A stretch of DNA of 64,000 nt, taken from NCBI RefSeq assembly GCF_900100155.1, contig NZ_FMTP01000004.1, positions 186,001-250,000 on the forward strand, given 5' to 3'. This DNA is from Ancylobacter rudongensis. Lineage in GTDB: Bacteria; Pseudomonadota; Alphaproteobacteria; Rhizobiales; Xanthobacteraceae. Below are positions 1 to 64,000 of the stretch, one piece after another (position 1 is the stretch's first letter; each line of letters opens with the position of its first letter). The translations under genes were made by a program, and so were the position numbers. The notes beneath the pieces were generated by a model that worked only from the letters and a program-made list of their open reading frames with translations, was not told the origin of the DNA and made no database searches.

Positions 1-422
1 ATGTCGGACGGCGCCCCGCCCGCCGGCGGGCGCGGGCCCTGCCAGGCGGGGCTGAGATCGTGGGTGGTCAGCGTGTCGCCGGCGCGCGAACCGCCGGTAC
101 GGGCCGCCGCCTTGCGCTTTTCCTCGACAATCTGCTCCGAGAGGTAGCTGAGCGCGAAGCGCGCCCCGGCTTCGGCCCGCTCGCCGATCAATTGGATCAG
201 GCTGCCACCGATCGCACAGGCCTGCGGCTGGCGTGCGCAGAAGCCGCCGGCATCGGCCGCCGCCGCCGTTGCCGCCGAGAGCGCGTCCATGGCGCTGACC
301 TGCGGCTCGCCCGCTGTCGGCTTGCCGTCCCCAGGGGCATGCGTCGACGGCCCGCCGACCACCGCCGGCAGCAGCAGGAAAACGAGGGTGAGCCAGAAAC
401 CGATGCGCAGCAGAAAGAACAT
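1..422 (-). CDS. DUF5330 family protein, C-terminus cut by window edge
   Basis: The frame is open from an ATG at 422 to the window edge, giving 140 residues with the C-terminus missing. The first 20 residues (MFFLLRIGFWLTLVFLLLP) form a signal or membrane-anchor segment. A short linker follows, then a region with two cysteines (FCARQPQAC), typical of DUF5330 proteins of Hyphomicrobiales. The family has no established function, and an envelope location is inferred. It is divergent from the peptidoglycan-binding gene at 625. Confidence 0.75.
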   Translation of the reverse strand, partial: MFFLLRIGFWLTLVFLLLPAVVGGPSTHAPGDGKPTAGEPQVSAMDALSAATAAAADAGGFCARQPQACAIGGSLIQLIGERAEAGARFALSYLSEQIVEEKRKAAARTGGSRAGDTLTTHDLSPAWQGPRPPAGGAPSD

Positions 423-624
423 GAGCCGTCCCGCAGAAGCCTAGAGGCCGAGGATAAAGGCCGCAGGTTGCCCAAGCTGTGTCGAAAACCGGCAAAATCA
501 GCCGATCGCGGAAAGGCAATGTTAAGCACGAAGGCGGCTTTTAGGGTTCGCTTAAACCCCGCATGGCATGGTCTTCCGGCCTTGCCTCCTGCGCCCTCCG
601 ATTCGGTTTCCAGATCACGGTTCC

Positions 625-1299
625 ATGCCCCGTTCCTATGCCAGCGACCTTCTGGTGGACGATATCGATCTCCATGGCGAGCGCGTCGCGGGGCGCCCCT
701 ATCGCCACGGACGGCGGCGCTCGGACCTGTTCATGCTCGTTCTCGCCGCCGGCGCCAGCGCCGCCGTTCTGTTCAACGCGCTGGCGCTGCAGCAGGGGCG
801 TCCCGGTTCCGCCGGGCGCGGCGCGGTGCCGGTTTCGGCGCCGCCCGAACTGCGCCAGGTCAACACGCCCCGCGCCCCGAGCATTTCGCCGCCGGTGAGC
901 CCTGCCGAACCGCCGGCGGCCTCGGCCCCTGCGGCGGCTCTGCCTCTGGAAGCTCCCGCAGTGCCGACGCCATTGCCGCCTGCCAAGCCCGTGGCGCTAC
1001 GCCCAGCCGCCGCAGCGCCCGCGGCCGCGGTGCCCGCGCCGACGGCCGAGAAGGCGGTTGCCTCGCCCGCCGGACTGCTGCCGCCCGGTGACGTGCCGGT
1101 GTCGCCGCGCGTCATGGAAATCCAGAAGGCGCTGGCGCGCCTCGGCTATGGTCCGATCCGCATCGACGGCGTCTTCGGCGCGGCCACCGAGGAGGCGATC
1201 CAGCGCTTCGAGCGCGACCGCCGCCTGCCGGTCACGGGGCAGATGTCCGACCGGGTGATCCGCGAACTCACCGCCGTTTCCGGCTTCAGCATACGGTAG
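625..1299 (+). CDS. Membrane-anchored peptidoglycan-binding domain protein
   Basis: A 224-residue protein with a short cytoplasmic N-terminus, one membrane segment (about residues 35-55), a long Pro/Ala-rich linker (about 65-150) and a C-terminal peptidoglycan_binding_1 domain (about 155-222, with LGYGPIRIDGVFGAAT and FERDRRLPVTG). It probably ties the inner membrane to the cell wall; no catalytic domain is present. I chose the ATG at 625 over an in-frame start at 568 because the protein then begins just before the conserved MPRSYASDLL segment. DUF1491 follows after 6 bp, so the two are probably co-transcribed. Confidence 0.8.
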   Translation: MPRSYASDLLVDDIDLHGERVAGRPYRHGRRRSDLFMLVLAAGASAAVLFNALALQQGRPGSAGRGAVPVSAPPELRQVNTPRAPSISPPVSPAEPPAASAPAAALPLEAPAVPTPLPPAKPVALRPAAAAPAAAVPAPTAEKAVASPAGLLPPGDVPVSPRVMEIQKALARLGYGPIRIDGVFGAATEEAIQRFERDRRLPVTGQMSDRVIRELTAVSGFSIR

Positions 1300-1305
1300 G
1301 TCTTC

Positions 1306-1653
1306 ATGCGGCTGAAAAGCGGGATCTTCGTTTCCGCCCTGCTGCGCCGGGCCAATGGCGCGGGCGCCTTTGCTGCCGTGCGCCGGCGTGGCGCGGAGGA
1401 GGCGGGCGCGGTCTTCGTGATTGTGGCGACGCAAGACGGCAAGGCGGCGCTCTATGGTCCGGCTCTGCCCTCGCTAGATGGGGCGCCGGAAGACGAGGGC
1501 GTGCGGCTGTTCACGCCGCTGGTGCCGCCGGGCAGCCCCGAGAGCGAGGCGGAGGCGCGGATGGCGCGCGAGGCGCGCTATGATTCCGACCTCTGGCTGG
1601 TCGAGATCGAGGACCGTGCCGGGCGGTGCTTCCTCGATCTGGCGCGCGACTGA
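1306..1653 (+). CDS. DUF1491 family protein
   Basis: A 115-residue soluble protein matching DUF1491 by its start (MRLKSGIFVSALLRR), the GAVFVIVATQDGKAALYGPA strand region and the C-terminal DLWLVEIED. It is a small alphaproteobacterial family of unknown function. It follows the peptidoglycan-binding gene by 6 bp, and the same pairing is common in this order, but I can infer no role. It converges with the DUF2336 gene, leaving 12 bp between the stops. Confidence 0.8.
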   Translation: MRLKSGIFVSALLRRANGAGAFAAVRRRGAEEAGAVFVIVATQDGKAALYGPALPSLDGAPEDEGVRLFTPLVPPGSPESEAEARMAREARYDSDLWLVEIEDRAGRCFLDLARD

Positions 1654-1665
1654 TCGTCTCGCCGC

Positions 1666-2754
1666 TCAACTCTTGCGCTGGCGGCTTTCGGCGACCGCCG
1701 GAACCTGCTGCGGCGCGTGGGGCGCATTGAAGCTGCGCATCGAGGGGGCGTCCTCCGCCCGCTCGCGGCCCGGGCGCCGTCCACCGCGCCAGGAGGCGAC
1801 CAGATGCTGGGCGCTGGCGAGGGGGAGGTCGTCGAACATTTCCGCCAGCCGCGCCATGTCGCCGGCGGAGCGGCCGGCCACCGGATGCAGCCGGAACAGC
1901 ACGCGCGAGAGGATGGCGAAGGACAGGCCCAGCGCGCGGGCGACCACCGCCAGCGACTGGCCGGTGTCGTCGGCGATGATGCGGGCGGCGTTATCGGGCG
2001 TAACGCCCAGTGCGCGCTCCATCAGCGCGGCAAGGTCGCCCGTGCCCTTCGCTTTGGCGGCGTCCAGCAGGGCGTCGATGAAGCTCGACGGCGGCGCTGC
2101 CGGGCGCTCGGACAGCGGCAGCGGCGGCAGGGTGACGAGGCGGGCGATGAGGCTGGCGCGCTCCTCCGGCCCGGCGAGGAAAAAGTCGGGTCCGGCGGGC
2201 GGCGCCGACTCGGCCGGTACGGCGCGAAAATCGGCCGGGCCTTCGGCGACGAGGGGGGCGGCCGTGGGGGGCTCTACGAAGGATTCCGCCGCAGGTGCCT
2301 CCGGGGCGGCTTCGCTGCTGCGCCGATGGGTCAGCTCGGCGAGGCGCTTGGCGAGGGCCGGCGTCACCTCGCGGCGGGCGGCCATGGCAGCGAGATGGGC
2401 GGGGCCCGCCTGTTCCGCCAGCCCCGCCAGGTCCTTCTCGTCGAGCACCGGCGAGAGGCGCAGGATCGGACCGGCCAGCGCCAGCGGCCCGGCGGCGAGA
2501 TGGCGGGCCAGCGCGCGCGGCAGCGCCGGGTGCGCCGCGATTTCGCGCACATGGCGGGCCGCCACCGTCGGGTCGACACCCTCGATCAGCCGGACGGCGA
2601 GAGTGATGAAGCGGGCTTCTGCCGCTTCGCCGAGCACCGGCTGCCGCAGGAATTCGCGCACCAGCAGCCGCAGCATGGCCGGGCGGGTGTCCTGATAGGG
2701 ACGTCGCGCCGTGTCGTGCGGGTCGATGGGGCCGGTACCGGACAGGGAAGGCAT
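1666..2754 (-). CDS. DUF2336 domain-containing protein
   Basis: A 362-residue cytoplasmic protein with no signal peptide or membrane segment. The N-terminal 130 residues are helical, HEAT-like repeats (VREFLRQPVLGEAAEARF, VREIAAHPALPRALARHL) that resemble DUF2336. An Ala/Pro-rich linker (about 145-200) follows, then a second helical domain to about residue 330 and a basic tail. The molecular function is unknown. It starts at the ATG at 2754. Confidence 0.75.
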   Translation of the reverse strand: MPSLSGTGPIDPHDTARRPYQDTRPAMLRLLVREFLRQPVLGEAAEARFITLAVRLIEGVDPTVAARHVREIAAHPALPRALARHLAAGPLALAGPILRLSPVLDEKDLAGLAEQAGPAHLAAMAARREVTPALAKRLAELTHRRSSEAAPEAPAAESFVEPPTAAPLVAEGPADFRAVPAESAPPAGPDFFLAGPEERASLIARLVTLPPLPLSERPAAPPSSFIDALLDAAKAKGTGDLAALMERALGVTPDNAARIIADDTGQSLAVVARALGLSFAILSRVLFRLHPVAGRSAGDMARLAEMFDDLPLASAQHLVASWRGGRRPGRERAEDAPSMRSFNAPHAPQQVPAVAESRQRKS

Positions 2755-2896
2755 GGAGGCGGAGAGCTCGCGATTGTCACGTCGCGCCCACCGGGCGGGG
2801 GCGCGAAACCAAGCTAGCGTTCGAACGTTAGAAAGCCGTTAACCATGGTTGTCCCGTACTGGGCCACTGCCGATTGGCGGGATATGGGAGGGCGCG

Positions 2897-3067
2897 ATGG
2901 GTGCCTTAGTGCCGTTTCCGACCGTGCGGGCGCAAGGCGAGGCTGCGGGTGTGCGTGTGCCACCCGAAGGCTCGGCCAAGGTGCTCATTCTTCCCGTTGT
3001 GCAGTATGTGCGGCCGGCGACGGCGGCATTGGCACCCGCGGCCGCCGGGGTCCACGATCCGCGCTAG
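2897..3067 (+). CDS. Small hypothetical protein
   Basis: A 56-residue frame starting at the ATG at 2897, with a purine-rich ribosome site (GGGAGGG) a few bases upstream. It contains a hydrophobic strand-like stretch (KVLILPVVQYV) and no recognisable domain. It lies between DUF2336 (divergent) and the DUF1254 gene (convergent). Small Hyphomicrobiales proteins of this style exist, but I recognise no family. It could be spurious. Confidence 0.45.
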   Translation: MGALVPFPTVRAQGEAAGVRVPPEGSAKVLILPVVQYVRPATAALAPAAAGVHDPR

Positions 3068-3088
3068 GCGCTGCGTCGACCGCCGCCA

Positions 3089-3634
3089 TCAGGCGGCCGG
3101 GGCGCAGTTCGCCAGCTGCATCCGCGCGCGCACCTCGTCGCGGGCGCTGCGCTCGCGGACCAGGGCCCGGATGAGCACGATGCCTTCATCGCTGGGTGAT
3201 TCGACGATCAGCCGGTCGGCGGCGGTCACTTCGTCGTCTTCCGGCAGCGCCGCGCGCTGCTTGGCGTTCATCAGGTCCAGCTCGATGATGGAGCGCCCCG
3301 CTGAGCGGTCGTTGATGGCGTAGAAGGGCAGGCCATGGCGGGTGTAGAACGACACCGAGGTGTAGTCCTCCGTGGTGGGAACCCGCACCTTGAGCGGGCC
3401 GGCGGTCAGATCATACAGGCACACTGCGGAGATGAAGGCCGGGTCGGTGGCGGGCAGGACCGCGCCGAGGTCGGAAGGGTCGTCGATCGGCACCACCTCA
3501 TTGGGTGCCGCTACCGCTGCCAGCCGGGCATAGGCGTCCCGCTCGGCCAGATAGGGCAGCACCAGTACGGCGGCCAGATGGACGATGAGGCCGAGCACGA
3601 TGCCGGCGAGGGCGGTCAGGATGAAACGGCTCAT
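3089..3634 (-). CDS. DUF1254-type membrane-anchored protein
   Basis: A 181-residue protein with an N-terminal membrane segment (about residues 3-28) and a region resembling DUF1254 (YDLTAGPLKVRVPTTEDYTS and FYAINDRSAGRS). Larger bacterial proteins fuse DUF1254 to DUF1214; here they are two adjacent genes, as in many Hyphomicrobiales. The ATG at 3634 lies 10 bp after the DUF1214 stop, so the pair is probably one operon. An in-frame TTG just upstream is a less likely start. The function is unknown and an envelope location is inferred. Confidence 0.75.
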   Translation of the reverse strand: MSRFILTALAGIVLGLIVHLAAVLVLPYLAERDAYARLAAVAAPNEVVPIDDPSDLGAVLPATDPAFISAVCLYDLTAGPLKVRVPTTEDYTSVSFYTRHGLPFYAINDRSAGRSIIELDLMNAKQRAALPEDDEVTAADRLIVESPSDEGIVLIRALVRERSARDEVRARMQLANCAPAA

Positions 3635-3644
3635 CAATGCGCGC

Positions 3645-4235
3645 TCATGAGCTGCGTTCCCATGGGCAATGCTCGGTCAGGATGCGGGGCATTTCCGGGG
3701 CGTCGCTGGTGCGGTTGGCGAGGCCGACCGCCGTGTCGTAGAGGCGGAGGGTGAGAACGATGCGGTCGCGGGCGCCGGTGGGCAGCCAGTTGCCGGCCCG
3801 TGCGCGCGGACCCAAGGCCACATCGAGCGTGCTGTCGCGGTTCCACACCACCTCGGTGCTGGTGAATCCGGTGCGGGCGGCGGCATTGTCGATCAGCCGG
3901 CCCTCGGCATCGCTCAGGGTTAGGGTCCAGAACCGTGCCTGCGGCAGGCTGCCGGAAACCCTTATCTCGCAGCGCCCGTCGAGCGGGCGGCCCGCAGAAT
4001 CGGTGGCGGCGACAAAGGCGATGCCGTCAGCCAGCTCTAGCGGCAGTTCGCCGGCGCGGGCGAGGGCGGCGCGCGCATAGGGATCGGCTGTCTCGGTGCC
4101 GGCGCGCGGCCAAGTCTCCCACGGCCCGGAACGCACCAGCCCCGGCCCGTACCCGTTCACCGTGGTGATCCAGGTAAGGCCGAGCCCGAGGGCGGCGCCG
4201 ATGGCCAGGGTCAGGAGGAACAAAAGCGAGCGCAC
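3645..4235 (-). CDS. DUF1214 domain protein
   Basis: A 196-residue protein with an N-terminal membrane or signal segment (LLFLLTLAIGAALGLGLTWI) and a DUF1214 domain. Supporting motifs are RFWTLTLSDAEGRLI, a WNRDSTLDVALGP segment and RIVLTLRLYDTAVG. It starts at a GTG. It is the first gene of the pair with the DUF1254-type gene downstream; together they match the two halves of the DUF1254-DUF1214 fusion family. No catalytic role is established. Confidence 0.78.
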   Translation of the reverse strand: MRSLLFLLTLAIGAALGLGLTWITTVNGYGPGLVRSGPWETWPRAGTETADPYARAALARAGELPLELADGIAFVAATDSAGRPLDGRCEIRVSGSLPQARFWTLTLSDAEGRLIDNAAARTGFTSTEVVWNRDSTLDVALGPRARAGNWLPTGARDRIVLTLRLYDTAVGLANRTSDAPEMPRILTEHCPWERSS

Positions 4236-4307
4236 GGGCAGAGGCTATCCGATGGAGCGGGCGCCTCATGGATGGGCGCTCGCGGGAGGAAGGTCAATCG
4301 CGGCGGG

Positions 4308-6542
4308 TCAGTTGCTTCCCACAAGGCTGGTGCCGGGAGATGGAGCAGGAGCGATGCCGGCGGTGGGACGGCGGGCAGGCAGGGCCGCCGCCTCCTTGAG
4401 GCGCGCCGACAGGTCCATCAACCGTTGCGCCGAGGCCGGCGAGAGCGTGACCGGGCGCTGGACACCGTCGATCTGGAGCGCCGAGGCCTGCGCTGCCGCG
4501 CCGTCGAGCACCGGTGCAGGCTGGTTGCCGAGGCCCGGCGTGGGCTTCAGTTCGATGCCCTGATGGGCAAAGGCCATCACCTTCTGCCAGGTCATCGCCG
4601 GCAGGGAGCCGCCGGTCATCTTGCGTGTCGACTGGTAGTCGTCATTGCCGAACCAGATCGCCCCCACATAATTGCCAGTAAATCCGACGAACCAGGCATC
4701 GCGATAGGCGTTGGTGGTCCCTGTCTTGCCGGAGACCTTCGTGCCCGGGATCATGGCGCGTCGTCCGGTGCCATTTTCCACCACGCTGTTCAGCATCGGA
4801 TTGATCATGGCGATGATATCAGGCGGGATCAGCTCCTTCGGCTTCGGTCCGTTCTGGGCGAAGCTCCACACCGGCTCGCCATTGGGCGTGCGCATGTCGA
4901 CCACGGCGTGCGGGTCGACTGAATAGCCGCCGCTGGCGAACACCGAATAGGCAGTGGCCATGTCCACCACCGTGACCTCGGCCGCGCCGAGGGGGAGGGC
5001 GCGGGTGATCTTGAGTTCGGTCTTCAGGCCCATCGCATGTGCGAGATCGACGATGCGCCCGCGGCCGATACTCTCCGCCAGTTTGACCGCCACCGTGTTG
5101 AGCGAGCGGGTGAGGGCGTTGATGAGTGGGATCGAGCCGGCATAAGAGCGGCCGTAATTCTGCGGGCACCAGTTGCCGATACAGATCGGCCCGTCGACGA
5201 CGATGGTGTTCGGCTTGTATTTCCCGGTCATCAACGCCGCCGTATAGACGAAGGGCTTGAACGAGGAGCCGGGCTGGCGCAGGGCGTCGGTGGCGCGGTT
5301 GAACTGGCTCTCGCCATAGTCGCGCCCGCCGACCATGGCGCGCACCGAGCCGTTCGGCTCCATCACCACCATGGCGGACTGCCGCGCGCCATAGTCCTTG
5401 CCGAACTGGCGAAGGCTGTCGCGGATGGCGGTGTCGGCCGCTTTCTGGATGTTAGGGTCAAGAGCGGTACGCACGATGAAGGAGCGTTCGGCGTATGTCC
5501 TGGGTAGGCCGTCGACGATCTGCTTCACCTGGTCGAAGGCGTAGTCGAGATAGTATTCCGGCAGGTCGTCCTGCTTGCGGTCCACGGGGGTCGCAGGGTT
5601 GCGGCGGGCGCCGAAAACCTGACCCTCGGTGAGGAAGCCGGCATCGACGAGATTGTCGAGCACCACGCTGGCACGTCCGCGCGCCGCCGGCAGATTGATA
5701 TGCGGGGCGAATTTCGACGGTGCCTTGAAGAGGCCCGCCAGCATCGCCGCTTCGGCCAGGTTCACGTCGCGGGCGGACTTGCCGAAATAATACTGCGCCG
5801 CCGCGTCCACGCCGAAGGCGCCGCCGCCCATATAGGCGCGGTCGAGATAGAGCTTGAGGATCTGGTTCTTGGTGAGGTGGAACTCCAGCCAAAGCGCCAG
5901 GAAGGCTTCCTTGATCTTGCGCTCCAGTGTTCGCTCGTTGGACAGGAACAGGTTCTTGGCCAGCTGCTGGGTGAGCGAGGAGCCGCCCTGCACCACGCCG
6001 CCGGCCCGCGCGTTGGAGAGCACGGCGCGGAAGGTGCCGGGAATGTCGATGCCGAAATGCTCGTAGAAACGGCGGTCCTCGGTAGCGAGCACGGCCTTGA
6101 TGAGGTGATCGGGAAACTCCTCCAGCGGCACGGTGTCGTTGTGGCGGATGCCGCGCTCGCCGATGGTGTTGCCGTAGCGGTCAAGGAACGTGACCGAGAG
6201 CTCGGCGCGCTTCAGCCAGTCGTCCGAGGTCTCCTGGAACGCCGGGACGGCAAGTGCCAGCATGAGCACGGCGCCCACCGCCCCCCAGGTCATCGCCTCC
6301 GAGCCGAGGGAGATGGCGTGGCGGGCGGGGCCCTGCACGTTGAAGCGCTCGGTGAAGGCGACGAAGCCGCCCCAGGCCGCGCGCAGCCCTACGCCGCCGG
6401 AATAGATCGAGGAGTCGATCCAGGAATCGATGGCCAGCAGCACATGGCGCAGGCGCCGGCGGAACGGCGAGGGCGGGCGCCCGCCCGCAGATGATTCCCG
6501 GGGCGTGTGCGGCGGCGGATCGTTGGTCGGCGTATCGTTCAA
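4308..6542 (-). CDS. Class A penicillin-binding protein (PBP1-type transglycosylase/transpeptidase)
   Basis: A 744-residue bifunctional peptidoglycan synthase. After a Pro-rich cytoplasmic tail come a membrane segment (about 83-103) and a GT51 transglycosylase domain with catalytic Glu155 in ATEDRRFYEHFG and the QGGSSLTQQLAKN motif. The transpeptidase domain carries SSFK (Ser426), SLN (480-482) and KTGT (606-609), so all active-site motifs are intact. It would polymerise and cross-link lipid II on the periplasmic face. The best start is a TTG at 6542 with GGAG upstream; no ATG fits better. It appears monocistronic, and I cannot tell PBP1a from PBP1c by sight. Confidence 0.9.
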   Translation of the reverse strand: MNDTPTNDPPPHTPRESSAGGRPPSPFRRRLRHVLLAIDSWIDSSIYSGGVGLRAAWGGFVAFTERFNVQGPARHAISLGSEAMTWGAVGAVLMLALAVPAFQETSDDWLKRAELSVTFLDRYGNTIGERGIRHNDTVPLEEFPDHLIKAVLATEDRRFYEHFGIDIPGTFRAVLSNARAGGVVQGGSSLTQQLAKNLFLSNERTLERKIKEAFLALWLEFHLTKNQILKLYLDRAYMGGGAFGVDAAAQYYFGKSARDVNLAEAAMLAGLFKAPSKFAPHINLPAARGRASVVLDNLVDAGFLTEGQVFGARRNPATPVDRKQDDLPEYYLDYAFDQVKQIVDGLPRTYAERSFIVRTALDPNIQKAADTAIRDSLRQFGKDYGARQSAMVVMEPNGSVRAMVGGRDYGESQFNRATDALRQPGSSFKPFVYTAALMTGKYKPNTIVVDGPICIGNWCPQNYGRSYAGSIPLINALTRSLNTVAVKLAESIGRGRIVDLAHAMGLKTELKITRALPLGAAEVTVVDMATAYSVFASGGYSVDPHAVVDMRTPNGEPVWSFAQNGPKPKELIPPDIIAMINPMLNSVVENGTGRRAMIPGTKVSGKTGTTNAYRDAWFVGFTGNYVGAIWFGNDDYQSTRKMTGGSLPAMTWQKVMAFAHQGIELKPTPGLGNQPAPVLDGAAAQASALQIDGVQRPVTLSPASAQRLMDLSARLKEAAALPARRPTAGIAPAPSPGTSLVGSN

Positions 6543-6741
6543 GCCCGTGCTCCAGCGGCGCGCGGAAGTCCCTTCCGGGTCATCCCCGCCCTTATAGCTG
6601 AGCCCTTGCCGCGCGACGAGGGCGGCATCAAGGCTCGCCAGGGCGAGGATGCAACGCTATCTAAGGAGTGATTGCCAAGACGTGAGTGCCGGGTCGTCCA
6701 CATGGGCCGGGCGATGAGCGCGAGCCGGATACAGCAGAGCG

Positions 6742-7248
6742 ATGCACGACGATCACACCACCCTCGCGGCGGCGCCGTTCTGGCGGACCAAGACGCTGGA
6801 ACAGATGGATTCTGCTGAGTGGGAGAGCCTGTGCGACGGCTGCGGCCGCTGCTGTCTCGTCAAGCTGCAGGACGAGGATACCGAGGCGATCGCCTATACC
6901 GACATAGGCTGCCAGTTGCTGGATGACTTCAACTGCCGCTGCCGCAACTATCCCGACCGCCAGAAGCAGGTGCCCGATTGCGTGCGGCTGACGCCGGAGA
7001 CGGTGCGCGCGCTCGGCTGGCTGCCGCCCTCCTGCGGCTATCGCTTGGTGGAGGAGGGTCGCGATCTCTACTGGTGGCACCATCTCGTCTCCGGTGACCG
7101 CGAGACCGTTCATGCGGCCGGCGTTTCCGTGCGTGGCAAGGTGGCGGCGCTGGAGGACGAACTGCCGCTGGAAGACTATGTCGACCACATGGTGCGCTGG
7201 CCCCTGCGCCTGCCGCGCGGCGCGGTGCGCAAAACGGCGAAGGGGTAG
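6742..7248 (+). CDS. YcgN-type cysteine cluster protein (UPF0260)
   Basis: A 168-residue soluble protein of the YcgN/YkgJ group. The conserved cysteines are visible as [11 protein letters not shown] near residue 31, then a C in DIGCQLL, CRCRNY, a C in VPDCVRL and PPSCGYRL. This arrangement is thought to bind zinc or iron-sulfur. The tryptophan-rich [12 protein letters not shown] segment is also characteristic. The biochemical role is not established. It ends 32 bp before the convergent lldD gene. Confidence 0.85.
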
Positions 7249-7279
7249 GGCGCGACGGAGAGCGCCCCGCCCCCCTTCC

Positions 7280-8416
7280 TCACAGCGCCAGCACGCTCCT
7301 ATCGACCTGCTCGATGTCGCGCGTACCGGTGAGGGCCATGGAGACGTCGAGTTCCCGGCGGATGATCTCGATCGCCTGTGCGACGCCGGCCTGGCCGCCG
7401 GCGGCGAGAGACCACAGGAAGGCCTTGCCCATCAGGCAGCCCTGAGCGCCCAGCGCGCGCGCCTTGAGGATGTCCTGGCCCGACTGGACGCCGCCGTCGA
7501 ACCAGATTTCGCTTTTGCCCCCGCCAATGGCGTCGACGATCTTCGGCAGGGCCGAGATGGACGAGACCGCCCCGTCGAGCTGGCGCCCGCCATGGTTCGA
7601 CACCACGATGGCGTCGGCGCCGGTGGCGGCGGCGATCTTCGCGTCCTCGACATCGAGAATGCCCTTGAGGATGAGCTTGCCCGGCCAGAGCGAGCGCACC
7701 CATTCCACATCCTTCCACGACAGGGACGGGTCGAACTGGCCGGCGATCCACTGCGAGAGGGTGGAGAGGCTGTCACTTTCCTGCCGTACGGCGAGATTGC
7801 CGAAGGAATGGCGCTTGCCCATCAGCACGCTGGCGATCCAGCGCGGCTTGGTGGCGATATCGAGCGCATTGGCCAGCGTGAGCTTTGGCGGAACGGCAAG
7901 GCCGTTCTTGATATCGTTGTGGCGCTGGCCCTGGATCTGCAGGTCGAGCGTCAGCACCAGCGCCGAGCATTTCGCCGCCTTGGCGCGCTCGATCAGCGAT
8001 TCCGAAAATTTGCGGTCGCGCATCACATAGAGCTGGAACCAGAACGGCTTGTCCACCGCGCCGGCCACGTCCTCGATCGAGCAGATCGACATGGTGGAGA
8101 GGGTGAAGGGAATGCCCGCCGCCTGGGCGGCACGGCAGCCATGGATTTCGCCATTGCCATGGAAGAGACCCGTCAGCCCCGTGGGGGCGATGGCCAGGGG
8201 GAGGGCGACCTTCTCGCCGATCATAGTGGTGGCGGTCGAACGGTCCGACACGTCGATCATCACCCGCTGGCGCAGCTGGATGGCGGCGAGGTCCGCCTTG
8301 TTGGCGGCGAGCGTGGTCTCGTCATAGGAGCCGCGATCGGCATAGTGGAAGATGGCGCGGGGCACCTTGCGCATCGCGATGGCGCGCAGGTCCTGGATAT
8401 TGGTCACGGTGGCCAT
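7280..8416 (-). CDS. lldD: FMN-dependent L-lactate dehydrogenase / alpha-hydroxy acid oxidase
   Basis: A 378-residue TIM-barrel flavoenzyme that oxidises L-lactate to pyruvate, probably passing electrons to the quinone pool. Family motifs are LPLAIAPTGLTGLFH, FQLYVMRDR, the catalytic-His/FMN motif SNHGGRQLDG and the phosphate-binding WFDGGVQSGQDILKA. The start is the ATG at 8416, preceded by GGGAGGA. It is divergent from a GntR-FCD regulator at 8644 with an inverted repeat between them, the usual setup for lactate-responsive repression. Related enzymes using glycolate or mandelate cannot be excluded. Confidence 0.88.
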   Translation of the reverse strand: MATVTNIQDLRAIAMRKVPRAIFHYADRGSYDETTLAANKADLAAIQLRQRVMIDVSDRSTATTMIGEKVALPLAIAPTGLTGLFHGNGEIHGCRAAQAAGIPFTLSTMSICSIEDVAGAVDKPFWFQLYVMRDRKFSESLIERAKAAKCSALVLTLDLQIQGQRHNDIKNGLAVPPKLTLANALDIATKPRWIASVLMGKRHSFGNLAVRQESDSLSTLSQWIAGQFDPSLSWKDVEWVRSLWPGKLILKGILDVEDAKIAAATGADAIVVSNHGGRQLDGAVSSISALPKIVDAIGGGKSEIWFDGGVQSGQDILKARALGAQGCLMGKAFLWSLAAGGQAGVAQAIEIIRRELDVSMALTGTRDIEQVDRSVLAL

Positions 8417-8529
8417 TGGCGTTCCTCCCGGCTTCGCTTCCGGGCAGGCTGATACGCCTCCTCCGGCCGACGTCAATGATAGGCACGGCGGCAGCGACGG
8501 AAACGGCCTCGCCGCCTTCTGGTCGCTTC

Positions 8530-8548
8530 TGGTAAAATTTAATTACCA
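8530..8548. promoter_or_regulatory. Inverted repeat, probable GntR-family operator
   Basis: TGGTAAAATTTAATTACCA is a perfect 6-bp inverted repeat (TGGTAA/TTACCA) around a 7-bp AT spacer. It lies between lldD and the divergent GntR-FCD gene. TGGT...ACCA half-sites are typical of FadR/LldR-type regulators, so this is a likely binding site of the neighbouring protein. Binding is inferred. Confidence 0.6.
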
Positions 8549-8643
8549 TGGAAGTCAATGGCCGGCCGGGATGCGCGCGCGGGGGCGGCGATGTAGTCTC
8601 TCGCCGTGAACACAACAGAAGAAGAAAACGGGGAGTGGCCGAC

Positions 8644-9405
8644 GTGGAACGCTTGCGCACACCGAAGCTGGCGGAGGCGATCGCCGAGCACATCGAGCGG
8701 CTGATCCTGGAGGGGGTGTTGCGGCCGGGCGAGAAGCTGGCCAGCGAGCGCGATCTCGCCGAACGGCTCGACGTCTCGCGCCCCTCGCTGCGCGACGCGC
8801 TTGCGCTGCTGGAACAGCGCGGCCTGCTGGCGACCAGCCGCGAGGGCACCCGCGTCACCGAGTTTCTCGCCGGCCTTACCGACCCGCTCGCCGGGCTGCT
8901 GCAATCCAACGAGCAGGTGACAGCGGACTATTTCGAGTACCGCACGGCGGTAGAGCGCATGGCCGCCGGGCTGGCAGCGGTGCGGGCGACGGCGCCCGAG
9001 CGGCAGGCGATCCGCGACTGCCTCACCGAGATGGTGGCCGCCCATGCCGCGCAGGACCCGACCCGCGAGGCCGAGGCCGACATCGTGCTGCACCGGCTGA
9101 TCTACGCCGCCTCGCACAATCTGGTCATTCTCCACGTCATGCGGGCCTTTTCCGAAATGCTGCGGCGGGACATCTTCTTCAACCGTACCAGCCTGTTCGC
9201 GCAGGCCGAGTTCCGCGACGCGCTGCTGAGCCAGCACCGGGCGATCGGCGAGGCGGTGGTGGCGGCCGACCCGGAGGCGGCGGAGAAGGCGATCTACGAG
9301 CATCTGAAATTCACCGGCGAGACGGTGGCGCGCACCCATCGTGACGCTGCCCGGGTCGACCTCGCCGTGCGCCGGCTGAACCGCTCGACGCTGCTCTCGG
9401 GGTAA
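8644..9405 (+). CDS. GntR/FadR-family transcriptional regulator (LldR-like)
   Basis: A 253-residue regulator. The N-terminal winged helix (about residues 5-72) has the GntR signature LRPGEKLASERDLAERLDVSR and RPSLRDALALLEQRGLL. The C-terminal FCD all-helical ligand domain (about 90-235) shows the metal-type pattern EADIVLHRLIYAASHN with later histidines. I chose the GTG at 8644 because GGGAG lies 8 nt upstream and the wHTH then begins at once; an in-frame ATG at 8548 overlaps the inverted repeat. It probably controls lldD in response to lactate or a related acid. Confidence 0.82.
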   Translation: MERLRTPKLAEAIAEHIERLILEGVLRPGEKLASERDLAERLDVSRPSLRDALALLEQRGLLATSREGTRVTEFLAGLTDPLAGLLQSNEQVTADYFEYRTAVERMAAGLAAVRATAPERQAIRDCLTEMVAAHAAQDPTREAEADIVLHRLIYAASHNLVILHVMRAFSEMLRRDIFFNRTSLFAQAEFRDALLSQHRAIGEAVVAADPEAAEKAIYEHLKFTGETVARTHRDAARVDLAVRRLNRSTLLSG

Positions 9406-9588
9406 GGCGGAGGGCGGAATGCGCAGAAAAATGGGAACAGCGCCCATGCCGCAACGTTAGCGTTGGGAACGAGGCGCTGGACCGGCATGCCGAGGTGAGT
9501 GCATGCGCGGGTTCGCCAAGCCGCCAGTAGGTGCGGTGCGGGCCCGGTCGGGCGCTTTCTCGCGGCAACCCAAACACAGGAGATGGAC

Positions 9589-10131
9589 ATGCGCCGTCTT
9601 TCCATCGCCACGGCCATGCTCTGCGCCGTCGCCGCGCCGGTTCTGGCGCAATCGCCCGGCCCGGGTGTTCTTCCGGAAAAGACGGCCGCCGCCGCCTTCA
9701 TGAGCCCGGATGGCGAGCAGATCGGCAATGCCACGCTGAAGCAAACGCCGCATGGCGTGCTGATTTCCGTCGAAGTCGCCGGCATCGCGCCGGGGCAGCA
9801 TGGGTTCCACATCCACGAAACCGGCCGGTGTGACCCGCAGGACGGCTTCAAGTCGGCCGGCGGTCACTATGCGCCGCGCGGCAATCGCCACGGCCTGCTC
9901 GACCCGGACGGGCCGCATGCCGGCGACATGCCGAACCAGTTCGTGGGACCGAGCGGCACGATCAGCGTGCAGGTGCTGAACACAAATGTGACGCTCGAGT
10001 CCGGCACTGGGACGTTGTTCGATGAGGATGGTTCGGCATTGGTGATCCACTCCGGCCCCGATGATTACAAGAGCCAGCCCGCCGGAAATGCCGGCGACCG
10101 GATCGCCTGCGGCGTGATCGAACGCCCCTAG
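9589..10131 (+). CDS. sodC: Cu/Zn superoxide dismutase, periplasmic
   Basis: A 180-residue protein with a clear signal peptide (MRRLSIATAMLCAVAAPVLA). The fold motifs are HGFHIHETGRC (copper ligands and the first disulfide Cys), GGHYAPRGNRHG and GPHAGDMPN (zinc/copper ligands), and a C-terminal GDRIACGVIE with the second Cys. It converts periplasmic superoxide to oxygen and peroxide. The start at 9589 follows an AGGAG, and an in-frame ATG two codons earlier would overlap that site. It seems monocistronic. Confidence 0.92.
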   Translation: MRRLSIATAMLCAVAAPVLAQSPGPGVLPEKTAAAAFMSPDGEQIGNATLKQTPHGVLISVEVAGIAPGQHGFHIHETGRCDPQDGFKSAGGHYAPRGNRHGLLDPDGPHAGDMPNQFVGPSGTISVQVLNTNVTLESGTGTLFDEDGSALVIHSGPDDYKSQPAGNAGDRIACGVIERP

Positions 10132-10154
10132 GACGTGATCGAACTCCCCTAGGA
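10113..10154. repeat. 21-bp tandem duplication over the sodC stop codon
   Basis: Two adjacent 21-bp copies (10113-10133 and 10134-10154) differ at one base. The first contains the sodC stop codon; the second is downstream and non-coding. It looks like a recent slippage duplication. Confidence 0.8.
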
Positions 10155-10270
10155 AAGGTCCCCGTCGCGCGGCTTCGGGCACGGCCGCCGGGTTCGATTA
10201 ATTCCAGTCGGTCAAGTGATTTTGTAGACAATCGGCTTCAAATAAAGCCGCTTCGTATGCCTGTAATATT

Positions 10271-10292
10271 CTGAATTTGATAAACAATTCAG
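10271..10292. promoter_or_regulatory. Inverted repeat in AT-rich leader of the PRC-barrel gene
   Basis: CTGAATT (10271-10277) and AATTCAG (10286-10292) form a perfect 7-bp inverted repeat inside the AT-rich stretch 10196-10350 upstream of the PRC-barrel gene. This is the most AT-rich non-coding stretch nearby and probably holds that gene's promoter. Operator or hairpin cannot be told apart. Confidence 0.35.
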
Positions 10293-10396
10293 TTAATTTC
10301 AATGGCGTTCTTGATTAAGCTTGGAGACATACAGCACTTAAAATCTTGAATGCCTCCTCTGGCGGCGACGTGTCGCCCAAACCTAAGGAGATGACT

Positions 10397-11452
10397 ATGA
10401 TGATGACCCGAAATGCCATGTGCGCTGTTGTCGCCACTTCCGTGTTGGCGCTTGGCGCGGGAGGCGCCCTTGCGCAGCAGGCGCCTGCGACGGCCCGGCA
10501 GGCCCCTTCAGCCGCGCAGCAGAACACCGGGGCGCAGGCACAGGGGCAGGCCGGCCAGCCGACCGCCCAGAGCGGCCAGATGGGCGTACAGGGCCAGCGC
10601 CAGGTGGCGCGCCAAGTGGCGCGCCAGTGCCTCGACAATCTGCGGGCGTTCAATGACCAGATGAACGAGGATGGTTTCTGGCTGTCCGGCTGGGGCGGAG
10701 CGGGGATGCAGGCCGATCTGCGCGGCGCCCGCGCCGGCGCGGGAGCGGATGGATATGCGGCCTCGGCCCAACGCGCGCCCGCCTCGGGTAGCGTGCCGGC
10801 CAACCAGTCGCCGGCGGCACGGGCGCCAAACACACAGGACAACGCCGTGACGCAGCCGCGTCCGCCCTGGGGCGGAAGCAGCTGGGGCATCGCCTCGCCG
10901 CCCTACCAGATCCGCACGCTCTATGCCGCGGCGAATGTGCTGGGCCAGCGCGGCGACCAGCAGACCTGTAACGATGTGCTCGCCGAAATGAAGGGCGTCT
11001 ATGGCGACTACACGGAGCGCCTGCGCCGGGCGGGTGTTGAGCCGGGCGAGGTCACGTCCTGGCGCCAGCAGCGTCTGGTGGGCGCGCGCCCCGTCACCGA
11101 GATCGACGCCGGGCTCATCAACCTGGCCGACGTGACCGGGACCGAGGTCCGCAATCCGCAGGACCAGCAACTCGGCACGGTCGAGGATGTGGTGCTCGAT
11201 TCCGAGAAGGGTGGCATCCGCTATGTCGTCATCTCGAGCGGGGGCGTGCTTGGTATCGGTGAGGACATGGTGGCGCTGCCGTGGCAGGCGCTGCGGACCA
11301 CGCCGGGCATGAACACCTTCGTGCTCAATGTGTCGGAGGAGGTGATCGAGGATGCGCCGTCGATCGACCCCCCGCAGCTTGCCGATCCCAACCGCTCTAA
11401 GGAGATTCGCCGCGAGGTCGACCAGTTCTGGCACGACCAGATGAGCGGCTGA
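10397..11452 (+). CDS. Secreted PRC-barrel domain protein
   Basis: A 351-residue exported protein: a signal peptide ending in GALAQQ near residue 26, then a Gln/Ala-rich low-complexity region (about 27-75) and a middle region without a known fold. A PRC-barrel domain lies at about 230-310 (TGTEVRNPQDQQLGTVEDVV, RYVVISSGGVLGIGEDMVALPW). PRC-barrel proteins of this type in Hyphomicrobiales are often stress-induced, but no biochemical role is known. AAGGAG directly abuts an earlier ATG at 10391, so the ATG at 10397 is better spaced. Confidence 0.78.
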   Translation: MMMTRNAMCAVVATSVLALGAGGALAQQAPATARQAPSAAQQNTGAQAQGQAGQPTAQSGQMGVQGQRQVARQVARQCLDNLRAFNDQMNEDGFWLSGWGGAGMQADLRGARAGAGADGYAASAQRAPASGSVPANQSPAARAPNTQDNAVTQPRPPWGGSSWGIASPPYQIRTLYAAANVLGQRGDQQTCNDVLAEMKGVYGDYTERLRRAGVEPGEVTSWRQQRLVGARPVTEIDAGLINLADVTGTEVRNPQDQQLGTVEDVVLDSEKGGIRYVVISSGGVLGIGEDMVALPWQALRTTPGMNTFVLNVSEEVIEDAPSIDPPQLADPNRSKEIRREVDQFWHDQMSG

Positions 11453-11582
11453 CGCTCCCAGCCCTTGCAAGGGTAACATTGTGAAGACCGTACCGGCTAC
11501 GGCCGGCACGTTCCTGCGGACGGGGCGGCAGCGATGCCGTCCCGCTTCGACTCCGCTGCCGGGCGGCGGCGCGGGGAACGCG

Positions 11583-12482
11583 TCAGGCGCCGGGATGCTC
11601 GACCACGGCCTCGGCCCGGCCGATGCGGATGACGCCAAGCACCAGCGCGCAGCCCATGCCGATGACCACGCCTCCGGCGATCTGCGGCAGCGTCAGCGGC
11701 TCGTTCAGCAGCAGCGTGCCGATGGTGACGGCGACGCCGGTGACGCCGAACTCGACGCTGATGGCGCGGGTGGGGCCGATGGAGGCGATCAGCCGGTAGA
11801 AGATCACATAGGTGATGGCGCTCATGATCACGCCGGCGATCAGCAGCGTGCCGATGTCCAGCGGCCCCGGCAGGCCGGGCACCGGCACAAAGCCGATGAG
11901 CGGCAGGCTGAGAAGCCCGCCGAATAGGAAGGCGCCGATGGTAATCTCCCACGAGCCCGCCTTGGACAATCGCCTTCCGGCATAGACGCTGCCAAAGGCG
12001 GCGGAGAGGGTCGAGCCCAGCGTGGCGGCGCAGCCGATCAGGAATTCGGGCGTCACCGGCTGGGCCGGAAAGCCGACCAACAGAACGATTCCGGCGGCGC
12101 CGAGCACGATGCCGACGAGGCCGCCGAGCCGGATTGGCTCGACCCCCCAGAGTGCCGCGATCAGCATGGTGAACAGCGGGATGGTGGCGACGAGGATCGC
12201 CGACATGGCGGTGCCGATCTGCGGCAGCCCATAGGACAGCAGCCCCAGCTGCAGCGCTACCGTGGTGGCGCCGAGCACGAAGAGCGGAAATATCCCGAAG
12301 GAGAAATCCAGCCGCCGGCCGATGGCGCGGGCGACCAGCAGCAGAGTGGCCGCAGCGATGAAGGAACGGAAGGAGACCGAGCCCGCCCAGCCAAAGGCGT
12401 GGATGTTGTGGTCCATCACCACGAAGGACGCCCCCCAGACGAGCGCCAGGAAGACATAGGAGACCAGATCCCGGGATTTCAT
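11583..12482 (-). CDS. EamA-family (DMT) transporter
   Basis: A 299-residue inner-membrane protein with about ten hydrophobic helices in two EamA repeats (about 10-135 and 150-285). Examples are LVWGASFVVMDHNI at the first helix and ITYVIFYRLIASIGPTRAISVEFGVT in the second repeat, the usual drug/metabolite exporter pattern. The substrate is unknown. I prefer the ATG at 12482; a GTG three codons upstream is possible. It is divergent from DUF6481. Confidence 0.85.
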   Translation of the reverse strand: MKSRDLVSYVFLALVWGASFVVMDHNIHAFGWAGSVSFRSFIAAATLLLVARAIGRRLDFSFGIFPLFVLGATTVALQLGLLSYGLPQIGTAMSAILVATIPLFTMLIAALWGVEPIRLGGLVGIVLGAAGIVLLVGFPAQPVTPEFLIGCAATLGSTLSAAFGSVYAGRRLSKAGSWEITIGAFLFGGLLSLPLIGFVPVPGLPGPLDIGTLLIAGVIMSAITYVIFYRLIASIGPTRAISVEFGVTGVAVTIGTLLLNEPLTLPQIAGGVVIGMGCALVLGVIRIGRAEAVVEHPGA

Positions 12483-12591
12483 GAACCGCACCGCAGCCGA
12501 CAGACGCGGCTCATGCGGCCGGTACGTGAGCGGAAACTAGTTGCTCGCGGGCGGCTGTCAATCCGTCCGGAAATGGGATAAGGGAAACGCC

Positions 12592-12969
12592 ATGAAAGTA
12601 ACCGACACATTTCAAGACCGACAGAAGACCGCTGCCGAAGCCAAGGCCCGCCTGCTCGCCAAGCTCGCCGCCCGTCCCGGCCCGGACGACCCGGCGATGA
12701 TCGCCAAGGCAGCCGAGCGCAAGGCCGCCGCCGAGGCGCGCCAGATTGCCAACGAAGCCAAGCAGGCGGCCAAGATCGCCCGCAAGGAGGCGGAGGCTGC
12801 TGCGGCGATCGCTGCTGCCGAGGCCGCCATCGCCGAAGCTGCCGCCCGCGCCGAGGCGGAGGCCGCCGCTGCCGCCCTCGCCATCGAGCAGGCCGCCGCC
12901 GCCGAGGCCGAGGCCAAGGCCCGCCGCGATGAGCGCTACGCCGCCCGCAAGCAGCGCAACGGCCGCTGA
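12592..12969 (+). CDS. DUF6481 family Ala/Glu-rich coiled-coil protein
   Basis: A 125-residue, highly charged protein that is almost entirely predicted helix or coiled coil. After a short N-terminal head (MKVTDTFQDRQKTAAEAKAR) it runs in Ala-Lys-Glu repeats to a basic tail (ARRDERYAARKQRNGR). The head and tail match DUF6481, a small alphaproteobacterial family of unknown function. Its 3' end and terminator are duplicated immediately downstream (13027-13200). Confidence 0.7.
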   Translation: MKVTDTFQDRQKTAAEAKARLLAKLAARPGPDDPAMIAKAAERKAAAEARQIANEAKQAAKIARKEAEAAAAIAAAEAAIAEAAARAEAEAAAAALAIEQAAAAEAEAKARRDERYAARKQRNGR

Positions 12970-12972
12970 GAC

Positions 12973-12997
12973 CGCGCGCGTCGGGTCTCGGCGCGCG
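12973..12997 (+). terminator. GC-rich hairpin after the DUF6481 gene
   Basis: CGCGCGC and GCGCGCG arms just past the stop codon, followed by TTTCTCCTTCT. The same hairpin recurs 180 bp downstream (13153-13177) with a longer, almost gap-free stem. Confidence 0.55.
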
Positions 12998-13026
12998 TTT
13001 CTCCTTCTATCTCAGATGCTTATCCC

Positions 13027-13200
13027 GCCGCCCGCGCCGAGGTGGAAGCGGCCGCCGCCGCCCTCGCCATCGAGCAGGCCGCCGCCGCCGAGGCCAGGCC
13101 CCGCCGCGACGAGCGCTACGCCGCCCGCAAGCAGCGCAACGGCCGCTGAGACCGCGCGCGCCGGGCCCCGGCGCGCGTTTCTCCTTCTATCTCAGAGACT
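13027..13200 (+). pseudogene. Duplicated 3' fragment of the DUF6481 gene with its terminator
   Basis: This segment repeats 12841-13020 almost base for base: the last ~40 codons of DUF6481, the stop codon, the hairpin and the T-rich tail. It carries a handful of substitutions and a net 6-bp deletion inside the coding part. It has no start codon or 5' half, so it is a gene remnant from a tandem duplication of about 180 bp. Its end runs into the dcd C-terminus. Confidence 0.8.
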
Positions 13201-13757
13201 TACCCCGCCGCGCGCTGGCCGGCGAACTGGCCGCCATAGCCGCGCCGGGGCACGCCCAGCGTCTGCTCCAGAATCAGCTGGCACACCTTCATCCCAGCCC
13301 GCAGCCGGATCGGACGCGGCCCGAGATTGATGATCTCCAGCTGGATCTGCCCGGTCGAGCCGGCGTGAATGGTCGGTGCGGTGAGGTGGACGATCAGGCC
13401 GATGCGAGCGAGCGAGCTCTTGCCTTCCACCCGCGCCGCCAGCCGCGCCCCCGGGCGCAGATCCACCCGCTCCAGCGTCCAGCCCAGCACCAGACGGCCG
13501 GGATCGAGCACGAAGCCCTCCGCGCCGATGTCGATCTCGCCGGCCATGCGGGCGATCGCCTCGCGAAAACTGTAGCCCGGCCCGGCCGGGTCGATCACCG
13601 GGTCCTCGCCCGGCTCGGGTTCGCGGTAGAGGCTAAGCCGGCGGTCGAGCCGCAGATCGACGCCGTTGGGGGCGTAGAACTCCTCCGGCGGGGCGGGCTC
13701 GATCAGCACCGAGCCCTCGTTCATGGCATCGAGAATGTCGCGGTCGGTCAGGATCAC
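13200..13757 (-). CDS. dcd: dCTP deaminase
   Basis: A 185-residue enzyme of the dCTP deaminase/dUTPase fold that deaminates dCTP to dUTP for dTMP synthesis. The conserved segments are NGVDLRLDRRLSLYR, the active-site VEGKSSLARIGLIVHLTAPTI and the HAGSTGQIQLEI motif, with a Gly-rich C-terminal lid (RRGYGGQFAGQ). It starts at the ATG at 13757. The extreme 3' end abuts the duplicated DUF6481 fragment. It could also act as a bifunctional dCTP deaminase/dUTPase; sequence alone does not decide. Confidence 0.85.
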   Translation of the reverse strand: MILTDRDILDAMNEGSVLIEPAPPEEFYAPNGVDLRLDRRLSLYREPEPGEDPVIDPAGPGYSFREAIARMAGEIDIGAEGFVLDPGRLVLGWTLERVDLRPGARLAARVEGKSSLARIGLIVHLTAPTIHAGSTGQIQLEIINLGPRPIRLRAGMKVCQLILEQTLGVPRRGYGGQFAGQRAAG

Positions 13758-14010
13758 GGGCGTTGGCTCTCGCGGGTCAGCGCTGCGGGAGCGCTAACAT
13801 GGGCGCAGTACGCCGCAAAATCCATGCCGGCGGGGCGATTGGTGCCGCCTTCGGTTGACATTCCGGTGCGGTGCAAGAGCTTTCTTGCGGCATTGCAGGA
13901 AAAGGGGGTTGAGCCGCGCGCCGCGGCGCCACACTCTGCCCCGAAGCCATTTGGCCCCCCACGCCTTTTAGCCCACCACGCCTTTCGCCTCATTGTGGAG
14001 TAATCGAGAC

Positions 14011-14583
14011 ATGACCGACCGCCCGAAGCTTCTCGGCATTTCCGGCAGCCTGCGCTCCGGTTCCAATTCGACCGCGCTGCTGCAGGCGCTGAAGGCCGCC
14101 CTTCCCCCGTCGATCGAGCTCACCGTGCTGACGCTCAACGACGTTCCACTTTACAATGAGGACGAGGACGGGGCCACCCAGCCGGAAGGCGCCGCCTCGC
14201 TGCGCGCCAAGATCGCGGCGGCGGACGGGGTGCTGTTCGTCTCGCCGGAATATAATTACGGCCCCTCGGGCGCGATGAAGAACGCGGTGGACTGGGGCTC
14301 GCGGCCTTATGGCAAGGGCTCGCTGCTCGGCAAGCCGGTGCTGGTCGTCACCTCCTCGCCCGGCTCCACCGGCGGCATCCGCGCCCAGGCGCCGCTGCGC
14401 GAATCGCTGAGCGCGGCCGGCGCCCGCGTGGTCGACTATCCCCACCTCGCCGTGCCCGGCGTCGCCGACAAGGTGAAGGACGGCGCCTTCACCGACGAGA
14501 AGACCGTGAAGTTCCTCACCGGCGGCGTCAACGCGCTGGTGAAGGAGATCCAGCTGCTCGCCGCCCACGCCAAGGCGGGGTGA
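14011..14583 (+). CDS. NADPH-dependent FMN reductase family protein
   Basis: A 190-residue flavodoxin-like protein. The FMN phosphate loop is GISGSLRSGSNSTALL near residue 9, and the re-face loop is SPEYNYGPSGAMKNAVDW, a hallmark of NADPH:FMN/quinone/azo reductases of the SsuE/ChrR group. It is probably a cytoplasmic quinone or flavin reductase in redox defence. The start at 14011 is an ATG six codons into the open frame. It lies beside a repeat-rich gap. Confidence 0.85.
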   Translation: MTDRPKLLGISGSLRSGSNSTALLQALKAALPPSIELTVLTLNDVPLYNEDEDGATQPEGAASLRAKIAAADGVLFVSPEYNYGPSGAMKNAVDWGSRPYGKGSLLGKPVLVVTSSPGSTGGIRAQAPLRESLSAAGARVVDYPHLAVPGVADKVKDGAFTDEKTVKFLTGGVNALVKEIQLLAAHAKAG

Positions 14584-15006
14584 GGGTCCCCACCGGCGTC
14601 AGACACTCGCCGGGCCGGGTTCGGCCGACGAGCCTGTGCTGGGTCCCGGATCGGCGCGGCGCGATGCGCCGCTGGTCCGTGACACGGAAGGGGGCGGCGC
14701 TGCCACTCGAACGCCCTCATGGCCGGGCTTGACCCGGCCACCCAGGCTTTCGCTGCCGTGCCGTTGCAAAGGCTGGGTCCCCGGGTCAAGCCCGGGGATG
14801 AGGGTGTGTTGGCGGGGCGGTCGGACTGGGGTTCGGCCGCTCCGTTTCCCGGACAAGCCGCACGGCGCGCGGCGCCGATCCGGGACCCAGGGGCCCCTCC
14901 GAGGACGGGAATCCGTGGGTGTCCGGTCCGAGGCATGGCATGATGGTGTGCTGACGGGGCGGTGGAACCGGGCTCGCGATGTGGCAGTGGAGCGGGAGTG
15001 CGAGCG
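14584..15006. other. Repeat-filled intergenic gap, no gene seen
   Basis: These 423 bp hold fragments of two dispersed repeat families: a complete paired palindrome at 14714-14804, and copies at about 14638-14690 and 14845-14905 of a GGGACCC...GGATCGGCGC type sequence that recurs in the GTA gaps. No credible gene is present. Confidence 0.6.
14714..14804. repeat. Family A paired palindrome, copy 1
   Basis: The left arm has CCGGGCTTGACCCGG inside CTCATGG...CACCCAG; the right arm has CTGGGTCCCCGGGTCAAGC...GGATGAG; a variable ~28-bp spacer lies between. The two arms are mutually inverted, so the whole unit can fold back. It recurs at 19176, 20400, 20712, 20868, 26742, 26899, 27644 and, diverged, at 45640. 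Confidence 0.85.
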
Positions 15007-15597
15007 GTGAGAGAAAGTCGAGAGCGGCTGCTTTTCGCACCGTATCCAAGACCAAAGCAAGGAAATGAGAATGCCGACCCCATTTATTTGGCGATAGGGA
15101 GGGCATTATCTTCTTGGGAGGCCACAGAAGACAATCTTGCGCGCCTTTTTTCTCATATAGTGAACCCTAATAAACTTCAGATGCCTGTTATGAAGGCATA
15201 TTTATTAATTAAATCTGCTAGAAATAGAAAAGAATTAATAACGGAAACTGGACGAACGTTTCTGGAGTTTTTTCCAAGTGAGGAGGCTGCGCATGGTCTT
15301 AAAATTGTAAGTGAAACCTATCAAAGGGGATCTGACCGGCGAAACGAGATCGCGCATGGTATTGTCGCCGGGCATATTGATTTTTCTGGTAGTGATTCAG
15401 GTTATTATTTGGGGCCAAGTATGACATCATTCAAAAAGAGGGATGATAAATTTAGGTCAAAATACTTATATTCGAGCAATGAAATCGGCGCATTCTGCGA
15501 CGAGAATTCGAGATTCCAGTCCAATATTTCCGAATTGGCTGAGGCGATAACTGCCGCATACCGATCGGGCTCGGACGTGGCTTTCTCCCGCTATTGA
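15007..15597 (+). CDS. AT-rich hypothetical protein with HEPN-like RNxxxH motif
   Basis: About 196 residues, encoded by DNA far richer in A+T than any other gene in the window, with codons such as TTA, ATA and AGA that the neighbours avoid. This suggests recent transfer. It is mostly helical and soluble. Residues RNEIAH match the RNxxxH motif of HEPN nucleotide-binding or RNase domains, and the preceding helices (WEATEDNLARLFSH, ETGRTFLEFF) fit that kind of bundle. I recognise no named family. The GTG at 15007 has GGGAG upstream, but the true start is uncertain. No partner antitoxin is seen; it is flanked by repeats. Confidence 0.6.
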   Translation: MRESRERLLFAPYPRPKQGNENADPIYLAIGRALSSWEATEDNLARLFSHIVNPNKLQMPVMKAYLLIKSARNRKELITETGRTFLEFFPSEEAAHGLKIVSETYQRGSDRRNEIAHGIVAGHIDFSGSDSGYYLGPSMTSFKKRDDKFRSKYLYSSNEIGAFCDENSRFQSNISELAEAITAAYRSGSDVAFSRY

Positions 15598-15619
15598 GAT
15601 CGTTTCCTGTCAATTCGTT

Positions 15620-15705
15620 GTGGCCGGGCATGACTCACTCCTCCACGTTGAGGCCCGCGCGGCGCGAAAACAGTGAATGCCCGGGGTCGAGCCCGGGGAT
15701 GAGGG
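15620..15705. repeat. Family A repeat, partial and diverged copy
   Basis: The right half (GCCCGGGGTCGAGCCCGGGGATGAGGG-like arm) is well preserved, while the left half is degraded to GGCCGGGCATGAC. It sits just after the AT-rich gene. Confidence 0.6.
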
Positions 15706-15785
15706 GGCGTTGGTTGGGGAAGCGTCGATCCGGTCGGCGACGGAATGGCTTCTTGGCCAAAAATCCTAGACTAGGAAAATAGTCC

Positions 15786-15814
15786 TTGACAGCGTGACGC
15801 TGACCGGGTAGCTT
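15786..15814 (+). promoter_or_regulatory. Sigma-70 type promoter upstream of the GTA cluster
   Basis: TTGACA (15786-15791) and TAGCTT (15809-15814) are separated by exactly 17 bp. This is the best housekeeping-type promoter I can see near the GTA cluster and it reads toward the first terminase gene. The start point would be near 15821. Confidence 0.55.
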
Positions 15815-15820
15815 TCACCC

Positions 15821-15908
15821 ATACTCCACAACTGCGTCGGGCGGCGGCGGGTTCTGAACCCCAGCCCCGGAGCGCAACGTTTTCAGCCGGCCTGCGGGCC
15901 GGCTTTTT
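15821..15908 (+). ncRNA. Possible leader RNA or small RNA before the GTA genes
   Basis: Between the promoter and the terminator is an ~88-nt stretch with no frame. It contains a perfect GGGTTC-T-GAACCC inverted repeat (15849-15861) and ends in the strong terminator. It could be a free small RNA or an attenuator limiting entry into the GTA operon. It matches no RNA family that I recognise. Confidence 0.35.
15886..15908 (+). terminator. Strong intrinsic terminator before the GTA terminase genes
   Basis: GCCGGCC-TGCG-GGCCGGC is a perfect 7-bp stem followed by TTTTT. It ends 23 bp before the small-terminase start codon, so transcripts from the promoter at 15786 should mostly stop here unless antiterminated. 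Confidence 0.75.
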
Positions 15909-15931
15909 CATGTCGGCCAGGCGGAGGTGGC

Positions 15932-16447
15932 ATGTCGGTTCCTGTGCGACCCGTTTCGCCGGAAGCGCTTGAAGAGGCGCGCCGGCTCTATGAACTCACG
16001 CGCGTGCCGGTGCAGCAGGTGGCGGATATGCTCGGCATTGCCAAATCGACGCTGAATGTCCGCCGGCGCCTCTGGGGCTGGACGCCGCGCAAGGGGCGCA
16101 TTCCGCGCGCCGCCGATGAAGGCGCGGCGCCGGCCGACAGCCCCGCCGACCGCCGCGCGCTGATCGCCCGGCTGGTGCGGCGGATCGAGACCGAGATCGC
16201 CGCCATCGAGCGGCTGGTCGGGCGCTCCGGGCTGAAAGCCGCCCTGAAGCCGGAGGCGAGCCACGCCGACAGCGAGCGCGCCGCCCGCACGCTGGCCATT
16301 CTCGTGCGCTCGCTGCGCGAGCTGGCCGCGCTGGACAAGCTGGAGCCGGACGGGAATGACGATGACGCCAGCCGCGACGCCGACACCTTCCGACGCGAGC
16401 TTGGCCGGACACTTGAACGCGTGCTGGCGGGCGGGGAAACTGCCTGA
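15932..16447 (+). CDS. GTA/phage terminase small subunit-type protein (gp1-like)
   Basis: A 171-residue DNA-binding protein. An N-terminal helix-turn-helix (about 8-45: EEARRLYELTRVPVQQVADMLGIAKSTLNV) is followed by a basic linker (RRRLWGWTPRKGR) and helices that end in a long charged segment, the usual layout of small terminases that start DNA packaging. GGCGGAGG precedes the ATG at 15932. Its 3' end overlaps the large terminase by 92 bp in another frame, as phage packaging genes often do. Assignment as gp1 rests mainly on position. Confidence 0.72.
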   Translation: MSVPVRPVSPEALEEARRLYELTRVPVQQVADMLGIAKSTLNVRRRLWGWTPRKGRIPRAADEGAAPADSPADRRALIARLVRRIETEIAAIERLVGRSGLKAALKPEASHADSERAARTLAILVRSLRELAALDKLEPDGNDDDASRDADTFRRELGRTLERVLAGGETA

Positions 16448-17735
16448 GGCGCTGGCCGCGCTCGACGCGCCGACCCTCGACTGGCTGCGCCATCACTGGC
16501 CGCTGATCGGCCGCCTCGGCCAGCAGCCGCCTCTCGCGGCGCAGGGCGGCGGCGACTGGCTCACCTGGCTGATGCTGGGCGGGCGCGGCGCCGGCAAGAC
16601 ACGGGCGGGCGCGGAATGGGTGCGCGCGCTCATTCATGGCCGCGCCGGGCCGAAGGCGGGGCGGCTCGCTTTGGTGGCGGAGAGCCTTGGCGATGTGCGC
16701 GAGGTGATGGTGGAGGGAGTCTCCGGCCTGCTCGCCATCCACCCCAGCCATGAGCGCCCGAGCTGGGAGCCGACGCGCCGTCGCCTCGTCTGGCCCAATG
16801 GCGCCGTGGCGCAGGGTTTTTCCGCCGACGACCCCGAGAGTTTGCGCGGGCCGCAATTCGACGCCGCCTGGTGCGATGAACTCGCCAAATGGCGCTACGC
16901 CCAGGCCGCGTTCGACATGCTGCAATTCGGCCTGCGGCTCGGCACGCGGCCGCGCCAGATGGTGACGACCACGCCCCGCCCGACCGCGCTGCTGCGCGCC
17001 CTGCTCAACGATCCCCGCACGGCGGTGACGCGGATGGGCACAGCGGAGAACGCGGCGCATCTGGCGCCGAGCTTTCTCGACACCGTGGTCGGCCGCTATG
17101 CCGGCACGCGGCTCGGCCGGCAGGAGCTGGAGGGCGAGCTGATCGAGGACCGCGCCGACGCGCTGTGGAACCGCGCCGGGCTGGAGGCGGCGCGGCTGGC
17201 GCCGGCGCCGGAGCTGCTTCGGCAGATGGAGCGCATCGTGGTGGCGGTCGACCCGCCGGCCTCGTCGGGCAAAAGGGCCGATGCCTGCGGGCTCGTCGCG
17301 GCGGGGATCGATGCGGACGGCATTGTCCATGTGCTGGCAGATGAGAGCGCGCAGGGCCTCTCGCCGAACAGCTGGGGAGGGCGCGCCATCGGCCTGTTCC
17401 AGAGACTGGAGGCCGACCGGGTGGTGGTGGAGGTGAACCAGGGCGGGGAGATGGTGAAGACCATTCTCGCCGGCCTCGACCCCACCGTGCCGGTGAGCGA
17501 GGTGCGCGCCACGCGCGGAAAATGGCTGCGCGCCGAGCCGGTGGCCGCGCTCTACGAGCAGGGACGGGTGCGCCATGTCGGCCCGTTCCCGGCGCTGGAG
17601 GACGAGATGTGTGATTTCGGCCCGGACGGCCTCTCCAATGGCCGCTCGCCCGACCGGCTCGACGCGCTGGTCTGGGCCGTCACCGCGCTGGCGCTCGGGC
17701 CCCGCGCCACGGCGCCGCGGGTGCGGCGGGTGTGA
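16356..17735 (+). CDS. GTA terminase large subunit (gp2)
   Basis: A 459-residue packaging motor. The N-terminal ATPase has Walker A GGRGAGKT (about 75-82) and a Walker B-like AWCDELAKW near 170. The C-terminal RNase H-fold nuclease shows acidic strands VVAVDPPASSG and VEVNQGGEM, with RSPDRLDALVWA near the end. It cuts and pumps genomic DNA into GTA heads. I use the ATG at 16356, which overlaps gp1; a later in-frame start would shorten only the disordered N-terminus. It is intact, so packaging could be functional. Confidence 0.9.
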   Translation: MTMTPAATPTPSDASLAGHLNACWRAGKLPEALAALDAPTLDWLRHHWPLIGRLGQQPPLAAQGGGDWLTWLMLGGRGAGKTRAGAEWVRALIHGRAGPKAGRLALVAESLGDVREVMVEGVSGLLAIHPSHERPSWEPTRRRLVWPNGAVAQGFSADDPESLRGPQFDAAWCDELAKWRYAQAAFDMLQFGLRLGTRPRQMVTTTPRPTALLRALLNDPRTAVTRMGTAENAAHLAPSFLDTVVGRYAGTRLGRQELEGELIEDRADALWNRAGLEAARLAPAPELLRQMERIVVAVDPPASSGKRADACGLVAAGIDADGIVHVLADESAQGLSPNSWGGRAIGLFQRLEADRVVVEVNQGGEMVKTILAGLDPTVPVSEVRATRGKWLRAEPVAALYEQGRVRHVGPFPALEDEMCDFGPDGLSNGRSPDRLDALVWAVTALALGPRATAPRVRRV

Positions 17736-17792
17736 GGGGCGGCGTGCCTCGCGGCCGGGATGACGGCCTTTCTTTCAACCGGAGCCCGTTTG

Positions 17793-18953
17793 ATGACGCT
17801 CTTTCCCTTCTCCCTCGGCCGCCGCGCGGCGCCGCCCGAGGCCAAGGCCTCGCGCACCCAGGCGCTGGTGGCGCTGCTGGCCGGCCACCGGCCGCAATGG
17901 ACGCCGCGCGACTATGCCGCGCTCGCCCGCGAGGGCTATCAGCGCAACGCCATCGCCTATCGCTGCGTGCGGATGATCGCGCAGGGGGTGGGCGAGCTCG
18001 CCCCGCTGCTGACGCTGGACGGGCGCGAGAGCACGAGCCATCCGCTGCTCGACCTGCTGGCGCAGCCCAATCCGCGCCTGGCCGGCCCGGGATTGATGGA
18101 GGCGCTGGCGGCGCATCTGCTGCTGTCAGGCAATGCCTATGTCGAGGCGGTGAGCCTCGGCGCGAGCCCGCGCGAGCTGCATGTGCTGCGCCCGGACCGC
18201 ATGCGCGTGGTCTCCGGCCCGGATGGCTGGGCGCAGGCCTATGACTACACGGCGGGCGGGCGCTCGGTGCGCTTCGTGCAGGAAGGGGTGCCGCCGCCGA
18301 TCCTGCATGTGGCGCTGTTTAACCCGCTCGACGACCATTACGGCGCCCCGCCGCTGGAGGCGGCGCAGATGGCGCTCGACCTGCACAACGCCGCCAGCGC
18401 CTGGAACAAGGCGCTGCTCGACAATGCCGCCCGCCCGTCCGGCGCGCTGGTCTATGGTGGGGCGGGGAACCTCTCCGATGAGCAGTTCGAGCGGCTGAAG
18501 GAGGAGCTGGAGGCCAATTTCTCCGGCAGCGCCAATGCCGGGCGGCCGCTGCTGCTGGAGGGCGGGCTCGACTGGCGCCCGCTCTCGCTCACCCCGCACG
18601 ACATGGATTTCCTGGAGGCGAAGAACGCCGCCGCGCGCGAGATCGCGCTCGCCTTCGGCGTGCCGCCGATGCTGCTCGGCATTCCCGGCGACGCCACCTA
18701 CGCCAATTACGCCGAGGCCAGCCGGGTGCTGTGGCGCCAGACCATTTTGCCGCTCGGCCGCCGGCTGCTGCACGAGATCAGCCTCTGGCTCGGCCCCGCC
18801 TATGGGCCGGGTCGGCTGGTGCTGGAGCCCGACCTCGACGCCATCGAGGTGCTGCATGGCGAGCGCGAGGCGCTGTGGCGCCGGGTGAACGAGGCCACCT
18901 TCCTCACCGAGGACGAGAAGCGCCAGGCGGTGGGCTACGGGGTGCGGGAGTGA
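17793..18953 (+). CDS. GTA portal protein (gp3, HK97-type)
   Basis: A 386-residue portal subunit forming the dodecameric DNA entry ring. Motifs are the wing/stem segments GYQRNAIAYRCVRMIAQGVGE, LLSGNAYVEA, RPDRMRVV, RPSGALVY and FGVPPMLLGIPGDATYANYAEA, all typical of HK97/RcGTA portals. The ATG at 17793 follows GGAG with good spacing; an upstream in-frame ATG at 17760 lacks one. It comes 57 bp after the large terminase and is followed by a repeat-filled gap. Confidence 0.9.
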   Translation: MTLFPFSLGRRAAPPEAKASRTQALVALLAGHRPQWTPRDYAALAREGYQRNAIAYRCVRMIAQGVGELAPLLTLDGRESTSHPLLDLLAQPNPRLAGPGLMEALAAHLLLSGNAYVEAVSLGASPRELHVLRPDRMRVVSGPDGWAQAYDYTAGGRSVRFVQEGVPPPILHVALFNPLDDHYGAPPLEAAQMALDLHNAASAWNKALLDNAARPSGALVYGGAGNLSDEQFERLKEELEANFSGSANAGRPLLLEGGLDWRPLSLTPHDMDFLEAKNAAAREIALAFGVPPMLLGIPGDATYANYAEASRVLWRQTILPLGRRLLHEISLWLGPAYGPGRLVLEPDLDAIEVLHGEREALWRRVNEATFLTEDEKRQAVGYGVRE

Positions 18954-19116
18954 GGGAGCACCCGTGTCCCGGGCAGGTGACGCCGCAGGCGGAACGTCGA
19001 TCCGGGACCCGGCGCAAAGGGGTTCGGCTGAAGAGTCTTCCCTGGGGCCCGGATCGGCGCCGCGCTTTGCGCGGCTTGTCCGGGGAACGGGCTCCAACGA
19101 GCATTTTTTGATGCGT

Positions 19117-19163
19117 CGTCATCCTGAGGTGCGAGCGAAGCGAGCCTCGAAGGATGGTTTGCG
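19117..19163. repeat. Family B repeat, copy 1
   Basis: GTCATCCTGAGGTGCGAGCG...CCTCGAAGGATGG, a short dispersed repeat with a small inner palindrome (GCGAAGC). Other copies are at 20650, 43478 (inverted) and 43554. It lies in the portal-gp3.5 gap (18954-19352), which otherwise holds only repeat sequence. Confidence 0.8.
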
Positions 19164-19175
19164 CGCACGATGCCT

Positions 19176-19268
19176 CCCCTCAGGACCGGGCTTGAGCCGG
19201 CCACCCAGACTTTCGGCCTCGCCGCTACGGAAACGCTGGGTCCCCGGGTCAAGCCCGGGGATGAGGGG
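19176..19268. repeat. Family A paired palindrome, copy 2
   Basis: Both arms are present (CCGGGCTTGAGCCGG...; CTGGGTCCCCGGGTCAAGC...GATGAGG). It stands between the portal and the small membrane protein gene of the GTA cluster. Confidence 0.85.
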
Positions 19269-19352
19269 CGCACCCGCCTGGCTTCGGCCGGGAGGACGAC
19301 CTTGCGGGTCGCGGCGACCGCCAGCGCGGCAAACGGGCCGAGGAGGGAATCC

Positions 19353-19541
19353 ATGCAGCCGCTCATGACAGCCTTCGCTGACAAAGCCGACATCGCCCAT
19401 CTCGCGTTGCTGATGTGGGCGCTCGGCGCCTCGGCGCTGGCCGGGCTCGCGCTGCGCGAACTCGGGCACGCGGTGCGCCGCTTCGACGATTTCGTGCGCG
19501 AGATCGCCCGCTTCAACGCCCTGTTCGGAGACGACACATGA
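19353..19541 (+). CDS. Small GTA-linked membrane protein (gp3.5-like position)
   Basis: A 62-residue protein with one hydrophobic helix (about 17-36, LALLMWALGASALAGLAL) followed by an amphipathic charged tail (ELGHAVRRFDDFVREIARF). An AGGAGGG ribosome site precedes the ATG. Its stop overlaps the next start (ATGA), so the two are translationally coupled. RcGTA-type clusters carry a small gene in this position, but the function is unknown here. Confidence 0.65.
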   Translation: MQPLMTAFADKADIAHLALLMWALGASALAGLALRELGHAVRRFDDFVREIARFNALFGDDT

Positions 19542-19735
19542 CCGCTACCCCGCGCATCCGGGCCTTTTTGCCCGGCCGCTTCACCGCGCTTGCCGCCCGC
19601 CTGCCGGCGCCCGACCGGGCCGGGCCGGCGCCGCAGGTGTTCCGCCAGTTCGGCCGCACGCTGTCCAAGCTGGAGCGCGCCGCCGCCACGCGCCGGGCCG
19701 GGGCGGCCGGCACCGGGCAGGGGGAGGGCGCATGA
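19538..19735 (+). CDS. Small basic GTA-linked protein
   Basis: A 65-residue, Arg/Ala-rich protein without a recognised domain. It overlaps the preceding gene by 4 bp (ATGA) and the prohead protease by 4 bp (ATGA), so it sits in a tightly coupled set and is very probably translated. An assembly or scaffolding-like role is possible from position alone. Confidence 0.55.
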   Translation: MTATPRIRAFLPGRFTALAARLPAPDRAGPAPQVFRQFGRTLSKLERAAATRRAGAAGTGQGEGA

Positions 19736-20319
19736 GCGGTTTCCTGGTTCACTCCCCGGCTCCGCGCGGCGCGCCGCCGCTGCAGACCAAGGCGCAACTG
19801 GGCGCGCTGGCGAACATCGCGCCCGATGGCAGTTTCGAGGGCTATGCGGCGCTGTTCGGCCGGGTCGATCTCGGACGCGACCTGATCCTGCCCGGCGCGT
19901 TTGCCCGCTCGCTGGCCGAGCGCGGGGCGGGCGGGGTGCGGATGCTGTTCCAGCACGACCCGGCCGAGCCGATCGGCTTCTGGACGAGCCTCACAGAGGA
20001 TTCGCTCGGGCTGCAGGTGAAGGGCCAGCTCACCCTCGATGTCGCCCGCGCCCGCGAGGTGCTCGCGCTGATGCGCGCCGGGGCGATCGACGGGCTGTCG
20101 ATCGGCTTCCGCACGGTGGAGGGCCGCACCGACCCGCGCACACGGGTGCGCCGGCTCTCCCATATCGACCTGTGGGAAGTCTCGATCGTCACCTTCCCGA
20201 TGCAGCCGGAGGCCCGCATCGCCTCGGTCAAGCGGGCCGGCGACACGCTCGCGGGCACCATCCGCCGCGGCGCCCGGCGGCTGAGGGGGCTGCCGGGCCT
20301 GCGGCCGGTGTTGGTGTAG
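19732..20319 (+). CDS. GTA HK97-family prohead protease (gp4)
   Basis: A 195-residue serine protease that matures the capsid precursor. It has EGYAALFGRVDLGRDLILPGAF near residue 36, catalytic-type His75 in MLFQHDPAEPIG, Ser123 in IDGLSIGF and the downstream VSIVTFPMQPEARI segment, all of the U35 prohead protease family. The start overlaps the previous stop (ATGA). Some 775 bp of repeats separate it from the capsid gene, unusual for this normally adjacent pair. Confidence 0.9.
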   Translation: MSGFLVHSPAPRGAPPLQTKAQLGALANIAPDGSFEGYAALFGRVDLGRDLILPGAFARSLAERGAGGVRMLFQHDPAEPIGFWTSLTEDSLGLQVKGQLTLDVARAREVLALMRAGAIDGLSIGFRTVEGRTDPRTRVRRLSHIDLWEVSIVTFPMQPEARIASVKRAGDTLAGTIRRGARRLRGLPGLRPVLV

Positions 20320-20399
20320 CGGCCTGGCCCTTAGGGCCTGCGTGCCTCAAAGCCGGCGCGTGGCGCCGGCCTCGAAGCACGACGGGCGTCGCTCATAGA

Positions 20400-20491
20400 C
20401 CCTCATGGCCGGGCTTGACCCGGCCACCCAGACTTTGGCGGTGAGTTGTCGGAAAGGCTGGGTCCCCGGGTCAAGCCCGGGGGATGAGGGG
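20400..20491. repeat. Family A paired palindrome, copy 3
   Basis: Complete left and right arms with a spacer ACTTTGGCGGTGAGTTG-like; located between prohead protease and capsid genes. Confidence 0.85.
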
Positions 20492-20649
20492 GCGTGCGAG
20501 CGTCCGTATCCCGGCCAAGCGACGCCGCAGGCGGAGCGCTGAGCCGGGACCCAGGAGAAGGATTTCGGCCGAAGAGTTTTCCCTGGGCCCCGGATCGGCG
20601 CCGCGCGGCGCGCGGCCTGTCCGGGGAACGGGCTCGATTGTTTGATGCG

Positions 20650-20700
20650 CCGTCATCCTGAGGTGCGCGCGCAAGCGAGCCTCGAAGGGTGGTTTGCGCG
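20650..20700. repeat. Family B repeat, copy 2
   Basis: GTCATCCTGAGGTGCGCGCG...CCTCGAAGGGTGG, nearly identical to the copy at 19117 and followed by the same GTTTGCGCGCGATGCCTCCC. Confidence 0.8.
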
Positions 20701-20711
20701 CGCGATGCCTC

Positions 20712-20805
20712 CCCCTCATGGCCGGGCTTGACCCGGCCACCCAGACTACTGGCCGGGCGCTGTCGGAAAGGCCGGGTCCCCGGGTCAGGCCCGGGGATGA
20801 GGGGG
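20712..20805. repeat. Family A paired palindrome, copy 4
   Basis: Complete arms; the spacer (ACTACTGGCCGGGCGCTG) is the same as in copy 5, so copies 4 and 5 are recent relatives. Confidence 0.85.
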
Positions 20806-20867
20806 CTGCGTGCCTCAAAGCCGGCGCGTGGCGCCGGCACCTCAGCATGACGGGCCTCTCACATCGG

Positions 20868-20959
20868 CCCTCAGGACCGGGCTTGACCCGGCCACCCAGA
20901 CTACTGGCCGGGCGCTGACGGAAAGGCTGGGTCCCCGGGTCAAGCCCGGGGATGAGGGG
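20868..20959. repeat. Family A paired palindrome, copy 5
   Basis: Shares its spacer with copy 4; lies about 135 bp before the capsid start codon. Confidence 0.85.
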
Positions 20960-21094
20960 GCGTGCGAGCGGCCGTGTTCCGGCCAAACGCCGCCGCAGGC
21001 GCCTCGGCATCGCCAGCCCGTTTCACCCTCCCGGCTCTCCGGCGGCGCCGGTGGCCGGGAGGACGACGCTCTTCTTGAACAGGACATCAACCAC

Positions 21095-22339
21095 ATGGAA
21101 CCGAGCATGACCGCACCGGAAAGCAAGTCCGCCGGCCCGGAAGTCTCCGCCGCCTTCGAGGAGTTCATGAGCGCCTTCGAGGCGTTCAAGGACGCCAATG
21201 ACCAGCGGCTCGGCGCGCTGGAGCGGCGCGGCGGCGATGTCGTCGCCGACGACAAGGTGGCGCGGATCAGTGCCGCGCTCGACACCCAGAAGGCGCTGAT
21301 CGACGAATTGGTGCTCAAAGCCCGCCGGCCGGCGCTGGGCGGGGGCGACCTCGTGTCCGACCTCGCCGCGCGCGAGCACAAGGCGGCGTTCGATTCCTAT
21401 GTCCGCACCGGCGAAGCGGCGGGGCTGAAACGGCTGGAGGCCAAGGCGCTCTCCGCCGGGGTGGGGGCGGATGGCGGCTACACCGTGCCGAGCGAGACCG
21501 AGCGCGAGATCGGCAAGCGGCTCGCCGCGCTGTCGCCGATCCGCGCCATCGCCGATGTGCGGGTGATTTCGGCCGGCACCTACAAGAAGCCGTTCATGAC
21601 CTCGGGCCCGGCGGTCGGCTGGGTGGCCGAGACCGGCGCCCGCACCCAGACCGCCAGCCCGGTGCTTGATGAGATCGCCTTCCCGGCGATGGAGCTCTAC
21701 GCCATGCCGGCGGCGACGCAGACGCTGCTGGACGATTCGGCGGTGAATATCGACGAGTGGCTCGCCATCGAGGTCGAAGCCGCCTTCGCGGCGCAGGAGG
21801 GCACGGCTTTTGTCACCGGCGACGGGGTGGGCAAGCCGAAGGGGCTGCTCGCCTATGACACGGTGGCGGAAAGCGCCTGGGCCTGGGGCAAGCTCGGCTT
21901 TCTCGCCACCGGCGCCGCCGGCGACTTTCCCGCCGCCAGCCCTTCCGACCCGCTGGTCGACCTCGTCTATGCGGTGAAGGCCGGCTACCGGCAGAACGGC
22001 TCCTTCCTGATGAGCCGGCGCACGCAGGGCGCGGTGCGCAAGCTGAAGGACGAGAACGGCCAGTATCTGTGGGCACCGCCCACCGGCCCGGGCGCGCCGC
22101 CCAGCCTGATGGGTTTTCCCGTGCACGAGGCGGAGGAGATGCCGGGCATCGGCGCGAACAGCCTCTCGATCGCCTTCGGCGATTTCCGCCGCGGCTATCT
22201 GGTGGTCGACCGGGCGGGCGTGCGGGTGCTGCGCGACCCCTATTCCGCCAAGCCCTATGTGCTGTTCTACACCACCAAGCGGGTCGGCGGCGGGGTGCAG
22301 GATTTCGACGCCATCAAGCTGCTGAAATTCGCCGCCTGA
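21095..22339 (+). CDS. GTA major capsid protein (gp5, HK97 fold)
   Basis: A 414-residue capsid precursor. An N-terminal helical delta/scaffold region (about 1-105, EEFMSAFEAFKDANDQRLGALE) would be removed by the prohead protease. The HK97 core carries GGYTVPSETEREI, the strand MELYAMPAATQTLLDD, the FVTGDGVGKPKGLL loop, SFLMSRRTQGAVRKLKDENG and the C-terminal FGDFRRGYLVVDRAGVRVLRD. The ATG at 21095 has AGGA upstream; one four codons later is an alternative. It is intact. Confidence 0.92.
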   Translation: MEPSMTAPESKSAGPEVSAAFEEFMSAFEAFKDANDQRLGALERRGGDVVADDKVARISAALDTQKALIDELVLKARRPALGGGDLVSDLAAREHKAAFDSYVRTGEAAGLKRLEAKALSAGVGADGGYTVPSETEREIGKRLAALSPIRAIADVRVISAGTYKKPFMTSGPAVGWVAETGARTQTASPVLDEIAFPAMELYAMPAATQTLLDDSAVNIDEWLAIEVEAAFAAQEGTAFVTGDGVGKPKGLLAYDTVAESAWAWGKLGFLATGAAGDFPAASPSDPLVDLVYAVKAGYRQNGSFLMSRRTQGAVRKLKDENGQYLWAPPTGPGAPPSLMGFPVHEAEEMPGIGANSLSIAFGDFRRGYLVVDRAGVRVLRDPYSAKPYVLFYTTKRVGGGVQDFDAIKLLKFAA

Positions 22340-22363
22340 GGCGCGCCGCCTGACGCGCGACGC

Positions 22364-22394
22364 AAAAAAGGGGCGCCCCGGTGAGGGGCGCCCC
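22364..22394 (-). terminator. Intrinsic terminator of the small secreted-protein gene
   Basis: GGGGCGCCCC-GGTGA-GGGGCGCCCC forms a perfect 10-bp stem. Read on the minus strand it ends in six T residues, so it terminates the gene at 22434. On the plus strand it has no T-run but could weaken read-through from the capsid gene. Confidence 0.75.
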
Positions 22395-22433
22395 AGATGA
22401 GACGGTCAGTCTCGGGAAGTCGGTCCGGCACGC

Positions 22434-22670
22434 TCAGTGGGTCGAGCGGGCGTTCGCCTCGACGGCCTGGTTGATATAGGCGTCGGAGACGGTCGGCAGC
22501 GTGACAGTGGCGTTGCGGCCTTCGACGACGTTGCGCTGGGCCTGCGGCTGCGCGGGCTGGGCCTGCGGGGCGGTGACGCGGGTGTAGAGCGTGCCGTCAC
22601 GGCCGGCGGCCTGGGCGCCGGCGGCACCGAGGGTGGCGAGGGCGACAGCGGCGATGAGGATCTTGTTCAT
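22434..22670 (-). CDS. Small secreted protein, paralogue 1
   Basis: A 78-residue protein with a classic signal peptide (MNKILIAAVALATLGAAGAQA), giving a ~57-residue mature protein without cysteines. The C-terminal half (NVVEGRNATVTLPTVSDAYINQAVEANARSTH) is nearly the same as in its neighbour at 22741. No family recognised. It is oriented against the GTA genes and is not a phage structural type. Confidence 0.7.
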   Translation of the reverse strand: MNKILIAAVALATLGAAGAQAAGRDGTLYTRVTAPQAQPAQPQAQRNVVEGRNATVTLPTVSDAYINQAVEANARSTH

Positions 22671-22740
22671 GGTGAAACTCCTTGGAAAGCGGCCGGCGCG
22701 CGCTCAAAGGGGGCGCCGGCCTTGAGGGAAAGAGAGGGGA

Positions 22741-22968
22741 TCAGCGGGTCGAACGGGCGTTCGCCTCGACCGACTGGTTGATGTAGGCGTCGGAGACGGC
22801 CGGCAGCGCCACAGCGGCGTTGCGGCCTTCGACGACGGGAGCCTGGGCGGCCTCGGCCTGGGCCGGGACGGCGCGCTCATAGAGGCTGGCGTCGCGGCCA
22901 TCGGCGGCGCTGGCGGCGACCGAACCGAAGGAGGCGAGGGCGACGGCGGCGAGGAGGATCTTGTTCAT
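22741..22968 (-). CDS. Small secreted protein, paralogue 2
   Basis: A 75-residue protein with a signal peptide (MNKILLAAVALASFGSVAASA) and the same conserved C-terminal block (PVVEGRNAAVALPAVSDAYI, then NQSVEANARSTR). It is a tandem paralogue of the gene at 22434, 70 bp apart in the same orientation. The function is unknown. Conservation at the C-terminus and drift in the middle suggest selection on the C-terminal motif. Confidence 0.7.
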   Translation of the reverse strand: MNKILLAAVALASFGSVAASAADGRDASLYERAVPAQAEAAQAPVVEGRNAAVALPAVSDAYINQSVEANARSTR

Positions 22969-23272
22969 TTTGGCTTCTCCGAAGTGTGGGTGGGCGGCCC
23001 GTGTCGGCCGCGCCGTTCATGGAGAGAAGCTAGTCTCGGCGTTGACGCATCGCCACTTGTGTTTGGGCGCTCAGAACTTTGCGCTGACGCAATAACATCT
23101 GCGTGTTCGCCCTCTGGCGAAAGTCATTTCGAGCGCCTAGGAGAGAAGCGAAAGCGATTAGATCGCGTCCGCTTTAAAATCCCGCCGAGCATCCGGAACC
23201 GGCCGCGTGCGCGTGACGATTGCACGCGCCGCCCCGGGCCGCCACACTGCGAAACCAACTGCGGAGCCGCCT
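22969..23272. other. 304-bp gap between secreted-protein genes and phosphatase gene
   Basis: It holds the divergent upstream regions of paralogue 2 and the phosphatase-like gene. No gene, terminator or clear promoter is recognised. Confidence 0.5.
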
Positions 23273-23596
23273 TTGACGCGCCTATTGTTCGTGTGCAGCC
23301 GCAACAAGCTGCGCAGCCCGACCGCCGAGCAGGTCTTCGCCGGGCGGGAGGGCCTCGACGTCGCGTCGGCCGGCACCAACCGCGATGCCGACACGCCAGT
23401 GACGGCCGAGCTCGTGGCGTGGGCCGACATCATCTTCGTGATGGAGAAGGCGCAGCGGGAAAAGCTGCAGGCGCGCTACCGCGCCGCGCTCAAGGACAAG
23501 CGTCTGGTGTGCCTCGACATACCGGACCGCTTTGCCTTCATGGACCCGGCGCTGGTGCAGTTGCTGGAGCGCAAGGTGAGGCCGTTCCTGCGCTGA
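23273..23596 (+). CDS. Low-molecular-weight protein tyrosine phosphatase-like protein
   Basis: About 107 residues beginning at a TTG with GGAG upstream. The N-terminal strand leads into CSRNKLRS (Cys8-x5-Arg14-Ser), the phosphate-binding loop of LMW phosphatases, then PTAEQVF and the VASAGTNRDADTPVT segment. It is shorter than classical ~150-residue enzymes, and the C-terminal DPY general-acid loop is not obvious (only DIPDRFAFMDP). Catalysis on phosphotyrosine is therefore uncertain. It is a cellular-type gene set between GTA capsid and connector genes. Confidence 0.7.
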   Translation: MTRLLFVCSRNKLRSPTAEQVFAGREGLDVASAGTNRDADTPVTAELVAWADIIFVMEKAQREKLQARYRAALKDKRLVCLDIPDRFAFMDPALVQLLERKVRPFLR

Positions 23597-23605
23597 GGCC
23601 TCGCT

Positions 23606-24325
23606 CTAACGCCCGATTCCCCGCAGCGTGGCCTCGATCCAGGCGCGCTGCGGGCCGATCAGCGTGGCGCCGGTGACGCCGCCGCAGCCGCGCGCCCCGC
23701 CTGCCGCCGTCGACCAGCCGATGATGCCGGCGACCACGCCCTCGATCAGCACCGGGCCGCCGCTGTCGCCGGTGCAGGCGCCTTTCGCCGCGCCGTCCGA
23801 CAGCCGGACCATGATGCCGCCCGTGGTGCCGATGCTCGGCAGGGACGCCGTGCGCAGCGTGCCGGCGCTCTTGCCGTCGCCGTCCTTGGTCACGCCATAG
23901 CCGGCGATGGTGAAGGCGGTGCGCTTCGGCGGCAGCGCCACCTCGCTGGTGAGCGCGGCGGGGCGGAAGGTGGCGGGCAGCGCCTCGCTGAGCCGCACCA
24001 AGGCCAGGTCCGGCGTCGGGCGCCGCGTGGCGAAGGAGTTCGGATCGAAGGAGGGGTGGAGCGCGATGCGGTTGATGGGGATCAGCCGGGGCGCGCCGCC
24101 CTCGAACACCACCACCGCATAATCCGCCGCCGGCTGCACGCAATGGGCGGCGGTGAGCAGCACATTCGGCCCCAGCACCACGCCGGTGCAGGTGGCGCCG
24201 CGCGTCGACACGATCATCGCCGTCTCCGCCGTCAATGCCGGGTCCGCCGGCCCGCCGCCGACAATGGCGCGGGCGGGGGTGGCGAGGGCGAGGGCAGCGA
24301 GCAGGGCAGGCAGCAACAGGCGCAT
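23606..24325 (-). CDS. Secreted trypsin-like serine protease (S1 family)
   Basis: A 239-residue exported protease. The signal peptide ends ATPARA at residue 20 and the very next residues are IVGG, the mature trypsin N-terminus. The triad is His61 (TAAHC), Asp106 (DLALV) and Ser188 (GDSGGP), all intact. Cleavage by signal peptidase alone would expose the activating Ile, so no zymogen step seems needed. It lies on the strand opposite to the GTA genes inside their cluster; the physiological substrate is unknown. Confidence 0.85.
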   Translation of the reverse strand: MRLLLPALLAALALATPARAIVGGGPADPALTAETAMIVSTRGATCTGVVLGPNVLLTAAHCVQPAADYAVVVFEGGAPRLIPINRIALHPSFDPNSFATRRPTPDLALVRLSEALPATFRPAALTSEVALPPKRTAFTIAGYGVTKDGDGKSAGTLRTASLPSIGTTGGIMVRLSDGAAKGACTGDSGGPVLIEGVVAGIIGWSTAAGGARGCGGVTGATLIGPQRAWIEATLRGIGR

Positions 24326-24553
24326 CGGCGGGTTCCAGAAGGGGACGGGCCGTTGTGGCGGCGCCCGGCCGCAACGTCAATCGGCGCGGCGGTGCGGGGG
24401 GATTGGGCGGAGGGGTCTTCGCTGGGTCCCGGATCGTCGCTCCGCCTGCGGCGTCACTTGTCCGGGACACGCTTCTTCTCGTTTCCCGGACACGCGTCCT
24501 TCGTCCGGAACCCAGGCGCCGCGCTCGCCCGCATCTTCACACAGGGAGGCACC

Positions 24554-25120
24554 ATGCCCGCGATCCTTCTCGCCGGGCCGACGGTCGAGCCGCTGACGCT
24601 CGCCGAGGCCAAGACCTATCTGCGCGTCGACCACGCCGCCGAGGACGCGCTGATTTCCTCGCTCATCACCGCCGCGCGGGCGACCGTCGAGGCGCTGACG
24701 CGGCGGGTGCTGATCGACCAGAGCTGGCGGATCGTGCGCGACGCCTGGCCGGCTTCCGGGCTGATCGCGCTGCCGGTGAACCCTCTGAAGGCGCTGACCG
24801 CCGCCCGGGTGCTGGACGGCGCAGGCACGGCGACCGCCCTGCCGCTCGATGCCTTCAGCCTCGACACCGCGCGGCTGCCGGGGCTGATCAAGGTCGCGCG
24901 CGGCGCGGTGCCGGCACCCGGCCGCCCGCTGGCCGGCATCGCGCTCGACATCACCGCCGGCCACGGGCCGAATGCCGACCACGTGCCCTCGCCGCTGATC
25001 GAGGCGGTGCGGGTGGTTCTTGCCCATTTCTACGAGCACCGCGATGTGGCGGGGCCGGGCGCGGCCTTTCCCGCCCGGCTCGACGCGCTGGTGGCGCCGT
25101 TCCGGGTGACGCGGCTATGA
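24554..25120 (+). CDS. GTA head-tail connector/adaptor (gp6)
   Basis: A 188-residue protein with the N-terminal helical connector fold of HK97 gp6 type (LTLAEAKTYLRVDHAAEDALISSLITAARATVEALTRR). A longer C-terminal region ends in IEAVRVVLAHFYEHRD and a helix. It would sit below the portal ring. GGGAGG precedes the ATG at 24554. It is separated from the capsid gene by four unrelated genes, yet followed by tightly overlapping gp7 and gp8. Confidence 0.88.
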   Translation: MPAILLAGPTVEPLTLAEAKTYLRVDHAAEDALISSLITAARATVEALTRRVLIDQSWRIVRDAWPASGLIALPVNPLKALTAARVLDGAGTATALPLDAFSLDTARLPGLIKVARGAVPAPGRPLAGIALDITAGHGPNADHVPSPLIEAVRVVLAHFYEHRDVAGPGAAFPARLDALVAPFRVTRL

Positions 25121-25437
25121 GCGCGATCGGCGCCCTGCGGCACCGGCTGGTGCAGGAAACCCCGGTCGAGACCCCGGACGGGCTCGGCGGGGTGACGCGC
25201 GGCTTCATCGCCGTCGATGCCCTGTGGGGCGCGCTGGCGACGCGCGGCGCGGCGGCGGAGATCGCCGACCGCCCCGGCGCGGTGCTGGTCCACGCCATCA
25301 CCGTGCGCGCGCCGGCCACGGTGCAGCCGGGCGACCGGCTGCGGCTGGGGGCGCGGCGCTTCCTGGTCGAGGCGGTGAGCGACCCGGATGGGCGCGGCCG
25401 CTTTCTCATCTGCGACTGCCGGGAGGAGACGCCATGA
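25117..25437 (+). CDS. GTA head closure / stopper protein (gp7)
   Basis: A 106-residue protein of the phage head-tail adaptor family (SPP1 gp16/HK97 gp7 fold): ALRHRLVQETPVETPDGLGGVTRGF, a DALWGALATRG strand and the C-terminal LRLGARRFLVEAVSDPDGR. The start overlaps gp6 (ATGA). It closes the portal channel before tail joining. Confidence 0.85.
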   Translation: MSAIGALRHRLVQETPVETPDGLGGVTRGFIAVDALWGALATRGAAAEIADRPGAVLVHAITVRAPATVQPGDRLRLGARRFLVEAVSDPDGRGRFLICDCREETP

Positions 25438-25526
25438 AATTCGCCACGCGGCTGAAGGGCCTGGAGGCCCTGCGCCGGCGCTTCGCGCAGCGCGCCGAGG
25501 CGCCGCGACCGGGGAGGCGGCGATGA
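25434..25526 (+). CDS. 30-codon coupled mini-ORF between gp7 and gp8
   Basis: A 30-residue, strongly basic frame (MKFATRLKGLEALRRRFAQR...). It starts inside the gp7 stop (ATGA) and ends inside the gp8 start (ATGA). It may be a real micropeptide or only a coupling device that carries ribosomes to gp8. I know of no equivalent from memory. Confidence 0.35.
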   Translation: MKFATRLKGLEALRRRFAQRAEAPRPGRRR

Positions 25527-25939
25527 GCGCGGCGGCAGCGGTGGCGCTGCGCCGGGCGATCCATGCGGCCCTTACCACCGACACGGTTCTGACCACCGCG
25601 CTGGGCGGCCCGCGCATCCACGACGTGCCGCCCGCCGCGCCGGAATTTCCCTATGTGACGCTGGGCGAGGCGCAGGTGCTGGACTGGTCCACCGCCACCG
25701 AGGCCGGGGCCGAGCACCGCCTGACACTGGCCTGCTGGTCGCGCCAGGGCGGGCACGGAGAAGCGCACCAGCTCGCCCATCTGGTGCAGCAGGCGCTGCA
25801 CGACGCGCCGCTGGCGCTGGAGGGGCACCGCCTGGTGAATCTGCGCCTGAGTTCGGCCGAGATCCGGCGCGAGCCGGGCGGGCGGACCTATCGCGCGCTG
25901 CTGCGCTTCCGGGCGGTGACGGAGCCCGAGGGAAGTTAG
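25523..25939 (+). CDS. GTA tail terminator protein (gp8, DUF3168)
   Basis: A 138-residue DUF3168 protein: VALRRAIHAALTTDTVLTTALGGPRIHD, FPYVTLGEAQVLDWSTATEAG, the LTLACWSRQGGHGEAHQLAH strand-helix and the final YRALLRFRAVTEP strand. Homologues form the ring that ends tail-tube growth and docks to the head. Its start overlaps the mini-ORF by 4 bp. It is followed by a non-coding block packed with GANTC sites. Confidence 0.85.
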   Translation: MSAAAAVALRRAIHAALTTDTVLTTALGGPRIHDVPPAAPEFPYVTLGEAQVLDWSTATEAGAEHRLTLACWSRQGGHGEAHQLAHLVQQALHDAPLALEGHRLVNLRLSSAEIRREPGGRTYRALLRFRAVTEPEGS

Positions 25940-25967
25940 CCGGCAGCTGCAGCATTGGCGCGCAAAT

Positions 25968-26175
25968 GATTCTGCCGACTCGTGAATCGGCGCTGGCTTG
26001 AATCGGCACATCAGAACCGGGACGGAATCGGCGCGGTTTTCCCGCCGGCGACGCGCGGAAACAGGTTGAAGATTTCCGAACCTGTCAGGAAAGCCGCGCA
26101 AGCGATTCCGCGGACTCATGAATCCGCGTGAAGTTGATTCAGAAGATGAAGTCACTTGGCGGCGTTTGCGGAATC
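25968..26175. promoter_or_regulatory. Cluster of ten GANTC (CcrM) sites before the tail-tube gene
   Basis: GANTC occurs at 25968, 25977, 25984, 26000, 26025, 26104, 26113, 26120, 26136 and 26171. The first four and the sixth to ninth share exactly the same spacing (4, 2 and 11 nt), so the block is two 37-bp direct repeats 136 bp apart. Inside each lies an inverted repeat (GCCGA/TCGGC; CGCGGA/TCCGCG) around CTCRTGAA, with one compensatory base-pair swap between copies. It fills most of the 354-bp gap 25940-26293. Likely a methylation-sensitive or protein-bound control region; function inferred. Confidence 0.6.
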
Positions 26176-26238
26176 AAACGGTGAAGGCGGCAAGCTGTCT
26201 CGCCGGGGCCGACCGGGATGCAGTGTAGTTCCCAAGGG

Positions 26239-26253
26239 TTAACCGTCTCTGAA
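26239..26253 (+). promoter_or_regulatory. CtrA-like half site before the tail-tube gene
   Basis: TTAACCGTCTCTGAA matches TTAA-N7-TTAA except for one base in the second half, and contains the TTAACC half-site. It lies about 40 bp before the gp9 start codon. Single degenerate sites can arise by chance. Confidence 0.3.
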
Positions 26254-26293
26254 TACCGTCCTGCGACGGCAGGGGCAAGCAAAGGAGCGGCCG

Positions 26294-26701
26294 ATGGCGG
26301 CGCAAAAGGGCAAGGACCTCCTGCTGAAGATCCATGACGGCACCGCCTATGCCACCGTGGCCGGGCTGCGCTCGCGGCAGATCGCCTTCAATGCCGAGCC
26401 GGTGGACGTGACCCATGCCGAGAGCGCCGGCCGCTGGCGCGAGCTGCTCGCCGGGGCGGGGGTGAAGCGGGCTTCGGTGGCGGGCTCGGGCGTGTTCAAG
26501 GACGGCGCGTCGGACGCGCTGATCCGCCAGAGCTTCTTCGACGGCACGATCCGCAACGCCCAGATCGTGGTGCCGGACTTCGGCACAATCGCCGGGCCGT
26601 TCCAGATCACCGCCCTCGAATTCGCCGGCGAGCACGACCGCGAGGTGACGTTCGACATCGCGCTGGAGAGCGCCGGCGAGATCACCTTCGCCGCGCTCTG
26701 A
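26294..26701 (+). CDS. GTA major tail (tube) protein (gp9)
   Basis: A 135-residue tail-tube subunit (TP901-1 major tail family): KGKDLLLKIHDGTAYATVAGLRSRQIAFNAEPVDVT, ESAGRWRELLAGAGVKRASVAGSG and the FQITALEFAGEHDREVTFDIALESAG C-terminal strands. AAAGGAG precedes the ATG. It is set apart from gp8 by the GANTC block and from gp10 by two family A repeats, so it may be its own transcription unit. Confidence 0.88.
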   Translation: MAAQKGKDLLLKIHDGTAYATVAGLRSRQIAFNAEPVDVTHAESAGRWRELLAGAGVKRASVAGSGVFKDGASDALIRQSFFDGTIRNAQIVVPDFGTIAGPFQITALEFAGEHDREVTFDIALESAGEITFAAL

Positions 26702-26741
26702 GGGGGGCTGCGAGGTGACGGCGCGGCGAGGAACATACCCG

Positions 26742-26833
26742 CCCTCATGGCCGGGCTTGACCCGGCCACCCAGCACGTCGCCGGGCCGTCGGCGGGAAGG
26801 TTGGGTCCCCGGGTCAAGCCCGGGGATGAGGGG
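26742..26833. repeat. Family A paired palindrome, copy 6
   Basis: Complete arms; spacer CACGTCGCCGGGCCGTC is shared with copy 7. It lies in the 334-bp gap 26702-27035, which holds only these two repeats. Confidence 0.85.
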
Positions 26834-26898
26834 TGTTGAGGTGCATTCAGGAACAGGCGGCGAGGAGCGGGCGGAGCTGTGAGCGGCGTCCCCCGTCT

Positions 26899-26989
26899 CC
26901 CTCATGGCCGGGCTTGACCCGGCCACCCAGCACGTCGCCGGGCCATCGGCGGGGAGGCTGGGTCCCCGGGGTCAAGCCCGGGGATGAGG
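26899..26989. repeat. Family A paired palindrome, copy 7
   Basis: Nearly identical to copy 6, including the spacer, so the two are a local duplication. Confidence 0.85.
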
Positions 26990-27035
26990 GCAGGATTTTC
27001 GCGTCAACTTCAGACCCGCAGGAAGGAAGCAGACC

Positions 27036-27401
27036 ATGGCCAACCGGCATCGCGGCGAGATTTCCGCCGAGCTCGACGGGCGCCGGCGCACGCTGGTGCT
27101 CACGCTGGGCGCGCTGGCCGAGCTGGAAGACGCCTTTGGCGCCGACGACCTGGTGGCGCTGACCGGGCGTTTTTCCACCGGCCGGCTTGCCGCGCGCGAC
27201 GCCATCCGCCTGCTCGCCGCCGGGCTGCGCGGGGCGGGCGAGGCCGTCACCGAGGATGAGGTGGCGCGCATGACCACGCCGGGCGGCGCGGCGGGCTTCG
27301 CCCGGCTCGTCGGCGAGCTGATCGCGGCGACGTTCGGCGGCGGGGAGGGCGGGGAGCGGGCCGACCGCCCTTTGCCCGATCCTCCGGAGACGAGGGGATA
27401 G
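27036..27401 (+). CDS. GTA tail assembly chaperone-type protein (gp10, GTA TIM family)
   Basis: A 121-residue protein matching the gene-transfer-agent gp10 family: MANRHRGEISAELDGRRRTL, LGALAELEDAFGADDLVAL, the helical RLAARDAIRLLAAGLRGAG and the C-terminal GFARLVGELIAATFG. It is thought to help the tail tube assemble on the tape measure, like lambda gpG. A CCCTTTG slippery heptamer at 27368, near its 3' end, lies in the right frame to extend it by -1 frameshifting into gp10.1. Confidence 0.85.
   Translation: MANRHRGEISAELDGRRRTLVLTLGALAELEDAFGADDLVALTGRFSTGRLAARDAIRLLAAGLRGAGEAVTEDEVARMTTPGGAAGFARLVGELIAATFGGGEGGERADRPLPDPPETRG
27368..27374 (+). promoter_or_regulatory. Putative -1 ribosomal frameshift site (CCCTTTG)
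   Basis: In the gp10 frame the bases read C CCT TTG, an exact X XXY YYZ slippery heptamer. A -1 slip moves ribosomes from codons starting at multiples of three to the gp10.1 frame, which is open from here to 27619. GC-rich sequence (27401-27432) downstream could form a stimulatory structure. Confidence 0.55.
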
Positions 27402-27460
27402 GGCGCGCGCCGGCCTTTCCGGGGGAGGGCGGTCCATCGCCCTTCCCCTGGCAGGCGGCG

Positions 27461-27619
27461 ATGGCGCTCGGCTTCGGCCGGCTGCGGCTCTCCTCGCAGG
27501 CATTCTGGGCGCTGACGCCGCGCGAACTCGCCGCCGCGCTGCGTCCCTTCACCGGGGAGGCACGGGCGCCGCTTGGGCGGGCCGGCCTCGCCGCGCTGAT
27601 GGCGCGGTTTCCGGACTGA
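27461..27619 (+). CDS. GTA tail assembly chaperone (gp10.1, rcc01693/TIGR02216-type)
   Basis: From the only in-frame ATG (27461) it has 52 residues: MALGFGRLRLSSQAFWALTP, then RELAAALRPF and a final LAALMARFPD, which match the short phage protein found after gp10 in GTA clusters. Homologues usually start further upstream with an FPW motif; that motif is encoded here (FPWQAA just before 27461), but no start codon precedes it. This suggests it is made mainly as a gp10-gp10.1 fusion through the frameshift at 27368. Standalone translation from 27461, preceded by GGCAGG, remains possible. Confidence 0.65.
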   Translation: MALGFGRLRLSSQAFWALTPRELAAALRPFTGEARAPLGRAGLAALMARFPD

Positions 27620-27643
27620 GGGGGTGCCGTCTCGCCGCGCGGG

Positions 27644-27735
27644 CCCTCTTCCCCGGGCTTGACCCGGGGACCCAGCGCCGCCGCCCGCACCCGGTCTCAA
27701 GTCTGGGTGGCCGGGTCAAGCCCGGCCATGAGGGC
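27644..27735. repeat. Family A paired palindrome, copy 8 (inverted)
   Basis: The same unit in opposite orientation: CCCCGGGCTTGACCCGGGGA arm first, GGCCGGGTCAAGCCCGGCCA arm second. It lies between gp10.1 and gp11. Confidence 0.85.
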
Positions 27736-27812
27736 GCGAGGGAGCGCGCGCGGCGCTCCAGCTGCGCCTCCGCTGATCCGGGACACGGAACCATTTCACA
27801 CAGGAGGGCAGG

Positions 27813-28412
27813 ATGGCTGCGGAGGATAGCGAGGCGTTCGACGACGGGCTGACGGTGGAAATCACAGCCGATACCAGCGCCTTCCGGCGCGAGATCGCGG
27901 AAGCGGAGCGGCTGGCGCGGGGCTTCGGCCGGGCGGTGGGCGATGCGCTGACCGGCGCGACCCTGAAGGGCCGCGAGGCCGACGACGTGCTGCGCTCGCT
28001 GGCGAGCCGTCTGTCCTCGCTGGCGCTCGACATCGCCTTCAAGCCGCTGGAACAGGGGCTTTCCGGTCTTCTTCAGGGCGCGCTCGGTGGGGTTTCCGGC
28101 TTCGCCAGCGGCGGGGCGTTCGCGCACGGGCGCGTCACCCCCTTCGCCCAGGGCGGGGTGGTGGCGGCGCCGACCTATTTCCCGATGGCCGGCGGCCAGC
28201 TCGGGCTGATGGGCGAGCGCGGGGCGGAGGCGATCCTGCCGCTGGCGCGCGGCGCCGATGGCCGGCTCGGCGTCGCCGCGCAGGGCGGGGGACGCGCGAG
28301 CCAGGTGACGGTGAATGTCGCCACCCCCGACCCGGGCGCCTTCCGCCGCTCCGACGCCTATCTCGCCGGCCTGATCGCCCGCGCCGTGGCGCGCGGGGAA
28401 AGGAGCCTGTGA
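27813..28412 (+). CDS. GTA tail tape measure protein (gp11)
   Basis: A 199-residue protein. The N-terminus (VEITADTSAFRREIAEAERLARGFGRAVGDAL) and the Gly-rich C-terminal block (FASGGAFAHGRVTPFAQGGV, GLMGERGAEAILPLARGADG) are typical of short tape measures in RcGTA-like elements. Its length sets tail length, and at ~200 residues it implies a short tail. CAGGAGG precedes the start. gp12 begins with no gap. Confidence 0.85.
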   Translation: MAAEDSEAFDDGLTVEITADTSAFRREIAEAERLARGFGRAVGDALTGATLKGREADDVLRSLASRLSSLALDIAFKPLEQGLSGLLQGALGGVSGFASGGAFAHGRVTPFAQGGVVAAPTYFPMAGGQLGLMGERGAEAILPLARGADGRLGVAAQGGGRASQVTVNVATPDPGAFRRSDAYLAGLIARAVARGERSL

Positions 28413-29054
28413 ATGCCGGCCTTTCATGAAACGCTGTTCCCGCTCGACATCGCGCTCGGCGCGGCGGGCGGGCCGGAGCGGGCGACCGAGATCGTCACCA
28501 CGCTGACCGGACGGGAGGAGCGCAACACGCGGCTCGCCCATTCCCGCCGGCGCTGGGATGCCGGCTATGGCGTCACCTCGCTGGCGCAGCTCTCAACCGT
28601 GGTCGCCTTCTTCGAGGAGCGGCGCGGGCGGCTGCACGGCTTTCGCTGGCGCGACCGGCTCGACCATGCCTCCTGCCCGCCGGGGGCGGCGGTGACGCCG
28701 CTCGACCAGGTGCTGGGCACCGGCACCGGCGCCCGGACGCAGTTCGCCCTCGCCAAGACCTATGGCGGCGCGCACGCGCCCTATCAGCGCCCCATCGCCA
28801 AGCCGGTTGCCGGCTCGGTGCGGGTGGCGGTGAATGGGGTGGAACGGGTGGCGGGCACGCATTTCAGCCTCGATGCCGCGACCGGGCTCGTCAGCTTCCT
28901 GCCCGGCCATGTGCCCGCAAGCGGGGCGAGCGTGACGGCGGGGTTCCTGTTCGACGTGCCGGTGCGCTTCGACACCGATTTTCTCGAGGTGAACCTCACC
29001 GCCTTCGAGGCGGGGGCGATCCCGCGCATCCCGATCCTGGAGATACGGCCGTGA
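28413..29054 (+). CDS. GTA distal tail protein (gp12, DUF2460)
   Basis: A 213-residue DUF2460 protein: FHETLFPLDIALGAAGGPER, TGREERNTRLAHSRRRWDAG, FFEERRGRLHGFRWRDRLDH and a FDVPVRFDTDFLEVNLTAFE C-terminus. In RcGTA the homologue forms the distal tail ring that joins the tube to the hub. It starts directly after gp11's stop and overlaps gp13 by 4 bp (GTGA), consistent with one transcript. Confidence 0.88.
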   Translation: MPAFHETLFPLDIALGAAGGPERATEIVTTLTGREERNTRLAHSRRRWDAGYGVTSLAQLSTVVAFFEERRGRLHGFRWRDRLDHASCPPGAAVTPLDQVLGTGTGARTQFALAKTYGGAHAPYQRPIAKPVAGSVRVAVNGVERVAGTHFSLDAATGLVSFLPGHVPASGASVTAGFLFDVPVRFDTDFLEVNLTAFEAGAIPRIPILEIRP

Positions 29055-29917
29055 AAGACATCCCCCCCGCCCTGGCCGCGTCGCTCGCGGGCGGGGTGAC
29101 GACGCTGGCGCGCTGCTGGCGGCTCACCCGCCGCGACGGCGTGGTGATCGGCCTCACCGAGCATGATGACGACCTCACGGTGGACGGCACGCTGTTCCGC
29201 GCCGCCTCCGGCGCCTCCGGCAGCGAGGATGCGTCCGCGCTCGGCTTCGCGGTGGGCGGGGGCGAGATGTCCGCCGCCCTTACCTCGGAACTGATCGACG
29301 CCGCCGATCTCGACGCCGGGCGCTATGACGGGGCGGGGATCGAACTGATCCTCGCCGACTGGTCGGCGCCGGAACATTTCCTGCGGCTGCGCCGGGCGAC
29401 TCTGGGCGAGGTGCGGCGCAGCGAGGGCAGCTTCACCGCCGAATTGCGCGGGCTCTCCAGCGCGCTCAACATGGTGCGCGGGCGGCTGTTCACCGCCGGC
29501 TGCGACGCCGATCTCGGCGATGGCCGCTGCCGGATCGCGCTGGCCGCGCCGGCGTTCACCGGCCACGGCACGGTGAGCGCGGCCGAAGGACCGGGGTTGA
29601 TCGTGGCGGCGGGGCTCGGCGCCTATGCCGCCGGCGGGTTCACGCAGGGGCGGCTCATTGTGACCAGCGGCGCCAATGACGGCTTCGCTACCGAGGTGAA
29701 GGCCCACACTGTGAGTACCGGCACGGTGCGGCTGGAACTGTGGCAGCGCCCGCCGGCCCCGTTGGCCCCTGGCGATGCGTTCACCGTCACCGCTGGCTGC
29801 GACAAGAGCTTCGCGACCTGCCGCGACCGCTTTGCCAACACGCTGAATTTTCGCGGCTTTCCCCACATGCCGGGCAATGACGCGGTGCTGCGCGTCGCCA
29901 CGCCGGGGAGGCCGTGA
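29051..29917 (+). CDS. GTA tail hub protein (gp13, DUF2163)
   Basis: A 288-residue hub protein: TTLARCWRLTRRDGVVIGLTEHD, a beta-rich middle and a C-terminal DUF2163/BR0599 domain. Four cysteines stand out: TAGCDADLGDGRC near 160 and AGCDKSFATCRDRF near 260, next to NTLNFRGFPHMPGND. In the RcGTA structure the hub is reported to bind an iron-sulfur cluster, and these cysteines are the likely ligands here (inference). The start is a GTG overlapping gp12. Confidence 0.88.
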   Translation: MKDIPPALAASLAGGVTTLARCWRLTRRDGVVIGLTEHDDDLTVDGTLFRAASGASGSEDASALGFAVGGGEMSAALTSELIDAADLDAGRYDGAGIELILADWSAPEHFLRLRRATLGEVRRSEGSFTAELRGLSSALNMVRGRLFTAGCDADLGDGRCRIALAAPAFTGHGTVSAAEGPGLIVAAGLGAYAAGGFTQGRLIVTSGANDGFATEVKAHTVSTGTVRLELWQRPPAPLAPGDAFTVTAGCDKSFATCRDRFANTLNFRGFPHMPGNDAVLRVATPGRP

Positions 29918-30354
29918 TGGGCGAGGGGGATGTGCGCAGGCAGGCGATCGCCGAGGCGCGGGACTGGATCGGCACGCCCTATCTGCACCGCGCCTCGCTG
30001 AAGGGGCAGGGGGCCGACTGCCTCGGCCTCATTCGCGGGGTGTGGCGGGCGGTGGTGGGGCCGGAGCCACAGGGCCTGCCGGCCTATGCGCCGGACTGGG
30101 CGGAAGCGACCAAGGCCGAGCAGATGGCGCAGGCAGCCGGGCGGCATATGCGCACCGTGGATCTGGAGGCGATCGCCCCGGGCGATGTGCTGCTGTTCCG
30201 CTGGCGGGCGGGTTTTCCGGCCAAGCACGCGGCGCTGCTCGTCACGCCCGATCGCATGGTGCACGCCCATGACGGTGCGGCGGTGGCGGAAGTCTATCTC
30301 GCCCCCTGGTGGCGCCGCCGGCTCGCCTTCGCCTTCGCCTTTCCCGGCGCGTGA
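29917..30354 (+). CDS. GTA NlpC/P60-type cell-wall peptidase (gp14)
   Basis: A 145-residue cysteine peptidase. Cys35 in QGADCLGLIRGVW and His104 in PAKHAALLV, followed by DRMVHAHDG, give the NlpC/P60 catalytic layout. It sits at the tail tip and is thought to cut peptidoglycan during DNA delivery. I use the ATG at 29917, best spaced from GGGGAG; a GTG one codon earlier overlaps gp13. gp15 follows after 38 bp. Confidence 0.87.
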   Translation: MGEGDVRRQAIAEARDWIGTPYLHRASLKGQGADCLGLIRGVWRAVVGPEPQGLPAYAPDWAEATKAEQMAQAAGRHMRTVDLEAIAPGDVLLFRWRAGFPAKHAALLVTPDRMVHAHDGAAVAEVYLAPWWRRRLAFAFAFPGA

Positions 30355-30392
30355 GGGCCGGGGCGCGCATCCTTTCACCTTGGGGGTCTCTT

Positions 30393-33300
30393 ATGGCCAC
30401 ACTCATTCTCGGCGCGCTGGGCGGGACGATCGGCGGGGCGCTGTTCGGGCCGGTGGGGGCGCTGGCCGGGCGGGCGCTGGGGGCGCTCGGCGGTTCGGCG
30501 ATCGATTCGCTGGTGCTGAACCCCGGCCAGCGGGTGGAGGGCCCGCGCCTCGCCGAGTTCGGCACCATGACCTCCACGGAAGGGGCGGCGCTGCCCCGGC
30601 TCTATGGACGGGCGCGGCTGTCCGGGCAGGTGATCTGGGCGGCGCCGGTGCAGGAGGTGGTGTCGACCCAGACGCAGGCCTCCGGCGGCAAAGGCGGGAT
30701 GGCGGGCGGCACCAGCACGACCACCTACAGCTATTTCGGCAGCTTCGCCGTCGGCCTGTGCGAGGGGCCGGTGACGCGGCTCGGGCGCATCTGGGCCGAT
30801 GGGCGGCTGCTCGACACCCGCGCGCTGAACGTGCGGCTGCACAAGGGCGGCGAGGACCAGCTGCCCGATCCGATGATCGAGGCGCGCGAGCCGGGGGCGC
30901 CGGCCTATCGCGGGCTGGCCTATCTCGTCTTCGAGCGCCTGCCGCTGGCGCGCTTCGGCAACCGGCTGCCGCAGATTTCGGTCGAGGTCGAGCGGGCGGT
31001 GGGGGCGCTGGAGAACGCGGTGCGGGCGGTGACGCTGATCCCCGGTGCCACCGAGTTCGGCTATGAGCCGCGCGAGGTGCTGCGGGTCGACCGGCCGGGC
31101 GTCTACCAGCTGGAAAACCGCCATGTGACCACCCATGCGAGCGATTTTTCCGCCGCGCTCGACCAGCTGCTCGCCACCTGCCCGAATCTGGAACGGGTGG
31201 CGCTCGTCGTGGCCTGGTTCGGCAGCGACCTGCGCGCCGGCCAGTGCCTGGTCCGCCCGGCGGTGGAGCGGCGGAACAAGCCGACGCAGATCGGGATTTT
31301 CCCCCTGGCGTGGGAGGTGGCCGGCCAGAGCCGCGCCAGCGCCGCGCTGGTGAGCCAGTTTGAGGGCAAGCCGGCCTATGGCGGCACGCCGTCCGACCCC
31401 AGCGTGATCGCGGCCATACAGGCGCTTAAGGCGCGCGGGCTGAAGGTGACGCTCAACCCGTTCGTGATGATGGACATTCCCGCCGCCAACGCCTTGCCCG
31501 ACCCGTGGAACCCCGGGGCGCTGCAGCCGGCCCATCCCTGGCGCGGGCGCGTCACCTGCCATCCCGCCCCCGGTGTGGCCGGCTCGCCCGACGGCACGGC
31601 AGCGGCGGGGGCGCAGGTGGCGGCGCTGTTCGGCACTGCGGGCGCGGCGCATTTCGGCGTCGCCTCGGGGCACGTCACCTATGCCGGCCCGGCCGAGTGG
31701 ACGCTGCGGCGGATGGTGCTGCACTACGCCAAGCTGGCTGAGATCGCCGGCGGGGTGGAGGCGATCCTGATCGGTTCGGAAATGGCGGCGCTGACCCGGG
31801 TGCGTTCCGCGCCGGGCGTCTACCCCGCCGCCAGCGCCTTCGCCGCGCTGGCCGGCGAGGTGCGGGCGATGCTGGGGCCGGGCACCCAGATCGGCTATGG
31901 CGCCGACTGGACCGAATATGGCGCCCATGTGCGCGAGGGTGGGGCGGAGGTGCGTTTTCCCCTTGATCCGCTCTGGGCCGCGCCGGCGCTCGATTTCATC
32001 GGCATCGACTGGTACCCGCCGCTGGCCGACTGGCGCGACGGCGACGCCCATCTCGACGCCGGGAGCTTCGAGAGCGGGCATGACCGGGCCTATCTCGCCG
32101 GCAATCTCACTGGTGGCGAGGCGTTCGACTGGTATTACCCCGATGACGCCGCCCGCGCCGCGCAGGCGCGCGCCCCGATTACCGACGGCGCCTATGCCGA
32201 GCCGTGGATCTTCCGCCAGAAGGACCTCGCCGGCTGGTGGAGCCACGCCCATCACGAGCGCGTCGCCGGCGTACGGCAGGCGAGCCCGACGGCGTGGGTG
32301 CCGGGTTCGAAGCCCGTGCGCCTGACCGAGATCGGCTGCCCGGCGGTGGACAAGGGCGTCAACCGGCCGAGCGCCTTCCCCGACCCGAAATCGACCGAGG
32401 GCGGCCTGCCGCCCTTTTCCAGCGGCGCTCGCGACGACCTGATCCAGCGCCGGCATCTGGAGGTGAGTCTGGCCGGCTTCTCCGCCTCCACGGCGCTGAA
32501 CCCGGTGGCGCCGGGCCTGCCGGGCGGGCGGATGATCGACCCGGCGGCGCTCACGCTCTGGACCTGGGACGCGCGGCCCTTTCCGGTGTTTCCGCGCGCC
32601 GTCGACGTATGGGCGGACGGCGCCAACTGGCAGACCGGGCACTGGCTCAATGGCCGGCTCGGCGCCGCGCCGCTGGCCGAGCTGACGCAGGCGCTGGCGG
32701 CGGATTTCGGCGTGCCTGACATGGTGACGAGCGAATTGCGCGGCATTGTCGATGGCTATGTCGTCGACCGGCCGATGACGGCGCGGGCGGCGTTGGAGCC
32801 GCTGGCGCGGGCCTTCGCCTTCGATCTGGTCGAGCGCGGCGGTCGGCTGGCGCTGACCCCGCGCGGCGGGCGGGTGCGGGCGGTGATTACCGATGAGGAC
32901 ATCGCCACCGGCGAGGGGATCGCCGCGCCCTCGCTGGTGCGGGCGGCGGAGGGCGAGTTGCCGCTGTCCGCCACGCTCGGCTTTACCGATGGCGCGCAGG
33001 ATTACCGCCGCGCCACCGCCGTTTCGCGCCGGCTCGCCGGGGCGGCGCGGGCGGAGACCGGGATGGAGGTCGCCATGGTGGCCGATCCCGGCCTCGCCGC
33101 CGGCCTCGCGGATATGTGGCTGCAGGATGCGTGGGCGGGGCGCGACACGCTGAGCCTGACGCTGCCGCCCTCGCACATCGCGCTGGAGCCGGGCGACCTG
33201 GTGCGGCTGGAGCGCGACGGGGCCGCGCGGCTGCTGGAGATCGTCTCGATCGAGGACCGGGGCGCGCGCAGTGTGAACGCGCGCAGCATCGACCCGGCGG

Positions 33301-34292
33301 TCTTCGCCCTTGCCGTGCGCGAGGGGCGGGCCGGCGCGGTCGAATTGCCGGGGGGCGAGGGGCCGGCGCTGGTGCATCTGCTGCAGGCGCCGCTAGCGCG
33401 CGGCGAGGGGGCGCCCACGCTGGCCTGGCTCGGCGCCTTCGTCACGCCGTGGCCGGGGAGCCTGAACGTCTGGCGGGCGGTGGACGGGGGCAGCTTTCAG
33501 CCGATCGCCACGCTGGCGGCGGCGGCGGTGACGGGCGAGACGCTGGGCGTGCTGCCGGCCGGCCCGCTCTGGCGCTGGCAGCGCGCCAGCCTCGACGTCG
33601 CGCTCGATGGTGGCCTGCTGGCGGCGGCGAGCGAGGAGGCGGTGCTGGGTGGGGCCAATGCGCTGGCGCTGATCGACCCCTCAGGCGCGGTGGAGGTGAT
33701 CCAGTTCGCGCAGGCGGAACTGATCGGTGCCACGACCTGGCGGCTGTCCGGCCTGCTGCGCGGCCAGCTCGGCAGCGAGGCGCGCGCCACCACCGAATGG
33801 CCGGCCGGCACGCGGCTGATGACGATCGACGCCAATCTGGTGCCGGTCGCGAGCGGGCTCGACATGATCGGCCGCGCCGTCACCTACCGCATCGGCCGCG
33901 CCGACCGCGACCATGGCGACGACGCCGTGACCGAAATCGCCGCCACGCTGGGGCCGGCGGCGCTGCGCCCCTTCGCGCCGGTGCATGCCCGCGCCCGGCG
34001 CAGCGCCGCCGGGGTGGCGCTGAGCTGGACCCGGCGCACCAGGAGCGACGGCGATTCCTGGGATCTGGCCGAGGTGCCGCTCGGCGAGACCAGCGAGGCC
34101 TATGCGGTGGAGATCCTGAGCGGGGGGATCGTGAAGCGGCGCTTCACTGTTTCCGCGCCGGCCGTTCTCTACGCGGCGGCCGACGAGATCGCCGATTTCG
34201 GCGCGGCGCAGACCTTTCTCGATGTCCGCATCGCCCAGCTTTCCGCCGAGATCGGTCCCGGCGCGGCGCTGACCGCCCGGCTGCGGGTTTGA
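30393..34292 (+). CDS. GTA megatron / host-specificity tail protein (gp15)
   Basis: A 1299-residue tail-tip protein, the size typical for RcGTA gp15. A hydrophobic Gly-rich N-terminus (LILGALGGTIGGALFGP), probably membrane-penetrating, is followed by tail-hub segments and a GTA TIM-barrel-like glycoside-hydrolase domain (about 420-740; IGSEMAALT, IGYGADWTEYG, LDFIGIDWYPPLADWRD). A phage-tail_3 type region and C-terminal beta domains complete it. It delivers DNA across the recipient envelope; whether the TIM domain is catalytic is unknown. The ATG at 30393 begins the conserved MATLILGALGG. Confidence 0.92.
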   Translation: MATLILGALGGTIGGALFGPVGALAGRALGALGGSAIDSLVLNPGQRVEGPRLAEFGTMTSTEGAALPRLYGRARLSGQVIWAAPVQEVVSTQTQASGGKGGMAGGTSTTTYSYFGSFAVGLCEGPVTRLGRIWADGRLLDTRALNVRLHKGGEDQLPDPMIEAREPGAPAYRGLAYLVFERLPLARFGNRLPQISVEVERAVGALENAVRAVTLIPGATEFGYEPREVLRVDRPGVYQLENRHVTTHASDFSAALDQLLATCPNLERVALVVAWFGSDLRAGQCLVRPAVERRNKPTQIGIFPLAWEVAGQSRASAALVSQFEGKPAYGGTPSDPSVIAAIQALKARGLKVTLNPFVMMDIPAANALPDPWNPGALQPAHPWRGRVTCHPAPGVAGSPDGTAAAGAQVAALFGTAGAAHFGVASGHVTYAGPAEWTLRRMVLHYAKLAEIAGGVEAILIGSEMAALTRVRSAPGVYPAASAFAALAGEVRAMLGPGTQIGYGADWTEYGAHVREGGAEVRFPLDPLWAAPALDFIGIDWYPPLADWRDGDAHLDAGSFESGHDRAYLAGNLTGGEAFDWYYPDDAARAAQARAPITDGAYAEPWIFRQKDLAGWWSHAHHERVAGVRQASPTAWVPGSKPVRLTEIGCPAVDKGVNRPSAFPDPKSTEGGLPPFSSGARDDLIQRRHLEVSLAGFSASTALNPVAPGLPGGRMIDPAALTLWTWDARPFPVFPRAVDVWADGANWQTGHWLNGRLGAAPLAELTQALAADFGVPDMVTSELRGIVDGYVVDRPMTARAALEPLARAFAFDLVERGGRLALTPRGGRVRAVITDEDIATGEGIAAPSLVRAAEGELPLSATLGFTDGAQDYRRATAVSRRLAGAARAETGMEVAMVADPGLAAGLADMWLQDAWAGRDTLSLTLPPSHIALEPGDLVRLERDGAARLLEIVSIEDRGARSVNARSIDPAVFALAVREGRAGAVELPGGEGPALVHLLQAPLARGEGAPTLAWLGAFVTPWPGSLNVWRAVDGGSFQPIATLAAAAVTGETLGVLPAGPLWRWQRASLDVALDGGLLAAASEEAVLGGANALALIDPSGAVEVIQFAQAELIGATTWRLSGLLRGQLGSEARATTEWPAGTRLMTIDANLVPVASGLDMIGRAVTYRIGRADRDHGDDAVTEIAATLGPAALRPFAPVHARARRSAAGVALSWTRRTRSDGDSWDLAEVPLGETSEAYAVEILSGGIVKRRFTVSAPAVLYAAADEIADFGAAQTFLDVRIAQLSAEIGPGAALTARLRV

Positions 34293-34316
34293 CCGCCGCT
34301 TTCACAGGAGCCCCCC

Positions 34317-35006
34317 ATGAGCGAGACGACACCCCTGCTGGCGCTGCCGCTGCTGGCGGCGGCGCAGGCGCAGAAACATGTGACCCATAATGAAGCGCTG
34401 GTGCGGCTCGACGCGGCGGTGCAGCTCGCCGTGCTCGACCGCACCCGCACGGCGCCACCGGCCAGCCCGTTGCCCGGCGACCGGCATCTGGTGGCGCCCG
34501 GTGCCAGTGGCGCTTTCGCCGGCCATGAGGGTGAGATCGCGCTCTACGATTCCGGCTGGCGCTTCCTCGCCCCACGTGCGGGCTGGCGCGCCTATGTGGC
34601 GGGCGAGGCGCGCAGCGTGCTGTTCGACGGCACCGCCTGGCGCGAGGCGCTCGCGCTCACCCCCTCCGGCGCCAGCGCCACTCTACGCACGGTGGAGGAG
34701 GAACTGACCCTCACCGGCGCCTTCGTCGCCTCGACCCTGCTCATTCCCAGCCGGGCGATCTGCCTCGCCGTCGCCAGCCGCACCGTGACGGCGGTGACGG
34801 GGGCCACCGCCTATGAGGTCGGCATTTCAGGCGAGACCGCGAAATTCGGCGGGCTTCTGAGCATCGCCGCCGGCGCGAGCAATATCGGCGTGATCGGCCC
34901 GCAGGCCTTCTATGCCGACACGCCGCTGCGCATCACCGCGCTGGGCGGCAGCTTCACCGGCGGGCGGGTGCGCCTCGTCCTGTCCTATCTCGCCTTCACC
35001 CTCTGA
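34317..35006 (+). CDS. DUF2793 tail-fibre-type protein
   Basis: A 229-residue DUF2793 protein. The N-terminus LLALPLLAAAQAQKHVTHNEALVRLDA is the strongly conserved signature; the rest is beta-rich (GWRFLAPRAGWRAYVAGEA) with a C-terminal lectin-like half (TAYEVGISGETAKFGG). DUF2793 proteins occur in phage tails and GTAs as fibre components, and RcGTA has a fibre gene outside its main cluster. Here it lies 24 bp after gp15 and is probably co-transcribed. Attachment to host glycans is inferred. Confidence 0.8.
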   Translation: MSETTPLLALPLLAAAQAQKHVTHNEALVRLDAAVQLAVLDRTRTAPPASPLPGDRHLVAPGASGAFAGHEGEIALYDSGWRFLAPRAGWRAYVAGEARSVLFDGTAWREALALTPSGASATLRTVEEELTLTGAFVASTLLIPSRAICLAVASRTVTAVTGATAYEVGISGETAKFGGLLSIAAGASNIGVIGPQAFYADTPLRITALGGSFTGGRVRLVLSYLAFTL

Positions 35007-35022
35007 TCTCCGGGAGCGAACC

Positions 35023-35328
35023 ATGCCCTATGATTCCGCCAAGGACCCCTGGCACCAGCGCGCCCTCTCGCCCGGCGGGCTCGGCCGCGCCGGCGCGCTG
35101 GTGACGCCGAACGACGCCGCCGACCTGCCGCGCTATGCACGGCTGCGGGTGTTCGTGCCGGCCACGCTGGCCAGCGCGGAGATCCGAATCCTCCCCGTCG
35201 ATGCCGCCGACGACGCGCCGCTGACCCTGCCGCTGCCGCCCGGCCAGGTGAGCGTGCTGGAATTCCTGGTGAGGCGCGTGCTGGCCACGGGCAGCACGGC
35301 CGGCCTCGTCATTCATCGGGTCGATTGA
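35023..35328 (+). CDS. GTA head spike base protein (Rcc01079-type)
   Basis: A 101-residue beta-rich protein: MPYDSAKDPWHQRALSPGG, TPNDAADLPRYARLRVFVPA, a PLPPGQVSVLEFLVRRVLATG strand pair and a short C-terminus. The AVTPND-like motif and the VLATGSTA ending resemble the spike-base family of RcGTA, which plugs capsid pentons and carries the spike tip. RcGTA encodes it at a separate locus; here it is in the main cluster. The assignment is from memory of the family, not a search. Confidence 0.65.
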   Translation: MPYDSAKDPWHQRALSPGGLGRAGALVTPNDAADLPRYARLRVFVPATLASAEIRILPVDAADDAPLTLPLPPGQVSVLEFLVRRVLATGSTAGLVIHRVD

Positions 35329-35329
35329 G

Positions 35330-36214
35330 ATGGCGACCTTCGGCTTCGCCCTCGATCTCGCGCGCCGCGCCAGCAGCCCGCCGGCGCGGCCCTCGCTCGA
35401 CGCTTTCGCCGGCACGCTCTATGCCGCCTACGGGCTCTCCCGGCTGGTGTCCTCCTATGCTGGCCCCGGCGTGCGGGTGCGCCGCTCCAGCGACGGCACG
35501 GAGGCGGAGCTCGGCTTCACCTTCCTCGGCGCGCTCGATGTCGCCGGGCTGCTTGCCTTCGCCGGCACCGCCAGCGCCTTCGTCGTCGCCTGGTACGACC
35601 AGAGCGGGAGTGGCCGCCACGCGACGCAGAGCGTGACCGCCTCGCAGCCGAGATTAGTCAATGCCGGGGCGCTCGACACCGGCCCGAATGGCCGGCCGGC
35701 CCTGGCCTTATCCGGCAGCCAGAACTTCGGCATCGCTGGCGCGGCGGACTTTGTCCGCGGTGCGGACAGCGTGACGGTCGGCGTCGTCGGGCAGTCCTCG
35801 ATCGTGGCGGGCTCCGCCGCCTTCTTCACCGCCTCGAAGGGGGTGAACCTGTCCTGGTATCGCATCGGGCTTGTCCACACGCCGACGCTGAACGCCGCCC
35901 GCTTCGCCGCATCGGCGAACGACATCGACAACCCGCCGCTCGCGTTCCGGGCCTACACGACCGGGGCCTGGGGCCGGTTTATCGGCCGGGCGAGGTTCCT
36001 CGAGGGCGGGCTCGACTTCGCCCTCGACGGGGCGACGACAACAGCGGCCCTTGGCACTGCGACGGCGTCGGTCGACAGCGACAGCCTGGTGCGGATCGGC
36101 ATCTCCCCCAACTCCGGCGCTCCGCTTACCGGCCAGATGTCGACACTCGTGCTCTCGCGCGCGCCGCTCGCTATCGCGGCGCTCGACGCCGCCCTGCAGG
36201 GAACATTGCCATGA
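35330..36214 (+). CDS. Probable GTA head spike tip, arabinofuranosidase-like beta protein
   Basis: A 294-residue protein starting one base after the spike-base stop. The first third resembles the catalytic-domain start of alpha-L-arabinofuranosidase B (AAYGLSRLVSSYAGPGVRVR, FVVAWYDQSGSGRHATQ). The rest looks like a LamG/concanavalin-type sandwich (SVTVGVVGQSS, GLDFALDGATTTAALGTA). Phage receptor-binding proteins often carry this module. From position it is the best candidate for the capsule-binding spike tip. Enzymatic activity is doubtful. Confidence 0.65.
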   Translation: MATFGFALDLARRASSPPARPSLDAFAGTLYAAYGLSRLVSSYAGPGVRVRRSSDGTEAELGFTFLGALDVAGLLAFAGTASAFVVAWYDQSGSGRHATQSVTASQPRLVNAGALDTGPNGRPALALSGSQNFGIAGAADFVRGADSVTVGVVGQSSIVAGSAAFFTASKGVNLSWYRIGLVHTPTLNAARFAASANDIDNPPLAFRAYTTGAWGRFIGRARFLEGGLDFALDGATTTAALGTATASVDSDSLVRIGISPNSGAPLTGQMSTLVLSRAPLAIAALDAALQGTLP

Positions 36215-36486
36215 GCTATCTGATCTTCGCCTCGGCCGCCGAGGCGGCGGCCCGCAGCGCGCAGGCGTGGCAGGCGCTCGGCACGCCCGCCGGCGCGACG
36301 CGTTATCTCTGGGCCTGGCAGGAGCATCCGGTCGATGGAAGGGCGGCGCTGCGCATCCCGCCGACGGCGGGCGAGGCGCAGATCGACCTGCCGCAGGCGG
36401 GCTATGAAGGCCTGCTCACGCCCGAGGAGCGCGAGGCGCGGGTGGAAACCTTGCCCGGCGAGGGCTGGAGCGTCGCCAATGTCTGA
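36211..36486 (+). CDS. Hypothetical protein at the end of the GTA structural operon
   Basis: A 91-residue acidic protein overlapping the spike-tip gene by 4 bp (ATGA), so probably translated with it. It has no signal peptide or membrane segment. The sequence (MSYLIFASAAEAAARSAQAW, YLWAWQEHPVDGRAALRIPP) resembles small proteins near phage tail-fibre genes, possibly a fibre chaperone. No family recognised. Confidence 0.6.
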   Translation: MSYLIFASAAEAAARSAQAWQALGTPAGATRYLWAWQEHPVDGRAALRIPPTAGEAQIDLPQAGYEGLLTPEEREARVETLPGEGWSVANV

Positions 36487-36496
36487 GGCGGCGCGC

Positions 36497-36967
36497 CTAT
36501 TCGGCCGCTACCGGAACGCTGCCACCTTGCGGTCGGGGCCCGACGGCCGGGGCTGCCACAGCAGGCGCGGGGGCGGCACTCGCGGCTGAACCGGAGGCAG
36601 CCGCGCCCGAGGCGGCGGCCTTGACCGCTGCCGTCGCGGTGGGCTTTGCCACCATCATCGGCCGGGCGACGATGCGGCGCTTGGCGGTTTCGACCACGGT
36701 GGCGATTTTTTCGAATCGCTTCAGCCGGTCGATCTCGTTGTTCAGCCGGTCCAGCTCGTCGCCAATGGCGCGGCAGATGGCCCGATAGCTCTCGGGCGCC
36801 AGGCGGTCGCGCATATAGGCGACGCCGCGCTCACGTTCCGATTCCGTGCTCTTCAGCACCACCGGGGCGACAGCCAGAAGCGCTTCCGCCTGCACCTGTC
36901 CGGAGCTGCGGCGGGCTTCATCGAAAATGCTGCGCAGATCTTCGACAAGTCGATCTTCTCTTGCCAT
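36497..36967 (-). CDS. Hypothetical coiled-coil protein with Ala/Pro-rich tail
   Basis: A 156-residue soluble protein. The N-terminal 105 residues are helical and charged (LVEDLRSIFDEARRSSGQVQ, IGDELDRLNNEIDRLKRFEK), suggesting a coiled coil; the last 50 are Ala/Pro-rich and disordered. No family recognised. It is divergent from the endolysin gene, with a perfect CtrA-type site between them, and converges on the GTA structural genes. A link to GTA release or regulation is only suggested by position. The ATG at 36967 is favoured over an upstream start at 37036. Confidence 0.65.
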   Translation of the reverse strand: MAREDRLVEDLRSIFDEARRSSGQVQAEALLAVAPVVLKSTESERERGVAYMRDRLAPESYRAICRAIGDELDRLNNEIDRLKRFEKIATVVETAKRRIVARPMMVAKPTATAAVKAAASGAAASGSAASAAPAPAVAAPAVGPRPQGGSVPVAAE

Positions 36968-37058
36968 GACGAGCGGAGCCCCTTGTCCGTAGCCAGCTAT
37001 CTCAAAAAGACTCTTGGAATCCCGGTATTTTTGCAACCGTGCCAGGGTAGTGGAACGG

Positions 37059-37073
37059 TTAACATAGCGTTAA
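37059..37073. promoter_or_regulatory. Perfect CtrA-type binding site (TTAA-N7-TTAA)
   Basis: TTAACATAGCGTTAA matches the full CtrA consensus exactly. It lies in the 148-bp divergent region between the coiled-coil gene (start 36967) and the endolysin gene (start 37116), 42 bp before the latter. CtrA is known to be needed for GTA production and release in Rhodobacter. Binding here is inferred. Confidence 0.6.
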
Positions 37074-37115
37074 TCCCCAGAAAACACCCCCAAAATCTTG
37101 CAGCGGAGCCATGCA

Positions 37116-37913
37116 ATGACCGCGTCGAGCTTCGACGAGGCGCTGAGGCGCGTGCTCGTCCATGAGGGCGGCTATGCCGACGACCCCGCCGATCCCGGCG
37201 GCGCGACCATGCAGGGGATCACCCAGCGTGTCTATGATGGCTGGCGCCGGCGCCATGGCCAGCCGGTGCGCAGCGTGCGGCGCATCGCGCCGGACGAGGT
37301 GGCGGCGATCTATCGCCGCCAGTACTGGGACGCGGTGCGCGCCGACGACCTGCCGGCCGGGCTCGACTATGCGCTGTTCGACGCGGCGGTGAATTCCGGC
37401 CCGGCCCAGGCGGCCAAATGGCTGCAGCGCACGCTCAATGCCGTCGCCGACGGGCAGGTGGGCGAGGCGACGCTGGCGGCGCTGGCCGATCACGAGACCG
37501 GCGCGCTGGTCGATGGCGTGTGCGACCGGCGGCTGGCCATGCTGCGGAGCCTGCGGACCTTTTCCACCTTCGGCGCCGGCTGGACCCGGCGCGTCACGGA
37601 CGTGCGGGCCACGGCCCGGCGGATGGCCGGCGCGGCCGCACCGATGGCGGAGAACGCGCCGGACAGCGCCGGCGCCGCCCGCGCGCGGCCGGCCGACACA
37701 CGGCTCTCGCGCACCCCGGAAGGGGCGGGAGGCCTCCTCAGCGGCGCCGGCGTGCTCGGCGCTGTCGTGGCCGAGCAGGCGGACCGGCTGGCGCCGCTCG
37801 CCTCCCTGGCCGAACCGCTGAAATGGCTGTTCGCGGCGCTGATGCTCGCGGGCGTGGCGCTGACCCTGCGCGGGGCGCTGGCGCGGATCGGCGCCGGCGA
37901 GGCGACACCGTGA
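37116..37913 (+). CDS. GTA/phage endolysin, GH108 family with C-terminal membrane segment
   Basis: A 265-residue muramidase. The GH108 domain (about 5-95) has catalytic Glu17 in VHEGGYADDPADPGGATMQG, then RRQYWDAVRADDLPAGLDYA and FDAAVNSGPAQAAKWLQRTL, leading to a peptidoglycan-binding_3 part. After a Pro/Ala linker comes a hydrophobic segment near the C-terminus (PLKWLFAALMLAGVALTL). No separate holin gene is seen, so this helix may tether the enzyme or serve a holin-like role. The ATG at 37116 has CGGAG upstream. It overlaps the i-spanin gene (GTGA). Confidence 0.85.
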   Translation: MTASSFDEALRRVLVHEGGYADDPADPGGATMQGITQRVYDGWRRRHGQPVRSVRRIAPDEVAAIYRRQYWDAVRADDLPAGLDYALFDAAVNSGPAQAAKWLQRTLNAVADGQVGEATLAALADHETGALVDGVCDRRLAMLRSLRTFSTFGAGWTRRVTDVRATARRMAGAAAPMAENAPDSAGAARARPADTRLSRTPEGAGGLLSGAGVLGAVVAEQADRLAPLASLAEPLKWLFAALMLAGVALTLRGALARIGAGEATP

Positions 37914-38200
37914 CGGCGCTGCTGGGCCTGCTGGCGAGCCCCCTCGGGCGGGGCGCGGCGCTGCTGCTCGCCGCCCTCGCGCTGGCCGGCGGGATCTATC
38001 TCAAGGGCCGCTCGGAAGGCCGGGCCGCCTGCATCGCGCAAGGAGAACGGGATGTGCTGGACACGATCGAGCGCGCGAACGGCGCGCGGGCTGATGCTGA
38101 TCGCCGTAACGCTGATGAGCGCCGGCTGCGCGACGACGACACCTTCCGCCGCGACGAGGGGCGCCTGCGGCGCCTTCCGGCCGATCCGCTGGGCGAGTGA
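37910..38200 (+). CDS. Putative inner-membrane spanin (Rz-like)
   Basis: A 96-residue protein starting at a GTG that overlaps the endolysin stop. The N-terminal membrane helix (about 10-28, GRGAALLLAALALAGGIYLK) is followed by a periplasmic, strongly charged helical region (ERDVLDTIERANGARADADR...) likely to form a coiled coil. This is the layout of lambda Rz. An out-of-frame lipoprotein gene is nested inside its 3' half, as with Rz/Rz1. Spanins fuse inner and outer membranes in the last step of lysis. Confidence 0.65.
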   Translation: MTALLGLLASPLGRGAALLLAALALAGGIYLKGRSEGRAACIAQGERDVLDTIERANGARADADRRNADERRLRDDDTFRRDEGRLRRLPADPLGE

Positions 38201-38279
38201 GGACACCGACCCGACCATCCGGCAGGTGAAGGCGCATAATGCGGTGGGGCGCGAGCTGTGCGGGTGGCGGGGGAGATGA
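38052..38279 (+). CDS. Putative outer-membrane spanin lipoprotein (Rz1-like), nested in the Rz-like gene
   Basis: A 75-residue lipoprotein read in a different frame from the i-spanin, overlapping it by 149 bp. AGGAG precedes the ATG at 38052. A basic n-region (CWTRSSARTARG), a hydrophobic stretch (LMLIAVTLM) and the lipobox MSAGC give a lipidated Cys near residue 26. The mature part ends TIRQVKAHNAVGRELCGW, a segment common in alphaproteobacterial phage Rz1-like proteins. Together with the gene at 37910 it would make a two-component spanin. Confidence 0.62.
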   Translation: MCWTRSSARTARGLMLIAVTLMSAGCATTTPSAATRGACGAFRPIRWASEDTDPTIRQVKAHNAVGRELCGWRGR

Positions 38280-38434
38280 GGGAGGGGTGGCACGCTATAT
38301 CCGCGGGGCGCTGTACTTCCGGCCCCCGGTGGCGCGGGCGGCGACTTCACCTTCGCCGTGCTGTCGCCAATGCACACTTCAAGCAAATCCAAATCCACTG
38401 TCGCCGCCAATTGCCATCGATAATATAAGGCGAC

Positions 38435-38758
38435 ATGGCATTCGAAATGACATTGCGGGAACGCCTCGCCGCAGGTCGGCCTGATGTGATCGCCGACCTT
38501 TATCTTTATCCTCCGCGTTCGGGCGGAAGGTGCCTGAAAATCGGTTTCGGATGGGGCTGTCCTTGCAGCTTGAGCAAGATCTCGGTGGAGGCATGGAGTG
38601 GGTATCCTTTGCTGGCGTGCGAGATGATGCCCGGCGAGCGGCGGCGGGTCGGATTCGTGTTCCTGACCAGTCAGGCTGCGGTGACGGCGCTTTCGACTGG
38701 GGGACGTTTTTACCTGTGGGAGACGGGCGTGATCGGCGAAGCGACCATCGTCGGGTAG
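38435..38758 (+). CDS. Hypothetical protein, EF-Tu domain 3-like beta barrel
   Basis: A 107-residue soluble protein. The order of elements (ADLYLYPPRSGGR, then CEMMPGERRRVGFVFLT, AAVTALSTGGRFYLWETGVI and GEATIVG) resembles the C-terminal beta barrel of EF-Tu seen in small stand-alone bacterial proteins. The base composition is more mixed than in the neighbours, and the gene sits alone between the lysis genes and feuP. A weak AAGG lies upstream. The function is unknown. Confidence 0.5.
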   Translation: MAFEMTLRERLAAGRPDVIADLYLYPPRSGGRCLKIGFGWGCPCSLSKISVEAWSGYPLLACEMMPGERRRVGFVFLTSQAAVTALSTGGRFYLWETGVIGEATIVG

Positions 38759-39043
38759 CCGCTTTGGAAAAGGTCATTGGTTCGTCCGATGTCAGCGTGA
38801 CCGCTTGCTTTGCTGGCCGCGCGCCCGTGATCCTGCGGCCCGACCAGGGGGCCATGCTGCGCGCGACGGTACGTCATTTGCCAACCATGGATGGTGGGCT
38901 AGCCTGCCATCGCAATGAAGTATCTGGCAGAAAGAGCCGCCCGCTCGTCTTCTACTCCCACACCCCGCACCTGACATCCGCCGCCTACGGTGGCATGCTC
39001 AGGCCGCCGCGTGCCCCCCGCGCGGTGTGCGTGAGGAATTGCC

Positions 39044-39727
39044 GTGCGCCTGCTTGTCGTCGAGGATGATCCCGATCTGAACCGCCAGATGGTGGAGGCG
39101 CTGGTCGAGGCCGGCTATGCCGTCGACCGCGCCCATGACGGCGAGGAGGGCCATTTCCTCGGCGAGACCGAGCCTTATGACGCGGTCGTGCTCGATATCG
39201 GCCTGCCGAAGATGGACGGGCTCTCGGTGCTGGAGGCCTGGCGGCGCGAAGGGCGCAAGATGCCGGTGCTGATTCTCACCGCGCGCGACCGCTGGAGCGA
39301 CAAGGTGCAGGGCTTCGATGCCGGCGCCGACGACTATGTGGCCAAGCCCTTCCACATGGAGGAGGTGCTGGCGCGCATCCGCGCGCTGCTGCGCCGCGCC
39401 GCCGGCCATGCGGCGAGCGAGCTCACCTGCGGGCCGGTCATGCTCGACACGCGCTCCGGCCGGGTGACGGTGAGCGGGCGGCAGGTGAAGCTGACCTCGC
39501 ATGAGCACCGGCTGCTGGCCTATCTCATGCACCATGTCGGGCGGGTGGTCTCGCGCACCGAGCTGGTCGAGCATCTTTACGACCAGGATTTCGACCGCGA
39601 TTCCAACACGATCGAGGTGTTCGTCGGCCGCCTGCGCAAGAAGCTGGATGTCGATGTGATCCAGACCGTGCGCGGGCTCGGCTATCTCCTGGTGGCGCCC
39701 GAAGGGCCGCGCGAGACCCCGCGCTGA
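39044..39727 (+). CDS. feuP: OmpR-family response regulator (FeuP-like)
   Basis: A 227-residue regulator: a receiver domain with Asp51 (VVLDIGLPKMDG), acidic pocket EDD at 7-9 and Lys near 101 (YVAKPFHMEE), followed by an OmpR/PhoB winged helix (LTSHEHRLLAYLMHHVGRVVS; SNTIEVFVGRLRKKLD). It starts at a GTG with GAGGA upstream. The kinase gene begins within its stop codon (TGATG). Order next to cyc genes resembles Sinorhizobium FeuP/FeuQ, a pair tied to envelope and osmotic/glucan control. I see no feuN upstream. Confidence 0.8.
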   Translation: MRLLVVEDDPDLNRQMVEALVEAGYAVDRAHDGEEGHFLGETEPYDAVVLDIGLPKMDGLSVLEAWRREGRKMPVLILTARDRWSDKVQGFDAGADDYVAKPFHMEEVLARIRALLRRAAGHAASELTCGPVMLDTRSGRVTVSGRQVKLTSHEHRLLAYLMHHVGRVVSRTELVEHLYDQDFDRDSNTIEVFVGRLRKKLDVDVIQTVRGLGYLLVAPEGPRETPR

Positions 39728-41106
39728 TGCGCGCCGGCTCGCTGGCGCTACGCCTGTTCGTCTCGGCGACGGTGGTCAGCGTCGCCGTGCTGGCGATCAC
39801 CGGCTTCGCGCTGCATGAGGTCTACCGCGCGGCGGTGGAGCGAGCCTTCGACCAGCGGCTCGACGTCTATCTCAAGACCATCGTCGCCGATGTCGCCAAT
39901 TCGCCCTCCGGCACCATGCCGGAGCCGACGACGCTGGGCGACCCTTTGTTCAACTTCCCCATTTCCGGCTGGTACTGGCAAATCACCCGCACCGACGGGC
40001 CGGCCGCGCAGGTGAAGACCTCGCGCTCGCTGCCCGAGGGCAAGCTGCCGCTGCTGTTCGAGCGCCAGGGCGATGCCGATGTCTCGGGCCTGCGCGAGGC
40101 CTATGCCGACGGCCCGTCCGGCCAGCGGCTGCGCATCGTCGAGCGGGTGGTCGATCTCGGCGAGGACGGGCGCTACGCGGTGGCGGTGGCGGCCGATGCG
40201 GGCGAGATCGCCGAGGAGGTCGCCGGCTTCGACCAGGCGCTGCTGGTGACGCTGGCCGTGCTGGGATGCGCCTTCCTGCTCACGCTGGTGTTCCAGGTGC
40301 TGTTTGGCCTGCGCCCGCTCAAGCGCATGCTCGCCGCGCTGCACGAGGTGCGCACCGGCCGCGCCGACCGCATCGAGGGCGCCTATCCGGTCGAACTCGC
40401 CCCGCTCGCCGCCGAGGTCAATGCGCTGATCGACACCAATCGCGAGATCGTCGAGCGCGCCCGCACCCATGTCGGCAATCTCGCCCATGCCCTCAAGACG
40501 CCGATTTCCGTGCTGCAGAATGAGGCGGCGCGGGCCGGCGAGGCCGATGCCGCGCTGGGCGCCAAGGTGACGGCGCAGGCGCAGATCATGAAGGACCAGG
40601 TGGCGCATCATCTGGAGCGGGCCCGCATGGCGGCGCGCGCCTCCGTCGTCACCACGGTGGAGGAGGTCGAGCCGATCGTCGCCCGCATCGCCGCGACGCT
40701 CGCCAAGGTGCACCGCGCCAAGGGGGTGGCGGTGGAGGTCGAGGTCGCGGGTGGCCTGCGCTTTCGCGGCGAACGGCAGGATCTGGAGGAGATCCTCGGC
40801 AATCTGGTCGACAATGGCTGCAAATGGGCGCGCTCGCTGGTGGAGATCGCGGTGGCGCCGGTGCCCGGCGGGGCGGGCGAGCGGGATTATTTCGAGATCA
40901 CCATCGACGATGACGGGCCGGGCCTGACGCCGGAACAGCAGACCGAGGCGCTCAAGCGCGGCAAGCGGTTGGACGAGACCCAGCCGGGTTCCGGGCTGGG
41001 CCTGTCCATCGTTTCCGAACTGGTCGGGCTCTATAGCGGCCGGCTGGCGTTCGACCGCTCGCCCTTTGGCGGGCTGCGCTGCGTGGTGCGGCTGCCGGCG
41101 GCGTGA
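39727..41106 (+). CDS. feuQ: Sensor histidine kinase (FeuQ-like)
   Basis: A 459-residue inner-membrane kinase. TM1 is about 8-30, a periplasmic sensor about 31-168 and TM2 about 170-194. A short HAMP-like linker leads to the HisKA-like box with His254 (GNLAHALKTPISVL) and an HATPase domain (LGNLVDNGCKWA; DDDGPGLTP; GSGLGLSIV). It phosphorylates the FeuP-like partner encoded just upstream. The AHALKTP form of the H-box is typical of PhoQ/FeuQ relatives. The signal is unknown. Confidence 0.8.
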   Translation: MRAGSLALRLFVSATVVSVAVLAITGFALHEVYRAAVERAFDQRLDVYLKTIVADVANSPSGTMPEPTTLGDPLFNFPISGWYWQITRTDGPAAQVKTSRSLPEGKLPLLFERQGDADVSGLREAYADGPSGQRLRIVERVVDLGEDGRYAVAVAADAGEIAEEVAGFDQALLVTLAVLGCAFLLTLVFQVLFGLRPLKRMLAALHEVRTGRADRIEGAYPVELAPLAAEVNALIDTNREIVERARTHVGNLAHALKTPISVLQNEAARAGEADAALGAKVTAQAQIMKDQVAHHLERARMAARASVVTTVEEVEPIVARIAATLAKVHRAKGVAVEVEVAGGLRFRGERQDLEEILGNLVDNGCKWARSLVEIAVAPVPGGAGERDYFEITIDDDGPGLTPEQQTEALKRGKRLDETQPGSGLGLSIVSELVGLYSGRLAFDRSPFGGLRCVVRLPAA

Positions 41107-41213
41107 GGTGCAGGGGTAGAGGTGACGGGGCCGCGCTTTCGCCCTATTCCTCTTCCTTAGGTGGACATGTTCCGTGCGGAACGTGCCGTGTCCAGGCTGG
41201 AGGAAGCAATTTC

Positions 41214-41681
41214 ATGCGCGCATACCAATTCGTGGCCGTGGGCCTTGTCGCCGGCGCCCTCGCGGGCTGCAGCACCGCGCAGGAGAACCCGAACACCGTC
41301 GGCGGCGCCGCCATCGGCGCGGTGGCGGGCGGGCTCATCGGACAGGCCGTCGGGCATAACACCGCCAGTACGCTGGTCGGCGCGGCGGTGGGCGGCCTGA
41401 TCGGCGGCTCGATCGGCAATGCGCTCGACCAGGCCGACCGGCAGCGGGCGCAGCAGGCGCAGATTCAGGCACTGGAATATGGCAATCCCGGCGCGCCGGT
41501 GAGCTGGCGTGGCGACAGCGGCGCCTATGGCACCATCGTTCCCGGCCCGACCTATGCGCGCGGCGGCTCCCCCAAGTGCCGCGAATTCACCCACACCATC
41601 TACATCAACGGCCAGCCGCAGACCGCGCGCGGCACCGCCTGCCGCAACCCGGACGGTACCTGGTCGCCGGTGGCGGGCTGA
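41214..41681 (+). CDS. Outer-membrane lipoprotein with glycine-zipper region (17-kDa antigen type)
   Basis: A 155-residue lipoprotein: the signal peptide ends in the lipobox LAGC (Cys19), followed by a glycine zipper (about 30-72: GGAAIGAVAGGLIGQAVGHN, TLVGAAVGGLIGGSIGNALD). The C-terminal domain carries CREFTHTIYINGQPQTARGTAC with two cysteines and a final DGTWSPV. This is the common rickettsial 17-kDa antigen/RT0821-like layout. The role is structural or unknown. GGAGGAA precedes the ATG. It lies between feuQ and the cytochrome c maturation genes. Confidence 0.82.
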   Translation: MRAYQFVAVGLVAGALAGCSTAQENPNTVGGAAIGAVAGGLIGQAVGHNTASTLVGAAVGGLIGGSIGNALDQADRQRAQQAQIQALEYGNPGAPVSWRGDSGAYGTIVPGPTYARGGSPKCREFTHTIYINGQPQTARGTACRNPDGTWSPVAG

Positions 41682-41874
41682 TCACGCACCCGGCCGAACC
41701 CGGTTCCGGCGCCCCGTGACGGGGTGACGCAGGCGCCCGCCGGCCGGCACCGGGCCTTGGTTCAGGCGGGCACACGCTCGCGCGACTGTGAGCCTGCGGC
41801 GATCGGACTGAGGGTGTTACGGATTGGCGACAGGGGCCGGGTCGGCTACCCCTCAGCGCATTAGAGGAAAACTA

Positions 41875-42999
41875 ATGTTGCTGTGGATCGCCTTCTCGCT
41901 GATGACCGGCGCCGCCATTCTGGCGGTGCTCTGGCCGTTGCGCACCGGCGCGGCCATGCCTGCCGCCAGTACCGCCGAGGCCGATCTCGCCGTCTATCGC
42001 GACCAGCTGGCGGAAATCGAGCGCGACCGTGCCTCCGGCCTGATCGCGCCGGCCGAGGGCGAGGCGGCGCGCACCGAGGTGGCCCGGCGCATCCTGCGTG
42101 CCTCCGCCGAGAGCGGCCGGGAGGGCGCCTCCTTCGGCGACGACCGGCGCCGGCGCATCGTCGCGGTGGTGGGCCTGCTCGGCGTGCCGCTGCTGGCCGG
42201 CGGGCTCTACCTTTCCCTCGGCTCGCCGCTCTACCCGCCGCAGCCGCTGGCGCAGCGGCTGGAAGGCCAGCCCAACCCCTCCGACATCGCCATCCTGATC
42301 CGCAAGGTCGAAACCCATCTCGAAGCCAACCCGAATGACGGGCGCGGCTATGAGGTGGTGGCGCCGATCTATGCCCGCATCGGCCGGCTCGACGATGCGG
42401 CCCGGGCCTGGAGCAATGCCATCCGCCTGCTCGGCCCCAACGCCCAGCGTGAAACCGGCCTCGGCGAGGCGCTGACCGCACAGGCCGGCGGCGTGGTGAC
42501 GGTCGAGGCCAAGGCGGCGTTCCAGGCGGCGCTCGCCGCCGATCCGAACGACCCCAAGGCACAGTATTTCCTCGGCCTCGCCGCCGAGCAGGACGGCCAG
42601 ACCGCCGAGGCGGCGCAGCGCTGGAGCGCGCTGGTGGCCGCCTCGCCGCCCGACGCGCCCTGGCTCGGCCTGCTGCGCGAGGCGCTGGCCCGCATCGGCG
42701 CGCCGATTCCCGACGCCGCGTCCGGCCCCGGCGCGGCCGATGTGGCGGCGGCGCAAAGCCTCACCCCCGAGCAGCGCGACGCGATGGTGCGCGGCATGGT
42801 CGAGCGGCTGGAGGCGCGGCTGGCGCAGGAGGGCGGCGACATCGAGGGCTGGCTGCGGCTGATGCGGGCCTGGACCGTGCTCGGCCAGCAGGACAAGGCC
42901 AAGACCGCCGCCGGACAGGCGCGCACCCATTTCGCCAGCGACAGCGGCGCGCTCGGGCGCATCGACGCGCTGGCGCGCGAACTCGGGCTCGGGAGCTGA
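41875..42999 (+). CDS. ccmI: c-type cytochrome biogenesis protein CcmI (CycH)
   Basis: A 374-residue apocytochrome chaperone. Two membrane helices (about 2-20 and 96-116) flank a cytoplasmic loop with [17 protein letters not shown], the CcmI hallmark. The periplasmic part has TPR-type repeats (about 150-270: [20 protein letters not shown]) and a C-terminal domain. It hands apocytochrome c to the CcmF/H heme lyase. First of ccmI-E-F-H (cycHJKL). The ATG at 41875 gives the expected [15 protein letters not shown] start. Confidence 0.88.
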
Positions 43000-43003
43000 C
43001 GCC

Positions 43004-43450
43004 ATGACCCGCAAGGGACGTCGCCTACTGGTCATTTCCTGCGCCGCCGGCGTGCTGTTCGTCGCCGCCGGGCTGGTGCTGTTCGCGCTGAACGACACCA
43101 TCGTGTTCTTCCGCTCGCCCAGCGAGATCGCCGCCGAGGGCACACGGCCGGGCACACGACTGCGGCTGGGCGGGCTGGTGAAGGACGGCAGCGTGCAGCA
43201 CACCGACGGCACCCATGTGCGCTTCGTCGTCACCGATGGCGGCGCCGATATGGGCGTGACCTATGTCGGCCTGCTGCCGGACCTGTTTCGCGAAGGCCAG
43301 GGCGTGATCGCCGAGGGCGTGCTGGCACCGGACGGCAGCTTCACCGCCGACAGCGTGCTGGCCAAGCACGACGAAACCTATATGCCGAAGGAAGTCGCCG
43401 ACGCGCTGAAGAAGCAGGGCGTGTGGAAGGAAGGGGAGGGGACGCCGTGA
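43004..43450 (+). CDS. ccmE: Cytochrome c maturation heme chaperone CcmE (CycJ)
   Basis: A 148-residue periplasmic heme chaperone anchored by one helix (about 8-29). The OB-fold has [12 protein letters not shown] and [22 protein letters not shown]. The heme-binding His122 and Tyr126 are present in KHDETYMP. It takes heme from the CcmABC side and delivers it to CcmF. It starts 4 bp after ccmI. A pair of family B repeats separates it from ccmF. Confidence 0.92.
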
Positions 43451-43477
43451 GGGATGGTGCCCACCGCTTCGCGACGA

Positions 43478-43522
43478 CCATCCTTCGAGGCTCGGGCCTT
43501 GCCCGAGCACCTCAGGATGACG
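43478..43522. repeat. Family B repeat, copy 3 (inverted)
   Basis: CCATCCTTCGAGGCTCG...GAGCACCTCAGGATGACG, in inverted orientation to the copy at 43554, between ccmE and ccmF. Confidence 0.8.
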
Positions 43523-43553
43523 CTGTTCCCTCTCGTTTTCTTTCTCGGTGCGC

Positions 43554-43592
43554 CGTCATCCTGAGGTGCCGCGAAGCGGCCTCGAAGGATGC
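43554..43592. repeat. Family B repeat, copy 4
   Basis: GTCATCCTGAGGTGCCGCG...CCTCGAAGGATG, facing copy 3; the pair could fold into a long hairpin within the ccmE-ccmF transcript. Confidence 0.8.
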
Positions 43593-43613
43593 TTGTTGTT
43601 GGGATAACCGCCC

Positions 43614-45614
43614 ATGAACCCGGAAATCGGCCATTACGCGCTGGTGCTCTCGCTGGCCGTCGCCCTCCTGATGACGGTGATCCCGGCCTGGGGCGCGCGC
43701 ACCGGCGACGCGGCGCTGATGCGGGTGGGCTCGACCCTGGCGCTGGTGCTGGCCGGCTTTGTCGGCCTGTCCTTCGCCACGCTGGTCGTGGCCTATGTCC
43801 AGTCCGATTTCTCGGTGCTGAACGTGGTCGAGAATTCGCACTCGGCCAAGCCGCTGCTCTACCGCATCACCGGGACCTGGGGGAACCATGAGGGTTCCAT
43901 GCTGCTCTGGGTGCTGGTGCTGGCGATCTTCGCCGCGCTGGTGGCGCTGTTCGGCGCCAATCTGCCGGCGCGGCTGAAGGCCAATGTGCTCGCCGTACAG
44001 GGCTCGGTGGCCACCGCCTTCCTGCTGTTCATCCTGTTCACCTCGAACCCGTTCACCCGGGTGATTCCGCCTCCGGCGGAGGGGCAGGACCTCAACCCGA
44101 TCCTGCAGGATATCGGCCTCGCCATTCATCCGCCGCTGCTCTATCTCGGCTATGTCGGCTTCTCCATCACCTTCGCCTTCGCCGTCGCGGCGCTGATCGA
44201 GGGGCGGATCGACGCCGCCTGGGCGCGCTGGGTGCGGCCCTGGGCGCTGACCGCCTGGGCCTTTCTCACCCTCGGCATCGCCATGGGGTCCTACTGGGCC
44301 TATTACGAGCTCGGCTGGGGCGGCTGGTGGTTCTGGGACCCGGTGGAGAACGCCTCGCTGATGCCGTGGTTCGCCGGCACGGCGCTGATCCATTCCGCCG
44401 TGGTGATGGAAAAGCGCGACGCGCTGAAGGTGTGGACGGTGCTGCTCGCCATCCTCGCCTTCTCGCTGTCGCTGCTCGGCACCTTCCTCGTGCGCTCCGG
44501 CGTGCTCACCTCGGTCCACACCTTCGCCACCGATCCCACCCGCGGCGTGTTCATCCTCGCCATCCTGGTGTTCTTCATCGGCGGATCGCTGGCGCTCTAT
44601 GCGCTGCGCGCGCCGATGCTGCGGCAGGGCGGGATCTTCGCGCCGGTGTCGCGCGAGGGCGCGCTGGTGCTGAACAATTTGCTGCTGACGGCGGCCTCCG
44701 CCGCCGTGCTGGTCGGCACGCTCTACCCGCTGGCGCTGGAGGCCTATAACGGCGCCAAGATCACCGTCGGGCCGCCCTATTTCAATCTGACGGTCGGCGC
44801 GCTGATGCTGCCGGTGGCCTTCGCCATGCCGTTCGGGCCGCTGCTGGCCTGGAAGCGCGGCGATCTCGCCGGGGCGGCGCAGCGGTTGATGGCCGCCTTC
44901 GGGGCCGCCATCGTCATTGCCGCTCTGGCCGCCTATGCGCAGGGCGGCGGGCCGGTGCTGGCGCCGTTCGGCATGGGGCTGGCCGCCTTCGTAGTGATCG
45001 GCGCGATGGCCGAGGTGATCGAGCGTGCCGGCTTCGGCCGGGTGCCGCGCGCGACCGCCTTCGCGCGGCTGCGCGGCCTGCCGCGCTCGGTGTTCGGCGG
45101 CGCGCTCGCCCATGCCGGCGTCGGCGTCTGCCTGTTCGGCATCATCGCCGAGACCAGCTGGAACGCCGAGCGCATCGCCGGAGTGAAGGTTGGCGGCAGC
45201 TTCGAGGTCGGCGGCTATGAGCTGACCCTCGACCGGCTGGAACCGCGCAACGGGCCGAATTACCGCGATCTCGTCGGGGTGTTCACGGTCCGCCAGGGCG
45301 GGGTCGAGATGGGGACCATTGAATCCGCCAAGCGCCTGTTCACCGCACGCAACATGCCGACCACCGAATCGGGCATCCGCACCATGTGGTTCAGCCAGCT
45401 CTATGTGAGCCTGGGCGACGAGCTGCCGGGCGGCGGCGTGGGCGTGCGGGCCTATTGGAAGCCGTTCGTGACGCTGATCTGGATCGGCTCGCTCATCATG
45501 GCGCTCGGCGGCGCGCTCTCGCTCAGTGACCGTCGCCTGCGCGTCGGGGCGCCGAAGCCGGCGAAGAAGCCGAAGGCGAAGGCGGACGGCGCTTCGCCCG
45601 TGCCGGCGGAGTGA
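43614..45614 (+). CDS. ccmF: Heme lyase CcmF/CycK
   Basis: A 666-residue polytopic membrane protein with about 14-15 helices. The WWD heme-handling motif is intact (WGGWWFWDPVENASLMPW, about 236-254). TWGNHEGSMLLWVL and the P-X-H type His-bearing loops (IHPPLLYLGYVG) are typical. It attaches heme to apocytochrome c together with CcmH and CcmI. The usual length is about 650 residues, so it is complete. Confidence 0.93.
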   Translation: MNPEIGHYALVLSLAVALLMTVIPAWGARTGDAALMRVGSTLALVLAGFVGLSFATLVVAYVQSDFSVLNVVENSHSAKPLLYRITGTWGNHEGSMLLWVLVLAIFAALVALFGANLPARLKANVLAVQGSVATAFLLFILFTSNPFTRVIPPPAEGQDLNPILQDIGLAIHPPLLYLGYVGFSITFAFAVAALIEGRIDAAWARWVRPWALTAWAFLTLGIAMGSYWAYYELGWGGWWFWDPVENASLMPWFAGTALIHSAVVMEKRDALKVWTVLLAILAFSLSLLGTFLVRSGVLTSVHTFATDPTRGVFILAILVFFIGGSLALYALRAPMLRQGGIFAPVSREGALVLNNLLLTAASAAVLVGTLYPLALEAYNGAKITVGPPYFNLTVGALMLPVAFAMPFGPLLAWKRGDLAGAAQRLMAAFGAAIVIAALAAYAQGGGPVLAPFGMGLAAFVVIGAMAEVIERAGFGRVPRATAFARLRGLPRSVFGGALAHAGVGVCLFGIIAETSWNAERIAGVKVGGSFEVGGYELTLDRLEPRNGPNYRDLVGVFTVRQGGVEMGTIESAKRLFTARNMPTTESGIRTMWFSQLYVSLGDELPGGGVGVRAYWKPFVTLIWIGSLIMALGGALSLSDRRLRVGAPKPAKKPKAKADGASPVPAE

Positions 45615-45639
45615 GGGGGATGCGTGCACGCCTTTTCCG

Positions 45640-45721
45640 CCCCTCATCCCCGGGCGTGACCCGGGGATCCAGCCGCGTGGCGGCCGGCCTTCTGGGTTCC
45701 CGGGTCACGCGCGGGCATGAG
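45640..45721. repeat. Family A paired palindrome, diverged copy 9
   Basis: CTCATCCCCGGGCGTGACCCGGGGAT and GGGTTCCCGGGTCACGCG...CATGAGGG arms around a 25-bp spacer; more substitutions than the copies in the GTA region. It sits between ccmF and ccmH. Confidence 0.7.
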
Positions 45722-45742
45722 GGAAGCGGGCGCTGGCGGGTG

Positions 45743-46246
45743 ATGCTCGCCGCCGCGCTGCTTTGCCTCGCTTTCATCACCCCCGCCGCCGCCGTGCGGC
45801 CGGACGAGGTGCTGCCCGATCCGGCGCAGGAAGCGCGGGCGCGCGAGCTCTCGAAAGAACTGCGCTGCATGGTCTGCCAGAACCAGTCCATCGACGATTC
45901 GGATGCGCCGCTGGCGCGCGACCTGCGGCTGCTCGTGCGCGAGCGGATCCAGCAGGGCGAGTCCGACCGGGAGGTGATGGATTATCTGGTGGCGCGCTAT
46001 GGCGAGTTCGTGCTGCTGCGCCCGACCTGGCACGGGGCGAACGCGATCCTGTGGCTGGCGCCCTTTGCCGTGCTTGTCGTCGGCGGCATCGGCCTGTTCG
46101 TCGCCTATCGCCGCCGCGCCGCGTCGGACAGCCTGCGCCCGACGGCGGCGGCGGAGCCGTTGACGCCCGAGGAGGAGACGCGCCTGCGCGCCGCGCTGGG
46201 CGAGCCGTCCTCGTCGGAGCAACCGGGCGACGTTACGAAAGTTTAA
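45743..46246 (+). CDS. ccmH: Cytochrome c maturation thiol oxidoreductase CcmH (CycL)
   Basis: A 167-residue membrane-anchored protein. The signal peptide (LAAALLCLAFITPAAA) is followed by the redox motif RCMVCQNQSIDDSDAPLARD (Cys42, Cys45), VRERIQQGESDREVMDYLVA, a helix (about 99-119) and a charged tail. It keeps the apocytochrome CXXCH thiols reduced. The start is the ATG at 45743 or the GTG just before; the frame extends upstream through the repeat, which I exclude. Confidence 0.9.
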   Translation: MLAAALLCLAFITPAAAVRPDEVLPDPAQEARARELSKELRCMVCQNQSIDDSDAPLARDLRLLVRERIQQGESDREVMDYLVARYGEFVLLRPTWHGANAILWLAPFAVLVVGGIGLFVAYRRRAASDSLRPTAAAEPLTPEEETRLRAALGEPSSSEQPGDVTKV

Positions 46247-46336
46247 CGCCGCCGCCAGACTGCGTTAAGGCGACGGCCTCTAGTTTCTCGTTCAACGCTC
46301 CCGGTGGGGAGAGTGATTTCGAACGAGGAACGATAC

Positions 46337-47905
46337 ATGTCGCGCACCGCGCCCAATCCGACCCGCACCCCTTCGTCCACGCTGCGCAAGAGCCGTTCCC
46401 GGCTGCTCGCCGGCGTGTTCACCCTGGCCCTGGCCGGTGGCACCGTCGGCGCTTTCGTGCTGCCCGAGATCATCACCCCTGCTCAGGCGCAGCTGACCAC
46501 CAACCAGCCCGCCGGCACCTTCTCCTTCGCCGACATCGTCGAGAAGGTCTCCCCCGCCGTCGTCAGCGTGAAGGTGAAGAAGGACGAGGACAAGGTCGCC
46601 TCGAATGACGAGGAAGGCATGGGCGGCCAGAACGTGCCCCCGCAGATCGAGCGCTTCATGCGCCGCTTCGGCTTCGGCCCGGGCGGCCCCGGTGGCCCGG
46701 ACATGGGCCCGCGTCGCGGCCCCGGTCCCGGTCATCGCGGCGTCGTCGGCCAGGGCTCCGGCTTCTTCATCTCCAATGACGGCTATGTCGTCACCAACAA
46801 CCACGTCGTCGACGGCGCTTCCGAGGTCGATGTCACCACCACCGACGGCAAGAGCTACACCGCCAAGGTTATCGGCACCGACCCGCGCACCGACGTGGCG
46901 CTGCTCAAGGTCGACGGCAAGTCGGACTTCCCCTGGGTGAAGCTGGCCGCCAAGGCGCCGCGCGTCGGCGACTGGGTGGTCGCGGTCGGCAACCCGTTCG
47001 GCCTCGGCGGCACGGTCACTGCCGGCATCGTCTCGGCGCGCGGCCGTGACATCGGCTCGGGCCCCTATGACGACTTCATCCAGATCGACGCCCCGATCAA
47101 CCGCGGCAATTCCGGTGGCCCGACCTTCGGCCTCGACGGCGACGTGATCGGCATGAACACCGCCATCGTCTCCCCCTCGGGCGGCAATGTCGGCATCGCC
47201 TTCGCCATTCCCTCCGAGACCGTCTCCGAGGTGGTTGAGGCGCTGAAGGATGGCGGCGAGGTGGCGCGCGGCTATGTCGGCGTGCAGATCCAGCCGGTCA
47301 GCGACGAGGTCGCCGAGGCGCTGGAACTCAAGTCGGCTGAGGGCGCCCTCATCGCCCAGGTGCAGCCCGGCACCCCCGGCGAGAAGGCGGGCCTCAAGCC
47401 CGGCGATGTCGTCACGCAGATCGACGGCGAGACCGTGAAGGACTCCCGCGAGATGTCGCGCGAGATCGCCCGCAAGAAGCCCGGCACCACGGTGAAGCTG
47501 AGTGTGGTGCGCGACGGCAAGTCGATGACCATCCCGGTCACGCTGGAGCAGTTGCCGACCGACGTCGCGTCGGCCGACAAGGCCAAGGCGGATCAAGGCG
47601 AGGAGGACGGCAAGGGCATTCCGCGCCTCGGCCTGTCGCTTGCTCCCGCCAAGGGCGTCGCCGGCGCCGGTGATATCGGCGTCGTCGTCACCGAGGTCGA
47701 TCCGAGCGGCCCCGGTGCCGAGCGCGGCATCAAGGAAGGCGATGTCATCCTCGACGTGGGTGGCAAGCCGGTGATGACCCCCGCCGATGTGCGCGAGGGC
47801 CTCTCCACCGCCAAGAAGGACAACCGCAAGGCCGTGCTGATGCGGATCAAGTCCGAGCAGGGCACCCGTTTTGTCGCCATCTCGCTGGGTGACCAGAAGG
47901 GCTGA
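46337..47905 (+). CDS. Do/DegP-family periplasmic serine endoprotease
   Basis: A 522-residue protease-chaperone. An N-terminal anchor or signal (about 22-52) precedes a trypsin-like domain with His156 (TNNHVVDG), Asp186 (TDVALLKV) and Ser259 (RGNSGGPTF). PDZ1 is about 300-390 (GYVGVQIQPVSDEVAEAL) and PDZ2 about 415-515. A Gly/Pro-rich Q-linker (about 112-137) lies before the protease. It degrades or refolds misfolded envelope proteins. The ATG at 46337 has GAGGAA upstream. It follows cycHJKL as in Sinorhizobium degP1. Confidence 0.9.
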   Translation: MSRTAPNPTRTPSSTLRKSRSRLLAGVFTLALAGGTVGAFVLPEIITPAQAQLTTNQPAGTFSFADIVEKVSPAVVSVKVKKDEDKVASNDEEGMGGQNVPPQIERFMRRFGFGPGGPGGPDMGPRRGPGPGHRGVVGQGSGFFISNDGYVVTNNHVVDGASEVDVTTTDGKSYTAKVIGTDPRTDVALLKVDGKSDFPWVKLAAKAPRVGDWVVAVGNPFGLGGTVTAGIVSARGRDIGSGPYDDFIQIDAPINRGNSGGPTFGLDGDVIGMNTAIVSPSGGNVGIAFAIPSETVSEVVEALKDGGEVARGYVGVQIQPVSDEVAEALELKSAEGALIAQVQPGTPGEKAGLKPGDVVTQIDGETVKDSREMSREIARKKPGTTVKLSVVRDGKSMTIPVTLEQLPTDVASADKAKADQGEEDGKGIPRLGLSLAPAKGVAGAGDIGVVVTEVDPSGPGAERGIKEGDVILDVGGKPVMTPADVREGLSTAKKDNRKAVLMRIKSEQGTRFVAISLGDQKG

Positions 47906-47918
47906 GCTGGAGCGCGCG

Positions 47919-47947
47919 CCGATCCGCTTGCACCGCAAGCGGATCGG
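47919..47947. repeat. REP-like palindrome 1 after the Do protease gene
   Basis: CCGATCCGCTTGC - ACC - GCAAGCGGATCGG, a perfect 13-bp inverted repeat. It starts 14 bp after the stop codon and has no T-run, so it is more likely an mRNA-stabilising REP than a terminator. Confidence 0.75.
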
Positions 47948-47984
47948 ATCACGCGGCCTCCAGTGTAACGCAGAGGGCGATTTG

Positions 47985-48009
47985 CCGATCAGATGTGCCA
48001 TCTGATCGG
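47985..48009. repeat. REP-like palindrome 2 after the Do protease gene
   Basis: CCGATCAGATG - TGC - CATCTGATCGG, a perfect 11-bp inverted repeat. It shares the outer CCGATC/GATCGG with palindrome 1, suggesting one compound repeat. Confidence 0.75.
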
Positions 48010-48294
48010 ATCGCACTCTAAGAGTTCCGGTTGCGGCTCGTTCCGTCGCCCCTTGGGCTGCGGCCGGTTCGGTGGCGCGGGGAGTCCGAGAGGATTCCCC
48101 GCGTCATCTATTTCAGGGGCCTTCCGGCGTTGGCGTCGGGGGATGGCAATATAGGCGCGAGGCTCGAAATGACGTACATGGAGACGAATTCGAATCTTAC
48201 CGCCGCCTCCGATTCCGCGCGGGGCCGAGATGACCCGTTCATCGAGCTCGCGGACATCCGGAGGGCAGCCCGAAAGAGCGCCGAAGAGTCGCCC

Positions 48295-48975
48295 ATGCGC
48301 CTGCTCATCGTCGAGGACGACCGCGACGCCGCCGATTATCTGCGCAAGGCGTTCCGCGAGGCGGGCCATGTGGTGGACGTGGCCTCGGACGGCGAGGAGG
48401 GGCTCGTGCTCGCCCGCGAGGGTGGCTATGACGTCCTTATCGTCGACCGCATGCTGCCGCGCCGCGACGGCCTCTCCGTCATCGCCGATCTGCGCGGGCG
48501 CGGCGACAAGACCCCGGCGCTGATCCTTTCCGCCCTCGGCCAGGTGGACGACCGCGTGACCGGCCTGCGCGCCGGCGGCGACGATTATCTGCCCAAGCCC
48601 TACGCCTTCACCGAACTGCTCGCCCGCGTCGAGGCGCTGGCCCGGCGCGGTGGGCCGCAGGCGGCCGATACGGTCTACCGCGTCGCCGATCTCGAACTCG
48701 ACCGGCTGGCGCATAGCTGCACCCGTGGCGGCCAGGAGATCGTGCTGCAGCCGCGCGAGTTCCGGCTGCTGGAGTATCTCATGCGCCATGCCGGGCAGGT
48801 GGTGACCCGCACCATGCTGCTGGAGAATGTGTGGGACTATCATTTCGACCCGCAGACCAACGTGATCGACGTTCACGTCTCGCGGCTGCGCGCGAAGATC
48901 GACAAGGGCTTCGATCCGCCGCTGCTCCACACGGTTCGCGGCGCAGGATACATCATTCGTGACGGCGCTCGGTAA
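48295..48975 (+). CDS. OmpR-family response regulator
   Basis: A 226-residue regulator: a receiver with acidic EDD at 7-9, phosphoacceptor Asp51 (LIVDRMLPRRDG) and Lys near 100 (YLPKPYAF), then a PhoB-type winged helix (LQPREFRLLEYLMRHAGQVV, NVIDVHVSRLRAKID). I begin at MRLLIVEDD (48295); the frame is open upstream with an ATG at 48169. It overlaps the kinase gene by 17 bp. The pair between degP and glnE is conserved in rhizobia; the regulon is unknown. Confidence 0.85.
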   Translation: MRLLIVEDDRDAADYLRKAFREAGHVVDVASDGEEGLVLAREGGYDVLIVDRMLPRRDGLSVIADLRGRGDKTPALILSALGQVDDRVTGLRAGGDDYLPKPYAFTELLARVEALARRGGPQAADTVYRVADLELDRLAHSCTRGGQEIVLQPREFRLLEYLMRHAGQVVTRTMLLENVWDYHFDPQTNVIDVHVSRLRAKIDKGFDPPLLHTVRGAGYIIRDGAR

Positions 48976-50380
48976 GCTCCTCCGCACCACCGCGTTCAAG
49001 CTTCTCGCGGCCTATCTGTTCATCTTCGCCCTCTTCGCCGGCTCGGTCATCGCCTATCTCGGCTGGCACACCCAGCGGCTGGTGACGCGACAGGCCGTGG
49101 AGGCGATCGAGAACGACACCCGCTTCATGCAGGCGCAGTTCGAGCGCGGCGGCATCACCCGCCTCGTGCAACTGGTGAACCGCCGCGCCCGCGCCCCCGA
49201 TGCCGGCCTGCTGCTCATCGCCAGCTTCAATGGCGACCCGCTGGCCGGCAACATGCTTAACCTGCCGTTGAACATTCTTGACCGGCAGGGTTGGCGGGAA
49301 ATCGACTATCTGCGCTCGGAGGAGTCCTCCGGCCCGCCGAGCCGCGCCCTGGTGCAGGTGATCTTCCTGCCCGGCGAATACCGGCTGCTGATCGGCCGCG
49401 ACATCGTCGAGCGGGAGGAACTGCGCCAGATCATCATCGGCCCCGCCGTCTGGGGGCTGGCGCTTCTCGTGGTGCTCGGCATGGCGGGCGGCCTCTTCAT
49501 CACCCGCCGCGTGCTCAAGCGCATCGACCAGATGACGGCGATCTCCGACGGCATCATGGCCGGCGACCTTTCCGGCCGTCTGGCCGTCTCCGGCACCGGC
49601 GATGAGTTCGACCGGCTGGCGCTGAGCCTCAACGCCATGCTCGACCGCATCGAGGCGCTGATGGCCGGGCTGAAGCAGGTGTCGGACAACATCGCCCATG
49701 ACCTGAAGACGCCGCTGACCCGGCTGCGCAACCGGGCCGAGGATGCGCTGCGCACGGCGCAGTCGGAGCCGGAATGGCGTCTCGCCACCGAGCGCACCAT
49801 CGAAGAATCCGACGGCCTCATCCGCACCTTCGACGCGCTGCTGATGATCGCCCGCGCCGAGGCCGGGCAGGCGAGTGCGACGATGCTGCGCTTCGACCTC
49901 GCCGAGACGGTGGCGGGGGTAGCGGAGCTCTACGAGCCGGTGGCCGACGAGAGCGGGCTGGACCTGCATGTCGAGGTCGCCGGACCGCTGCCGATGCGCG
50001 GCGTGCGCGAGCTGTTCGGGCAGGCGCTGGCCAATCTTCTCGACAACGCGATCAAGTACAGCGCACCTGACATGCCCGGCGGGACACCCGGCCCGCGCCG
50101 TGATGTCACCCTGACCGCCCGGCGAGACGGCGAGCGGCTGCGCCTCGTGGTCGCCGACCGCGGGCCCGGCATTCCCGAGGCGGACCGCCCGCGGGTGCTG
50201 GAGCGTTTCGTACGGCTGGAGGCCAGCCGAACCCGCCCCGGTTTCGGCCTGGGCTTGTCTCTGGTGGCAGCGGTGGTACGGCTGCACGGCGGCACACTGT
50301 CGCTGGAAGGCAACGATCCGGGACTGCGGATCGTTATCGACCTGCCGCTCGACCTCAACGACGAGGCGGCAACGGACTGA
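48959..50380 (+). CDS. Sensor histidine kinase with HAMP domain
   Basis: A 473-residue membrane kinase: TM1 about 14-35, a periplasmic domain to about 158, TM2 about 160-182 and HAMP about 183-237 (RRVLKRIDQMTAISDGIMAG). HisKA has His247 (DNIAHDLKTPLTRL), and the ATPase shows LLDNAIKYS, DRGPGIP and FGLGLSLV. It starts at a GTG inside the upstream regulator gene, so the two are co-translated partners. The signal is unknown. Confidence 0.85.
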   Translation: MTALGKLLRTTAFKLLAAYLFIFALFAGSVIAYLGWHTQRLVTRQAVEAIENDTRFMQAQFERGGITRLVQLVNRRARAPDAGLLLIASFNGDPLAGNMLNLPLNILDRQGWREIDYLRSEESSGPPSRALVQVIFLPGEYRLLIGRDIVEREELRQIIIGPAVWGLALLVVLGMAGGLFITRRVLKRIDQMTAISDGIMAGDLSGRLAVSGTGDEFDRLALSLNAMLDRIEALMAGLKQVSDNIAHDLKTPLTRLRNRAEDALRTAQSEPEWRLATERTIEESDGLIRTFDALLMIARAEAGQASATMLRFDLAETVAGVAELYEPVADESGLDLHVEVAGPLPMRGVRELFGQALANLLDNAIKYSAPDMPGGTPGPRRDVTLTARRDGERLRLVVADRGPGIPEADRPRVLERFVRLEASRTRPGFGLGLSLVAAVVRLHGGTLSLEGNDPGLRIVIDLPLDLNDEAATD

Positions 50381-50405
50381 CACGCGCAAGGGGGGCGAAG
50401 ACGGC

Positions 50406-53387
50406 ATGGCGGCAAGCACGAGCGGGACGGTGGTGGCGCCGGCGGAGAGCCTCGTTGCGAGGTTGCGGCGGGCGCCAGGCTTTCCCGTGCCGGTGGGGCT
50501 TCCCGAGGCGGTGGCGGATGCGCTCGCCGGCGCCGCGAGGCCGGTTCGTGTGCGCCTCGAAACCCTTCTTGCCGCCCATGACGAGGCCCGCGCCGTGCTG
50601 GCGGCGGTGGCGGACCATTCGCCGTTCCTGACCGATCTCATCCGCGTCGACCCGGCCCGGCTGCTGGCGCTGCTGGAGACCGACCCCGCTCAGGCCCTCG
50701 CCGAGGCGCGCGCCGCCACCGTCGCGGCGGTGGAGGCCTCTTCCGACGAGGCGGACGTGATGGCGGCGCTGCGGCGGCTGCGGGCGCTGACCGCGCTCAC
50801 CGTCGCGCTGGCCGATATTGGCGGGGTGTTCGACCTCGCCACCGTGACCGCCGAACTGACCGCGACGGCGGATGCCGCCATCGCGGCGGCGGTGGCGTTT
50901 CTGGTGCGCGAGGGAATGAGCGCGCGCAAGCTGCGCAAGACCGGCGTGGAGGGCCTCGGCTACTCCGTTTTGGCCATGGGCAAGCATGGCGCGCGCGAAC
51001 TCAACTATTCCAGCGATGTCGACCTGATCGTGCTCTACGATCCCGCCCTCGCGCCGCTGGCCAAGGATGTGGAGGCCGCGCCCTTCTTCGTGCGGATGAC
51101 ACAGCGGCTGGTGAAGCTGATCCAGGAGCGCACCGGCGAGGGCTATGTAGCCCGCGTCGACCTGCGCCTGCGGCCCGACCCGGCCTCGACGCCGGCCGCG
51201 CTGTCGGTGGAGGCGGCGCTGGACTATTACGAGCGCGAGGGCGCCACCTGGGAGCGCGCCGCCTATATCAAGGCGCGGCCGATCGCCGGGGATATCGCGC
51301 TCGGCCACGAGTTCCTCAAGCAGCTCACCCCCTTCGTCTGGCGCCGCGCCCTCGATTATGCGGCGGTGTCCGATGTCCACGCGATGAAGCAGGACATCCA
51401 CGCCTTTCGCGGCCATGAGGCGATCGCGGTGGAGGGGCACAACGTCAAGCTCGGGCGCGGGGGCATTCGCGAGATCGAGTTCTTCGCCCAGACCCAGCAG
51501 CTGATCGCCGGCGGCCGTGACCCGCGCCTGCGCACCCCGCGTACGCTGGAAGCGCTCGCCGTGCTGGCGCAGACCGGCTGGATCGGCGAGGGCGCACGCA
51601 CGGAGCTCGACGAGGCCTACCACTTTCTGCGGCGGGTGGAACACCGGCTGCAGATGGTGGCCGACGCCCAGACTCACAGCCTGCCGGAGGACGAGGACGC
51701 ACTGGCCGGCTTCGCCCGCTTCATGGGCTATGCCGACCGCGAGAGCTTCGCCCAGGCGCTCACCCAGCGCCTCACGCGGGTGCAGGACCACTATTCGAAG
51801 CTGTTCGAGGACGCGCCGCCGCGGGCGGCGGTGGAGGGGCGGCTCGAATTTCCGGAAGAGGCCGACGACCGCGAGACGCTGGCGACGCTGCACCGGCTCG
51901 GCTATGCCGACCCCAAGGCGGCCAGCGCCACCGTGCGCGGCTGGCTGGCGGGCGAGCCCCGCGCGCTGCGCGCCGAGGGCGTGCGCGAGGAACTGGAAGC
52001 CATCGTGCCGCTGCTGGTCGACGCGCTGGCGCGCGGCGGCGGCCCCGATGCCGGGCTGAACGCGGCCGACCGCTTCTTCCGCGAAATGCCGACCGCGCAG
52101 CGGCTGCTGGCGGCGCTGCGGCACAATCCGGACCTCGTGCGGCTGCTCGCGACCATTCTCGGCACCGCGCCGCGCCTTGGCGAGATGCTGGCGCACCGCC
52201 CCTCGCTGCTCGACGCGCTGCTCGACCCCGCCTTTTTCGGCGCGCTGCCCGACGAGCCGGAGCTGGCGGCGCGGCTTGCCGCCGATCTCGCCCAGGCGGA
52301 GAACGAGGAAGACCGGCTCGACCGCGCCCGCCGCTTCCGGCAGGAGCACCATGTGCTGATCAGCGTGCGGATTCTCTCCGGCACGCTGCCCGCCGCCCGC
52401 GCCGGCGAGGCCTTCGCCCGGCTGGCCGATGTGCTGATCCGCTCGCTGGAGGAGGGGGTGATCGCCCGCTTCCGCGCCGCGCATGGCACGCTGGCCGGGG
52501 CCGAGGTGGCGGTGCTCGCCATGGGCAAGCTTGGTGGGCGGGAGATGACGGCGGGCTCCGACCTCGACCTTATCGTGCTCTATGATTTCGACGAGGAGCA
52601 CCCCGACAGCGACGGGCCGCGCCCGCTCTATGGCGGCCAGTATTTCGCCCGGCTCACCCAACGCATCGTCAGCGCCCTGACCACCCCGACCAATGCCGGC
52701 CAGCTCTATGAGGTGGACCTGCGGCTGCGGCCTTCAGGCCGTTCCGGCCCGGTGGCGACAAGTCTGCCGCGCTTCGAGGTCTACCAGGCCGAGGAGGCCT
52801 GGACCTGGGAGCATATGGCGCTGACCCGTGCCCGGGTGGTGGCGGCCTCGCCCGCCTTCCGCGCCCGGGTGGAAGGCGCCATCCACCATGTGCTGGCGGG
52901 CGAGCGCGACCCGCACCGTCTCGCCGCCGACATTGTCGACATGCGCGGCGCCATTGCCGACGAGAAGGGCGAGGACGATCCCTGGGATCTCAAATATGCG
53001 CGCGGCGGGCTGGTCGATATCGAGTTCATCGCCCAATACCTGGTGCTCGCCCATGCCGCGCATGAGCCGCGCATCATCGACACCTCGACGCTGCGGGTGA
53101 TCGAGGCGGCGCAGCGCGTCGGCCTGCTCGACGTGCAGGACGGGCAGCTTCTGGCTGACGCCTGTCGGCTGCTGCACGACCTGACGCAGGTGCTGCGCCT
53201 CGCCATCACCGAGCCCTTCAAGCCGGCGGAGGCGAGCCCGGCGCTGCGCCGGCTGCTGGCGCGTGCGGGAGCGATGCCGGATTTCTCGACGCTGGAAGCC
53301 CACCTGTTCGAGACCCAGCGCCTGGTGCGCGCCACCTTCGAGCGCCTGCTCGCCGCCGAGCCCAAGCGCCGGCGCAAGAGAGCCTAG
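50406..53387 (+). CDS. glnE: Bifunctional glutamine synthetase adenylyltransferase/deadenylyltransferase
   Basis: A 993-residue enzyme with two nucleotidyltransferase halves. The N-terminal deadenylylating domain carries SSDVDLIVLYD near 205 and the C-terminal adenylylating domain GSDLDLIVLYDF near 720, joined by helical regulatory regions. GRGGIREIEFFAQTQQL and the later KYARGGLVDIEFIAQYL are the two GlnD_UR_UTase-like signatures. It switches glutamine synthetase off and on in response to PII protein. The length is as expected for the family. Confidence 0.95.
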   Translation: MAASTSGTVVAPAESLVARLRRAPGFPVPVGLPEAVADALAGAARPVRVRLETLLAAHDEARAVLAAVADHSPFLTDLIRVDPARLLALLETDPAQALAEARAATVAAVEASSDEADVMAALRRLRALTALTVALADIGGVFDLATVTAELTATADAAIAAAVAFLVREGMSARKLRKTGVEGLGYSVLAMGKHGARELNYSSDVDLIVLYDPALAPLAKDVEAAPFFVRMTQRLVKLIQERTGEGYVARVDLRLRPDPASTPAALSVEAALDYYEREGATWERAAYIKARPIAGDIALGHEFLKQLTPFVWRRALDYAAVSDVHAMKQDIHAFRGHEAIAVEGHNVKLGRGGIREIEFFAQTQQLIAGGRDPRLRTPRTLEALAVLAQTGWIGEGARTELDEAYHFLRRVEHRLQMVADAQTHSLPEDEDALAGFARFMGYADRESFAQALTQRLTRVQDHYSKLFEDAPPRAAVEGRLEFPEEADDRETLATLHRLGYADPKAASATVRGWLAGEPRALRAEGVREELEAIVPLLVDALARGGGPDAGLNAADRFFREMPTAQRLLAALRHNPDLVRLLATILGTAPRLGEMLAHRPSLLDALLDPAFFGALPDEPELAARLAADLAQAENEEDRLDRARRFRQEHHVLISVRILSGTLPAARAGEAFARLADVLIRSLEEGVIARFRAAHGTLAGAEVAVLAMGKLGGREMTAGSDLDLIVLYDFDEEHPDSDGPRPLYGGQYFARLTQRIVSALTTPTNAGQLYEVDLRLRPSGRSGPVATSLPRFEVYQAEEAWTWEHMALTRARVVAASPAFRARVEGAIHHVLAGERDPHRLAADIVDMRGAIADEKGEDDPWDLKYARGGLVDIEFIAQYLVLAHAAHEPRIIDTSTLRVIEAAQRVGLLDVQDGQLLADACRLLHDLTQVLRLAITEPFKPAEASPALRRLLARAGAMPDFSTLEAHLFETQRLVRATFERLLAAEPKRRRKRA

Positions 53388-53410
53388 CCCAGCAGAGAGC
53401 CTAGCCCAGC
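53378..53410. repeat. 17-bp-period tandem duplication shared by two convergent stop codons
   Basis: GAGAGCCTAGCCCAGC at 53378-53393 recurs at 53395-53410. The first copy holds the glnE stop codon and the second the stop of the convergent oxidoreductase gene. Confidence 0.75.
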
Positions 53411-54516
53411 TTTTCCGCCACAAGGTCGCCGATGGCGAGGCTGGCGGTGAGGCCGGGGGATTCGATGCCGAACAGCTGCACCAGGCCCGCCACGCCGTGC
53501 TCGGCCGGGCCGTCGATGCGGAAATCCGCCGCCGGGGCGCCGGCGGGCACGATCTTCGGCCGGATGCCGGCATAGGCGGGGTTCAGCGCCCCGTCCGGCA
53601 GCGCCGGCCAGTAGCGGCGGATGGCGGCATAGAACACGTCGCCGCGCCGGGGGTCGACGGCATAGTCCGGTGCGTCGATCCATTCGGTGTCCGGCCCGAA
53701 GCGGGCCTGGCCGCCGAGATCGAGCGTCAGGTGCACGCCCAGCCCCGCCTGTTCCGGCACCGGGTAGATCAGCCGGGAGAACGGTGCCCGGCCCGACAGG
53801 GTGAAATAGGAGCCCTTGCAGAAATAGGCCGGCGGGATCGCTCTTTCCGGGAGGCCGGCGATCGAACGCGCGAGCGGCACGGCGCCGTGGCCGGCGGCGT
53901 TGATGAAGCTGGCGCAGGACAGCCGCATCGGCTCCGGGCCGCCAATGTCGAGGACGATCCCCCGCGCCGTCGCCTCGCCGGAGAGGATGGGCGCGTTGAA
54001 GGCGATCATGCCGCCGCAATCTTCCAGATCGCCGCGCAAGGCGAGCATCAGCGCATGGCTGTCGATGATGCCGGTGGAGGGCGAGAGCAGCGCGGCTTCG
54101 GCGTTCAATGCCGGCTCCAGCGCCCGCGCCTCGGCGCCGCTCAGCGGCTGGAGGTCGGTGACGCCGCAGGCGTGGGCGTGGGCATTGATGGCGGCGAGCT
54201 TGTCGGTCTCCGCCGGGCTTGTGGCGACAATGAGCTTGCCGGTGCGCCGGTGCGGAATGCCGCGCGCCTCGCAATAGGCATAGAGCGCTTCACGGCCCTC
54301 AACGCAGAGCCGGGCCTTCAGCGTGCCGGGTGCGTAATAGAGGCCGGCATGGATGACCTCGCTGTTGCGGGCCGAGGTATCCGAGCCGACAAGGCCGGTG
54401 GCTTCCAGCACCAGTACGTCGCGACCCTTTTGGGCCAGCGCACGGGCAATGGCGAGGCCGACCACGCCGGCGCCGGCGACGACGCAGTCGACGGCATGTT
54501 CTTCAGGGCTGTGCAT
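53401..54516 (-). CDS. FAD-dependent oxidoreductase, L-2-hydroxyglutarate oxidase-like (DAO family)
   Basis: A 371-residue flavoenzyme. The Rossmann motif is [20 protein letters not shown] with an acidic end to strand 2 (VLVLEA), then [15 protein letters not shown], the signature of the LhgO-type DAO branch. [14 protein letters not shown] and the C-terminal [19 protein letters not shown] fit the same branch. It probably oxidises L-2-hydroxyglutarate or a related 2-hydroxy acid. It stands between glnE (convergent) and the kinase gene, 6 bp downstream of the kinase stop. Confidence 0.82.
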
Positions 54517-54522
54517 GCAAGG

Positions 54523-56838
54523 CTACTCGGCGACGGAAGAGCGGCCGGTACGGTATTGCAACGCCGGGCGGCCATTCAAGGGCAGGCGGATCACCACCGT
54601 GGTACCGACACCCTCGGAGGAGCGGATGCGCATCGAGCCGCCATGCAGTTCCACCAGCGACTTGGCGATGGCGAGGCCGAGGCCGGACCCCTTGTGGGTC
54701 TTGGTGAACTGGCTCTCCACCTGCTCGAACGGGCGGCCGATCTTGGCCAGCGCGCTCTTGGCGATGCCGATGCCGCTGTCCTCGATGACGAGCAGCGCCG
54801 CGTGCTTGGAGCGGCGCGTGCGCAGGCTGACGCGGCCCTGCTCGGGGGTGAACTTGATGGCGTTGGACAGCAGGTTGAGGGTGATCTGCTTGAGCGCCCG
54901 CTTGTCGGCCTCGACGGCCACGGCGGCATCGGATTCGTCGACGATGGTGAGCTGCTTCTCGCCGGCCCGCACCGACATGACGCGGATGGCATCGGCGACC
55001 ACCTCGTCGAGCCGGACCGGCTGCAGGTTGAGCTGTACGCGGCCGGCCTCGATGCGGGACATGTCGAGAATGTCGTTGATGACGTCGAGCAGGTAGCGGC
55101 CGGAATCGCGGATGTCGCGACAGTACTCGTTGTACTTGTCATTGCCGAGCGGGCCGAACAGGCCGCTTTCCATCAGCTCGGAGAAGCCGATGATGGCGTT
55201 GAGCGGCGTGCGCAGCTCATGGCTCATATTGGCGAGGAACTCGGATTTGGCGCGGTTGGCGTCCTCGGCCTTGGTCTTCTCGTCGGCATAGTTCTGCGCC
55301 AGCTCGGCGAGCTGCAGCGCCTGCAGCTCCAGCGTCTGCTGCGATTTGCGCAGGTCGGCGACCAGCGCCATCAGCCGCTTCTCGCTCTCCATCAGGCGCT
55401 CTTCGTGGCGCTTGAGGGCGGTGATGTCGGTGCCGACCGAGACGTAGCCGCCATCCTTGGTGCGGCGCTCGGCGACCTTCAGCCAGCGCCCGCCTTCCAG
55501 CTGCGCCTCGAAGGCGCGAGCGCCCTCTTCCGGCCGGTCTTCCGGGCGGAGCGGGATGCGGACCACCGGCTGGCGGGCGAGCGAGGCGATGGTCTCGAAC
55601 TCCGTCCCCTGCGCCACATGGGCGTCGCCAATGCCGTAGAGCGACTGGAACCGCGAGTTGCAGAGCACCAGCCGGTTGGAGGCGTCCCACAGCACGAAGG
55701 ATTCGGAAATGCTTTCGATGGCGTCGCGCAGGCGCATGTCGGCGGTGGCGGTGCGCTCGGCCAGGCGGCGCTCCTCGGTGACGTCCACCGCAATGCCGAC
55801 GAGATGGGGTGGCTCGCCATTGGGCTGGGGCACGACTTCGGCGCGGGCGCGCAGCCACACCCAGTGGCCGTCGGCGTGCTTCATGCGGAAGACGCGATCA
55901 ATGGTGCGGCCGGGCTTGTCGGCGATCTCGCGGGCGATGTCGTAGAGATTGGTGTCGTCGGGATGAACGAGGCTCGCCACCTCGCCGAAGGAAATCAGGT
56001 CCTCGCGCGGGGCGTGGCCAAGCATCTCGAACATCGAGTCCGACCAGAACATGCGGCCGCGGCCCATGTCCCAGTCCCACAGGCCGCAGCGGCCGCGCGA
56101 GAGGGCGGTGTCGATGCGCGCGCGCACCGTCTCGTAAATGCCGTCGGCCTCGCGGGCGCGGGTCGCCTGCCAGTGGAAGGCGAAACCGAGGATCAGCAGC
56201 ACTGCCCCTGTCGTGGAGAGCAGTGTGACGGTGAGCACGGTGTCGGAGCGCCAGGTCGCCAGCGCGCCGGAGAGAGGCTGCACGACGACCAGCTGCAGCG
56301 CGCCATTGGGCAGGTTGCGCACGGTGGCGAGGGCCGCGGCGCCATCGGGCATGATGACGTCGAGCACGCCGGCATTCTCGGCGAAGATGGTGAGTGCCTG
56401 CGTATTGGCGAGAAGCTGGCCGATCTGCTCGGCGGCGGTCGCGGTCTCGTCATGGGTGGCGAGGATCTTGCCGCTGGAATCGATCAGGCCATAGCGGCGC
56501 CCGTCCTCGGCGGCGCGGGGCGGCAGGCTGTTCTGCAGCAGTGCGTCCGGCGTCGTCGACCCAGCCGGCAGGCGGCCGGCTTCGCTGGCGATGGCGGCGG
56601 CAAACAGCGCCAGCTCATCCTTGGCATTGGCGATAGCGTCGGCGCGATAGGCGTGGATCTGCACGATCGCGGCGATGGCGACCGAGGCGATGAACGCAAT
56701 GATCAGCGCCGGAACGGCCTTGCGCATGAAGGGTTCGGCGTCGACCAATCGCTGATACGCAGGTCGCGCCACGGTGCGTGCAAGCCCTCTCATGGCCTGT
56801 ACGCGCACGGATGCGCCTGCAGCGTTGGCGCGCGCCAT
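54523..56838 (-). CDS. pleC: PAS-domain sensor histidine kinase, PleC-like
   Basis: A 771-residue inner-membrane kinase. TM1 is about 42-62, a periplasmic domain about 63-198, TM2 about 200-222, PAS domains about 240-355 (CGLWDWDMGRGRMFWSDSMF) and 370-475, and a coiled coil about 475-530. HisKA has His540 (NMSHELRTPLNAIIGFSELM), and the ATPase shows NLLSNAIKFT, DSGIGI and GSGLGLAI. The domain order and the position after glnE match rhizobial PleC, which controls DivK and thereby CtrA; DivJ/PdhS cannot be excluded. GGGGGAG precedes the ATG at 56838. Confidence 0.72.
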   Translation of the reverse strand: MARANAAGASVRVQAMRGLARTVARPAYQRLVDAEPFMRKAVPALIIAFIASVAIAAIVQIHAYRADAIANAKDELALFAAAIASEAGRLPAGSTTPDALLQNSLPPRAAEDGRRYGLIDSSGKILATHDETATAAEQIGQLLANTQALTIFAENAGVLDVIMPDGAAALATVRNLPNGALQLVVVQPLSGALATWRSDTVLTVTLLSTTGAVLLILGFAFHWQATRAREADGIYETVRARIDTALSRGRCGLWDWDMGRGRMFWSDSMFEMLGHAPREDLISFGEVASLVHPDDTNLYDIAREIADKPGRTIDRVFRMKHADGHWVWLRARAEVVPQPNGEPPHLVGIAVDVTEERRLAERTATADMRLRDAIESISESFVLWDASNRLVLCNSRFQSLYGIGDAHVAQGTEFETIASLARQPVVRIPLRPEDRPEEGARAFEAQLEGGRWLKVAERRTKDGGYVSVGTDITALKRHEERLMESEKRLMALVADLRKSQQTLELQALQLAELAQNYADEKTKAEDANRAKSEFLANMSHELRTPLNAIIGFSELMESGLFGPLGNDKYNEYCRDIRDSGRYLLDVINDILDMSRIEAGRVQLNLQPVRLDEVVADAIRVMSVRAGEKQLTIVDESDAAVAVEADKRALKQITLNLLSNAIKFTPEQGRVSLRTRRSKHAALLVIEDSGIGIAKSALAKIGRPFEQVESQFTKTHKGSGLGLAIAKSLVELHGGSMRIRSSEGVGTTVVIRLPLNGRPALQYRTGRSSVAE

Positions 56839-56905
56839 CGCCGGTCTCCCCCGAAGTCCCAAAACCCGTTCCCAGTCCGATAGGAGCGATGTGCCGCATC
56901 TCTCC

Positions 56906-56974
56906 GAATCACTCCGATTTGAATCGATATGGCCCCCCACTGTCCAGAGTCCCGGGGAGTCAAGTTAACGATTC
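56906..56974. promoter_or_regulatory. Three GANTC sites and a GTTAAC upstream of the PleC-like gene
   Basis: GAATC at 56906 and 56921 and GATTC at 56970, the last directly preceded by GTTAAC (a CtrA half-site form). They lie in the 294-bp divergent region 56839-57132 between the kinase and the Fae-like gene, which otherwise shows nothing recognisable. Confidence 0.35.
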
Positions 56975-57132
56975 AGCAACCTGCGGAGGTGGCGAGGGTG
57001 CCTGGGTGGGTGGCGCGGCCGGACAAGCGGGGTGTCGCCTGCCGACAACCACGCCGCATGGACGTCGCGCAGGCGCCGGTGCTATGCGCTTTTGCCCGGT
57101 TTGCGGGTGGCTGCTGAAATAAAGAGGTTCAC

Positions 57133-57672
57133 ATGAGCGACATCTGGTTCCGTACCGGCGAAGCGACGGTTCTCGCTGCCGACGGGCAGTTCACCGACGC
57201 GATGCCGGAGGTTCTGATCGGCTCGGTGCGCGGCCCCGCCGGGCATGCCTTCGCCTCGATGATGGGGCAGGTGCAGGGGCACACCCGCATGTTCGTGGTG
57301 CGCGACCTGAACCAGCAGGTGCGCCCGGCGACGATGATGACCACCAAGGCCACCATCCACACGCTGGAATATGTCGACCTGCTCGGCGGCGTGGTGCAGG
57401 GCGCTATTGGCGACGCCATCGTCGACGCGCTCAGCGAGGGCATCCTGCCGAAGGACCAGGCGGACGAGCTGTGCATGATCGTAATGGTGTGGCTCGACCC
57501 GCGCTGCGCCGAGGATGCCAATCTCGACAAGGCCGATCTCTACCGCACCAATTACGAGGCGATGAAGCTGGCGCTGGAGCGGGCGATGACCGGCAAGCCG
57601 ACGGTGGACGAGCTGATCGCCAACCGCAAGACGATCAAGCACTACGCGCTCGACGGCGTGGTCGAGTACTGA
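57133..57672 (+). CDS. Formaldehyde-activating enzyme (Fae) family paralogue
   Basis: A 179-residue protein that aligns along its length with Fae: GEA near the start, VLIGSVRGPAGHAFA, GHTRMFVV, RPATMMTTKATI, GAIGDAIVDALSEGILP and TNYEAMKLALERAMTGKP. Fae joins formaldehyde to H4MPT. By eye, the catalytic His of Methylobacterium Fae (AHIDLIIG) is replaced by Met (AMPEVLIG), so this is probably a Fae2/Fae3-type paralogue with altered or regulatory function. It starts 12 bp after an AGAGG. It lies near the H4MPT cofactor genes. Confidence 0.78.
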   Translation: MSDIWFRTGEATVLAADGQFTDAMPEVLIGSVRGPAGHAFASMMGQVQGHTRMFVVRDLNQQVRPATMMTTKATIHTLEYVDLLGGVVQGAIGDAIVDALSEGILPKDQADELCMIVMVWLDPRCAEDANLDKADLYRTNYEAMKLALERAMTGKPTVDELIANRKTIKHYALDGVVEY

Positions 57673-57734
57673 GCGCGGCTTGCCGCGTCACCCGGCGGCG
57701 CTGCCGGCCGGGATGACGCGGTGGTCCGCGAGGG

Positions 57735-60383
57735 TCAGCCGAGCGAGCGGCCGACGATGTCGGTCACATCAGGCGACAGGCCGGGCTTGTCGGCGACGCG
57801 CCGCAGCGCTGCCTCGGCCGAAGCGCGCCGCACCGGCTCCAGCGAGCGCCAGCTCTTGAAAGCGGCGAGCAGCCGGGCGGCGAGCTGCGGGTTGCGCCCG
57901 TCAATGTCGATCACCGCGTCGGCCACCAGTTCATGGCCGGCGCCGTCGATCCGGTGGAACTGCGTCGGGTTGAGCCCGGCGAAGCTGCCGATCAGCGCCC
58001 GCACCCGGTTCGGGTTGCTCCAGGCGAAGGCCGCATGGTGGGTAAGCCCGCGCACCCGCTCCAGCGCCTGCGGTTCGGCGATCTGCGCCTGCAGCGCCAT
58101 CCATTTGTCGACCACCAGCGGGTCGTCGCGGAACCGCTCATGGAAGGCGGCCAGCGCCGCCTCGCGCGCCTGCGGCGCCGCGTGAGCCAGCAGCGAGAGG
58201 GCGAAGAAGCGGTCGGTCATGTTGTCGGCCGTCTCGAAATGCGCCTGTGCCCGGGCGAGGCTTTCCGCCGTGCCGCCGGCGGCAAGAAGATCGAGGCAGG
58301 TGTTGCGCAGCGCGCGCTGCCCGGCCGAGGCGGCCTCCGGCGAATAGGCGCCCGAAGGGGCGTGCCTGATATAGGCGGCCTCCAGCGCCGGCGCCAGCGC
58401 CGCGCTGACCGCCTGGCGCAGCGTTGTGCGGGCGAAATGGATCGCATCCGGGTCGACATCCTCGCCGATCTCGCGGGCGACGTCGGTTTCCGAGGGGATG
58501 GAGAGTGCCTGCGCCACGAAGGCCGGGTCCAGCGTGCCATCGTCCAGCGTCGCGCCAAGCGCTGCGACCAGCGCGTCCGGCGCCGGCAGATCGGCGCCGG
58601 CGCGGGCGGCGGCGGTCGCCTCCACCAGATGGCCGAGCGCGATGGTCTGGGCGGCGTCGAAGCGGTTGAACGGGTCGCTGTCATGACGGGCGAGAAACAG
58701 CAGGTCCGCCGTCGACATGTCGCTGGAGAGCTTCACCGGCGCCGAGAAGCCGCGATTGAGCGAGGGCACCGGGCGCTGGGCGATGTCGCGGAAGACGAAG
58801 CTCTGGCGCGGCTGCGTGACCAGCAGCACGCCGCGTTCGGCATTGCTGCCATCATCGAGGGTGAGCGGCAAATCCTGCCCGTCGGGGCCGACAAGGCCGA
58901 CCGCGAGGGGGATGAGCATGGGCTGCTTCTCGCTCTGCCCCGGCGTCGGCGGCAGCGTCTGCACCACATCGAGCCGGTAGCTGCGCGCGGCCGCGTCCCA
59001 GCTGCCGCTCACCGTGACCTGCGGGGTGCCGGACTGCGCGTACCACAGGGCGAACTGTGTCAGGTCGACGCCATTGGCGTCGGCGAAGCAGGTGAGGAAG
59101 TCCTCCACCGTCGCGGCATCGCCGTCATGACGGTCGAGATAGAGGTCCATGCCGGCCCGGAAGCCCTCCTCGCCCAGCAGCGTCTTCAGCATCCGCACCA
59201 CTTCCGCGCCTTTCTCGTAGACGGTGGCGGTGTAGAAATTGTTGATCTCGCGGTAGCTGTCGGGACGCACCGGATGTGCCAGCGGGCCGGCATCCTCGGG
59301 GAACTGGTGGCCCTTCAGCAGCCGGACATCGCTGATGCGCTTGACCGGGCGCGAGCGCGCATCCGCGGAGAATTCCTGGTCGCGGAAGACGGTTAGGCCT
59401 TCCTTGAGGCACAGCTGGAACCAGTCGCGGCAGGTGATGCGGTTGCCGGTCCAGTTGTGAAAATACTCATGGGCGATGATCGCTTCGATATTGGCGTAGT
59501 CGGCGTCCGTCGCGGTCTGCGGGCTGGCGAGGACATATTTGTCGTTGAAGATGTTCAGCCCCTTGTTCTCCATCGCCCCCATGTTGAAATCGGCCACGGC
59601 GACGATGTTGAACACGTCCAGGTCGTATTCGCAGCCGAACACCTCCTCGTCCCAGCGCATGGAGCGCTTGAGCGCGTCCATGGCGTAGCCCGCCCGCTCG
59701 GTCTTGCCGGGCTCGACATAGATTCCGAGCGCGACCTTCTTGCCGGTGGCGGTGACGAAATCCTCGGTAATGCGGTCAAGCCGTCCGCCGACGAGGGCGA
59801 ACAGGTAGCAGGGCTTCGGCCAGGGATCGTGCCACACCGCGTAATGGCGGCTGGTGCCCTCTACTGCGCCGCTCTCCACCGGATTGCCGTTGCCCAGCAG
59901 AACGGGCGCTTCCTCCCGCTCGGCCTCGATGCGGGTGGTGTAGACGGCGAGCACGTCCGGCCGGTCAGGGAAATAGGTGATGCGGCGGAAGCCTTCCGCT
60001 TCGCACTGGGTGCAATAGGTGCCGCTGGAGCGGTAGAGGCCCATCAGCTTGGTGTTGGCGGACGGGTTTACTACCGTCTCGATCTCCAGCGTCAGCGGCC
60101 GCTGCGGCGGGGCGAGCAGGGTCAGTGCCGTCGGGGTGACGACATAAGCGGTGCCGGCCAGCGGCACGCCGTCCAGCGTGATCGCTTTCAGGCTGAGTTC
60201 ATCGCCATCGAGCACGATGGGCGAGCCTGCGCGCCCCGCCGGGTTCGGCCGCATCGTCAGCCGGGCGACGATGCGGGCGGCGCTGGGGTGGAGGCGCACA
60301 TCCAGATGCACGGTGTCGACAAGCCAGTCCGGCGGCCGGTAGTCGCCAAGGCGGACAGGCGGGGGCACGGCATCGCGCGACAT
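57735..60383 (-). CDS. pepN: Aminopeptidase N (M1 family)
   Basis: An 882-residue zinc aminopeptidase. The exopeptidase motif GAMEN is at 269-273 and the zinc ligands are His305, His309 (HEYFHNWTG) and Glu328. The N-terminal beta domain and a C-terminal helical domain are complete for the PepN type (LADQSGTP-like region FALWYAQSGTPQVTV). It trims N-terminal residues from peptides in the cytoplasm. It converges with the Fae-like gene and precedes folB on the same strand after 90 bp. Confidence 0.95.
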   Translation of the reverse strand: MSRDAVPPPVRLGDYRPPDWLVDTVHLDVRLHPSAARIVARLTMRPNPAGRAGSPIVLDGDELSLKAITLDGVPLAGTAYVVTPTALTLLAPPQRPLTLEIETVVNPSANTKLMGLYRSSGTYCTQCEAEGFRRITYFPDRPDVLAVYTTRIEAEREEAPVLLGNGNPVESGAVEGTSRHYAVWHDPWPKPCYLFALVGGRLDRITEDFVTATGKKVALGIYVEPGKTERAGYAMDALKRSMRWDEEVFGCEYDLDVFNIVAVADFNMGAMENKGLNIFNDKYVLASPQTATDADYANIEAIIAHEYFHNWTGNRITCRDWFQLCLKEGLTVFRDQEFSADARSRPVKRISDVRLLKGHQFPEDAGPLAHPVRPDSYREINNFYTATVYEKGAEVVRMLKTLLGEEGFRAGMDLYLDRHDGDAATVEDFLTCFADANGVDLTQFALWYAQSGTPQVTVSGSWDAAARSYRLDVVQTLPPTPGQSEKQPMLIPLAVGLVGPDGQDLPLTLDDGSNAERGVLLVTQPRQSFVFRDIAQRPVPSLNRGFSAPVKLSSDMSTADLLFLARHDSDPFNRFDAAQTIALGHLVEATAAARAGADLPAPDALVAALGATLDDGTLDPAFVAQALSIPSETDVAREIGEDVDPDAIHFARTTLRQAVSAALAPALEAAYIRHAPSGAYSPEAASAGQRALRNTCLDLLAAGGTAESLARAQAHFETADNMTDRFFALSLLAHAAPQAREAALAAFHERFRDDPLVVDKWMALQAQIAEPQALERVRGLTHHAAFAWSNPNRVRALIGSFAGLNPTQFHRIDGAGHELVADAVIDIDGRNPQLAARLLAAFKSWRSLEPVRRASAEAALRRVADKPGLSPDVTDIVGRSLG

Positions 60384-60473
60384 GGTCGACTCCAGGCAGA
60401 AGGCGGGCAGAGGCCCTAGAGGTAAGCGCTTCGGCTCCGTACCGGAAGCCTTGAAGCCCGATCTTGGCGAGGG

Positions 60474-60866
60474 TCAACGCGTACGGGTGATCTCGACCCC
60501 GGCATCGCGAAAGATGCCGGCGATCGGCGCGGAGGGCTTGTGCAGTTCGACCCGGACCTTTTCCACACGCGGGAAGCGGGCAAGCACCGCCTCGGCGATC
60601 GCCTGGGCGAAGGCTTCCAGAATGTGGAAGCGGTGGCCGGTCGAGACCTCGTGGATGACCTCGAACACCTTCTCGTAGCCGACGGTCTCGCTGTAATCGT
60701 CATGGGCTGCGGCGTCGCCGGCGTCCAGCCACCAGTCGATGTCGACGATGAAGCGCTGGCCAAGCCGCGCCTCCTCCTCAAGTAGGCCATGGGTGGCGTG
60801 CAGCTCGACGCCGCGAAGGAAGACGCGGTCGGATTGGATGCGCTCGGCCATGGGGCGCTCGGACAT
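60474..60866 (-). CDS. folB: Dihydroneopterin aldolase (FolB-type)
   Basis: A 130-residue enzyme of the tunnelling fold: VFLRGVELHATHGLLEEEAR (substrate pocket with the conserved His), GQRFIVDIDWWLD, the ETVGYEKVFEVIHEV Tyr segment and VRVELHKPSAPI with the catalytic-type Lys. It cleaves dihydroneopterin to 6-hydroxymethyl-dihydropterin. Because the next genes upstream belong to H4MPT/methanofuran synthesis, it may serve that pterin route rather than, or as well as, folate. The start is the ATG at 60866. Confidence 0.82.
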   Translation of the reverse strand: MSERPMAERIQSDRVFLRGVELHATHGLLEEEARLGQRFIVDIDWWLDAGDAAAHDDYSETVGYEKVFEVIHEVSTGHRFHILEAFAQAIAEAVLARFPRVEKVRVELHKPSAPIAGIFRDAGVEITRTR

Positions 60867-60896
60867 GGGCAGGGTTCCGGTACGTGCGAGGGTGGG

Positions 60897-61940
60897 TCAG
60901 GCGGCGTCGAGGGCGGCGGCGAGCAGGCCGACGGCTACGGCGGGCGCGCAATCCGCCGCCTGGCGGGACAGGGCAGGATCGTCGGTCAGCACGTCGGCGA
61001 GGTCGAGATAGGCGAGGTCGCGCCGCTCGGCGAGCCGTGCCGCCATGAACCGACCAACGCCGGCGCCGACCAAAAGTTCGGGGCCGTTCTCCTGGGCGGA
61101 GGCGACGCAGTCGAAGGCGCGTCCGATGCGGGCAAGCTGCGCCTCGGCGAGGTGGCGGGCCAGAGCCCGCGCCTTGGGCAGCAGAGCGGGCGAAAAATCC
61201 TGGCCGATCATCCGCAGCAGCCGCCGGGCGCTGGCCTCGATCGTCTTCGGCCCGCCATCGGCGCTGGGGTGGAGGTCGGCATCCTCGGCAAGCGCCCCGG
61301 TGAGGCGGTGGATATCCGCCGTGGTGGCAAAATGCTCGGCCATCAGCGCCAGCCACCGCCCCTCGAACGGCGCCTCATGGGCCAGAGCCATGACCGGGGT
61401 GCGGGCGGTGCCGGTATAGACAAGCTCGTTGCTGGCGAGGCGCTCGGCGTCGGTGAAGCCGCGCGCCGTTACCCGTCCGCTGTCGAAGGGGATGAGGTCG
61501 GTGGTGGTCGAGCCGATGTCGACCAGAATGCCGCCGGGTAGCAGATGCGAGAGCACGGCGGCGGCGGCGTACCAGTTGGCGGAGGCGATGTGGTCGGCGT
61601 GCTCGGCGGCACGCTCGGGCGGGACGAAGCCCTCCGGCCCGGCGAACAGGGCCAGCGGGGCACCGGCAAGCTCGCGCATCAAGATCGCCGCCGTACCGAC
61701 CACGCCGGCGCGGCGATCCGGCCACAAATCGGCACCCTCGGCGGTCATGGTGACGGCGGAGGGCACGCCGGGCTCGAACTCGGCGCGCAATTCGCGCAGG
61801 GCACCGGCGAGCGTCTCCTCGCCCTTCCACACCGGGCAGGGGGCGATCCGCACGGCTTTCAGCCGTCCATCCTGCCCGAAGGCGGCAAGCTTCACATGGG
61901 CGCCGCCGACATCCCATCCCAGGCGGGCAATTCTCTTCAC
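60897..61940 (-). CDS. H4MPT-linked C1 pathway protein, MfnF-like ASKHA kinase-fold protein
   Basis: A 347-residue member of the hydantoinase/oxoprolinase-like ASKHA group: the N-terminal phosphate loop GWDVGGAHVKLA, the second loop GGILVDIGSTTTDLIP and a TAEGADLWPDRRAGV segment. Archaeal MfnF condenses the furan and tyramine-glutamate parts of methanofuran, and methylotrophs carry this homologue in their H4MPT gene island. It overlaps the ATP-grasp gene by 4 bp (ATGA), so they are co-translated. Confidence 0.78.
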   Translation of the reverse strand: MKRIARLGWDVGGAHVKLAAFGQDGRLKAVRIAPCPVWKGEETLAGALRELRAEFEPGVPSAVTMTAEGADLWPDRRAGVVGTAAILMRELAGAPLALFAGPEGFVPPERAAEHADHIASANWYAAAAVLSHLLPGGILVDIGSTTTDLIPFDSGRVTARGFTDAERLASNELVYTGTARTPVMALAHEAPFEGRWLALMAEHFATTADIHRLTGALAEDADLHPSADGGPKTIEASARRLLRMIGQDFSPALLPKARALARHLAEAQLARIGRAFDCVASAQENGPELLVGAGVGRFMAARLAERRDLAYLDLADVLTDDPALSRQAADCAPAVAVGLLAAALDAA

Positions 61941-62911
61941 GGCAATTCCTCAGGCACAATGTCGACAGGACGCGCGGGCGGCAGGTGCGGCAGATCCGGC
62001 ACCACGCCATCGCGAATGAACTCGGCCATGAAGGCCAGAGGATTGACCGCCAGCGCCCGGCGCAGGCCGGCATAGGAGGTGGTGAGGCGCGGATTGACCT
62101 CCACCGCCACCGGCCCTTCAGCGGTAGCGATATAATCCACGCCGACCAGCCCGTGCAGCCCCGGCAGCGCCGCGCCCACGCTCTCCCCGAAGGCGCGCAG
62201 CGTGTCGTCGACCGGGAAGGCGCCGACGGTGACGCCGGTGAAGCGCAGCGTGCCGTTCGCCCGCACGATATGCTGGCGATTGGCGGTGAGCACATGGGTG
62301 CGGCCGCTTTGGCAGAGCAAAGTGAGGCTCGCCGCCTCGCCTTCGATATAGGGCTGGACGACGTGGTCGGCCGCCAGGGGCGGCGTCGGGCGGTGATCGA
62401 GAACGCGCAGGCCGAGCCCGCCGGCGCCGTCATCCGGCTTCAGCACGAAGGGCCCGCCCATGCCCTCGGGCAGCGCCTCGAGCGGCCAGGTGGGAACGAC
62501 CTTCACGCCCGCCGCCACCAGCGCCTGCGCGGTGCGGCTCTTGCTAGCGCACAGGGCGATGGTTTCCGCCTCCGGCGCCACCACGCGCCGGCACTGGGCG
62601 CGGAAGTCGCGCACCAGCCCTTCGAGAACGCCGCCGCTCTCCGGCGCGATGGGCCAGCAGCAATCGGCCTCCTGCGCCATCAGCCGCCAGATCGAGCGCG
62701 GATCGTCGCCGAGGCGCAGCGCCGTGCTGGTGCCGCGCGGCGGCGCGGGAAAGCGCGCATCATGGGTGGTGATCACCCGCACGCCCGGCAGGTCCTCCAG
62801 ATCGCAGATCAACGTGTCGCGCATCAGCGTGCCTTCGGCTATCAGCGACGCCGGCAGCTCCGAACCGAGGGCGCCGCCCCCGGTGATCGTTTCAACGACA
62901 AAGACCAACAT
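61937..62911 (-). CDS. ATP-grasp ligase, MfnD-like (tyramine-glutamate ligase type)
   Basis: A 324-residue ATP-grasp protein. The nucleotide lysines and acidic residues sit in ALPEGMGGPFVLKPDDGAGG and the later VEVNPRLTTSYAGLRRAL, the metal-binding end of the fold. In methanogens MfnD adds glutamate to tyramine in methanofuran synthesis; this is the methylotroph counterpart by context. The first gene of the minus-strand set, it starts at the ATG at 62911, only 30 bp from the divergent HisA-like gene. Confidence 0.78.
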   Translation of the reverse strand: MLVFVVETITGGGALGSELPASLIAEGTLMRDTLICDLEDLPGVRVITTHDARFPAPPRGTSTALRLGDDPRSIWRLMAQEADCCWPIAPESGGVLEGLVRDFRAQCRRVVAPEAETIALCASKSRTAQALVAAGVKVVPTWPLEALPEGMGGPFVLKPDDGAGGLGLRVLDHRPTPPLAADHVVQPYIEGEAASLTLLCQSGRTHVLTANRQHIVRANGTLRFTGVTVGAFPVDDTLRAFGESVGAALPGLHGLVGVDYIATAEGPVAVEVNPRLTTSYAGLRRALAVNPLAFMAEFIRDGVVPDLPHLPPARPVDIVPEELP

Positions 62912-62941
62912 CTACCAAAGTGCCAGAGAGGAACGTCGAAA

Positions 62942-63640
62942 GTGGAACTTATACCCGTGATCGACCTGATGGGAGGTGCGGTGGTCCACGCACGGCGCGG
63001 CGCCCGTGAGGCCTATCGCCCGATCGAGACACCGCTCTCCGCCAGCGCCGCGCCGCAGGATGTGGCCGAGGGCCTGCTGGCGCTCGGCGCCTTCCGCACG
63101 CTCTATATCGCCGATCTCGACGCCATTGCCGGCGGCCGGGGCCATGACGCGGTGCTGGAGGCCCTCGCCGTGCGCCATCCCGGGCTCGCTCTGTGGGTCG
63201 ATGCGGGAGAGGCGTCCGCCGCCGCGCTCGCCCGCCGTGTCGCGGGCGGACCGGGCCGGCCGGTGATCGGCAGCGAAAGCCTTGCCGATCTTGCCGTAGC
63301 CAAGGCGGCGCTGGCCAGCGGCGCGGGATTGCTCTCGCTCGACTACGGGCCGGAAGGCCCGCGTGGGCCGTCCGAACTGCACGCCGACGCCAATCTCTGG
63401 CCGGAGGCGGTGATCGTGATGACGCTGGCGCGGGTCGGCGCCGGGCAGGGGCCTGACATGGAGCGCCTGTCCGCCATTCTCGCGCGGGCGGACGGCCGGC
63501 GCGTCTATGCCGCAGGCGGGGTGCGGGATGCCGGCGACCTTCATCGTCTGGCCAACCTCGGCGTCGCCGGCGTCTTGCTGGCCAGCGCGCTGCATGACGG
63601 GCGGCTGTCGCGCGAGGATGTCGCGGCGTTCATGGGGTGA
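62942..63640 (+). CDS. HisA/HisF-like TIM-barrel protein of the H4MPT cluster
   Basis: A 232-residue barrel similar to HisA: ELIPVIDLMGGAVVHARRG, TLYIADLDAIAGG, IGSESLADLAVAKAAL and YAAGGVRDAGDLHRLANLGVAGVLLASALHDG. It is too divergent and in the wrong neighbourhood to be histidine HisA, and such HisA-like genes recur in methylotroph H4MPT islands. Its reaction is not established. The GTG at 62942 has GAGAGGAA upstream. It converges with the CitG-like gene, overlapping it by 11 bp. Confidence 0.8.
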   Translation: MELIPVIDLMGGAVVHARRGAREAYRPIETPLSASAAPQDVAEGLLALGAFRTLYIADLDAIAGGRGHDAVLEALAVRHPGLALWVDAGEASAAALARRVAGGPGRPVIGSESLADLAVAKAALASGAGLLSLDYGPEGPRGPSELHADANLWPEAVIVMTLARVGAGQGPDMERLSAILARADGRRVYAAGGVRDAGDLHRLANLGVAGVLLASALHDGRLSREDVAAFMG

Positions 63641-64000
63641 GCAGAGCGCCAGCGAACAGGGTCGCCACGGTGAGGTCGGCGCTGGTGCCGGGGTTGAGGC
63701 CGCGCGCCTTCAGGCGGACGTCGAAGGCGTGAAGCGGCGCGCGGCGTATCCCTGCGGGGGCGCGGAAATCCACAATGCCCGCGACCTCCGCCGCCTCCGC
63801 ACGCACCTGTTCGGCGCTGGCGTCGCCGAATTTGCGGGCGATGTGGCTGTCCGGGAAGGCGGCCATGAAGGTGAGATGCACCGCCTCGGTGCGCGCGTCC
63901 GGCTCGGCATCGGCGAGCGCGGCGATGCGGGCGAGACCGATGTCAAACACGTCCGCGAAGCCGCTGACATATTGCCGGGCGATGCGGTCGCGGCCGGCTG
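63630..64000 (-). CDS. Triphosphoribosyl-dephospho-CoA synthase-like protein (CitG family), N-terminus beyond window
   Basis: The C-terminal 123 residues are present: ARQYVSGFADVFDIGLARIA, the FMAAFPDSHIARKFG motif and a C-terminus with LNPGTSADLTVATLFAGAL, as in CitG/MdcB-like proteins. Homologues sit in methylotroph H4MPT clusters, where they are thought to act in cofactor synthesis rather than citrate lyase maturation. The frame stays open to the window edge. The substrate is unknown. Confidence 0.78.
   Translation of the reverse strand, partial: AGRDRIARQYVSGFADVFDIGLARIAALADAEPDARTEAVHLTFMAAFPDSHIARKFGDASAEQVRAEAAEVAGIVDFRAPAGIRRAPLHAFDVRLKARGLNPGTSADLTVATLFAGALLTP

Follow-up and report, generated by a model that had tools for sequence, protein, structure and literature searches.

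Our findings suggest that gp10 and gp10.1, two small tail genes of a gene transfer agent (GTA) cluster in a genome of the genus Ancylobacter, very probably constitute a single frameshift gene of the lambda G/GT kind, in which a -1 shift would give a fusion protein of 194 aa. Such a fusion had been proposed in the original prediction, and comparison now lends it strong support: gp10.1 lies in the -1 frame relative to gp10 in 106 of 107 junctions that lack a start codon, and a C CCT candidate slip site occurs in 27 of 27 Ancylobacter junctions.

The gp10 and gp10.1 genes in the window

The window, that is, the whole 64 kb stretch of DNA analysed here, contains an RcGTA-like head-tail cluster. 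Family profiles give the order gp9 (major tail protein), gp10 (PF11836), gp10.1 (PF09550, rcc01693 family) and gp11 (tape measure), so that the ORF pair sits between the major tail protein and tape measure genes, the tape-measure match being below the curated cut-off. The features, all on the plus strand, are as follows.

26294..26701, plus strand: gp9, major tail protein (PF06199, E 1.7e-44; TIGR02126, E 1.2e-34)
27036..27401, plus strand: gp10, tail assembly chaperone 1, 121 aa, zero frame, stop TAG at 27399-27401 (PF11836, GTA-gp10, E 3.6e-28; phrog_2115, tail protein)
27342-27349, plus strand: second Shine-Dalgarno-like stretch, GGGGAGGG (from the sequence)
27351..27356, plus strand: Shine-Dalgarno-like GGGGAG, 11 nt upstream of the heptamer (from the sequence; in all slip classes anti-SD pairing peaks some 10 nt ahead of the slip site)
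27368..27374, plus strand: candidate slippery site C CCT TTG, slip codon CCT at 27369-27371, CCC in the -1 reading (from the sequence and comparison)
27374..27619, plus strand: -1 segment that the shift would add, 81 aa, stop TGA at 27617-27619 (open reading)
27398..27400, plus strand: ATA, at the position of the ATG/GTG in the ATGA/GTGA overlap of start-class relatives, with GGAG 8 nt upstream; rival start (from the sequence)
27440..27619, plus strand: PFPW and gp10.1 domain (PF09550, rcc01693 family, E 3.8e-20; TIGR02216, E 2.6e-21)
27813..28412, plus strand: gp11, tape measure protein (NF058675, RcGTA_tape, E 6.2e-54, 183 bits, below the cut-off of 220)

A structure model of gp10 reached a pLDDT of 83.8, and a comparison of its fold with the PDB gave no match under E 0.001.

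Two further observations concern the layout of the cluster. An inverted repeat is present in eight places (14725-14793, 19188-19256, 20411-20478, 20724-20792, 20879-20947, 26753-26821, 26910-26979 and 27655-27723), its GGGCTTGACCCG-like arms separated by about 57 nt, apparently mostly between GTA genes; two of the copies occupy the gp9-gp10 gap and another follows gp10.1, and the window holds 17 matches to the arm against 0.96 expected. The segment 22434-24325, which separates the capsid gene from the gp6-like connector gene, carries genes unrelated to the GTA, among them one for a trypsin-like protease (PF00089) on the minus strand, a low-molecular-weight phosphatase on the plus strand (a weak match) and a pair of similar small ORFs that begin with signal-like sequences.

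At the junction itself, what had been read earlier from the DNA was confirmed on all three points: the gp10 codons CCT (27369-27371) and TTG (27372-27374) make CCCTTTG at 27368-27374 read as C CCT TTG, the -1 frame is open from this heptamer through gp10.1 to 27619, and gp10.1 has no start codon before FPW. The -1 frame is free of stops from 27260, 139 nt upstream of the gp10 stop, to the TGA at 27617-27619, and carries the PF09550/TIGR02216 domain. No ATG, GTG or TTG occurs in it from 27260 to the start of the PF09550 domain, and its first ATG, at 27461, lies past FPW (27443-27451). By arithmetic, the predicted fusion would join residues 1-113 of gp10 to the 81 residues of the -1 segment.

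The heptamer alone proves nothing, since CCCTTTG is found near its chance frequency in the window (seven copies on both strands, 5.45 expected); a chance origin is not rejected by frequency and was rejected only by comparison. In the 11 GTA ORFs of the window (3727 codons, counted from the listed ORF starts, some of which are too long), both codons are rare, with CCT used for 11 of 234 Pro codons and TTG for 14 of 380 Leu codons, and a single one of the 30 Pro-Leu pairs is CCT-TTG, namely the heptamer itself.

Conservation of the putative slip codon in Ancylobacter

PF09550 is present in 27 of 30 genomes of the genus, and all 27 junctions show both the -1 relation of gp10.1 and an in-frame C CCT within the overlap. 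The context of this codon varies: 13 junctions have CCCTTTG, one CCCTTTA, four CCCTTTC, three AAACCCT and six another NNCCCT, so that the exact heptamer is missing from 14 and five hold no XXXYYYZ heptamer at all. The exact heptamer had been proposed as the signal, and its loss in close relatives with intact genes had been named beforehand as evidence against the shift. Such loss does occur, but neither the CCT codon nor the frame relation is lost with it, and the conserved unit is the putative CCU slip codon, predicted to be able to slip to CCC in several contexts, not the exact heptamer. No start precedes FPW in 17 of the 27 junctions; an ATG or GTG is nearby in seven, and only a TTG or a distant start is available in three. 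In eight of them gp10 ends with TAG, which makes the overlap codon ATA.

In the linker between the gp10 stop and PFPW, PFPGEG-like units vary in number among Ancylobacter species (L003, L014, L019, L024 and 27410-27450 of the window). Three Ancylobacter genomes also have secondary PF09550-like loci (L028, L029 and L030), perhaps prophages, whose gp10-like and gp10.1-like ORFs overlap in the -1 relation with no ATG, GTG or TTG start within 130 nt.

The junction in related gene transfer agents

The wider sample, drawn from Ancylobacter, from relatives in its family, order and class and from two phage-collection records, comprised 302 loci, of which 299 were analysed (gp10 or gp10.1 was not found in L060, L150 and L235) and 279 were distinct, a few prophage-like loci (L028-L030) and the two phage-collection records included. 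Relative to gp10, gp10.1 stands in the -1 frame in 260 distinct junctions, in the +1 frame in 16 and in the same frame in three. Among the 107 junctions classed as start-less, meaning that no ATG, GTG or TTG was found before FPW in a search reaching 130 nt upstream of the gp10 stop, 106 are -1; junctions with an available start divide into 154 (-1), 15 (+1) and three (zero).

The 260 -1 junctions fall into five arrangements, assigned by rules set in this analysis. The first (85 junctions) has no slip site, and 80 of its members carry a nearby ATG or GTG, mostly as ATGA/GTGA; Rhodopseudomonas, Afipia, Tardiphaga and Parvibaculum belong here, and in Rhodopseudomonas- and Afipia-like relatives the ATGA/GTGA restart is present and the slip motif absent. 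The second and third together (119 junctions) have CCCTTT (27), AAACCC (39) or another NNCCCT (53), placed in the second arrangement a few codons ahead of the gp10 stop, often with GCCGCAG five bases further on, and in the third directly against the stop, which GCCGCAG or GCCGCGG then follows (Mesorhizobium, Ochrobactrum, Nitratireductor, Phyllobacterium and some Agrobacterium). In the fourth (46 junctions; Hyphomicrobium, a Stappia MAG) gp10 runs into PFPW, typically with C CCT TTC, and the fifth (10 junctions) has GGGAAAG, once GGGAAAA. The candidate frameshift signal extends far beyond this one cluster. Six GTA relatives (L129, L149, L168, L222, L254 and L275) share a PGK* end of gp10 with GGGAAAG directly 5' of the stop.

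The phase of CCCT was compared in the 214 junctions whose gp10 stop precedes PFPW; the 46 PFPW-embedded junctions among the 260 were excluded because the PFPW codons alone give CCCTTT in that phase. In the gp10 tail, defined as the part of its last 75 nt behind the last -1 stop, CCCT occurs in phases 0, 1 and 2 in the numbers 118, 6 and 8, against 13, 8 and 103 in the gp10 body. Within the last 90 nt of gp10, 118 in-frame CCCT lie behind the last -1 stop and three before it. The same set includes 66 start-less junctions, and 61 of these have a candidate slip site (17 CCCTTTN, 15 AAACCCN, nine GGGAAAN and 20 other NNCCCT); of the five without a listed candidate, four show by eye an in-frame C CCC, and L199 has none. 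At two loci (L013 and L239) a -1 stop abuts AAACCCT, with no ATG, GTG or TTG between it and FPW. When 92 junctions were aligned on GCCGCR in the -1 frame (the first if several, CCCT not being required), C was found at positions -9, -8 and -7 in 79, 74 and 78 of them and T at -6 in 70.

The base before the gp10 stop differs between the classes. Where no slip site is present, A or G precedes TGA in 74 of 81 junctions (four more end in TAA/TAG); with a slip site at least three codons upstream it does so in 26 of 58 (24 more end in TAA/TAG), a difference with a Fisher p of 2e-9 when relatedness is ignored. The 47 junctions with the slip site next to the stop were left out because there the site itself fixes that base. 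Slip sites were also set against nearby ATG/GTG starts in the 260 junctions: 136 have a slip site and no start, 39 both (of 175 slip-bearing junctions), five neither and 80 a start only, with relatedness ignored and the 46 PFPW-embedded junctions counted as slip-bearing. A tree built from the cores of gp9, gp10 and gp10.1 requires at least 26 changes of the slip state, and 11 well supported independent pairs gave on average 6.1 agreements and 0.6 disagreements with a median p of 0.07; the slip-versus-start association is thus not significant once relatedness is discounted, and its tree-corrected form is only suggestive.

Upstream and downstream elements

A downstream RNA structure had been expected as stimulator. 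This expectation went unsupported: when the 50 nt behind the slip site were folded at 129 junctions, mean z ranged from -0.17 to -0.51 and no class differed clearly from dinucleotide shuffles. The comparison supported an upstream Shine-Dalgarno-like element instead. In the CCCTTT, NNCCCT and AAACCC classes, anti-SD pairing is strongest 10 nt ahead of CCCT, and in the GGGAAAG class 12 nt ahead of the AAAG part, which is 9 nt from the first base of the heptamer; the main peak ranges from -4.2 to -6.5 by slip class. Gaps of 9-12 differ from gaps of 22-41 in each class (Wilcoxon p 6e-7, 5e-9, 5e-6 and 6e-3).

Mean pairing also beats a synonymous-codon null at gaps of 8, 10 and 12 (z -6.0, -6.9 and -7.4, relatedness ignored; the null at gap 4 is an edge artefact and was not used). 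Single loci are mostly unexceptional against this null (median p 0.28-0.36), and the encoded amino acids account for part of the SD-like signal. In the start class, pairing is strongest 3-4 nt before the overlap start, and measured relative to the overlap codon it reaches -3.5 there, against -2.2 at best in 77 slip-bearing junctions.

Proposed mechanism

The anatomy of the junction, the frame relation, the conservation of CCU, the lack of ordinary starts and the position of the SD-like element are read directly from the DNA; from them we infer the occurrence of the shift, its efficiency and the tRNA that slips. Most ribosomes would terminate at the gp10 stop and release the 121-aa chaperone, and a minority would be held back by the Shine-Dalgarno-like stretch about 10 nt upstream. 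In these the tRNA-Pro would re-pair from CCU to CCC, one base back, an event that would be common to all CCCT contexts. With CCCTTTG, as in this genome, the leucine tRNA could re-pair too, from UUG to UUU; with AAACCCT the preceding codon could do so from AAC to AAA, imperfectly at the third base; and at TGA-adjacent sites or at CGC CCT CCG only the proline tRNA would re-pair. The shifted ribosomes would read on in the -1 frame and complete the 194-aa gp10-gp10.1 protein, a presumable counterpart of lambda gpGT, which by gene order and analogy with lambda may likewise link the tape measure and the tail tube.

We also find it somewhat probable that this holds across the Alphaproteobacteria, in that an SD-stimulated -1 shift would make the tail chaperones of GTAs, its core being one proline tRNA that exchanges CCU for CCC, whether or not a second tRNA re-pairs as well, and that lineages would repeatedly have exchanged this site with GGGAAAG, a PFPW-internal site or an ATGA restart.

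Alternative explanations

It is improbable that gp10.1 is instead made separately, by termination and reinitiation at the overlap, where a non-standard codon (ATA in this genome, CTG or TTG elsewhere) would serve as the start, as ATG or GTG would in the Rhodopseudomonas- and Afipia-like relatives. Start-class relatives do use ATGA/GTGA, the ATA at 27398-27400 is preceded by its GGAG, the other seven ATAG junctions of Ancylobacter keep by eye GGAGG, GGAG or GGAAG there, and in 40 start-less junctions with an upstream slip site anti-SD pairing has a weak maximum (-3.1) 7 nt ahead of the overlap codon. The main SD-like peak, however, is that of the slip site, slip-bearing junctions do not keep to A or G in front of TGA (C 28, G 25, T 4, A 1), and in the 46 junctions whose gp10 stop lies at or behind PFPW an overlap start would cut into PFPW.

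A start of gp10.1 at the internal ATG 27461, yielding a protein without FPWQAA, would have an in-frame ATG just past FPW, and two annotated GTA-like records do start the downstream ORF behind FPW; yet FPW is part of the conserved domain, with PF09550 matched from position 1, and this Met is Ile in many relatives, which makes such a start very doubtful. We give even less credence to the view that the conserved CCCT is a mere peptide motif of the gp10 tail, or chance, and that gp10.1 goes unexpressed in this lineage. A recurrent xPPxPQ pattern in the gp10 tail and the chance frequency of the heptamer agree with it, but the strong phase bias and the rare codons argue against it, as do the presence of PF09550 in 27 of 30 genomes of the genus and the retention of GCCGCAG in Mesorhizobium, Ochrobactrum and Phyllobacterium, although it lies behind the gp10 stop there. 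A -1 shift at the CCU codon remains the preferred reading.

Comparison with known systems

GGGAAAG, found in some of the GTA relatives, is lambda's own slippery heptamer. In E. coli dnaX, a Shine-Dalgarno sequence about 10 nt upstream of the slippery site favours the -1 shift. The dnaX site resembles the present one in the position of this stimulator and differs in its slippery codons; in addition, no downstream hairpin is supported here, and the predicted product is extended, not truncated. As far as the accessible part of PMC5009743 describes it, the lambda G/GT tail chaperone frameshift (reference: Xu, Hendrix and Duda 2004) also has a small ORF pair ahead of the tape measure gene, a -1 overlap near the end of ORF1 and an XXXYYYZ site, whereas the present genes belong to a gene transfer agent, the main candidate site is centred on CCU with variable partners, and gp10.1 is a PF09550 protein. 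The same portion of that source states that GGGAAAG is highly shift-prone in E. coli and that a proline codon near the stop is the shift site in a tail gene of Listeria phage PSA, as proposed here, with a shift of +1 at CCC_UGA in PSA against -1. A -1 shift was likewise argued from open -1 frames and a motif conserved across relatives, but in a phage, with a GTTTTT motif and in other families.

In the available sections of PMC11409702, g10 (pfam11836) and g10.5 of RcGTA are called 'tail chaperone 1 and 2' and treated as separate genes; by family (rcc01693 family, TIGR02216) they correspond to gp10 and gp10.1. PMC8601537, in the part available, describes programmed frameshift as usual in tail chaperone genes of R. 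capsulatus phages. The original prediction knew of no such shift for GTAs, and the literature searched, mostly without subscription papers, did not report, for any RcGTA-type GTA, a frameshift linking gp10 to gp10.1; the nearest was PMC10299305, whose accessible part puts forward a +1 shift within a hydrolase gene of what may be a Wolbachia GTA and names gpG/gpGT chaperone genes of phage WO. The words 'frameshift' and 'chaperone' do not occur in the main texts of PMC7296036, PMC6821227 and PMC6209664. A phage collection was considered as an independent source of annotated frameshifts and set aside, as it yielded two gp10-matching records only, both GTA-cluster-like and with no joined genes. 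Frameshifted tail chaperones are already known, and what is new here is the proposal for gp10/gp10.1 of a GTA, argued from anatomy and comparison.

Implications

The gp10-gp10.1 fusion is probably a missing protein of many gene transfer agents, and frameshifting in GTA tail genes may be common. A site that is based on CCU, has an SD upstream and shows no clear structure downstream would offer a simple natural system for single peptidyl-tRNA slippage, and the exchange of frameshift and restart among relatives would supply ready-made comparisons. If the reading for the Alphaproteobacteria as a whole is true, it would add a slippage motif that departs from the standard XXXYYYZ pattern, together with evidence of selection on the chaperone:fusion ratio in domesticated GTAs; a delicate translational ratio kept under selection would be evidence that these GTAs still assemble tails.
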